From the IMG/VR virus record IMGVR_UViG_3300038701_002620, positions 1-24,250 of that record: 24,250 bases of DNA; one strand, written 5' to 3'. This DNA is from a virus. The translations under genes were made by a program, and so were the position numbers. The number at the start of each line of letters is the position of its first letter. Position 1 is the first letter of the stretch. Positions 1-24,250 of the stretch are shown piece by piece. The notes below the pieces were generated by a model, which was given only the letters and a program-made list of their open reading frames with translations, was not told the origin of the DNA and ran no database searches.

Positions 1-172
1 CATCTGTTCCTGCAACGTGAACCTCCCCCCAACCCGCTGGAGTGTCGAGGTCGTCGGCGCCGGTCCCAATCGCAACGATCAGGACCAGCAAATCGCCTTC
101 GACCGCTGACGGCATGGTGAAGATGTGAGACGAAGCCGCAATCGTGGTTTGGCTAGATGCACTTGTGGCCAT
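1..172 (-). CDS. Tail-tip or fibre-type protein, N-terminal fragment cut by the window edge
   Basis: An open frame starts at ATG 170-172 and runs off the left edge, giving 57 codons. A Shine-Dalgarno AAGGA lies 6 nt before the ATG and overlaps the TAA stop of the upstream gene, which fixes the start. The visible peptide has a run with alternating hydrophobic residues (EGDLLVLIVAIGTG) followed by TPAGWGEV. A small residue, then GDLLV, then PAGW is a pattern common at the start of beta-sandwich modules in phage tail and fibre proteins. Its place after the tape measure and two unknown genes fits a tail-tip or fibre role. The exact function cannot be judged from this fragment. Confidence 0.7.
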   Translation of the reverse strand, partial: MATSASSQTTIAASSHIFTMPSAVEGDLLVLIVAIGTGADDLDTPAGWGEVHVAGTD

Positions 173-181
173 CGACGATCC

Positions 182-541
182 TTAGACGTTCACTGTCGAA
201 GAGCATGGAGCAGTTAGCGCGTAGTAGACGTCGTCCTGCTTGAAGCACATCCCCCCGTCTCCGACGTCGTGATCGCGCATCAGCTTGTGATGGTCGATTA
301 CTTCTTGGTTGGTAGCAACAACGGCGGGCGAATTCAGTTCGCGAATCGTCGCGGTGAACTTGGTCAAGTCCGTTGTCACCGCCGTTGCTTCATAGTCATA
401 CACCCGAATCCCACCACCAGGGCTAGTAGCTCCGACTGGACGCGTGTTAGTTTCCCGCTCAAGAGGTGGTTGCAGACGCTCTTTTCGGAGTAGCTTCGAC
501 AGCTTTCGCCCACTCTCTCGGGTTATCGTGTGCCCTCTCAC
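182..541 (-). CDS. Hypothetical phage protein, 119 aa, tail region
   Basis: The start is GTG at 539-541, with AAGGA about 9 nt upstream, two bases after the stop of the preceding gene. I do not recognise the family. The N-terminal 30 residues are strongly basic (Arg/Lys), followed by a more acidic C-terminal half with two cysteines (near CFKQDD and APCSS). There is no signal peptide or membrane segment. It sits between the 341-residue tail gene and a beta-sandwich tail protein, in one transcription unit with the tail genes, so a minor tail or tail-assembly role is inferred from position only. Confidence 0.7.
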   Translation of the reverse strand: MRGHTITRESGRKLSKLLRKERLQPPLERETNTRPVGATSPGGGIRVYDYEATAVTTDLTKFTATIRELNSPAVVATNQEVIDHHKLMRDHDVGDGGMCFKQDDVYYALTAPCSSTVNV

Positions 542-543
542 AG

Positions 544-1569
544 CTACAGATCCTTGATATAAGGGAGCGTGTCGAAGTCAACTGTGGCTAGATCGAGCCA
601 TTGGCCGTAGACAGGATCGTCACCTGTGTCGAGCGGCTGGCCATCGCCATCAAGCAAGACGGGGTTTTGCAGGGGCTGGTCGCTTTCGTCGAGAAGCTGG
701 CGCAGGCGGGGTTTGCCGACTGTCATATCGCCAAAACTGAGCGTTCCACCGTTTCCGTCTGGATCGCCAGGCTCAGCGCGTGCAGCGGTTCCTTGGTCAC
801 GAATTGCCCATTCCCAACCGTTAGGGTCAACAATGATTTCGATATTGATTTCAACCAGATCGAGCGTGCCCCAGCGACGGTTGCTCAAGTCGATCGTGTC
901 AATTAACGCAGTCTCGGCAGCCCAAGTGCGGGCGTTTAGGCCAGGCAGTGTGATGGTGAAATCATCATCGTTGAGTTTGTTCTCCGCGTTGAGCAGTGTG
1001 TTGTTTGCGAGCGTACGAAGCCAGCGAAACGACCAAACTTCGATCAACCTGCGCCGTTCAGGCGTCCTTGCAAACTCTTGGTTGGCCGAGTTTAGAATAG
1101 GCGCCTTATCAGGATCGTAGCCGTCAAACTTAGTGTGTGCAGCCCCTGTGTAGCCGCCCTTGTAGAACGCAGTTCGGGCTGGTTCGTAGACCACTTGCGT
1201 TCGTTTTGTCCAACTGGGCGTCCAGTCTGCCGGATCTGTACTGTTCCCATTGGGTGTCGGGTAGTCCCTGGAATCAGGATTGTCAGATTCGATCTCTTTC
1301 CAGCGGACATGAACCAACCAAATGAATCCTGCATTGCTGCTCGGCTGTGAACATCTAATTGAATCGCAGATTAGATAACCACTTCCAAGCTGCTTGATAG
1401 TGCCGCGCGGGACTGGATTGCCAGACTTGGCAACAAACAATTCGGCCATTTGCACTTTGGTGACGCGTTCGTCGCACGTGACCATGTACTGATCAACGTC
1501 AGTGGCGGTTGTCGCGGTGAACTCTAGGTCACCGCTGCGTAGTTGTCGTTGTTTGATAATCGCGGGCAT
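544..1569 (-). CDS. Putative distal tail protein downstream of the tape measure, 341 aa
   Basis: The ATG at 1567-1569 overlaps the tape-measure stop as TAATG, which points to translational coupling. The protein is soluble, rich in aromatic residues and aspartate, with many short beta-prone stretches and no membrane segment. The C-terminal third is acidic and Pro/Gly rich (DGDGQPLDTGDDP). Genes directly after the tape measure in siphoviruses usually encode distal tail or tail-tip proteins, so that is the best guess. I see no signature of the Dit, Tal or lambda gpM/gpL families and do not name a family. A structure prediction showing a Dit-like beta barrel would settle it. Confidence 0.8.
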   Translation of the reverse strand: MPAIIKQRQLRSGDLEFTATTATDVDQYMVTCDERVTKVQMAELFVAKSGNPVPRGTIKQLGSGYLICDSIRCSQPSSNAGFIWLVHVRWKEIESDNPDSRDYPTPNGNSTDPADWTPSWTKRTQVVYEPARTAFYKGGYTGAAHTKFDGYDPDKAPILNSANQEFARTPERRRLIEVWSFRWLRTLANNTLLNAENKLNDDDFTITLPGLNARTWAAETALIDTIDLSNRRWGTLDLVEINIEIIVDPNGWEWAIRDQGTAARAEPGDPDGNGGTLSFGDMTVGKPRLRQLLDESDQPLQNPVLLDGDGQPLDTGDDPVYGQWLDLATVDFDTLPYIKDL

Positions 1570-3578
1570 TACAATTCCAGCGGTTGTGGTTCGGAGCGAT
1601 TGCGGATTGCTTCGGCCAAGTTGTTGGTGGCAACCGTTTGTTCGAGTAGTTGCCTTTCGCGGCGTGCATCCGCAGCGGCTTGGCGTTTTGCTTCTAGCTC
1701 AGCTTGGGCGCGGGTGAGTTGCTCTTCTTTGGTGATGACATCTGTGAAAAGCTTGTCTGATTTTTCTGAGAACGCGTTGAGCCTGGACTCTTTTTCTGGG
1801 TCAACAGCAACGTGGCCAAGATCGCCTGTGAACAACGCCCTGAGCCCAGATCCTGCCGAATTGATTCGGTCAGTGAGCGTGTCAGTGTCGTATGACACAT
1901 CGCCCAAGCCCTTCGATTGCTCGGCTAGCTCTCGAAACTTCTGCTTGGCTTCGTCAATCCCAGCAACAAGCCGATCAACATTCGCTTCGGCTGCTGCGAC
2001 GGCTGCTTCCGTTGTGTTCTTTTTGAGCTCTGCAGCTTGCTCAGCCGCTTTCTTCTGTTCTTCTGCGATTCGGCCTTGGATGTCCGCCAACTCATCGGCA
2101 ACACGACTGTCGAGATTCGATTTGTCGTCACCTTGCTGCTGAAATGCAAACAGGGTGTCTAGGTCTTCTGCGCTGCCCTTCAGCACCGCATCTGGTCTCT
2201 TGAGCGAAGCAGACTTCTTGGTCGCATTATCAAGTTCTTGGAGGGCCTTCTTGATGCCGCGCTCCATGAACTCCCACTCAAGCCCACCGTTGCGAACGGC
2301 CAGGGAGAGGTCTTCGATTTTGCGCTGGTAGGCTTCGATTGGGGTCTCAAGTGACTTGCGGAAGTCAGCCGCGATCTTGAGCCACTGTTCGTGCTCTTTG
2401 GTAGCATCTTTGGCTGCGTCTCCAGTCTGAGAAAAGCCTTCAGCCACATTCCTCAGGCTGTCATCGACCTGTTGTGCTTGCTCGACTGTTTTCTTTTGCG
2501 TCTGGTTGAATGATGCAAACAGCTGGTCAACTGCGTAAACCGATGCCCCCGCAACTGCCAATCCAGCCGCGATCGATGCCCAACCTTTCGGGCCACTCAG
2601 TGCTTGGGCGATCGTCGAAGCCGTAGCGATCGAGCGAATGCCAATTGCGACTTGCTTTGCTAACGCAATCAGGCGAGGCAAAACGATTGCGGTTCCTGAA
2701 AGTGCGGCAGTGAAGGCAATGGTTTTGGCGATGCTCTCAGCTGTCGTAGTATCAATCTGCTTGAGATACTCGACCCACTCAATCGACTCTTCAACGATCG
2801 CACTAACGGCTGGCAGAAGGACTTCACCAACCTGCGCAGCCAGAATGCCGACATTGTCTTTGAGCGTGCTCAGTCGACCAGTGAGTGTCTGCGATTGGTT
2901 TTCCATCGCCTGGAAAAACCTACCGCCTTCGCTGGTTGCTGACTTGAAAGCCTCAACAACGATGTCGAACGAGATTTCGCCGTTCTCCATTGCCTTGAAT
3001 AGGTCTTCCATGGAGCGGTTAGTTGTTCGGCTAATCTCAGCCAAAGGGTTGAAGCCGTTCTCGACCATCTGATTGACTTCTTGCGCCATCAAGCGGCCCT
3101 TGGCCTGCACCTGGCCAAAGGCAACAGCAAGTCGATCGAGCTTCTCTTGGTTGCCCAATGACACATCGCCGAGAAGCCTGATCTGTCCAGCGACTTCGTC
3201 ATTGGCAGAACCGTAAGCCAAGAGCGTTTGTGCAGCCTTAGCCAGACCCTGAAACTGTAGTGGTGTGCTGGAGGCGAGATCACGCAAACGCTTGATCATC
3301 TTGTCCGCTTCATCAGCCGAGCCAGTCAGCGACTTGAAGGCTGCTTCGATCTGCTGCACTTCTGCAGCCATCTTTACGCCAAAGCCGAGACCAGAAACTA
3401 ACCCAGCCGGAACAGCAAACGTCGCGATGTTCTTCAGGCGGTCGCCAATTTGACGAGCCTGATTGTCAACGCGAATCGCAAATGAGCGAACGTTGCCCTG
3501 GGCCTTACCCAAAGCGGCGGAAAGTCCAGACGCGTTACCTGTGATTCTCAGATTCAGCGGTTCGAGTTTCGTCGCCAT
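1569..3578 (-). CDS. Tape measure protein, 669 aa
   Basis: This is the tail-length ruler and assembly template of a long non-contractile tail (lambda gpH equivalent). Residues about 60-270 match the N-terminal tape-measure domain seen in many phages: AAEVQQIEAAFKSLTGS, then STPLQFQGLAKAAQTLLAYG, then LMAQEVNQMVENGFNPL. Two hydrophobic, Ala/Gly-rich segments follow (about 285-320 and 325-355), as in family members thought to reach the host membrane during DNA entry. The C-terminal half is mostly charged coiled coil with Ala/Glu/Lys repeats (about 470-570). The start ATG at 3576-3578 has GAGGAA upstream and lies inside the end of the frameshifted GT frame. At about 1.5 A per residue the length implies a tail near 100 nm at most; this is a rule of thumb, not a measurement. 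Confidence 0.92.
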   Translation of the reverse strand: MATKLEPLNLRITGNASGLSAALGKAQGNVRSFAIRVDNQARQIGDRLKNIATFAVPAGLVSGLGFGVKMAAEVQQIEAAFKSLTGSADEADKMIKRLRDLASSTPLQFQGLAKAAQTLLAYGSANDEVAGQIRLLGDVSLGNQEKLDRLAVAFGQVQAKGRLMAQEVNQMVENGFNPLAEISRTTNRSMEDLFKAMENGEISFDIVVEAFKSATSEGGRFFQAMENQSQTLTGRLSTLKDNVGILAAQVGEVLLPAVSAIVEESIEWVEYLKQIDTTTAESIAKTIAFTAALSGTAIVLPRLIALAKQVAIGIRSIATASTIAQALSGPKGWASIAAGLAVAGASVYAVDQLFASFNQTQKKTVEQAQQVDDSLRNVAEGFSQTGDAAKDATKEHEQWLKIAADFRKSLETPIEAYQRKIEDLSLAVRNGGLEWEFMERGIKKALQELDNATKKSASLKRPDAVLKGSAEDLDTLFAFQQQGDDKSNLDSRVADELADIQGRIAEEQKKAAEQAAELKKNTTEAAVAAAEANVDRLVAGIDEAKQKFRELAEQSKGLGDVSYDTDTLTDRINSAGSGLRALFTGDLGHVAVDPEKESRLNAFSEKSDKLFTDVITKEEQLTRAQAELEAKRQAAADARRERQLLEQTVATNNLAEAIRNRSEPQPLEL

Positions 3579-4196
3579 TTCGTTCCTCGTGATCGGCGTC
3601 TAACATCGCGATGATTTCGTCGTCATCCTCGCCGCCGTCGCCATCCGGCACATAGGGATACTCAAAACTGAGCGACTCAAGGCTTGTACCACGCACATGC
3701 AGGGAGTTGACGAAAGCACGCTTGTCATCACGACCGGGCCCCCAAGGGTCAATCTCCCAAAGTGCCAGCCAGTCGAGTAGTTCGTCTCGGCTGAACTCTA
3801 GAAGCAGTCGTCTTGGGTGTTGGATTCCGAGGTCTCGGCAGAGCTGGAAGAGTCCGCCGAGTCTTCGGACTTTTTTCTGCGGTCCTCGGACGGCCCACCG
3901 ACCTCATTGAAGTCCGCGACAATGCGGCCTAGCTCGGTTAATGCGTGTGGGTTCCTTCGCAACCAAGCGATGCCGCGATCGTTGTCGAAAACGCCTGGCT
4001 CTTTCTCATCGCCGATGCCCTTGCGGACTAGCCACAGGGCTTGGTCCGTTTCATCGCCCGCGATCTTTGTAAGTTCTCGCATCACTTCAATATCGAATCG
4101 CCACACCCAAACCGGGCCCGGCCAGCCGTCAATGTTCACTTGGCGACTTGGAGGAAACTCCTCCTCGAGCGCACTCAAAATATCTAACGTTGCCAC
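3535..4196 (-). CDS. Predicted -1 frameshift fusion, tail assembly chaperone gpGT-like
   Basis: The zero frame is read through AGA AAA AAG (AAG ends at 3870), then slips back one base and continues in the -1 frame to TAA at 3535-3537. The fusion is about 220 residues: roughly 109 shared with the unshifted protein and 111 new. The shifted part begins VRRLGGLFQLCRDLG and carries EFSRDELLDWLALWEIDPWG, followed by GRDDKRA. That S-x-x-E-L-x-x-W-x-A-x-x-x-x-x-P-W-G pattern is typical of T-domain proteins of siphovirus tail chaperones. The T frame has no start of its own before this motif and otherwise leaves an unexplained 219-base gap before the tape measure, whose 5' end it overlaps by 44 bases. 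In lambda, gpGT binds the tape measure and recruits tail tube subunits. Confidence 0.82.
3798..4196 (-). CDS. Tail assembly chaperone, gpG-like (unshifted product)
   Basis: This small acidic protein, encoded between tail tube and tape measure, corresponds by position to lambda gpG, which coats the tape measure during tail assembly. The N-terminal 85 residues look folded; the C-terminal 30 or so are low complexity (Ser/Asp/Glu) ending in QDDCF. The GTG at 4194-4196 is favoured because GAGGTG lies 5 nt upstream; a TTG one codon earlier (4197-4199) is the alternative. Near the 3' end an A AAA AAG heptamer in the zero frame (3870-3876) precedes a long open -1 frame, so two products are expected. 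Sequence similarity to gpG itself is not evident, as is normal for this family. Confidence 0.85.
   Translation of the reverse strand: MATLDILSALEEEFPPSRQVNIDGWPGPVWVWRFDIEVMRELTKIAGDETDQALWLVRKGIGDEKEPGVFDNDRGIAWLRRNPHALTELGRIVADFNEVGGPSEDRRKKSEDSADSSSSAETSESNTQDDCF
3870..3876 (-). other. Programmed -1 ribosomal slippery heptamer A AAA AAG
   Basis: The heptamer is in phase with the gpG frame (AGA AAA AAG), the same arrangement as the well-known E. coli dnaX slippery site. Six consecutive A residues on the coding strand allow both tRNAs to re-pair after a -1 slip. It lies 23 codons before the gpG stop, and the -1 frame stays open for 111 codons. I did not identify a convincing downstream stimulatory hairpin or upstream Shine-Dalgarno by eye. 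Confidence 0.8.
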
Positions 4197-4242
4197 CAAT
4201 TCACCTCATTGAAAAACGTTGCTGCTGCCTCTACTCCAAGCT

Positions 4243-4698
4243 TTACGGCTTGTCTGCGTTCGTGATCGCACTTGTGCGCACGACGGTTACCGTGCGACGG
4301 AAATACTCTCGCTTTGAGAGCTGCCCTGGCGTGAGTGTCTTGATCTTTCCGTTGAAGGCCATACGAGCCGCGCTGGTTGCATGCGGCGTGTCAAATTGGA
4401 ACGTCAGATGCGTCTTGCCCGCCCGCCATGTGTCCAGCTGAGTCGCGTCTGCGTGACGCGGATCCCAATACATTTCGAACTGCGTTTCGCCAAGGATCTC
4501 ATCACCTAGTTCCACCGGGTCACCATCCAAAGGTGAGCCGTCGTCGTCCTGCGGATTGAGCTCAGGAGCGTCGATTGTTTCGTAGTCTTCGGCGGGTGGC
4601 GTGTAGTTCATCACACGACCGAATTCGACGATGGAGCCACCCACAGGACCAATCGACAAAATGGAACCTTTGGCGATGGTTTTGCGTTGCACTGTCAT
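4243..4698 (-). CDS. Major tail tube protein, gpV-like, 151 aa
   Basis: This is probably the subunit that stacks to form the tail tube. It lies directly before the tail chaperone G/GT pair and after the tail terminator, the lambda V position. The size is typical of tail tube proteins. The N-terminal MTVQRKTIAKGSILSIG and the alternation of short beta strands with loops (QFEMYWDPRHADATQLDTW, then KTHLTFQFDTP) fit the tube fold, where residues around W..D/ADATQ pack as the conserved helix. The ATG at 4696-4698 has AAAGGA about 9 nt upstream. No immunoglobulin-like C-terminal domain is present. Confidence 0.82.
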   Translation of the reverse strand: MTVQRKTIAKGSILSIGPVGGSIVEFGRVMNYTPPAEDYETIDAPELNPQDDDGSPLDGDPVELGDEILGETQFEMYWDPRHADATQLDTWRAGKTHLTFQFDTPHATSAARMAFNGKIKTLTPGQLSKREYFRRTVTVVRTSAITNADKP

Positions 4699-4711
4699 CT
4701 GAGTCGATCCT

Positions 4712-5107
4712 TTATGATTGGTCTTCGTATCCTGAAACCTTCAGCTGGAATACAGCCAAGAAGGGTGGCAAGTTCTCGCCGATAGCTTGTGGTTCGTAGT
4801 CGTCGCGTTGGTCGCTGATTTCTACGTCGTCAACGAAAATGTCTGGTTGGACGAATCCTCGGAAATCACGCTTCGCGCGGAGCAAGATCGACTTGTCGTC
4901 CAGGTCGCTGCGTGTCTGAGCGTAGATTTCCAAGTCGAAATACACGATGTCGGGTTCACCGGTTTCATCCAGGCAATCAAGCTCTTCATCCCCACTTCTG
5001 GTCAGCCAAACGAATTCATCCTCAGTCGGTGGCTCATCAATGTGCTGGTAGTACGCAGGTACACTCAGCACATCGGTCAACCAGGCTGTGAGGTGTGATT
5101 GCGTCAA
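4712..5107 (-). CDS. Tail terminator-like protein (lambda gpU position), 131 aa
   Basis: This small acidic protein sits between the gp10/gpZ-like protein and the tail tube. Siphoviruses in this position encode the terminator that caps the finished tube and joins it to the head. The visible layout is an N-terminal helix, then strands including DIVYFDLEIYAQT, a helix DLDDKSILLRAKRDF, and C-terminal strands ending FLAVFQLKVSGYEDQS, which is compatible with the gpU/gp17 alpha-beta fold. The start is TTG at 5105-5107, sharing bases with the upstream stop as TTGA; no nearby ATG exists, so coupling is likely. Assignment rests on synteny and secondary-structure style. Confidence 0.72.
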   Translation of the reverse strand: MTQSHLTAWLTDVLSVPAYYQHIDEPPTEDEFVWLTRSGDEELDCLDETGEPDIVYFDLEIYAQTRSDLDDKSILLRAKRDFRGFVQPDIFVDDVEISDQRDDYEPQAIGENLPPFLAVFQLKVSGYEDQS

Positions 5108-5661
5108 GGTTTCGTTTCTCTACGAACAACAGTTCCAAACGCTCGTCCGGCTGCCTGGCGTGACTGAACTGCTGATCTACGCATCAAGTGTCTTGGTCGC
5201 ATTCCGCGTGACTGGACCTGCGTTACAAAAGCGAGGCCCTTGTTCTTCTTCGTTCTTCGGCCAACCTTGAAAACGAGTCGCTTCCCAGGCTTGGCCCTGA
5301 TCATGTGCGGCTTGGTGCCTTGCTCAATCCAATGCAGCGGAACCGGCTTTCCGGCTCGCTGGATCTGTGACAGGTTTCGGCCTTTGGCTCGCGTTGTTTT
5401 GCGAGGCTTGAAGACCTTCTGTTTCGCTTGACCAATCCGATTGGTTGTTGTTCCCTTCCTTGACTTTGTTGTTCGCTTGATTGATCGAGCGGTGAATCCG
5501 GTTTGACGGATGGCTCGAGCATTCCTCAGAACCGTTTTGTGAACAACTTTGCCAGCTTCATTGGTCGCCTTGCGGACCGTGACACGCTGAGTCTTGCGAT
5601 CGAGTCCCTGGAGCCGGGCAATGATCAGTTTGTCGTTCTCAACGTCCCACTGGGTTTGCAT
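5104..5661 (-). CDS. HK97 gp10 / lambda gpZ-like head-tail connection protein, 185 aa
   Basis: The protein is very basic (many Arg/Lys), with N-terminal helix-forming sequence (NEAGKVVHKTVLRNARAI), and a region PLHWIEQGTKPHMIRAKPGK at about residues 105-125. The element H-x-I/h-x-x-G-T-x-P-H-x-I is the hallmark of the gp10-like family of head-tail joining and neck proteins, just before a beta strand (RLVFKVG). It begins at ATG 5659-5661, two bases after the upstream stop, and overlaps the next gene by 4 bases. The family acts at the neck during tail attachment. Length is normal to slightly long, owing to a basic central insertion (about 60-105). Confidence 0.85.
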   Translation of the reverse strand: MQTQWDVENDKLIIARLQGLDRKTQRVTVRKATNEAGKVVHKTVLRNARAIRQTGFTARSIKRTTKSRKGTTTNRIGQAKQKVFKPRKTTRAKGRNLSQIQRAGKPVPLHWIEQGTKPHMIRAKPGKRLVFKVGRRTKKNKGLAFVTQVQSRGMRPRHLMRRSAVQSRQAAGRAFGTVVRRETKP

Positions 5662-5663
5662 GG

Positions 5664-5825
5664 CTATTTCGTCGGAGTCTTCTGCTCCGCTTTTTCGCTG
5701 ACGATCTTGGCAAGCTTGGTTGAAACCAATTGCTTGGCGATCGATTCGCTTACCTTGAACTTGTCGCCCTTCTTATGTGGCTTCCCACCGCAATTCATGT
5801 TCACTTCTGCGATTACTTCGATCAT
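5664..5825 (-). CDS. Small hypothetical protein, 53 aa
   Basis: The ATG at 5823-5825 overlaps the previous gene's TGA as ATGA, so the longer upstream extension in this frame is not needed. The protein opens MIEVIAEVNMN, contains GGKPHKKGDKF, and ends in a lysine-rich tail. A short strand-turn-strand followed by a helix (SESIAKQLVSTKLAKIV) resembles small phage proteins of neck regions with a KGD-F motif, sometimes called head fibre or Rho-N-like in annotation. I do not name a function. The coupling implies co-synthesis with its two neighbours. Confidence 0.75.
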   Translation of the reverse strand: MIEVIAEVNMNCGGKPHKKGDKFKVSESIAKQLVSTKLAKIVSEKAEQKTPTK

Positions 5826-6196
5826 GTTGGATCCGCTATTTCCACCGCGTAGACGCGGTAATGTGTTCTGCTTGCTCCGCTCCATTCCCAAACGGGCGCA
5901 CCGCTTGGATTCTGGACGCGATACCACTGCCCATCGGCTCGCTGTATCAAGTGCTTCTGTTCAGGCTTGAATCGCACGCCGTCAACTTTGAGCAGTTGTG
6001 GCCGAATCAAGAACGCCTGCGTGTGTGTGATCGAAGTGATGCGGTTACCACCCACCTCGATGTCTTGCTCTCCCTTATCTTCAGCGACCGCCGTAATGCA
6101 GAGGTCCGTCGCGCCATTGCGGTAGGTGATCTTCTCACCAGCCGTGTCTTCAATGGCGGACATTCCAATGCCCATGCAGTCGCTGTAGATGCTCAT
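5822..6196 (-). CDS. Head-tail completion protein in the lambda FII position, 124 aa
   Basis: The start is placed at ATG 6194-6196, five bases before the capsid reading frame ends going upstream; longer in-frame starts would lie inside the capsid gene. The protein is beta-rich, with CMGIGMSAIEDTAGEKITYRNG near the N terminus and a C-terminal block ending THYRVYAVEIADPT. Proteins of about 115-125 residues directly after the major capsid gene in lambda-like clusters are stoppers or connectors such as gpFII, and a Tyr/Trp-rich beta barrel fits. Sequence-level homology was not tested. It is followed by a 4-base ATGA overlap with the next gene. Confidence 0.72.
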   Translation of the reverse strand: MSIYSDCMGIGMSAIEDTAGEKITYRNGATDLCITAVAEDKGEQDIEVGGNRITSITHTQAFLIRPQLLKVDGVRFKPEQKHLIQRADGQWYRVQNPSGAPVWEWSGASRTHYRVYAVEIADPT

Positions 6197-6200
6197 TTGC

Positions 6201-7193
6201 TTAGGACGCGATTCCCGTGATGACCTGAGCCATTTCTTGGTAGAGCTTGTGCTCTTCCGTTTCATGGCGGACTCGGATGACATCGCTTCGAATATCTTCG
6301 TCGCGGTATCGTTCCACGACGCCAATCATTCGCTCGTCACCGATGCGGCTCCCATCACCACCCCAGTGAAGCAGGCGACCGAAGCACGGTGTCTTCCAGT
6401 CGCGATTGTCACTGGTAACACCTACCCAAGCCTTGTCGTCCGGGAACATGCTGGCAATGTTGACGTCTTGGCCAACGTTCGCGGTGTTCTTGATTGCATC
6501 GCTGATGACGATGTCATCCAAGTCAAACACTTCCGCAAGCTGCTGAGTTGTTACCAGCCCCTGAACAGCGCTTTGACCAGCACCCGCCGCTTGCAGTGCG
6601 TCGATCACTTGCTGACAACGCTTCAGGTTCTTAAACCGACGTCGACTCATTGCGAGCGTATTTGGCCAGACACCCGTTCGGCCCCAGATGGCTTCGCAAG
6701 CAGCTTCGACGTCGTCGATTGGCGTAGCGTTCGCGTAGTTGGTCCATACGGCAGTTGCCGCTGCAGTTTGTGACGCGGTGATTACCTCGTCGATCGCCTT
6801 GGTCAGCACGCGGCCTTCCAAGTTGTTCAAGACGATTTCCCACGCGCGGTCGCGAGCCAGCTCTTCGTCTAGGTCCGGGTCATCGGTAATCGCCGCTTCG
6901 CGGTCATCGATTGGGGCCTTGAAACCGTACTCTTCGGTGATAAACGAAGCCTTCTCGTATTCGTAGTCGCCTTCGTTGTAACCACCCTTACTGGTTCGCT
7001 TCGTGTCGGCGTTCGCATTGGCAAGCAAGCTCTTTAGCTTCACCTTTCGATACTTACCAGACGAAACCGCCACTTCGAATGGCGACATGATTCGCGTTGC
7101 AACGTACCCACGACGCTGCATTGACAGATCCAGTTCCAAAAACGATGCCAAGTCTGGACGCTGTTGTGCATCGCGGTCAGCTGCTTGAGCCAT
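6201..7193 (-). CDS. Major capsid protein, 330 aa
   Basis: This is the shell-forming subunit, lying after protease/scaffold and decoration genes, in the lambda E position. It opens with an acidic and basic N-terminal arm and has FITEEYGFKAPIDDREAAI (about 85-105), a segment typical of the E-loop/P-domain boundary in lambda-E-type capsid proteins that include Y-G-F-K/E. It continues with IWGRTGVWPNTLAMSRRRFKNL (about 168-190), matching the family pattern of a predicted strand, then P-N-x-x-x-M-s-x-x-x-F/W-x-x-L. The C-terminal part is beta-rich. The ATG at 7191-7193 has AAGGA 9 nt upstream and a 65-base untranslated leader sharing a motif with that of the decoration gene. Length matches the family. 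Confidence 0.93.
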   Translation of the reverse strand: MAQAADRDAQQRPDLASFLELDLSMQRRGYVATRIMSPFEVAVSSGKYRKVKLKSLLANANADTKRTSKGGYNEGDYEYEKASFITEEYGFKAPIDDREAAITDDPDLDEELARDRAWEIVLNNLEGRVLTKAIDEVITASQTAAATAVWTNYANATPIDDVEAACEAIWGRTGVWPNTLAMSRRRFKNLKRCQQVIDALQAAGAGQSAVQGLVTTQQLAEVFDLDDIVISDAIKNTANVGQDVNIASMFPDDKAWVGVTSDNRDWKTPCFGRLLHWGGDGSRIGDERMIGVVERYRDEDIRSDVIRVRHETEEHKLYQEMAQVITGIAS

Positions 7194-7217
7194 TGTGCTA
7201 CTTCCTTAAAACAGACG

Positions 7218-7233
7218 GTTGTTTCGGTGTTCG
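7218..7233 (-). promoter_or_regulatory. Leader motif upstream of the capsid gene (copy 1)
   Basis: The minus strand reads CGAACACCGAAACAAC, ending 24 nt before the capsid ATG and upstream of its AAGGA. A near-identical word occurs in the leader of the preceding gene at 7619-7633. Both are in the only two untranslated leaders longer than 60 bases in this half of the window. Role unknown; translation enhancer or RNA processing are possibilities. Confidence 0.4.
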
Positions 7234-7258
7234 ATATGTGGGCTGCAGAACTAGTCGT

Positions 7259-7600
7259 TTAGTACCGGAGCCATTCCACTTGGTCGCCATCAGCGGTAGC
7301 CGCCGTCAACGCAGTTCCAACGGCAACACTGCCGCTGTCGTCAATCTTGCCGCTTGCTGCCGCAAAGACCTCAGCGCCAACCGCAATCGCACCAGCAGCG
7401 ATTCCGACTAACGTGCCTTCCGAGTTGCGCAGTCGCACTGACTGATGATCGCCGTCCGCGAAGGACGCGATTTCGGTAACGCCAAGTTCAGTATCACTTG
7501 CACCTGCAAGAGCAAGCTTGCCAGAAGTAAGTTTCACACGAAGGTGCTGGCCGATTGCTGCACCGGCGACGAATGTCTTGACTGGCGAAACGTTTCGCAT
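7259..7600 (-). CDS. Capsid decoration-type protein (DUF2190-like), 113 aa
   Basis: This small beta-rich, Ala/Gly/Val-rich protein lies between the protease/scaffold gene and the major capsid gene, the lambda D position. The pattern of a short N-terminus, then VAGAAIGQHLRVKLTSGKLALAG, then DTELGVTEIASFADGDHQSVRL resembles the DUF2190 family of capsid-associated proteins: G-x-x-V-x-h at the start of a barrel, and A-x-x-G-x-x-V-x-V near the middle. ATG 7598-7600 is preferred because GAGGA lies 8 nt upstream; a TTG five codons earlier overlaps that signal. It probably binds the capsid surface and stabilises it. High expression would be expected, in line with its own leader. Confidence 0.82.
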   Translation of the reverse strand: MRNVSPVKTFVAGAAIGQHLRVKLTSGKLALAGASDTELGVTEIASFADGDHQSVRLRNSEGTLVGIAAGAIAVGAEVFAAASGKIDDSGSVAVGTALTAATADGDQVEWLRY

Positions 7601-7618
7601 TGTCTTGGTCCTCAAAAA

Positions 7619-7633
7619 GTTGTTCGGTGTTTC
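7619..7633 (-). promoter_or_regulatory. Leader motif upstream of the decoration gene (copy 2)
   Basis: The minus strand reads GAAACACCGAACAAC, 18 nt before the ATG and just ahead of a T-run and the GAGGA ribosome binding site. It matches the copy at 7218-7233 except for where an extra A sits. No terminator-like hairpin is visible in either leader. Confidence 0.4.
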
Positions 7634-7665
7634 TGTTTTTGCAGATTCAGTTGGGTGGCCGGACG

Positions 7666-8079
7666 TTAGCTATTGACTTCAGCAAGCATCTCGTCGCGAA
7701 GGTCTGGGTGGTTCTTGTTAACAAAGCTCATAGCTTCAGCACGGCTCTTGCCTTGCTGCTTGAGCTCTTTCACCTTGTCCCAGTAAGTGGCGTTTGCCTG
7801 CGTCTTGCCGGTCGATTCCTCGAGTGGATCAACACCAGCGCCACCCTTGGCAACCTTCATGACCTTCTCTTCAGACTCAGCCAATGAAGCCTTGAGTTCG
7901 GTGTTCTCAGTGGTGAGCGTTTCGTTCTGCTCTTTAAGTGCCGCATTGTCCGTTGCAAGCTCTTGCATCCAGGCTGATTGGCACTGTGCAATATCCTTGT
8001 CTTGGTCCATGCAAGCGACGACGAAGTCAGCGGATGCACCGGGGCAAGCCGCCTTGATTTCTTTCGATGTTGCGGTCAT
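7666..8079 (-). CDS. Nested in-frame capsid scaffold protein (lambda Nu3-like), 137 aa
   Basis: ATG 8077-8079 is codon 299 of the protease gene, in the same frame. AAGGAG lies at 8089-8094 with 9 nt spacing, a strong ribosome binding site where the protease needs none. The product opens MTATSKEIKAACPGAS, has a coiled-coil centre (about 45-75, Leu/Glu/Lys heptads) and ends with a short helical basic/acidic tail ending DEMLAEVNS. Size and position match lambda Nu3, which is made from an internal start in gene C and organises capsid subunits before being degraded by gpC. The protein product is predicted, not shown. Confidence 0.75.
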   Translation of the reverse strand: MTATSKEIKAACPGASADFVVACMDQDKDIAQCQSAWMQELATDNAALKEQNETLTTENTELKASLAESEEKVMKVAKGGAGVDPLEESTGKTQANATYWDKVKELKQQGKSRAEAMSFVNKNHPDLRDEMLAEVNS

Positions 8080-8973
8080 CCGCGTCTTCTCCTTTTTGGA
8101 GGTCTTGGAAGCTGAAGACTTGGGCCCACCAACCTGTTTGGCTTGCTCAAGTGCCTCTTCAAACGTTTGAACTTTATCGATCAGCCCAAGCGACTTTGCT
8201 TGAGCTGCGGGATGGACTCTACCGTCTGCTAGTTGACGAACTTGTTCGATGTTGATGTTTCGCCCAGTCGCAACGCCCTGTAAAAACAGATCATTGTGAG
8301 CGTCCACCATCCGCTGAATTTCCGCCAACTGCTCGGCAGTGATCTCGGTACCAGGAGCACCCATGCCCTTGTAGTGACCTGCTCGGACGACGTGGACTTT
8401 GACGCCCTCCTTGGCGGCGAGTGCTGACAAGTCCTGGACGATGCCATAGGTTCCGATCGATCCGACGTTGGCAGCCTCGTTGGCTGAAATCGTGGGTGAT
8501 GCACTGGCAACCCAGTAGGCCGCCGATGCCCCCAGGTCGGTGACATGTGCGAAGACTGGCTTGGCCAGCGAAGCTTTGGCGATCTCATCAGCAAGCTCTT
8601 TGGTTCCCGCGGCAGTTCCACCAGGCGAGTCGATCGAAAGGAGGATCGCCTTGATTTTGTCGTCGTTCAGTGCAGCTCGGATTTCTTGCCGCGCAATCAC
8701 CGTACTGGTCGCACGACTCATCGATTGGCGATGCTTCTGCAGCGTTCCACCAAGGTTCATGACCGCGACGCCATCATCGTCCTGGCGATACCACCAACCA
8801 GACGAACGGCCGGCGGCTTGCATGGCTTCTTGCTGAGTCTGGACATGTTGAGCAATGTCAGTCTGCTGGATCAACGAAGCCAGAGCGTTCATCGCGCCGG
8901 GTTCCATCGCCCACAGGCCGATCCACTGATCGAAATGTGGCACAAAACTGAAGTCGCCGTTAAACATCGTCAT
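7666..8973 (-). CDS. Capsid maturation protease, S49/SppA-type (lambda gpC-like), 435 aa
   Basis: This serine peptidase cleaves scaffold and portal/capsid arms during head maturation. The S49 core occupies about residues 65-265: LLSIDSPGGTAAGTKELAD (111-129) forms the oxyanion strand, Ser150 in LGASAAYWVAS is the expected nucleophile, and Lys202 in AGHYKGMGAPGTE the general base. The C-terminal part after residue 298 is a separate charged coiled-coil domain that also has its own internal start (see the nested gene). The ATG at 8971-8973 has a perfect AGGAGGT 8 nt upstream, located inside the end of the portal gene, which it overlaps by 14 bases. The fusion of protease with scaffold is the lambda C/Nu3 arrangement. 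Confidence 0.93.
   Translation of the reverse strand: MTMFNGDFSFVPHFDQWIGLWAMEPGAMNALASLIQQTDIAQHVQTQQEAMQAAGRSSGWWYRQDDDGVAVMNLGGTLQKHRQSMSRATSTVIARQEIRAALNDDKIKAILLSIDSPGGTAAGTKELADEIAKASLAKPVFAHVTDLGASAAYWVASASPTISANEAANVGSIGTYGIVQDLSALAAKEGVKVHVVRAGHYKGMGAPGTEITAEQLAEIQRMVDAHNDLFLQGVATGRNINIEQVRQLADGRVHPAAQAKSLGLIDKVQTFEEALEQAKQVGGPKSSASKTSKKEKTRMTATSKEIKAACPGASADFVVACMDQDKDIAQCQSAWMQELATDNAALKEQNETLTTENTELKASLAESEEKVMKVAKGGAGVDPLEESTGKTQANATYWDKVKELKQQGKSRAEAMSFVNKNHPDLRDEMLAEVNS
8089..8094 (-). promoter_or_regulatory. Internal ribosome binding site for the nested scaffold
   Basis: AAGGAG on the minus strand, preceded by further A residues, lies 9 nt before the in-frame ATG at 8077-8079. 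It encodes Lys-Glu-Lys residues of the linker between protease and scaffold domains, so the linker seems to double as a translation start. Confidence 0.7.
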
Positions 8974-10507
8974 TGCTAACGACCTCCTGTGTCGGTGCCA
9001 CGTTTTGACTTGTCAGACCAGGTCCAAGTATTTCACGCCAAGAGACGCCTGCACTTGGGTGGTCCGTATTGATCGAATCAGCTTCTTCAATTGCCAAGCG
9101 AATCAACTTTGATTTGTCAGCTACGATCTCGGGTGCAACTTCGTCCCAATCGCGACCTCGAGCGCCCTGGATGCGTCTTGGCGAATTGAGGAATCGAGTC
9201 TGTTGCAGATCGTCAGCTTGTGAGTCCTTGAGCGGCTCGATGTACGGCCAGCTTGGACGCTTCCAAGTGTGCTTGAATGGACTAACGCCAGGCTGTGCTG
9301 CGAATTGCTTTGCCAATTCATCCAGCTCTAGCCACTGTCTGACTTTCCAGTGGTAAGTTGGCTTGTGCAGCTTGCTGATCAAGTCGAGCTGCATTTCGCG
9401 GAAGCGAATTCTGGCTTGGTCGATGGCTCCGCGCCACCCGGAGAAATTGGTCTTGGTTGGATCCAAGAGCAGCATCTGAACCGGCATGTCGAGATTCACC
9501 GCGATGAACGTCAACAACAACGTGGCGTGAGGGAAAAACTCAGGGTTTGGGATGTTTGGCGTGAAACCGCTCATCTTGTTCCCGGGAGCCGTTTTGAAAT
9601 GCAGGCCAGCCCCAATGCTCGCGATGGAGTCAACCGTTGTCGTTGGTTGATCGCTGGTAGGTGGCTTGATTCCAGGACCACTGACACCCGCGTGAGAGCC
9701 CTTCTCTTGCTCTTCAAGCAAGACGACCAACGAGGCAAGTTGAGCCTTCACCAGCGTCGAAAATTGCAGGTCATCGTGTTGGCCGATCGTATCACTTGTT
9801 GGAGCTAGCGCGGTGATTCCACGACGCTGGCTGAACCGCTTCGGAAAGTACAGATGGAAGATCTGCCGATTGCCTTCGGCGTCACGAACGTCGTATTGCT
9901 TAGTGTCCGACACCCTGGAAAGTGTTTGACGAAGGCCCAAGTCCTCTTTTGAGAACCAGACCTGTTTTCGGCGAGCTCGCCCATCAAGCAAAATGCCATG
10001 GACGACGTTCCGCGTTGTGTTGCTAGGTGTCCGGGGGCGATGTGCTTCAACCGGCTGGAGGTGACCTGACCGGTGAGGCAGCATGAAGCAATCGCCATCC
10101 CGGACGATCGATCGGAAGGCGAGCCGCTCGATTTGATACCAATCGAATTCGCCTTCACTGTGGCAATAGTCAGGCTCTTCGGACCACTCGGTCCACAGGT
10201 CTTTCAGCCGCGAATCAAGGTCATCGGATCCCGTTTGCGGGTCGGGCTTGAAGCCGTCTTGGAGAATGTTGCTGGTCAGTCGCGAAATCCCGCTACCGAC
10301 AATCATGTCGTTGCGTTCGTAGTCGCGAGCCCGCTCGATCAGGTGCAAGAACTCGCGTTCGCTACGATAGTGATAGTCTGCACCGCTGCCGAGAGGGTTC
10401 ACGCCTTTCAAGCGAGGCGTAAACCGCCCTTGCTTCGACGCGCGAAAATCGCTTCGAAGTTCGGAATAGGCTTTCGCCAGATTCGGTTTGTCGAGTGTCG
10501 AACTCAC
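8960..10507 (-). CDS. Portal protein, lambda gpB type, 515 aa
   Basis: This protein forms the dodecameric ring at the head vertex through which DNA enters and leaves. It has the features of the lambda-B portal family: an N-terminal LGSGADYHYRSEREFLHLIERARDYERND segment, DLWTEWSEEPDYCHSEGEFDWYQIERLAFRSIVRDGD (about 105-140), VHGILLDGRARRKQVWF, LDMPVQMLLLDPTKTNFSGWRGAI (about 355-378) and a C-terminal GARGRDWDEVAPE (about 447-459). Length is close to lambda gpB (533). The start is GTG 10505-10507, overlapping the upstream stop as GTGA. It overlaps the protease gene by 14 bases, whose ribosome binding site it contains. Confidence 0.95.
   Translation of the reverse strand: MSSTLDKPNLAKAYSELRSDFRASKQGRFTPRLKGVNPLGSGADYHYRSEREFLHLIERARDYERNDMIVGSGISRLTSNILQDGFKPDPQTGSDDLDSRLKDLWTEWSEEPDYCHSEGEFDWYQIERLAFRSIVRDGDCFMLPHRSGHLQPVEAHRPRTPSNTTRNVVHGILLDGRARRKQVWFSKEDLGLRQTLSRVSDTKQYDVRDAEGNRQIFHLYFPKRFSQRRGITALAPTSDTIGQHDDLQFSTLVKAQLASLVVLLEEQEKGSHAGVSGPGIKPPTSDQPTTTVDSIASIGAGLHFKTAPGNKMSGFTPNIPNPEFFPHATLLLTFIAVNLDMPVQMLLLDPTKTNFSGWRGAIDQARIRFREMQLDLISKLHKPTYHWKVRQWLELDELAKQFAAQPGVSPFKHTWKRPSWPYIEPLKDSQADDLQQTRFLNSPRRIQGARGRDWDEVAPEIVADKSKLIRLAIEEADSINTDHPSAGVSWREILGPGLTSQNVAPTQEVVSNDDV
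8982..8988 (-). promoter_or_regulatory. Strong ribosome binding site for the protease gene
   Basis: AGGAGGT on the minus strand, 8 nt before ATG 8971-8973, is the best Shine-Dalgarno match seen in this window. It lies within the final codons of the portal gene and supports this start over the second in-frame ATG two codons later. Confidence 0.75.
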
Positions 10508-10785
10508 TGCCGAATGTTGCTCAGGTCGTAGTACATGCTCTGACTTGAGCCGCTGGCTGCTGATGGATCAGAAGCCGCATTTGCCGCGTACCAAGCTTCG
10601 GCACGCTCAAGCATTTGCATCAAGTCTTCAAAGGCGACAGGGTTCCCACTGACTGTCACCGTCCGAGGACGCCTGAGTTTGATTTTGCGAAGAGCCGCAA
10701 TACAGAGTTTGGCCTTGGCCACAGATCCAACCAGATCGTAGTCAAGGTTCTCTTCGGCCTGTTCTGTCAATTCTTCAAGCGTCAT
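10504..10785 (-). CDS. gpW-like head-tail joining protein, 93 aa
   Basis: This small protein directly precedes the portal gene, as lambda W does. The first 70 residues give helix (TLEELTEQAEENLDYDLVGSVAKAKLCIAALRKI), a short basic hairpin (KLRRPRTVTVSGNPVAF) and helix (EDLMQMLERAEAWYAA), which is the alpha-beta-alpha layout of gpW-type proteins. A Ser/Ala-rich flexible tail of 20 residues follows. ATG 10783-10785 lacks a clear Shine-Dalgarno sequence. In lambda, gpW stabilises packaged DNA at the portal before gpFII binds. The assignment is by position and predicted fold. Confidence 0.72.
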   Translation of the reverse strand: MTLEELTEQAEENLDYDLVGSVAKAKLCIAALRKIKLRRPRTVTVSGNPVAFEDLMQMLERAEAWYAANAASDPSAASGSSQSMYYDLSNIRQ

Positions 10786-10824
10786 GCACTTGAAAGTAGC
10801 AGACCGAACATCAAATTACGTCGT

Positions 10825-10847
10825 TGTACCAACGGTACATTGGTACA
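10825..10847 (-). repeat. Intercistronic hairpin, 8-bp stem with 7-nt loop
   Basis: TGTACCAA and TTGGTACA flank a 7-base loop, three bases after the stop of the upstream gene. The loop itself contains TGTACC, so TGTACC occurs twice in tandem. There is no T-run after the stem, so an intrinsic terminator is unlikely. It occupies the only sizeable gap (64 bases) between the terminase and the portal. Confidence 0.6.
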
Positions 10848-10849
10848 TT

Positions 10850-11407
10850 TTACTCGGCGAGCTTTTCAGCAAGTTGTTTCTTCACTGCCGTTACCTGTGG
10901 AGACTGCACAATCACGTCCTTCTCACGCAAGAACTCCATCACCTCCTTGTTGGTGACCTCCAGCCCGTGCTTGTTCAGGTACTCCGCAATGAGCTCATCT
11001 TCGCTTGCCTCGGACTCTTTCTCGGCCTTCTCCATCGCCGTTTCAATGATCCCTTTCAGCTCGAGGTTTTCTTTGGTCAACTCCTCAAGCTGTTGCTTGA
11101 GCAATGGATCTGCTGCTGACTGTGGCTGTGATGCAGAAGCTTTCAATTGCGACAGTAGCCATCGCAAAGCATCCGCGTTGTTGACAACCCGCTGTCCATT
11201 TTCGAGGACAGCTCGCGAGTCAATAAGCCCCTCGCGAAGTCTGAGCATGACTTCCGCTTCATCTTGCTTGAGCTGCACCTGCAAATGTGTTCGACCAAAG
11301 TTGATTCGGCCTCGCGCTGCAAGCTGTGTTTCGTAGCCAGGAGGCAGTTCGCCCAGCGGGATGTCAATTGCCACGGTAATGATCTCCGTCTGAGTTGCTG
11401 TTGTCAT
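10850..11407 (-). CDS. Hypothetical protein with possible DNA-binding N-terminus and coiled coil, 185 aa
   Basis: ATG 11405-11407 follows the terminase stop by two bases, with GAGG embedded in the terminase's last codons. Residues about 40-88 (LKQDEAEVMLRLREGLIDSR, then ENGQRVVNNADALRWLLSQL) look like a small helical module with the spacing of ribbon-helix-helix-style proteins, where an R-L-x-x-G segment leads into N/SxxDAxRWLL. Residues about 100-135 form a coiled coil (LKQQLEELTKENLELKGI). The acidic stretch after it is followed by a second small helical region. No small terminase is seen elsewhere, so this is one candidate for it, but that is speculation; a head-assembly accessory is equally possible. 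Confidence 0.75.
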   Translation of the reverse strand: MTTATQTEIITVAIDIPLGELPPGYETQLAARGRINFGRTHLQVQLKQDEAEVMLRLREGLIDSRAVLENGQRVVNNADALRWLLSQLKASASQPQSAADPLLKQQLEELTKENLELKGIIETAMEKAEKESEASEDELIAEYLNKHGLEVTNKEVMEFLREKDVIVQSPQVTAVKKQLAEKLAE

Positions 11408-11409
11408 GA

Positions 11410-13578
11410 TTACCTCGCGGTCACAAAAAATGGTCGACCGTCTGGCGTTTCCAGCCGCGGCGTATCAACCTTGGATGCTGTTGTAGTTTGCTCTGGTTCG
11501 TCGATCTGGAGCACGGATTCGGTAGGCAACACGCAGCCCATCATGGACGCTGCAACGCTGCAGCCAACGAGCGTGTCCCACCAGTGGTTGTCTTTACTGC
11601 CCCGCACTTCCCAGACGTTTACGGTTCGGCCTTCGGCGGTCACTTGGGACGGTCTTTCGGCCAGAAGGTGGCTGACATAATGCCCGTGATCCTGGCGCCG
11701 GTCTCCCCACAGATGCCAAGCGCCCTCGCTGGCGACTTGAGTGAGTCGTGAGGCAATAACGGACTTCCAGAAGTTCGCATCGAAGTGAACCCGAAGAACG
11801 CCGCCGTCGATGTTCTCGATTGGGTAGTACCAACGCGGTGCTTCTGGATCTGGACCGCACCTGAGCACCCGTTTTTCGCTCATGTCATATTCGGGCATCG
11901 GCTTTCGCCGCGGCCCGGACGGAATACCCTTCGCCGTCATTACGCGATCGCCACATTGGAGCGACCGAATTGCGTTAGCAACTTCCTTGGCTTTGTATCC
12001 GGCATCCACCAAACCACATGACACTGGCAGCTGTGTACGATTGGAAAACGACCACTTGTAGTCAAGCAATCGGCTCAACAAGTCTCGTACGCCGTGTTCG
12101 ATAGCCGTATCGCTATCAACGGTTGCGTAGACCATCGAAAGCGTCTTCTTGGCAGATCGCAGATTAAACCAGTCGTTTGGTTGTTCTGGCCAAGTTCCCC
12201 ATGCAATCGCATCGCCGGTGAAATCCTGCGACACGGCAGCCGCCGTCCAGTAAAGCACTTCGTCGTGAACATCGACGTGGAACACGACGTTGCTTCGACC
12301 ATCCGGAATCACACCGTAGCCAAAGTTGTTGTATCGCTCGAGCAGCTCATCTTGCTCCATGTGCAGTGGAGCGGCGACACTTGGTCGCAATGGTGCGTTT
12401 TGACATTCCGACCAGAAGGTTGCTTCCTTCTTGTCGATGAGAATGTTCATCGCATGCTGAATGGCTGAGATTTCGGTCTTCTCGAGCCCGATGTTCTCCC
12501 AAGTGGCAACCGCACCTTCATCCATTTTCTTGCGGTGTGACTTGTAGAATTCGGTTGACGCATACTTGGCTTTGATGCGGCCCCAAGGGTCATTGCGATC
12601 ATACGACCGGCGAATCTTGGCATAGTCAGTGAGCCAGAGATCATCCAAATGCTTTGGCATTGAACTGATCATAGCCACACGAACCGACTGCCAGTTCTCG
12701 CCAACGTCGCTGGTTGGATCACTCAACTGGTCAGCCAAGTCACCTTCTGCTTTGATGGTGGCATTACACACCATCGACAATTCGTTGCCGTGACCACCCA
12801 TCATCGAAATCGAACTATGGATGTAGTCCAGTCGCTTGGCCGTTTGGGGCATACTGGTCGCTGAATCGTCTGTTTGCGGATCGTCCAGGACAGCGAAGTC
12901 TGGACGCACGTTGGCGCCCTTTTCGTTCTTGTACCTAGCACCCCGTGGCGGCGCGAGCAAACCATAGGCTTCCACAATCGCGCCGCTGCAGTCGGCTCCT
13001 GGAATCATCGCCAACCGAAGCGTATCGCCTTTGCACTGGATGTTTGTCAGTTCACCTTCATACGTTTGCGTTGGCGCCCGCATGGCTTTGCCTTCCAACG
13101 CCATGATGGGAAAGCATGCTTCTGGGAAGTCGGCTTGCAGGAGTTCGTTGTACTGCAATTCCCGCTTGATCGAGTCGATGCCAGTTTCCGCCAGTGCAGC
13201 CGTTCCCGCGAAGAACAGAATGTACGAGCGCACGCCGAACAGCATCGCCCAGAGGATGCTGTTTTCGCTGATCGTCGATTTGACAAAACCGCGTGGCATG
13301 ATGTTACAGACCCAACCTTCTTCAAGTAGAGCAACTTCCAGTCGCTCGATTACATTGATTTGTTCTTGGCAAAGTGGGCTGAGGCCCGTCGAATTTGGAA
13401 AGTACGTTGTCAGGAAATAGCGAAGTGACTCTTTCGCTTTGGCTCGTCGCGACGGATCTTTGACAGGCGGAATCTCGCCAATGTCGGCAACAGCACTACG
13501 TGCATCACGGCTCCGCTTCGCAAGTCGCTCACGATCGTTGGCCGCTGAGTTCTTCAGTACCTCTTCGCGCTGCGCCAT
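11410..13578 (-). CDS. Terminase large subunit, 722 aa
   Basis: This is the packaging motor ATPase plus nuclease. The N-terminal ATPase has PRGFVKST (95-102) at the Walker A position and PDFAVLDDP (226-234) as Walker B. The RNase H-like nuclease carries Asp436 in HVDVHDEVLYW, Asp525 in GLVDAGYKA and Asp668 in NHWWDTLVGC, the spacing and context of GpA-type terminases. At 722 residues it is longer than many terminases (lambda gpA has 641), with a basic N-terminal extension. The Walker A has Val where Gly is usual before Lys, as some terminases do. The ATG overlaps the previous stop as TAATG. Sequence downstream follows the lambda order A-W-B-C. Confidence 0.93.
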   Translation of the reverse strand: MAQREEVLKNSAANDRERLAKRSRDARSAVADIGEIPPVKDPSRRAKAKESLRYFLTTYFPNSTGLSPLCQEQINVIERLEVALLEEGWVCNIMPRGFVKSTISENSILWAMLFGVRSYILFFAGTAALAETGIDSIKRELQYNELLQADFPEACFPIMALEGKAMRAPTQTYEGELTNIQCKGDTLRLAMIPGADCSGAIVEAYGLLAPPRGARYKNEKGANVRPDFAVLDDPQTDDSATSMPQTAKRLDYIHSSISMMGGHGNELSMVCNATIKAEGDLADQLSDPTSDVGENWQSVRVAMISSMPKHLDDLWLTDYAKIRRSYDRNDPWGRIKAKYASTEFYKSHRKKMDEGAVATWENIGLEKTEISAIQHAMNILIDKKEATFWSECQNAPLRPSVAAPLHMEQDELLERYNNFGYGVIPDGRSNVVFHVDVHDEVLYWTAAAVSQDFTGDAIAWGTWPEQPNDWFNLRSAKKTLSMVYATVDSDTAIEHGVRDLLSRLLDYKWSFSNRTQLPVSCGLVDAGYKAKEVANAIRSLQCGDRVMTAKGIPSGPRRKPMPEYDMSEKRVLRCGPDPEAPRWYYPIENIDGGVLRVHFDANFWKSVIASRLTQVASEGAWHLWGDRRQDHGHYVSHLLAERPSQVTAEGRTVNVWEVRGSKDNHWWDTLVGCSVAASMMGCVLPTESVLQIDEPEQTTTASKVDTPRLETPDGRPFFVTAR

Positions 13579-14615
13579 TAGGTTTGCTTGTCCACCAGTG
13601 CAACCTTCTGATCACAACTGCTCTTTACTCTCGTGATCTCGTTGCCTTCACTGTCTCGAAGCTCACCTGACCACTTGTAGTTGCTTGCAGGCAGGCCTTC
13701 TGTGTCCGTCTTGAGTAATTCTGCCTTCGCCAACCAAGTGCTCGCATCGACTTCTGCGACACTTCCTTCAACCAGCCAACCGTCACCGCCACTGTTCTTT
13801 CCACCGAACCAGAACGATGCATCGTTGACGTTCACGCCAGGCAGCGATGCAACTTCCCAGCTGAATGCTCGCCCGTGTGCATCCAGATAGTCGTCACCAA
13901 TCACGATTGGCCCATTGATGCTGCCAAGCGGCGAGACCAATGGCGAAGTGTAAACAGGTTGCGCGTCGATCAAGAGCGACTGAATCGCAGACAACGACGC
14001 GGGCAAGGTTGTCCCAGTATCTTCAACGATTGCGGCCAAGGTGTTTGGCAGCGTCGTGCCTGTGTCTGTGAGTATTTCCGCAAGAGTTGCCGGCAGCGAT
14101 GTTCCGGTGTCCTCAAGTATTCCGACTAAGACCGCTGGGATTGTAGTGCTGGTATCCTCAACGATTGCAGCCAATTGCGTGTCGAGATTAGCCGCCACCA
14201 AACCGACAGCGGATCGCACTGCGGCAGCGTCCAGGCCAGGTGCGTTCGCCAACGATAACGCTGTGAACTGGAAACCGCTCGAACCATCATCTTCAAGCAT
14301 CGCCTCTTGCTTGCGGCGTAGCCTGGCTTGATGAAGCTCTTCGATGCTGCCAGATGCAATGTATGGCCCCGCATCATCGGCCAGAATATCCACCCAGCCC
14401 TGTAGCACTTCGATGCCATCGCCGTCTTCAACGGATAATCGGTACAGGCCAACCTGAGCGCCACTAACTGTGAATGTGTGCTTCGACTCGGATTGAGTAG
14501 TTATCGCGTGCCCCGCCGCGTCGGGCGCAACAATTCCAGACTCGGCTTCTTCTAGCCGAGCCAGGACAAAGCCTGTTACCGCGAATTCGTCGATTTGCAC
14601 GATCGTGCTACTCAT
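13578..14615 (-). CDS. Fibre or baseplate-type protein with 15-residue repeats, 345 aa
   Basis: Residues 1-100 form a beta-rich N-terminal domain. Residues 131-147 (AAVRSAVGLVAANLDTQ) lead into four tandem 15-residue repeats (148-207) with the consensus L-x-x-I-x-E/T-D-T-G-T-T-L-P-x-x. Such DTGTTLP repeats occur in many phage fibre and BppU-like proteins, where they form a trimeric shaft. The C-terminal domain (about 235-345) opens IVIGDDYLDAHGRAFSW and looks like the BppU-type N-terminal beta domain used for attachment. The ATG 14613-14615 lies inside the end of the 47-residue gene. It probably belongs to the receptor-binding apparatus together with the 1081-residue fibre. Confidence 0.8.
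   Translation of the reverse strand: MSSTIVQIDEFAVTGFVLARLEEAESGIVAPDAAGHAITTQSESKHTFTVSGAQVGLYRLSVEDGDGIEVLQGWVDILADDAGPYIASGSIEELHQARLRRKQEAMLEDDGSSGFQFTALSLANAPGLDAAAVRSAVGLVAANLDTQLAAIVEDTSTTIPAVLVGILEDTGTSLPATLAEILTDTGTTLPNTLAAIVEDTGTTLPASLSAIQSLLIDAQPVYTSPLVSPLGSINGPIVIGDDYLDAHGRAFSWEVASLPGVNVNDASFWFGGKNSGGDGWLVEGSVAEVDASTWLAKAELLKTDTEGLPASNYKWSGELRDSEGNEITRVKSSCDQKVALVDKQT
13995..14174 (-). repeat. Four tandem 45-bp repeats (15 aa each) in the fibre-type gene
   Basis: In-frame repeats encode units ending DTSTTIPAV, DTGTSLPAT, DTGTTLPNT and DTGTTLPAS. Protein conservation is higher than nucleotide conservation, so the repeat is maintained by selection rather than being a recent duplication. 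Such arrays may change copy number by recombination. Confidence 0.8.
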
Positions 14616-14751
14616 CGAAGTACATCTTGGAAAAAGTGCTGTAAAGTAGGCTGATAACGAACAGCGAAACGATCATTGCCAACCCAAACCCAAATCCGAC
14701 ACCTGCGCCGAACACAACAGCCAAAAGCGTCCAGTACCCTATGGTCGCCAT
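14608..14751 (-). CDS. Small membrane protein, 47 aa
   Basis: ATG 14749-14751 immediately follows the TAG of the upstream gene, and the stop TAG (14608-14610) overlaps the next gene by 8 bases. Nearly the whole protein is hydrophobic: WTLLAVVFGAGVGFGFGLAM and IVSLFVISLLY form one long or two short membrane segments linked by Gly, with an acidic C-terminal end FDE. It is too short for most gene callers. The tight packing, a well-formed start and the amino-acid composition argue that it is real. It could be a holin-like, virion or regulatory peptide; nothing more can be said. Confidence 0.65.
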   Translation of the reverse strand: MATIGYWTLLAVVFGAGVGFGFGLAMIVSLFVISLLYSTFSKMYFDE

Positions 14752-15489
14752 CTACTCTTGCTCTTCCGGCACTGCGTCCAGAACAACTAGCCCCGTTAGC
14801 GACGCCATCACCCAAGCGCTTGCATTGATCGGCTTGCCTGGGTTGCCACTGTGCAAGCGGTTGTTGCTTGATCGGTAGTGCTTGCCGTTTCGCTCGTACA
14901 GCCATTCTGAGCCGCCGGAGTTTTGGCCCCATGTCGCCCAGGTGTGGATCACTTCGACGCCGGACTCAGGATCTTCAGGATCGGATAGCTCGGTGTACGT
15001 TCGGTTAGGGAATGTTGCTGGCACTTCGTCGGTCAAGTCATCGATCTCGAAGTACACAACCAAGTCTTCAGCGTCGCCACCAGTCATCACAAGCACTTGT
15101 CCATACGCAGCCTCCAGCCATTCAGCACGTTGTACTTTTCCGATGCTGGCAATTTCGAATGGCCCGCTGCCAACAGAGACATCGCCACCTTCGCGAGCGA
15201 TCGCATCGCAGATTTGAAATAGCGGGTTTGGGTCACCCGGCTGAAGCGGCAGCAGTGCAATCGCATCTGCTTTGGTCATCCGTGGCTCACCGAACGCATA
15301 GCCGAACCAGCGAGTTACTGGACCGCGTAGCGTCAGGTCTGGATCATCCGACTCGGCGGCAAGTGCTCCCGCCAACCAAGCGTTTAGGCCGGTGGTTGAA
15401 CTAAGTGGACTGCCTGGAACATCTGCTTTCGGCAGAGTTGGGTCGATCAGTTCATCGACAAGCCCGGTGATAGCATAGAAGGTGGTCAC
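14752..15489 (-). CDS. Hypothetical protein between fibre genes, 245 aa
   Basis: The start is GTG 15487-15489, with AGGAG 7 nt upstream, overlapping the end of the fibre gene. It is an acidic soluble protein with many Trp/Tyr residues. The N-terminal half has a helical pattern rich in Ala/Asp; the middle (about 120-170) looks beta-rich (QVLVMTGGDAEDLVVYFEI); the C-terminal third (VIHTWATWGQNSGGSEWLYERNGKHYRSSNN) resembles short beta-repeat segments of fibre-tip domains. Its position between the large fibre and a repeat-bearing fibre-type protein suggests a receptor-binding or fibre-assembly component. I do not recognise the family. Confidence 0.75.
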   Translation of the reverse strand: MTTFYAITGLVDELIDPTLPKADVPGSPLSSTTGLNAWLAGALAAESDDPDLTLRGPVTRWFGYAFGEPRMTKADAIALLPLQPGDPNPLFQICDAIAREGGDVSVGSGPFEIASIGKVQRAEWLEAAYGQVLVMTGGDAEDLVVYFEIDDLTDEVPATFPNRTYTELSDPEDPESGVEVIHTWATWGQNSGGSEWLYERNGKHYRSSNNRLHSGNPGKPINASAWVMASLTGLVVLDAVPEEQE

Positions 15490-15491
15490 AA

Positions 15492-18400
15492 TTAAACTCC
15501 TGCTGATTGTGTAAATTGCTGTGCCTGGGCAAGCCGTGTACCTACAAGCGGTTGCTTGTAATCAGTTATGCGATCCACTGCGACGATACGTCCATCAATT
15601 GTGTGGTTTCGGTGGAATAGTGGGTTGGTTGGGAAGTAGCGTTTGGTTTTTGCGTTACGGAACAGCAAGCCAGACGAGCCATCGCCGAGGTAGTTGTTGT
15701 CCTCACCATTTCCGATGTAAATGCGGTTTGCAATCGTGGACTTACCGGCAGTTACAACGATGTTGCAGCTATAGTACCCGTCGCCTAGGTCTTCAATCCA
15801 AGCAGTATCTACACCTACTGAAAAAGATGACCCAAGGTTTCCGTTGCCTATGTCAAACCACTGCCCACCTTGAGTGCCTGACGTGCTGTCCGGGAACATC
15901 AAAATATGATCGCGCTCTACATCTTTAACCTCGATGCTGAGTATGTACTGCTTCCCCGAAACGGCAGGCTCGTTGCCGCTTTTGAACGTGTGGACAGTAT
16001 CTGAACTGTCTTCGTGAATTTTGTCTGCTATTCCGTCGGAATTTGCAGTTGCGTTACAAGCCGCCTTCGTCCAATAAGCATTATCAAATTCGCTGTTGTA
16101 CTCCAACAGCTCCGGTGGATCTGGGTGGAAGTCAGTTAGTGGTGTTTCGTCTTGGAAGCCGTAGGGGACTGTTGCCCCAGCCTGTGAACCTAGCTCCAGC
16201 TGCGGATTCCAAATTAAAACAGACGAGGCCTTGTTCGTCGCCGCAGCCCCCGATATCCCGGTAATGATATGCGTGTTATCGGAGTTGAGAGTCATGCTAT
16301 GCTCAACTCTTTGCCATTCGGCGGACAACTCGAAATTCGTGTCTAACAACGCCAAGGCCCCAGCCCCGGCTCCTCGTTTAAGTCGCAGGTTTATGTTCTT
16401 GCCGATGTCGGCACCCTCTCCTTTGACCCAAAACGAACCTGCATACGTTTGCGAAGCGATAGCTGCGACAGTACGCGTTATGCCTAGATCCGGATCGGTT
16501 TGGTGCAGATTGTTGACGCGGAACGCGGTGTAGTTGCCATCCGGTGCCTCAATCCCACGATCCAATGTTTGAGACTGTAACGACCAATTTTCTAGGTTCG
16601 ACTCAACCAAATTCACCGGCAACGACCAATCCCGAGTTGGCCAAGCAACTGGGTGCATGTTGACTTTGGATTCGGAAATCGTGTGCTTGTCGGTGTAAGG
16701 AGGGTAGTCGAGTGGGTTGTTGTTGCAATCCAAGCCCGAGCCGTCAGACTTAGCTGGAATTGGTGAAGCCTCTTGCCAAGTGACGTGCAGGTTTCTGAGC
16801 TGGATTGTTGAGCCTGACCCGTTTGAGCCTATGATAAGCTCATGGTTCCCTGTCACGTTCGGGACCATTGTTAATTCAACGTCTTCCCAGTCACTTGTTG
16901 TGAAAAAGTGGCTAACGTCAGTAAAATATTCACGACCAAACCTAAGGCTGTTTGTACCCGATACTCGTTTAGCTTGGCACTTGATTGTTATAGGACGACC
17001 ATTGACGAAAGGTAGTTGCTGAGAGGCAATCCAGGCCGCTGTTGTACTTGGTAGTGAACCTAGAGTCTCGAACTGAACGTCAAAATCAGTCCCACCAATA
17101 ACCGGATTTGCGTCTTGATCGAGTCGCCATGTTTTACCGAAGTTGGAGTCAACTCCAGGCACTAAAGTAGCTTCGCTGAAATCAGCATCATATAACTGGT
17201 TGCTGCTCCAACCCTTGTTCGAGTTGTAATGGAACACGTCTTGCTTCGTGCCGTAGAACGTGCTTTCAGTATGACCGGATATATCTCCATTGTTCGCTGG
17301 GTCAGCTACGTTGTGAGCAATGTCACCAGCGCCTTCGGAGCAGGGAAGCCAGTCTGTGGCTACACCGTCTACGGCGACATAAAAATCACAAAGACTGCCC
17401 TGAAAGTAATTAGCAGAGCTGGAGAGTGAACCTATGAAGCTACCAACTGTAGCAGAAGCACTTGGAGCACTGGTTCCAGTCATCGCAACGCCGTCAAGTG
17501 TCGCTGTAAGCGTGTGACCTGAAGAGTCGTACTCCCATTCGAGTACATGCCAATCAGCAGTGTCAGTAAACGTTACCGATTTCGCAGCGTAGCTCGAACC
17601 GTTGTAACATCCAATTTCCAGAACATTCGATTCAAACGTTGCTAAAAAACGATTGTCTGATGCAGACGTATGAGCAAATAGCGTGCTGGTGACTGTCTTT
17701 CCTGCTTTGAAACGAATCTGACCACTGTGGTTGTTAGCTTTTGAAAGGGCGGATAAGTCCAAAGAAATCTTGTCATCCACTCCATCAAACGTGAAGCAAT
17801 TGGCATCAACCAGCTGCATCGGCTTGTGTGCTTTGCCGGGATACTGGAGAGGCAGGCGATTGCCGTCTACGTCATAAGCAATGCACTTGGTCTTGTCGCT
17901 TTCAAGCCTTGGGATGTAGACGCCAGCAGGTATGAGTCCAGTGCCATCGTCATTCAGGTACTGGGTAGCTCCGTCAGAAAGCGTGTAGCCTTTGTTGTTC
18001 AAATAATCTACTGGCGCATCTTCATCGACGTACCTAAACGATAGGTGCGTATGCAGGTTGAGCGTAGCGTGCTGGTCACCGCGAGAGTTGAGCAAGTGGG
18101 TAGTGCTGACACTGTCCAGCTTGAAATGACCAGCAGATGGTTTGTTGGCACATGCGTCTTCTGACAGGGTTGCAAGCTGGTCATGCTCCGATTCTGAAAG
18201 CGAATCGGTGTAGAACCGAATGTCAGACATCTTGCTGCTGCTGTAATTCGCACCGACCCGGAAGAACTCTACCGCAGATGCAGAAACAGCCTCACCAAGA
18301 TCAACACTGACCAAGACAAATTCACCCACGGTGGGTGTCGCAGATTGGCGAATCGTAGCGCTCAAACCTGCGGCTGTTATCACCCCATCTACGAGCGACA

Positions 18401-18737
18401 CACTCTGGGTGCCGTTGAGTGTAATGAGACCATCAGTGTTCGATGTCACGTCGGTAGGGCATACGAAAAACGACAACGCTCGTATGGTGCCCAAGTCGCC
18501 AACTGTTGCGTAGTCATTAACTCCATCTGGGCTGACGCATTGCCCCGCTACAGCATCGCGAGCAGGGACGCCAAGGCCGGGTCGGTTGTCTTCGATGCGG
18601 CCTGAGAGACTGGCAGATTTTCCAATCAGAGCTGCTTGCGCAACCTGCGACTGAACCGCAATGCTCGGAGCGATGACAAGTGGCTCGGTAACGCGGCGTG
18701 AAAAACGACTTGTAATTGGGCGGGCTAGTCTGCTCAT
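15492..18737 (-). CDS. Large tail fibre / receptor-binding protein with jelly-roll modules, 1081 aa
   Basis: The protein starts with a basic segment (MSRLARPITSRFSRR) that may anchor it to the tail. Two LamG-like beta-sandwich modules follow: about 65-200 (SPDGVNDYATVGDLG) and about 310-470 (FTFDGVDDKISLDLS, with TATLDGVAMTGT and FQGSLCDFYV). Then come three further beta-sandwich modules of carbohydrate-binding type at about 515-660, 705-860 (with WQRVEHSMTL and VLIWNPQLELG) and 875-1035 (NSEFDNAYWTKAACN, DLGDGYYSCNIVV). Such modules typically bind surface sugars. The ATG 18735-18737 follows the previous stop by 4 bases. Sampled lines of this gene look more A+T rich (about 43-48% G+C) than the terminase (a sampled line at 62%), hinting at modular exchange. 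No chaperone domain or hydrolase site was recognised. Confidence 0.85.
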   Translation of the reverse strand: MSRLARPITSRFSRRVTEPLVIAPSIAVQSQVAQAALIGKSASLSGRIEDNRPGLGVPARDAVAGQCVSPDGVNDYATVGDLGTIRALSFFVCPTDVTSNTDGLITLNGTQSVSLVDGVITAAGLSATIRQSATPTVGEFVLVSVDLGEAVSASAVEFFRVGANYSSSKMSDIRFYTDSLSESEHDQLATLSEDACANKPSAGHFKLDSVSTTHLLNSRGDQHATLNLHTHLSFRYVDEDAPVDYLNNKGYTLSDGATQYLNDDGTGLIPAGVYIPRLESDKTKCIAYDVDGNRLPLQYPGKAHKPMQLVDANCFTFDGVDDKISLDLSALSKANNHSGQIRFKAGKTVTSTLFAHTSASDNRFLATFESNVLEIGCYNGSSYAAKSVTFTDTADWHVLEWEYDSSGHTLTATLDGVAMTGTSAPSASATVGSFIGSLSSSANYFQGSLCDFYVAVDGVATDWLPCSEGAGDIAHNVADPANNGDISGHTESTFYGTKQDVFHYNSNKGWSSNQLYDADFSEATLVPGVDSNFGKTWRLDQDANPVIGGTDFDVQFETLGSLPSTTAAWIASQQLPFVNGRPITIKCQAKRVSGTNSLRFGREYFTDVSHFFTTSDWEDVELTMVPNVTGNHELIIGSNGSGSTIQLRNLHVTWQEASPIPAKSDGSGLDCNNNPLDYPPYTDKHTISESKVNMHPVAWPTRDWSLPVNLVESNLENWSLQSQTLDRGIEAPDGNYTAFRVNNLHQTDPDLGITRTVAAIASQTYAGSFWVKGEGADIGKNINLRLKRGAGAGALALLDTNFELSAEWQRVEHSMTLNSDNTHIITGISGAAATNKASSVLIWNPQLELGSQAGATVPYGFQDETPLTDFHPDPPELLEYNSEFDNAYWTKAACNATANSDGIADKIHEDSSDTVHTFKSGNEPAVSGKQYILSIEVKDVERDHILMFPDSTSGTQGGQWFDIGNGNLGSSFSVGVDTAWIEDLGDGYYSCNIVVTAGKSTIANRIYIGNGEDNNYLGDGSSGLLFRNAKTKRYFPTNPLFHRNHTIDGRIVAVDRITDYKQPLVGTRLAQAQQFTQSAGV

Positions 18738-18741
18738 TTTC

Positions 18742-19029
18742 TTACTGATTCACTACCGCGTTAATGCTTGTGTTTGGCCCAGCGTTACGAACAATTGCAC
18801 GCACAAAGTAGTCGCCTGTGCCATTGATGAACACGTTGTCTGGCCCTCGTAAAACACCGTCCAGACCGGCTGGTGCGTACTTGCTGGGCGAGTCCGTTGG
18901 ATATGCCTCTAACGACACGCTTGCGCCATCGAAGACACTGTCACCGGCAATGATCACGTTGCATGGCCCCAGCACAGCAACGCCATCACTGGTTGAATTC
19001 GTCGTTACTGCATCAAGTAGGGTCTGCAT
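18742..19029 (-). CDS. Small beta-rich protein ahead of the fibre gene, 95 aa
   Basis: ATG 19027-19029 is chosen because GAGG lies 6 nt upstream; a TTG four codons earlier overlaps that signal. The gene overlaps the end of the PAS gene by 17 bases. The protein has repeated short strands with Asn/Gly/Asp turns (GPCNVIIAGDSVFDGASVSL, DNVFINGTGDYFVRAIV, INAVVN), suggesting a small beta structure of virion type. Its place just before the fibre gene suggests a fibre-associated or attachment role. No family is recognised. Confidence 0.75.
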   Translation of the reverse strand: MQTLLDAVTTNSTSDGVAVLGPCNVIIAGDSVFDGASVSLEAYPTDSPSKYAPAGLDGVLRGPDNVFINGTGDYFVRAIVRNAGPNTSINAVVNQ

Positions 19030-19783
19030 TGTTTTCCTCAAGGTTCAATAATTTGCCAAACACAAAGGGCTGTTCGCCGATCACAACCGGGCTTTTTCTG
19101 AATCGGCCAGTAACAAACTCTTCGCAGTGCGGGTCCATCACTGACGCACGTACGCGTTCTGTGAATTCAATGGGTGCGTTGCTGTGAATTACTTGCAAGT
19201 CGTTATCTGCGTAGCTGGCAATGTCTTCTGGCTTGTATCGCCCAAACAAGTTGATTGGCGTCCAGAAGTCATTCCGCTCAACTCTAAACTGCTTGCAGTA
19301 CGCATCGTTCAAATACCACCGACTGTTTGCAATGTCGTGTACCCAAGCTGGGTGCTTGAGTGCGTTCATGATCCCGGCGAACAATTGCCGGGCGTATGAG
19401 TTCGCTGGGTTGCGCTCGTAGTATTCCAGCTTCTGCTCTAGCTTCTCAATCTCACTCTGGCACTTGCGAATTTCATTCTTCAGCTCCAGGTTTTCTAGCC
19501 GAAGCGCTTTCACCTCGTCCATCAGCGCCGTGTAGAACTCTCGCTGCTGTGTGGCCTCTCGCTCGTAGTGGGCGGCAATAACCAACCTCTCGGCAGTTTG
19601 CCTTTCTGCTCGGTCCTCAGCTTCCTTCTGTGCCTTCTTGCTTCGCGCTGCCCACCAGGCCGCGATCAGCGGTGAGGCGATCGTGACAATCGTTCCGACA
19701 ACCCAATAGACAATTTGCCAATTGTCAGTGCTGTCACCAGCCAATTGCGGTGGAGGTGCTAGGACTACGTTAGCTTCTTGCAC
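19013..19783 (-). CDS. Membrane-anchored coiled-coil protein with a PAS domain, 256 aa
   Basis: The layout is a short N-terminus, one transmembrane segment (about 23-46, IVYWVVGTIVTIASPLIAAWW), a long coiled coil (about 50-125) and a C-terminal PAS fold (about 135-248). PAS features are HPAWVHDIANSRWYLNDAYCKQF (strand, strand, helix), NLFGRYKPEDIASYADNDLQVI (the helix before the F/D-x-x-x-P motif) and TGRFRKSPVVIGEQPFVFGKLLN (final strands). PAS domains bind small ligands or mediate protein contacts; here no kinase, cyclase or DNA-binding output domain is attached. The start is GTG 19781-19783, within the end of the upstream 70-residue gene, with no clear Shine-Dalgarno sequence. Orientation of the PAS domain (cytosol or periplasm) is not settled. 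Confidence 0.8.
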   Translation of the reverse strand: MQEANVVLAPPPQLAGDSTDNWQIVYWVVGTIVTIASPLIAAWWAARSKKAQKEAEDRAERQTAERLVIAAHYEREATQQREFYTALMDEVKALRLENLELKNEIRKCQSEIEKLEQKLEYYERNPANSYARQLFAGIMNALKHPAWVHDIANSRWYLNDAYCKQFRVERNDFWTPINLFGRYKPEDIASYADNDLQVIHSNAPIEFTERVRASVMDPHCEEFVTGRFRKSPVVIGEQPFVFGKLLNLEENNADPT

Positions 19784-19982
19784 GACGGAAAAACTTTCGT
19801 TCGCGTTCTTGCTTTTGTTCTTGGCGATCTTCCCGCCACTCTTGCCAACGGTCCTGGCGTTCTTCCTGTCGCTGCTCGCGATTCTCGCGGAACTGCTGAA
19901 AAGGCTTGCGGCAATTCGCCTGCAGGATAACCAGCATCAACAGGCAAGCAGCTGCGCCCCAAATGATCCGACTGGGGCTCAT
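19770..19982 (-). CDS. Tiny anchored protein with charged tail, 70 aa
   Basis: ATG 19980-19982 overlaps the stop of the previous gene as ATGA. The N-terminal segment SRIIWGAAACLLMLVILQANC is a hydrophobic membrane segment or signal; the remainder is extremely charged (Arg/Glu/Gln, e.g. FRENREQRQEERQDRWQEW), forming a single amphipathic helix. Cys24 ends the hydrophobic stretch, but LQANC is not a proper lipobox. A short anchored protein with a charged helix recalls spanin-like proteins, but this is weak. The alternative overlapping frame (19765-20022) has no membrane segment and a worse start context, so this frame is preferred. Confidence 0.7.
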   Translation of the reverse strand: MSPSRIIWGAAACLLMLVILQANCRKPFQQFRENREQRQEERQDRWQEWREDRQEQKQERERKFFRRARS

Positions 19983-20680
19983 CGCCTACGACCAAGGATG
20001 CCAAATCCGAGTAGTCCACCACGGCTCTGCACTGTGCGTGATGTGGTCATGCTTGACGTGGGGCAAACTCCACCAGGGCAGTCACTTGCTGCCGTAACCG
20101 TCGTTGTCCTGGACCTGGATCGCATCGCGGGCGGATGGCTACCGCCGAACGTGTCGTGGTCTGCGTCGCGTAGCATCGCAATCTGCGAAGTTGTCATGCC
20201 ATCCGTATCAATGCCGTGCATCACTCGAGCATGCTCTTCGAAGCTCATCCCGTCATAGTTCTTCCAGCGTGGCGTGTACTCAACAACAGACGGCAGGGGT
20301 GCGGGTGCAATGGTCAAACCACCGGAGCTACCACCGGAGCTAACTCCAGTGTCACTGGATTTCGCGGCTGTCTTTGGTTCGTACGTCGCGACCTTGGTCT
20401 CCAGCTCCGTGACGCGGTCCTCCAGTGCGGCCAGGCGTGCGTCGTCGAACACTTCGGCTGCTGGCGCTTCCAGGCTCGTAAACCGAGTCTCAACGTCGCT
20501 GAGCCGCTGGTCGACGCTTTGCTGCAGTTCGCCGATGGCACTGGTCAGATCACGCAGGCTGCTGTCATCTTGCTCGACGACAGGCAACGATGGCGAGTGT
20601 GCCGTCGCTGACTCGCGCTCGGGCGATGTGAATACGATAAACGCGATGGCGATTGCCGCCATGATTCCAAGAGTCTTCAA
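19979..20680 (-). CDS. Anchored coiled-coil protein with CPGGVCP motif, 233 aa
   Basis: The start is TTG 20678-20680, 10 bases after the peptidase stop, with AGGAG at good spacing; an upstream in-frame extension to 21091 would overlap the peptidase gene and is rejected. Residues 1-20 (MKTLGIMAAIAIAFIVFTSP) are a membrane anchor or signal; 40-100 form a coiled coil; 105-125 is a Ser/Gly linker. Residues about 137-185 (RWKNYDGMSFEEHARVMHGIDT, then RDADHDTFGGSH) are a compact domain with many His/Asp residues. The C-terminus has CPGGVCP at 201-207 and ends GLLGFGILGRRR. Such Cys-rich ends and terminal GRRR recall planctomycete proteins, but this is recollection, not a test. Confidence 0.75.
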   Translation of the reverse strand: MKTLGIMAAIAIAFIVFTSPERESATAHSPSLPVVEQDDSSLRDLTSAIGELQQSVDQRLSDVETRFTSLEAPAAEVFDDARLAALEDRVTELETKVATYEPKTAAKSSDTGVSSGGSSGGLTIAPAPLPSVVEYTPRWKNYDGMSFEEHARVMHGIDTDGMTTSQIAMLRDADHDTFGGSHPPAMRSRSRTTTVTAASDCPGGVCPTSSMTTSRTVQSRGGLLGFGILGRRR

Positions 20681-20690
20681 GGCTCTGCTC

Positions 20691-21602
20691 CTAATTAACG
20701 AATTGGTCTTTGTGGTCAGGCCGGGCTGACGTGACGATGTAAGTGTCGTGGTACTGGTTGCAAGAGAATGCTTGTTCCATCGTGAACAATGCATAGCCCT
20801 TTTCGCCCCAGCTTTGCCCTGGTCGGCCATAGCGTGGATCCTGACTTGGCCCCCAGCTGTTCTTGCAGTCTGGATGCACGATGTCGTAACCGCCAACGTA
20901 CTTGGCTGACTGGAACATCGTGGCGTGATTGCCCTTACCGCGACCAGTGACGACATAGCCGTTTCGCAGCCGCATGGAATTGCTTCCCACATGCCACGCG
21001 AACACAACCGGATTGCGACGTGCCAACTCACTGGCAAGACAGCGAGCAAACTCTCGATAGCCGCGAGGCGCTCGATACCATTCCCATCCACGAAATCGCT
21101 TAGCCTCGTTGTCGGCCACAGCTCGGGCAGATGATGGGACGTGGCGGTTGTTGAACGCGTTGAGGGGGATCTGATACTTGCGTCCGTTGACTTCGATCTC
21201 TAGTGGCGACACACCGCGGCGCTGTGCAACCTGAAACGCTCGGATAAGGGCAGAGCCCGCATCGCGACCGTTGTTCATTTGCATGTAGGCGTCGTTGTCG
21301 CTGAGGATCTCGTGGGGCATACCTTGGTTGCGACGGATCTGCTCAAACGCCCCCTTCAGAGCGGATGCATTGCACTTGCCCAGAGGATTCTGGTTGATCA
21401 TCGTGTGAGCAAATAGCTCGCGCTCTTGCAAGTAGAAATCGCCAGCAATTGCTTTCTTAATGTCCGAGTCGTCGAGCATTCGGGACTCTGGATACTCTGG
21501 CGACATCGCCATCAAGGCTTGCTCTTCTGGATCAGGCAAGTTCAGACCGAGAGCGACCTCAAACCCACCGTCAAGCTTCAGTAGTGTTTCGTTGGTGCTC
21601 AT
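20691..21602 (-). CDS. Papain-family (C1-like) cysteine peptidase, 303 aa
   Basis: All four elements of the papain active site are visible: Gln71 (oxyanion hole) in NQNPLGKCNAS, Cys77 six residues later exactly as in papain, His226 in GKGNHATMF and Asn248 in CKNSWG, followed by SWGEKGYALF (264-273) as in the classic NSWG...WGxxGY end of C1 enzymes. The Gly-Met-Phe type C1 helix and a helical domain (about 100-135) also fit. No signal peptide or papain-type propeptide is seen, so it should start in the cytosol or in the virion. The start overlaps the preceding stop as ATGA. Substrate and role are unknown; lysis, processing of virion or host proteins, and host takeover are all open. Confidence 0.88.
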   Translation of the reverse strand: MSTNETLLKLDGGFEVALGLNLPDPEEQALMAMSPEYPESRMLDDSDIKKAIAGDFYLQERELFAHTMINQNPLGKCNASALKGAFEQIRRNQGMPHEILSDNDAYMQMNNGRDAGSALIRAFQVAQRRGVSPLEIEVNGRKYQIPLNAFNNRHVPSSARAVADNEAKRFRGWEWYRAPRGYREFARCLASELARRNPVVFAWHVGSNSMRLRNGYVVTGRGKGNHATMFQSAKYVGGYDIVHPDCKNSWGPSQDPRYGRPGQSWGEKGYALFTMEQAFSCNQYHDTYIVTSARPDHKDQFVN

Positions 21603-22081
21603 CGGATAAAGCCCTTCAGTGCCTCAAGGTCAGTTGGCCAGCTGGCTGCTTTGACTGGCTTGTCGGATTTGTCAGTCAGTACTACGAACGGCGGAACAAC
21701 ACCTCGCGTCTGTGCGAACTGTATCAACTGCGGAACAGGCGGGTCCGTCAGATCGTCGTCGAGTGCTCGGAATCCACCAGAAAGCCCATTCGCCTCACAA
21801 AACGCAGGCATCTCTCGCAGCAGCAGGTCATGCTCGATCGGCTGCGGATTTCGCTCATGAACAAAGATCAGCGTATTACCATCGGTTGCTGGCTCGACCT
21901 GCTCCTGCTGGTCTCCCTCGCGATCGTAGGGGATGCCGTCCGGTGCAAAACGTTGGAATGCAAGCAAGGCTGCAGCACCGAGGAGCACACCAACAGCCAG
22001 CGAATGCCAGCCAGGCGAGGACTGTGGCGCGGGCGCTGCAGCCTGCTCAGTCGCGTTCAGACCAAATGGATCTCGGCTCAT
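21599..22081 (-). CDS. Membrane protein with a thioredoxin-like domain lacking CxxC, 160 aa
   Basis: A transmembrane segment (about 24-47, GWHSLAVGVLLGAAALLAFQRFA) is followed by a linker and a domain at about 68-160 with the thioredoxin order: strand NTLIFVHERN, helix, strand GGFRALDDDL, helix PVPQLIQFAQTRG, a cis-Pro-type turn VVPPFVVLTD and final helix TDLEALKGFIR. No CxxC is present where it should follow the first strand, so a redox role by the usual chemistry is unlikely. It starts at ATG 22079-22081 by an ATGA overlap. Trx folds are common in envelope scaffolds, so a structural role is conceivable. The fold is an inference from pattern. Confidence 0.75.
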   Translation of the reverse strand: MSRDPFGLNATEQAAAPAPQSSPGWHSLAVGVLLGAAALLAFQRFAPDGIPYDREGDQQEQVEPATDGNTLIFVHERNPQPIEHDLLLREMPAFCEANGLSGGFRALDDDLTDPPVPQLIQFAQTRGVVPPFVVLTDKSDKPVKAASWPTDLEALKGFIR

Positions 22082-22590
22082 TTTGCGACCTCCGATTTCT
22101 CGGACTGGGCGGCCAACTTTTTCAGTTCAGCAAGCTTTGTTTCCGCCGTCGCGAAATCACTCTCAGCCACAGCTGCAGTCAATTCGCTAATCGCCTCTGG
22201 CCCGCGGACCATCGGCTCGAGCTTCGCGCGTGCGGCGACATCGTTGGTTGCGATCGCCTGGATTAGGTCGCGTTGGACTTTGTCAGGACTAGATACCTTC
22301 ACGGCAGGCGCGCTGGCGGTAGTGCTGCCCTGGATTTGATTCCAAACCCACTCGCCAACGTTCAGCACCCACAAACCAACTCCAGCGAGCAGTGCGATGC
22401 CGAGTTCGATTACCGGCCAGAGCAAAGCCAATCCCGTGACTGGGTTTGCAACCTCGCCCTCGGCGGGATCTGGCGTCGAATAGGCCAGTGCTGCATCCTG
22501 CAGCGTTGGCGAAAACAGCCAACGCAATGCCAGAAACAGAACGGCTCCACCAACAGCCACTTGAATTCGCTTGTTGTTCTTCCAATCCAT
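22078..22590 (-). CDS. Membrane protein with two hydrophobic segments, 170 aa
   Basis: Two membrane segments (about 9-27, IQVAVGGAVLFLALRWLF; 52-82, VTGLALLWPVIELGIALLAGVGLWVLNV) are followed by an Ala/Glu/Lys helical tail (about 100-170) that probably lies in the cytosol. The start is ATG 22588-22590, overlapping the KilA-N gene stop; a GTG one codon earlier also exists. A two-TM protein with a charged C-terminal domain can be a holin, but the tail is longer than usual and the family is not recognised. Its stop overlaps the next start as ATGA. Confidence 0.75.
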   Translation of the reverse strand: MDWKNNKRIQVAVGGAVLFLALRWLFSPTLQDAALAYSTPDPAEGEVANPVTGLALLWPVIELGIALLAGVGLWVLNVGEWVWNQIQGSTTASAPAVKVSSPDKVQRDLIQAIATNDVAARAKLEPMVRGPEAISELTAAVAESDFATAETKLAELKKLAAQSEKSEVAK

Positions 22591-23432
22591 CACTCACCAC
22601 CCTCAAACTCTAGGAAAAGCTGGGAGTCGCCAGCGTGAAGCAATCGTTGAAATTGCTGAAATGCTGGACCAGCTTGGAACCAATAGCCATTTGGCTTGCG
22701 ATTCTTCAGCTTGTTATTGCATGTCTTGCAGACGATCCATCCGTGCTCCAGCCTGTTCATTGAGCGGTGGTGGTAGTGCTCAAGCTGAGCGATATGGGGA
22801 ATTCGCTTGCCACCCAGGACAATGCCCTGCAATTGGCAGCAAGGGCATTGCCCGTGATAGTATCGCTCAACACAAGAAACAAACCTCTTGGCTACACTCG
22901 CTGAAAACCCCTCGCGAATGCCTTGTGTTCTCTCATCGATTCGCTTCACCATTGGAAGCAACTCGTTGAGGATGTGTTGATTCTGCTCTTGAATGCTTAG
23001 CATGCGGGTTACGAGCGACTCGTACTTGCTGTGCAAGACCGAAATATCGTTCTGGATGTCTGCGATTGCATGCTCTGCGTGCTCTCGATGAGCCACTCGC
23101 TGGCCTGTCATAATCGCTTCGATCTGCCCTGTTACCCAGACGGCAAAATCTGGCGAGCACCACTGAGCGAGGTGGATGGCGACCCGGCGATGAACCCAAG
23201 TACCGCCTCCGAGATCACCGCGAACTGCACTAGACTGGATCAGGTCCGAATTCGGACATGATAATTGCCTAGCCAATGCCGCAATAAACTCTTGCGTCTG
23301 CTGGTTCTCCCAGTATTTTGCCCAGCGCTTTCCGGTCGCCTGGCACATAGCGGTGGCGTTGACGAATTCATCTGCCGGGCGGCATTGAATTTCGGTGCTG
23401 TTGTAGCTTCCTAGTGTTGCTAGACCAATCAC
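22590..23432 (-). CDS. KilA-N domain / coiled coil / HNH-like protein, 280 aa
   Basis: Residues about 15-108 form a KilA-N domain: EFVNATAMCQATGKRWAKYW, then TQEFIAALA and GGTWVHRRVAIHLAQWCSPDFAVWV, a DNA-binding fold of phages and large viruses. A coiled coil follows at about 115-175. The C-terminal part has a treble-clef HNH pattern: Cys196/Cys199, LEHYHH (217-222) and CKTCNNKLKN (235-244), with the paired Cys and a His-containing centre typical of HNH nucleases. The start is GTG 23430-23432, overlapping the previous stop as GTGA. This may be a DNA-binding homing-type nuclease or a regulator. Its place amid membrane genes is odd. Confidence 0.83.
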   Translation of the reverse strand: MIGLATLGSYNSTEIQCRPADEFVNATAMCQATGKRWAKYWENQQTQEFIAALARQLSCPNSDLIQSSAVRGDLGGGTWVHRRVAIHLAQWCSPDFAVWVTGQIEAIMTGQRVAHREHAEHAIADIQNDISVLHSKYESLVTRMLSIQEQNQHILNELLPMVKRIDERTQGIREGFSASVAKRFVSCVERYYHGQCPCCQLQGIVLGGKRIPHIAQLEHYHHRSMNRLEHGWIVCKTCNNKLKNRKPNGYWFQAGPAFQQFQRLLHAGDSQLFLEFEGGE

Positions 23433-23956
23433 TCACCACCCCCAGAAAGTTCTTCCGCCAGCGTGCCACTTGGATCCAACACTTCGATGATGCGGTCGAA
23501 CTTGGCTGTTTGCCGCATGCTGGTTGCAACGGCTTGCTCTCGCTGCTTGTAAGCCGCATGCAGGTTCTGCGTCGCTAGCTCAAGCTCTCCGCACTTCGCG
23601 TCAAAGCGACCCTGCAGTGCTGAGAGTTTTCCACTCGCCATCGAGGCTGCTTTGTGGGATTCAGCAAGCTGCTGCTCGGCTTCGCGCAGTCCGTCCTTCA
23701 GGCCGTCGTGCTTTTGCTGCAACGGCTCTACACGAGCGACTTGCTTGGTGAGCTTGGCCGTTGCCGACTTCGCCTCGTCTTCGTGTCGCTGTGCCAGCAG
23801 CTCCATCTCGTCTGCGATTCTGCTCGCCAGATCGTAGTCAGACCGCAGCCGTCGCATCAGACGAAGTGACCGCCGTCGTGCAATCAAAAGCACAGCATTT
23901 AGCAGTGCGCTGCACCCGAGGATGATGGGTAGAAGATTTGTGATTTCCGCTGGCAT
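23429..23956 (-). CDS. Membrane-anchored coiled-coil protein, 175 aa
   Basis: ATG 23954-23956 has GGGGAG 4 nt upstream. A short N-terminus is followed by a transmembrane segment (about 8-26, LPIILGCSALLNAVLLIA) and a basic stop-transfer stretch (RRRSLRLMRRLR). Almost all the rest is coiled coil, with Leu/Ala heptads (about 45-150). The C-terminus ends LSGGGE. It is the first gene of the cassette after the untranslated region and may be an inner-membrane scaffold or spanin-like component. No family recognised. By orientation (positive-inside rule) the coiled coil should be cytosolic. Confidence 0.75.
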   Translation of the reverse strand: MPAEITNLLPIILGCSALLNAVLLIARRRSLRLMRRLRSDYDLASRIADEMELLAQRHEDEAKSATAKLTKQVARVEPLQQKHDGLKDGLREAEQQLAESHKAASMASGKLSALQGRFDAKCGELELATQNLHAAYKQREQAVATSMRQTAKFDRIIEVLDPSGTLAEELSGGGE

Positions 23957-24250
23957 GATGCTCCCCTACAACCATTCAGGCAGATTGCAGGAGGTTTGCC
24001 AACAGCTTCGAGCCCAGAACACCGTAAAACGTCAAAAACATGTGCACACAATGTGCGCACGTACCAGTGGGCGGCCTGTAGCACCCCGAGAAATTTTTCA
24101 TTTCCTACAAAAGCACGGCGAGGCTTTCTTGCAATGAAGGAGTCAGGAAAATTTCTATTGCGATTTGTCGAGAAAATTGTCCCAGGTGCTTTTTGGTGCT
24201 ATGTGTAAGATAGGAAAATGGGCCTAAAACCTTATTCTGCGTAGTCTCCT
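23957..24250. other. Non-coding right-edge region, possible promoter region for the cassette
   Basis: No credible reading frame was found in these 294 bases on either strand. It is locally more A+T rich than the flanking genes, with several A/T runs (for example AGAAATTTTCC and AATTTTCTCG on the minus strand), and contains a dyad at 24042-24060. A TTGACG on the minus strand around 24028-24034 may be a -35 element, but I see no good -10 element at the correct distance. The DNA may include the start of the late operon; the upstream gene is beyond the window. Confidence 0.5.
24042..24060. repeat. Imperfect 19-bp palindrome, candidate operator
   Basis: The + strand reads GTGCACACAATGTGCGCAC. Both halves match their reverse complements except one base pair and the centre. 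It lies about 85 bases upstream of the first cassette start. The half-site also reads as tandem ATGTGC(A/G)CAC units. A protein-binding role is only suggested by symmetry. Confidence 0.45.

Follow-up and report, generated by a model that had tools for sequence, protein, structure and literature searches.

A predicted −1 frameshift links gpG-like and gpT-like frames of a putative tail assembly chaperone in a divergent phage

Gene neighbourhood of the candidate chaperone frames

The analysed stretch of DNA (hereafter, the window) constitutes one assembled virus record, 24,250 bases in length. On its minus strand it carries terminase, portal, protease, major head protein and connector genes, in this order, in the head part (the portal gene being identified via its relatives), and a probable tail tube protein, the G frame, a 219-base gap and the tape measure protein in the tail part. 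The probable major tail (tube) protein (4243..4698, minus strand) is situated directly upstream of G and matches the PHROG 158 major tail protein (E = 2.7e-4), its match to Pfam Phage_TTP_12 being below the cut-off (E = 0.016). The tape measure protein (TMP; 1569..3578, minus strand) is recognized both by Pfam TMP_3 (E = 2.9e-30) and by the PHROG tape measure family (E = 1.1e-50). The gap extends from the G stop (3798) to the TMP start (3578). Thus, two overlapping frames, G and T, are flanked by a probable major tail protein gene on one side and the tape measure gene on the other.

The G frame, the slippery heptamer and the T frame

The G frame, a putative gpG-like tail assembly chaperone (3798..4199, minus strand), starts with either TTG at 4199 or GTG at 4196, the latter having a better spacing from the Shine-Dalgarno-like GAGGTGA at 4207-4201, and ends with a TAG stop at 3798. 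The heptamer A_AAA_AAG (3870..3876, minus strand) is in phase with this frame, as had been claimed in a preliminary description of the locus, the G codons being AGA AAA AAG. The mere presence of AAAAAAG in the window means nothing, as about four occurrences are expected by chance and one is observed.

The T frame (3535..3876, minus strand; KKVRRLGGLFQLCRD...FSRDELLDWLALWEIDPWGPGRDDKRA...SENHR, stop TAA at 3537-3535) is the −1 frame as read after the shift. It reads KKVRRLGGLFQLCRDLGIQHPRRLLLEFSRDELLDWLALWEIDPWGPGRDDKRAFVN... and runs from KKVRRLGG to SENHR. It is closed upstream by a TGA at 3906 and, as described earlier, stays open for 111 codons after KK; it spans the 219 bases before the TMP gene, so that this otherwise empty gap is accounted for, and the TMP start lies within its end, the overlap being 44 bases. 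An open −1 frame of this length is not very rare by itself: the chance of a 111-codon open out-of-phase frame in the genes of this phage is 0.4-2.4%. In its codon usage, however, the T frame strongly resembles the phage's genes, with the log-likelihood of +38 and +23 nats against the two out-of-frame backgrounds, and each of the other two frames of the same stretch has a negative log-likelihood against at least one background.

Two details of the preliminary description stand in part. A conserved motif followed by DDKRA is present in the T frame as described, but DDKRA is not adjacent to the motif, as PGR is situated between PWG and DDKRA. The frame was also described as having no start codon: there is indeed no ATG, GTG or TTG upstream of the motif, but GTG (3696 and 3651) and ATG (3606) codons are present after it. 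Since all of them are downstream of the conserved motif, no ordinary start could yield the whole T domain.

The end of unshifted G (3801-3869, minus strand) is serine-rich, and so it is in the loci L226, L227, L228 and L232. Shifted by one base, the codons for conserved T-frame residues (FLFRL and similar) become TCC/TCT, which explains this serine-rich end; thus, the composition of the G/T overlap seems to be set by the T frame.

Relatives found through the tape measure gene

Direct searches yielded no close relative of G or T. Neither G alone nor T alone found a relative among viral contigs, the G/T fusion had no match among phage records, and single-sequence scans of viral contigs with the tape measure and with the next gene gave no match. 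The window G had no family match by sequence in Pfam or PHROG, and the sole Pfam match of the window T was Phage_tail_T PF06223 at E = 0.004 and 18 bits, the curated cut-off being 25.9.

Tape measure relatives were therefore gathered by a four-sequence profile, which gave 80 viral and 80 genome loci. In 17 loci we observed a G frame, an in-phase AAAAAAA or AAAAAAC, and a −1 T frame with a motif of the W...D..EP[IM]GE type just upstream of the tape measure. The window T matches the T of the relatives in a profile comparison (P = 2.2e-4), colinearly from just past the shift site, and the window G has a weak sequence link to their G (P = 0.003; shuffled minimum 0.07). PHROG 344 tail assembly chaperone is matched by eight of the nine members of the G alignment, the window being the exception. 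Among the 17 aligned T frames, 9 match PF06223 at E = 0.01 or better (best 4.8e-16) and 11 match PHROG 337 'tail protein'. The fused G/T proteins of the relatives match the tail assembly chaperone families PHROG 344 and 25875 as well as PHROG 337, and have a match to Phage_tail_T below the cut-off. In an Arthrobacter phage whose tape measure is related, a joined chaperone is annotated at the equivalent place. The resemblance of the −1 frame to a tail chaperone family, which had been proposed from the window, is consistent with these matches, that of the window T itself being below the cut-off.

For a phase control, all tape measure relatives, the window included, were clustered at 60% identity, and the heptamer geometry was required. 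Of the 61 clusters, 17 contained an isolated AAAAAAN or GGGAAAN heptamer in phase, compared to 2 and 0 clusters for the two wrong phases. A chance test counting any XXXYYYN was too permissive, as long A runs occupy several phases, and was replaced by this comparison of isolated heptamers in clustered loci.

G/T pairs with the same architecture as in the window precede TMP_3-type tape measure genes, on their upstream side, in contigs of IMG/VR and a Planctomycetaceae MAG (L053, L070, L056 and L131) and in the genomes G198 (L219) and G325 (L217). Similarly to the window, these six loci have an in-phase slippery heptamer, a downstream hairpin and a homologous T, whereas the heptamer letters differ (AAAAAAA, AAAAAAC, GGGAAAC), G is nearly unalignable with that of the window, and unshifted G continues after the heptamer for 3-27 nt, as opposed to 72 nt in the window. 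The nearest relative is L219, where T is 39% identical over 59 residues (E = 1.8e-9) and the slippery site is GGGAAAC. In related phages, the position and phase of the heptamer are kept, as was to be checked for the preliminary description, with the letters varying between A_AAA_AAN and G_GGA_AAN.

Tape measure relatives, L219 being one of them, are present among 392 genomes from the phylum of the Planctomycetaceae MAG of L131, and a scan of these genomes with a T-domain profile gave nine matches in eight genomes, L217 and L219 being among the nine, yet also part of the profile. One further match came from the phylum of an actinobacterial MAG, for which 198 genomes were scanned; in the phylum of L113 (Chitinophagaceae MAG), also covered by 198 genomes, the T model had no match, which is uninformative given that this set has no positive. 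All ten T-profile loci, from two phyla, have an in-phase GGGAAAC, GGGAAAA or AAAAAAC at the first T codon. As the first two columns of the profile encode the heptamer, the independence of this test is incomplete for the protein sequence, but codons other than those of the heptamer can also specify Lys-Lys or Gly-Lys.

At L082 (2662-2671) the G stop TAA immediately follows the slippery AAAAAAA, with nothing between, and likewise the G stop is immediately after the slippery site in L217, L229 and L231. An in-frame GT fusion was suspected in L226-L228 from long open frames and was rejected when heptamers and a separate G frame were found there.

Alternative origins of the two frames

Apart from ribosomal frameshifting, three explanations of the G/T arrangement could be considered. 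RNA polymerase could slip on the A6 run, so that some transcripts would have one A more or less and GT would be produced by ordinary translation. The junction does contain six A's followed by G, but six A's are short for transcriptional slippage, the corresponding site of the nearest relatives is GGGAAAC or GGGAAAA, without a long run, and the downstream hairpin at a ribosomal spacing fits translation. Thus, polymerase slippage is very unlikely.

If a base had been gained or lost in A6 by an assembly or sequencing error, a single fused GT gene would appear split; homopolymers are prone to such indels, and the window is a single assembled record. However, dozens of other loci break the frame at the same point and in the same relation, and the G frame runs past the heptamer and then stops, with the T homology starting just after the site, as in the relatives, so that an error is still less probable than slippage of the polymerase. 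Equally improbable is a separate T protein made with no frameshift from an internal non-standard start (ATT at 3753, CTG at 3807 or 3768, all present in the T frame), given the lack of ordinary starts before the motif and the fact that the homology begins at the heptamer in 10/10 T-profile matches, something not required of a separately started protein.

Predicted downstream hairpin

A stimulatory hairpin is predicted at 3825..3869 (minus strand), the core stem starting from 3861, 8 nt after the heptamer. The prediction for the window is based on the folding energy: the 45 nt after the heptamer have −23.2 kcal/mol (z = −4.0), with no shuffle being equally stable, and at other lengths z is −2.5 (35 nt) and −1.9 (80 nt). 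Over 20 loci, several of which are closely related and hence do not constitute 20 independent cases, the mean z at the hairpin position is −2.8. The hairpins differ between lineages of related loci, and in L225, L226, L228 and L229 we observed no unusual structure downstream of the heptamer. In the closest related group, two pairs have double changes; as this covariation score is reached by 47 of 500 shuffles, covariation of the hairpin there is suggestive at best.

Predicted fold of G

The structure model of G has pLDDT of 72 (about 85 in the core). The top PDB match of this model by Foldseek is 2OB9, the HK97 tail assembly chaperone (probability 0.99, E = 0.048), and a second aligner gives a middling Z of 7.2 over 93 residues for the same structure, compared to about 2.5 for unrelated rows; the identity is 12-14%. 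The next PDB matches are 5IR0, a phage-satellite protein, and 3FGX, an uncharacterised Bacillus stearothermophilus protein, and YqbN (3KLU) is ranked lower; in the second aligner, three of these four structures have Z of 7.2 to 7.6, and 5IR0 has 5.6. The input alignment of the structure predictor for G included chaperone relatives, on which the model therefore depends. With moderate strength, the model suggests that the window G has the HK97 gp13 chaperone fold. The T model is poor past residue 42, and a fold search with it gave no significant match.

Comparison with known systems and proposed mechanism

In lambda, low-level −1 frameshifting produces gpG and gpGT at about 30:1, the tape measure is bound by G and the tube protein by T, and the G/GT arrangement is widely retained among long-tailed phages despite low similarity (PMC5009743; see also PMC10885494). 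The window shares with lambda the order of the tube, G, T and tape measure genes, and has a predicted −1 frameshift near the G end and two predicted products; its T matches the T domain family PF06223 weakly, below the cut-off. On the other hand, the sequences are almost unrelated, and the frameshift of the window is a prediction from sequence. The slippery site of lambda is presumably G-rich, as opposed to A_AAA_AAG in the window. HK97 gp13 is the best solved fold match of the G model in Foldseek and is also recovered by the second aligner, but has no common sequence family with it at the threshold, in addition to the low identity.

We conclude, with a probability of about 95%, that the locus encodes a pair of tail assembly chaperones of the lambda type, with a predicted −1 frameshift on A_AAA_AAG. 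The pair appears to be a divergent member of the well-known lambda gpG/gpGT system, and the initial proposal, a programmed −1 frameshift linking gpG-like and gpT-like chaperone parts, is supported as a sequence prediction. The occurrence of the shift, its rate and the chaperone function are what we infer for the window.

Under the predicted frameshift, most ribosomes would read the G frame to the stop at 3798, yielding gpG, and a minority would move one base back on A_AAA_AAG, where tRNA-Lys would exchange its pairing with AAA-AAG for AAA-AAA. The slip may be aided by the hairpin 8 nt downstream, and the slipped ribosomes would continue in the −1 frame to 3535, producing a gpGT fusion with a length of about 220 residues. 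If the pair acts as in lambda, G and GT would coat the tape measure protein, the T domain would recruit the tail tube subunit, and then both G and GT would leave the tail.

There is an even chance that the pair represents a branch of tail chaperones that has been little described and probably occurs in Planctomycetota phages. In such a branch an in-phase heptamer and a hairpin at 6-9 nt would be kept, whereas the letters of the heptamer, the hairpin itself and the entire G sequence would change, the signal being conserved by function, not by sequence.

The production of two helper proteins from one gene via a −1 slip is a well-known phage trick, here seen in divergent sequence; the understanding of tail assembly is unchanged, and the interest lies in annotation, not mechanism. 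The tail gene set is completed for a phage that has no close relative in the searched collections, and a protein is added that standard gene prediction would overlook. Frame-aware annotation in the neighbourhood of tape measure genes is shown to recover chaperones that escape family searches.

Head module and other features of the window

The portal relatives of the window have the head module in common with it, and for two viral contigs among them (L002 and L003) the listed ORFs included no recognisable counterpart of the tail module. L212 (G156) and L182 represent a prophage-like element in a genome of the phylum of L131, with 44% identity to the window in the portal and 33% in the major head protein, and no match to the window's tail genes. 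As this element resembles the window in the head genes without a tail gene match, the head and tail modules of the window seem to have separate histories.

A protein encoded at 13578-14615 (minus strand) has imperfect repeats of ~16 residues (LAAIVEDTGTTLPATL...), too diverged to register in a tandem repeat finder. At 22590-23432 (minus strand), a regulator-like N-terminal part and an HNH endonuclease-like C-terminal part (PHROG 129, 5956) are combined in one protein.

Follow-up and report, generated by a model that had tools for sequence, protein, structure and literature searches.

The window, a 24,250-base fragment recorded as viral in IMG/VR, encodes a peptidase (P0001) that is supported as a divergent member of the known papain family. 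Its pairing with a membrane-anchored thioredoxin-fold partner is established. Together these findings point to a two-part protein-cutting device at the host envelope, perhaps one that bursts the cell. Both the peptidase activity of P0001 and its action on the envelope are what we infer from sequence. The reading that we place first, tentatively and with somewhat less than an even chance, is that P0001 is an active papain-family peptidase working outside the cytoplasm with its anchored partner, most likely as a late lytic protease. The conserved partner, which an earlier sequence-only reading of this DNA had missed, is the most informative feature of the context of P0001. A two-component phage module of this kind appears to be undescribed in the sources searched; in open-access full texts, no description of a phage papain/thioredoxin pair was found.

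Table 1. Positions of the window features and of the related loci discussed in the text
Feature	Position	Strand	Remarks
P0001, papain-family (C1-type) cysteine peptidase, 303 aa + stop	20691..21602	minus	profile, fold and motif
P0001 oxyanion Gln71 codon	21390-21392	minus	
P0001 Cys77 codon	21372-21374	minus	
P0001 His226 codon	20925-20927	minus	
P0001 Asn248 codon	20859-20861	minus	
Membrane-anchored partner	21599..22081	minus	TM roughly at residues 24-43; after a linker, a C-terminal thioredoxin-fold domain lacking CxxC
Small protein with two hydrophobic segments	22078..22593	minus	abuts partner; putative holin
TM and long coiled-coil protein	23429..23956	minus	N-terminal TM; first gene of the run; candidate neighbour of the module by position
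Exported coiled-coil protein	19979..20680	minus	downstream of P0001; C-terminal CPGGVCP and basic tail; start codon inferred
TM and coiled-coil protein	19013..19783	minus	phrog_8369 E 1.5e-6; phrog_1026 E 0.0027
Fusion protein	L111:1830-3512		single ORF: signal-like segment, Pro-rich linker, Trx-like domain, papain domain
Fusion protein	L190:4356-5816		single ORF, same order of parts
Fusion protein	L197:4209-5825		single ORF, same order of parts
Exported CxxC thioredoxin	L018:2986-3492		
Exported CxxC thioredoxin	L109:6729-7265		
Exported CxxC thioredoxin	L102:8264-8746		
Exported CxxC thioredoxin	L105:1351-1746		
P0002, cysteine-peptidase-like protein	L002:4550-5641		motifs read by eye
Cysteine-peptidase-like protein	L006:4472-5152		lipoprotein-type signal; motifs read by eye

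The window peptidase and its papain fold

P0001 is encoded on the minus strand. The sequence-only reading had named no strand, and the plus strand of 20691-21602 is riddled with stops. In the minus-strand translation we could read all four residues that had been listed (Q71, C77, H226 and N248), as well as NSWG at 248-251, WGEKGY at 265-270 and the papain-like spacing of six between Gln and Cys. Among the ORFs compared, P0001 was the sole match to the strict pattern Q-x5-C ... [ND]H[AGTSVL] ... [ND]SW, and the same pattern gave 0 matches in 20 shuffles of 2718 ORFs, indicating that its occurrence in P0001 is not due to chance. The description of the catalytic set as complete holds for the four named residues but not for the position after Cys77, which is Asn78 in P0001 and Trp in 61 of the 66 family members. 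H226 was placed by means of a GNHA motif 22 residues before N248, an insertion causing automatic alignment to misplace the His of P0001. A GNHA motif 22 residues ahead of NSWG is the usual layout of papains and cathepsins, and H226 is therefore preferred as the catalytic His; it falls in a low-confidence stretch (215-242) of the AlphaFold2 model. In agreement with the earlier statement that P0001 bears no signal peptide, it has no hydrophobic segment (top 19-residue hydropathy 0.54). That it also lacks a propeptide is true insofar as none (I29) is recognised, but about 65 residues lie N-terminal to the catalytic domain. They contain a conserved helix (LIPRSEWxxRI in relatives, MLDDSDIKKAI in P0001) that may serve as a propeptide-like segment.

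Compared alone with Pfam, P0001 matches Peptidase_C1 (PF00112) at E=0.07 and 13.6 bits, under the curated cut-off of 20.7 bits, which is a detection threshold and not a biological feature. Its relative at L018:2183-2983 clears this cut-off with 26 bits. PF00112 is matched by 24 of 31 family members and phrog_16701, annotated 'peptidase', by 20 of the 31 (best E 3.3e-4); P0001 itself had no match in PHROGs, phrog_16701 included. When a profile was built from 32 related phage proteins with P0001 left out, it picked P0001 out of thousands of ORFs with E=2.4e-13. A further profile (A5) of 31 family members, P0001 included, found papains and cathepsins in the PDB with E down to 1e-15. The AlphaFold2 model of P0001 (pLDDT 70, pTM 0.73) shows a papain fold with a helical L domain and a beta R domain; family members are part of its input alignment, and model and profile are partly dependent. 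The best solved structure for this model is xylellain (3ois_A, Z 20.1, rmsd 3.1 A, 216 residues aligned, 19% identity). Further top PDB matches are papain-family enzymes exclusively, and Foldseek concurs. The papain-family assignment of the sequence-only reading is thus borne out by profile, fold and catalytic residues. The two observations that it had named as counting against it, a predicted structure without the papain fold and loss of Cys/His in close homologues, were both looked for. The fold is present, and Cys and His are kept in 66 and 64 of 66 members, respectively, these relatives all being divergent (about 14-24% identity).

Single-sequence scans of viral_contigs and genome_contigs with P0001 found no relatives. 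They were reached through terminase-related contigs, in which an ORF motif screen led to the papain-like protein of L018 and thence to its relatives. The family comprises 66 distinct peptidase sequences, from about a hundred uncultured phage sequences. Gln is conserved in all 66 and Asn in 60, with Asp in another 4; one of the two apparent exceptions for His is the misaligned P0001. By tblastn, no match to the peptidase was found in 50,697 records of isolated phages. The view that few named phage late proteins are papain-type enzymes is therefore correct for isolated phages; in uncultured viral contigs the family is common. Some phages have a further papain copy (L091:6685-7497, L112:6789-7598 and L092:13984-14799), which is divergent, is accompanied by a partner gene of its own and has DSYN in place of NSWG.

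The thioredoxin-fold partner and the location of the peptidase

The stop codon of the window partner overlaps the start of P0001 (ATGA). In nearly all peptidase loci there is an adjoining upstream gene, often with the same ATGA overlap, whose product starts with a hydrophobic segment (46 of 62 partners) and ends in a domain of about 90 residues, in many cases behind a proline-rich linker. A profile made from 21 partner domains matched 35 ORFs, all 35 of them in peptidase loci. Forty later contigs, which had not been used for any profile and in which 36 peptidase genes lie clear of a contig edge, served as an out-of-sample set. Upstream of 34 of these 36 testable genes there was a partner match: in 23 cases the two genes abut or overlap, in 10 they lie up to about 0.9 kb apart, and in 1 they are fused. 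The two misses are L190, which is a visible fusion, and L171, which has a divergent upstream protein of the same architecture by eye. No partner without a peptidase was seen among the 35 profile matches or in the 40 out-of-sample contigs, and a search for additional partners with a narrow profile returned already known loci only.

The window partner is divergent, aligning to the partner family by hhalign at E=1.6e-4 and 50% probability. AlphaFold2, run on its domain with the family alignment, gave a b-a-b-a-b-b-a arrangement (pLDDT 77.9). The leading PDB matches of this model are all of the thioredoxin fold (3d6i_B, Z 8.5, rmsd 2.5 A, 82 residues aligned). The CxxC redox site is absent from the window partner and from its family alignment. 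Since the fold is present and CxxC is absent, we describe it as a thioredoxin-fold protein and not as a thioredoxin.

In L111, L190 and L197, partner and papain parts are fused in one chain of 487-561 residues, which is direct sequence evidence that the two belong together. A signal sequence heads each chain, and the papain domain of the fused forms is accordingly predicted to be exported. For the phages with separate genes, we infer that the peptidase is exported as well.

This predicted location bears on two roles in the virion. P0001 could be a tail-borne protease with which the phage breaches a host protein layer at entry, the partner acting as an assembly or membrane chaperone. P0001 is on the same strand as, and just upstream of, the tail and packaging genes of the window (tail protein 15492-18737), and in L018 the peptidase gene is near TerL, both of which would suit such a role. 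We hold it improbable, as the partner is membrane-anchored or signal-bearing in most cases (the 46 of 62 above) and the fusions carry signals, unlike virion proteins. Proteases also serve phage head maturation, but it is very remote that P0001 processes a capsid or scaffold protein: an S49 peptidase gene (7666-8973; Peptidase_S49 E 2.6e-37) already adjoins the portal and capsid genes, whereas the papain gene is 12 kb away in a run of genes for anchored proteins, and its fused relatives bear signals. This role was rejected on account of the separate S49 gene in the window.

Neighbouring genes and action at the host envelope

P0001 lies, as the sequence-only reading had it, in an operon of anchored proteins: its gene overlaps that of the TM-anchored partner, and more genes for TM or coiled-coil proteins flank the two. 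The product of 19013..19783 has weak similarity to phage 'hol-like' and Rz-like spanin families. Of 57 related loci, 34 have a small TM gene ahead of that for the partner, against a background of 17% for all 80-200-aa ORFs; in the window, 22078-22593 takes this place. Across loci, the genes 3' of the peptidase encode exported proteins. In at least four of them, an exported CxxC thioredoxin directly follows the papain gene. The product of window 19979-20680 resembles, by eye, that of L093:3435-4121.

Two side observations concern this neighbourhood. Between genes for anchored proteins stands one for a KilA-N protein (22590-23432, minus strand; PF04383 E 1.4e-21), whose C-terminal part is HNH-like (phrog_5956 E 2.5e-4). 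In addition, C-terminal motifs of the CxGGxC type are common to exported proteins of the window (19979-20680), L093 (3435-4121), L085 (5635-5970), L197, whose fused chain ends in CPGGNCP, and L006 (4971-5741). Several such proteins near the peptidase end in a basic tail, and these C-termini might be signals for sorting to, or cross-linking in, the host envelope. Compared with plasmids, the L085 protein gave no meaningful match.

A lytic role is our first choice for two reasons: the signal-less enzyme adjoins TM genes and a spanin-like/hol-like neighbour, and classical lysin domains were not seen. Under such a role, the partner would be an inner-membrane protein whose Trx-like domain faces the periplasm. 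The signal-less peptidase would cross at lysis, either through a holin-like pore in the fashion of an ordinary endolysin or complexed with the partner. It would then cleave the protein or peptide linkages that keep the host envelope together, be it in envelope proteins or in peptidoglycan stem peptides. In the closest phages, L002/L003 (TerL 60%) and L006 (TerL 69%), the position of P0001 is taken by proteins with motifs of the Cys-His-Asn/Asp type. No homology of P0001 to P0002 or to the L006 counterpart was demonstrable, and the two may be a functional replacement of P0001. We count it as support for a lytic role that the L006 counterpart starts with a lipoprotein-type signal.

In a comparison of P0001 with Pfam and PHROGs at E<=1, which would not make a papain-type lysin recognisable, no lysin domain family was matched. 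Classical lysin domains were absent from 216 proteins of seven phages bearing the module or an analogue, and Amidase, lysozyme, SLT, M15 and M23 from 21 records of such phages. Twelve terminase relatives without the peptidase, taken as a control, likewise lack Amidase_2, M15_3, lysozyme, SLT and M23. All these records are possibly fragments. A contrast in which phages without the peptidase would carry ordinary lysins thus failed, the five lysin families being absent from both groups. Absence of lysins is not specific to the module, and this weakens the lytic reading. Among the best 25 of 35 families in terminase relatives without the peptidase were one Serpin (E 6.9e-111), one SAVED (E 5e-40) and AbiEi/AbiEii; these genes may be phage cargo or the host flank of proviruses.

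The anchoring itself could be put to a non-lytic use. A membrane-tethered, late-expressed protease might alter the surface of the infected cell, whether for superinfection exclusion or for remodelling of receptors or envelope. The partner is a permanent membrane anchor, and the three fusions, in which the peptidase is physically joined to an exported protein, would fit, as would the anchored or secreted products of adjoining genes; a permanently exported enzyme would, moreover, be an odd lysis timer. Yet the module has no known exclusion gene, and with its conserved small TM gene and spanin-like neighbour it has more the look of a group of lysis genes; we consider this use rather unlikely.

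The nature of the host envelope also enters the argument. In one phage of the family (G009), a module-bearing contig contains a DUF1559/N-methylation pseudopilin piece (L120:4844-5521) whose plasmid matches are all from Planctomycetota. This marker family was found in 1 of 37 records, and comparison of TerL with plasmids returned only distant Enterobacteria-type terminases. The hosts are possibly planctomycetes. A passage in PMC3035269, citing early chemistry (Liesack 1986), describes planctomycete envelopes as containing SDS-resistant protein that is rich in Pro and Cys and stabilised by disulfides. A two-part attack on such an envelope, in which the peptidase cuts while Trx-type partners or neighbours loosen disulfides, would suit a planctomycete host, and the exported CxxC thioredoxins after the peptidase (L018, L102, L105 and L109) would suit the attack. 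Against it stand the missing CxxC of the conserved partner, the single record with the marker family, and the presence of peptidoglycan in planctomycetes (PMC4432640, PMC4432595); we assign it a low probability. Because planctomycete sacculi consist of peptidoglycan and are sensitive to lysozyme (PMC4432640), a protease would be no obvious lysin for such a host. That the papain protease and its anchored, redox-dead partner, sometimes with a CxxC thioredoxin, replace the endolysin and break a disulfide-stabilised, protein-rich envelope such as that reported for planctomycetes is likewise a long shot.

Comparison with known systems

Papain-type enzymes are textbook proteases, but few, to our knowledge, have been described as phage effectors. 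A peptidase family that keeps to one partner, in some phages within the same chain, constitutes a two-component system open to test. Should that system lyse or remodel the host envelope, it would be informative about how the envelope of its hosts, possibly planctomycetes, is held together.

Xylellain, a C1-family cysteine protease of Xylella fastidiosa (PDB 3ois), shares with P0001 the papain fold and the Gln/Cys/His/Asn set, and its short N-terminal extension also aligns with P0001. It is, however, a cellular enzyme without phage context and only distantly related in sequence, and we know of no Trx-like partner for it. The papain/cathepsin family (MEROPS C1A; PF00112) has catalytic residues, NSWG and fold in common with P0001, which differs from it in having neither a recognised I29 propeptide nor a signal peptide and in carrying Asn, not Trp, after the catalytic Cys. 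The annotation of phrog_16701, matched by relatives but not by P0001, stops at 'peptidase' and describes no partner. CHAP and NlpC/P60 endolysins have papain-like folds but form separate families, their cores being shorter and their activity on peptidoglycan known; neither was detected for P0001. In the way they might work they are comparable, being likewise signal-less Cys-His hydrolases encoded beside TM genes. If the module of P0001 does lyse or remodel the host envelope, it would represent a protein-cutting alternative to endolysins.
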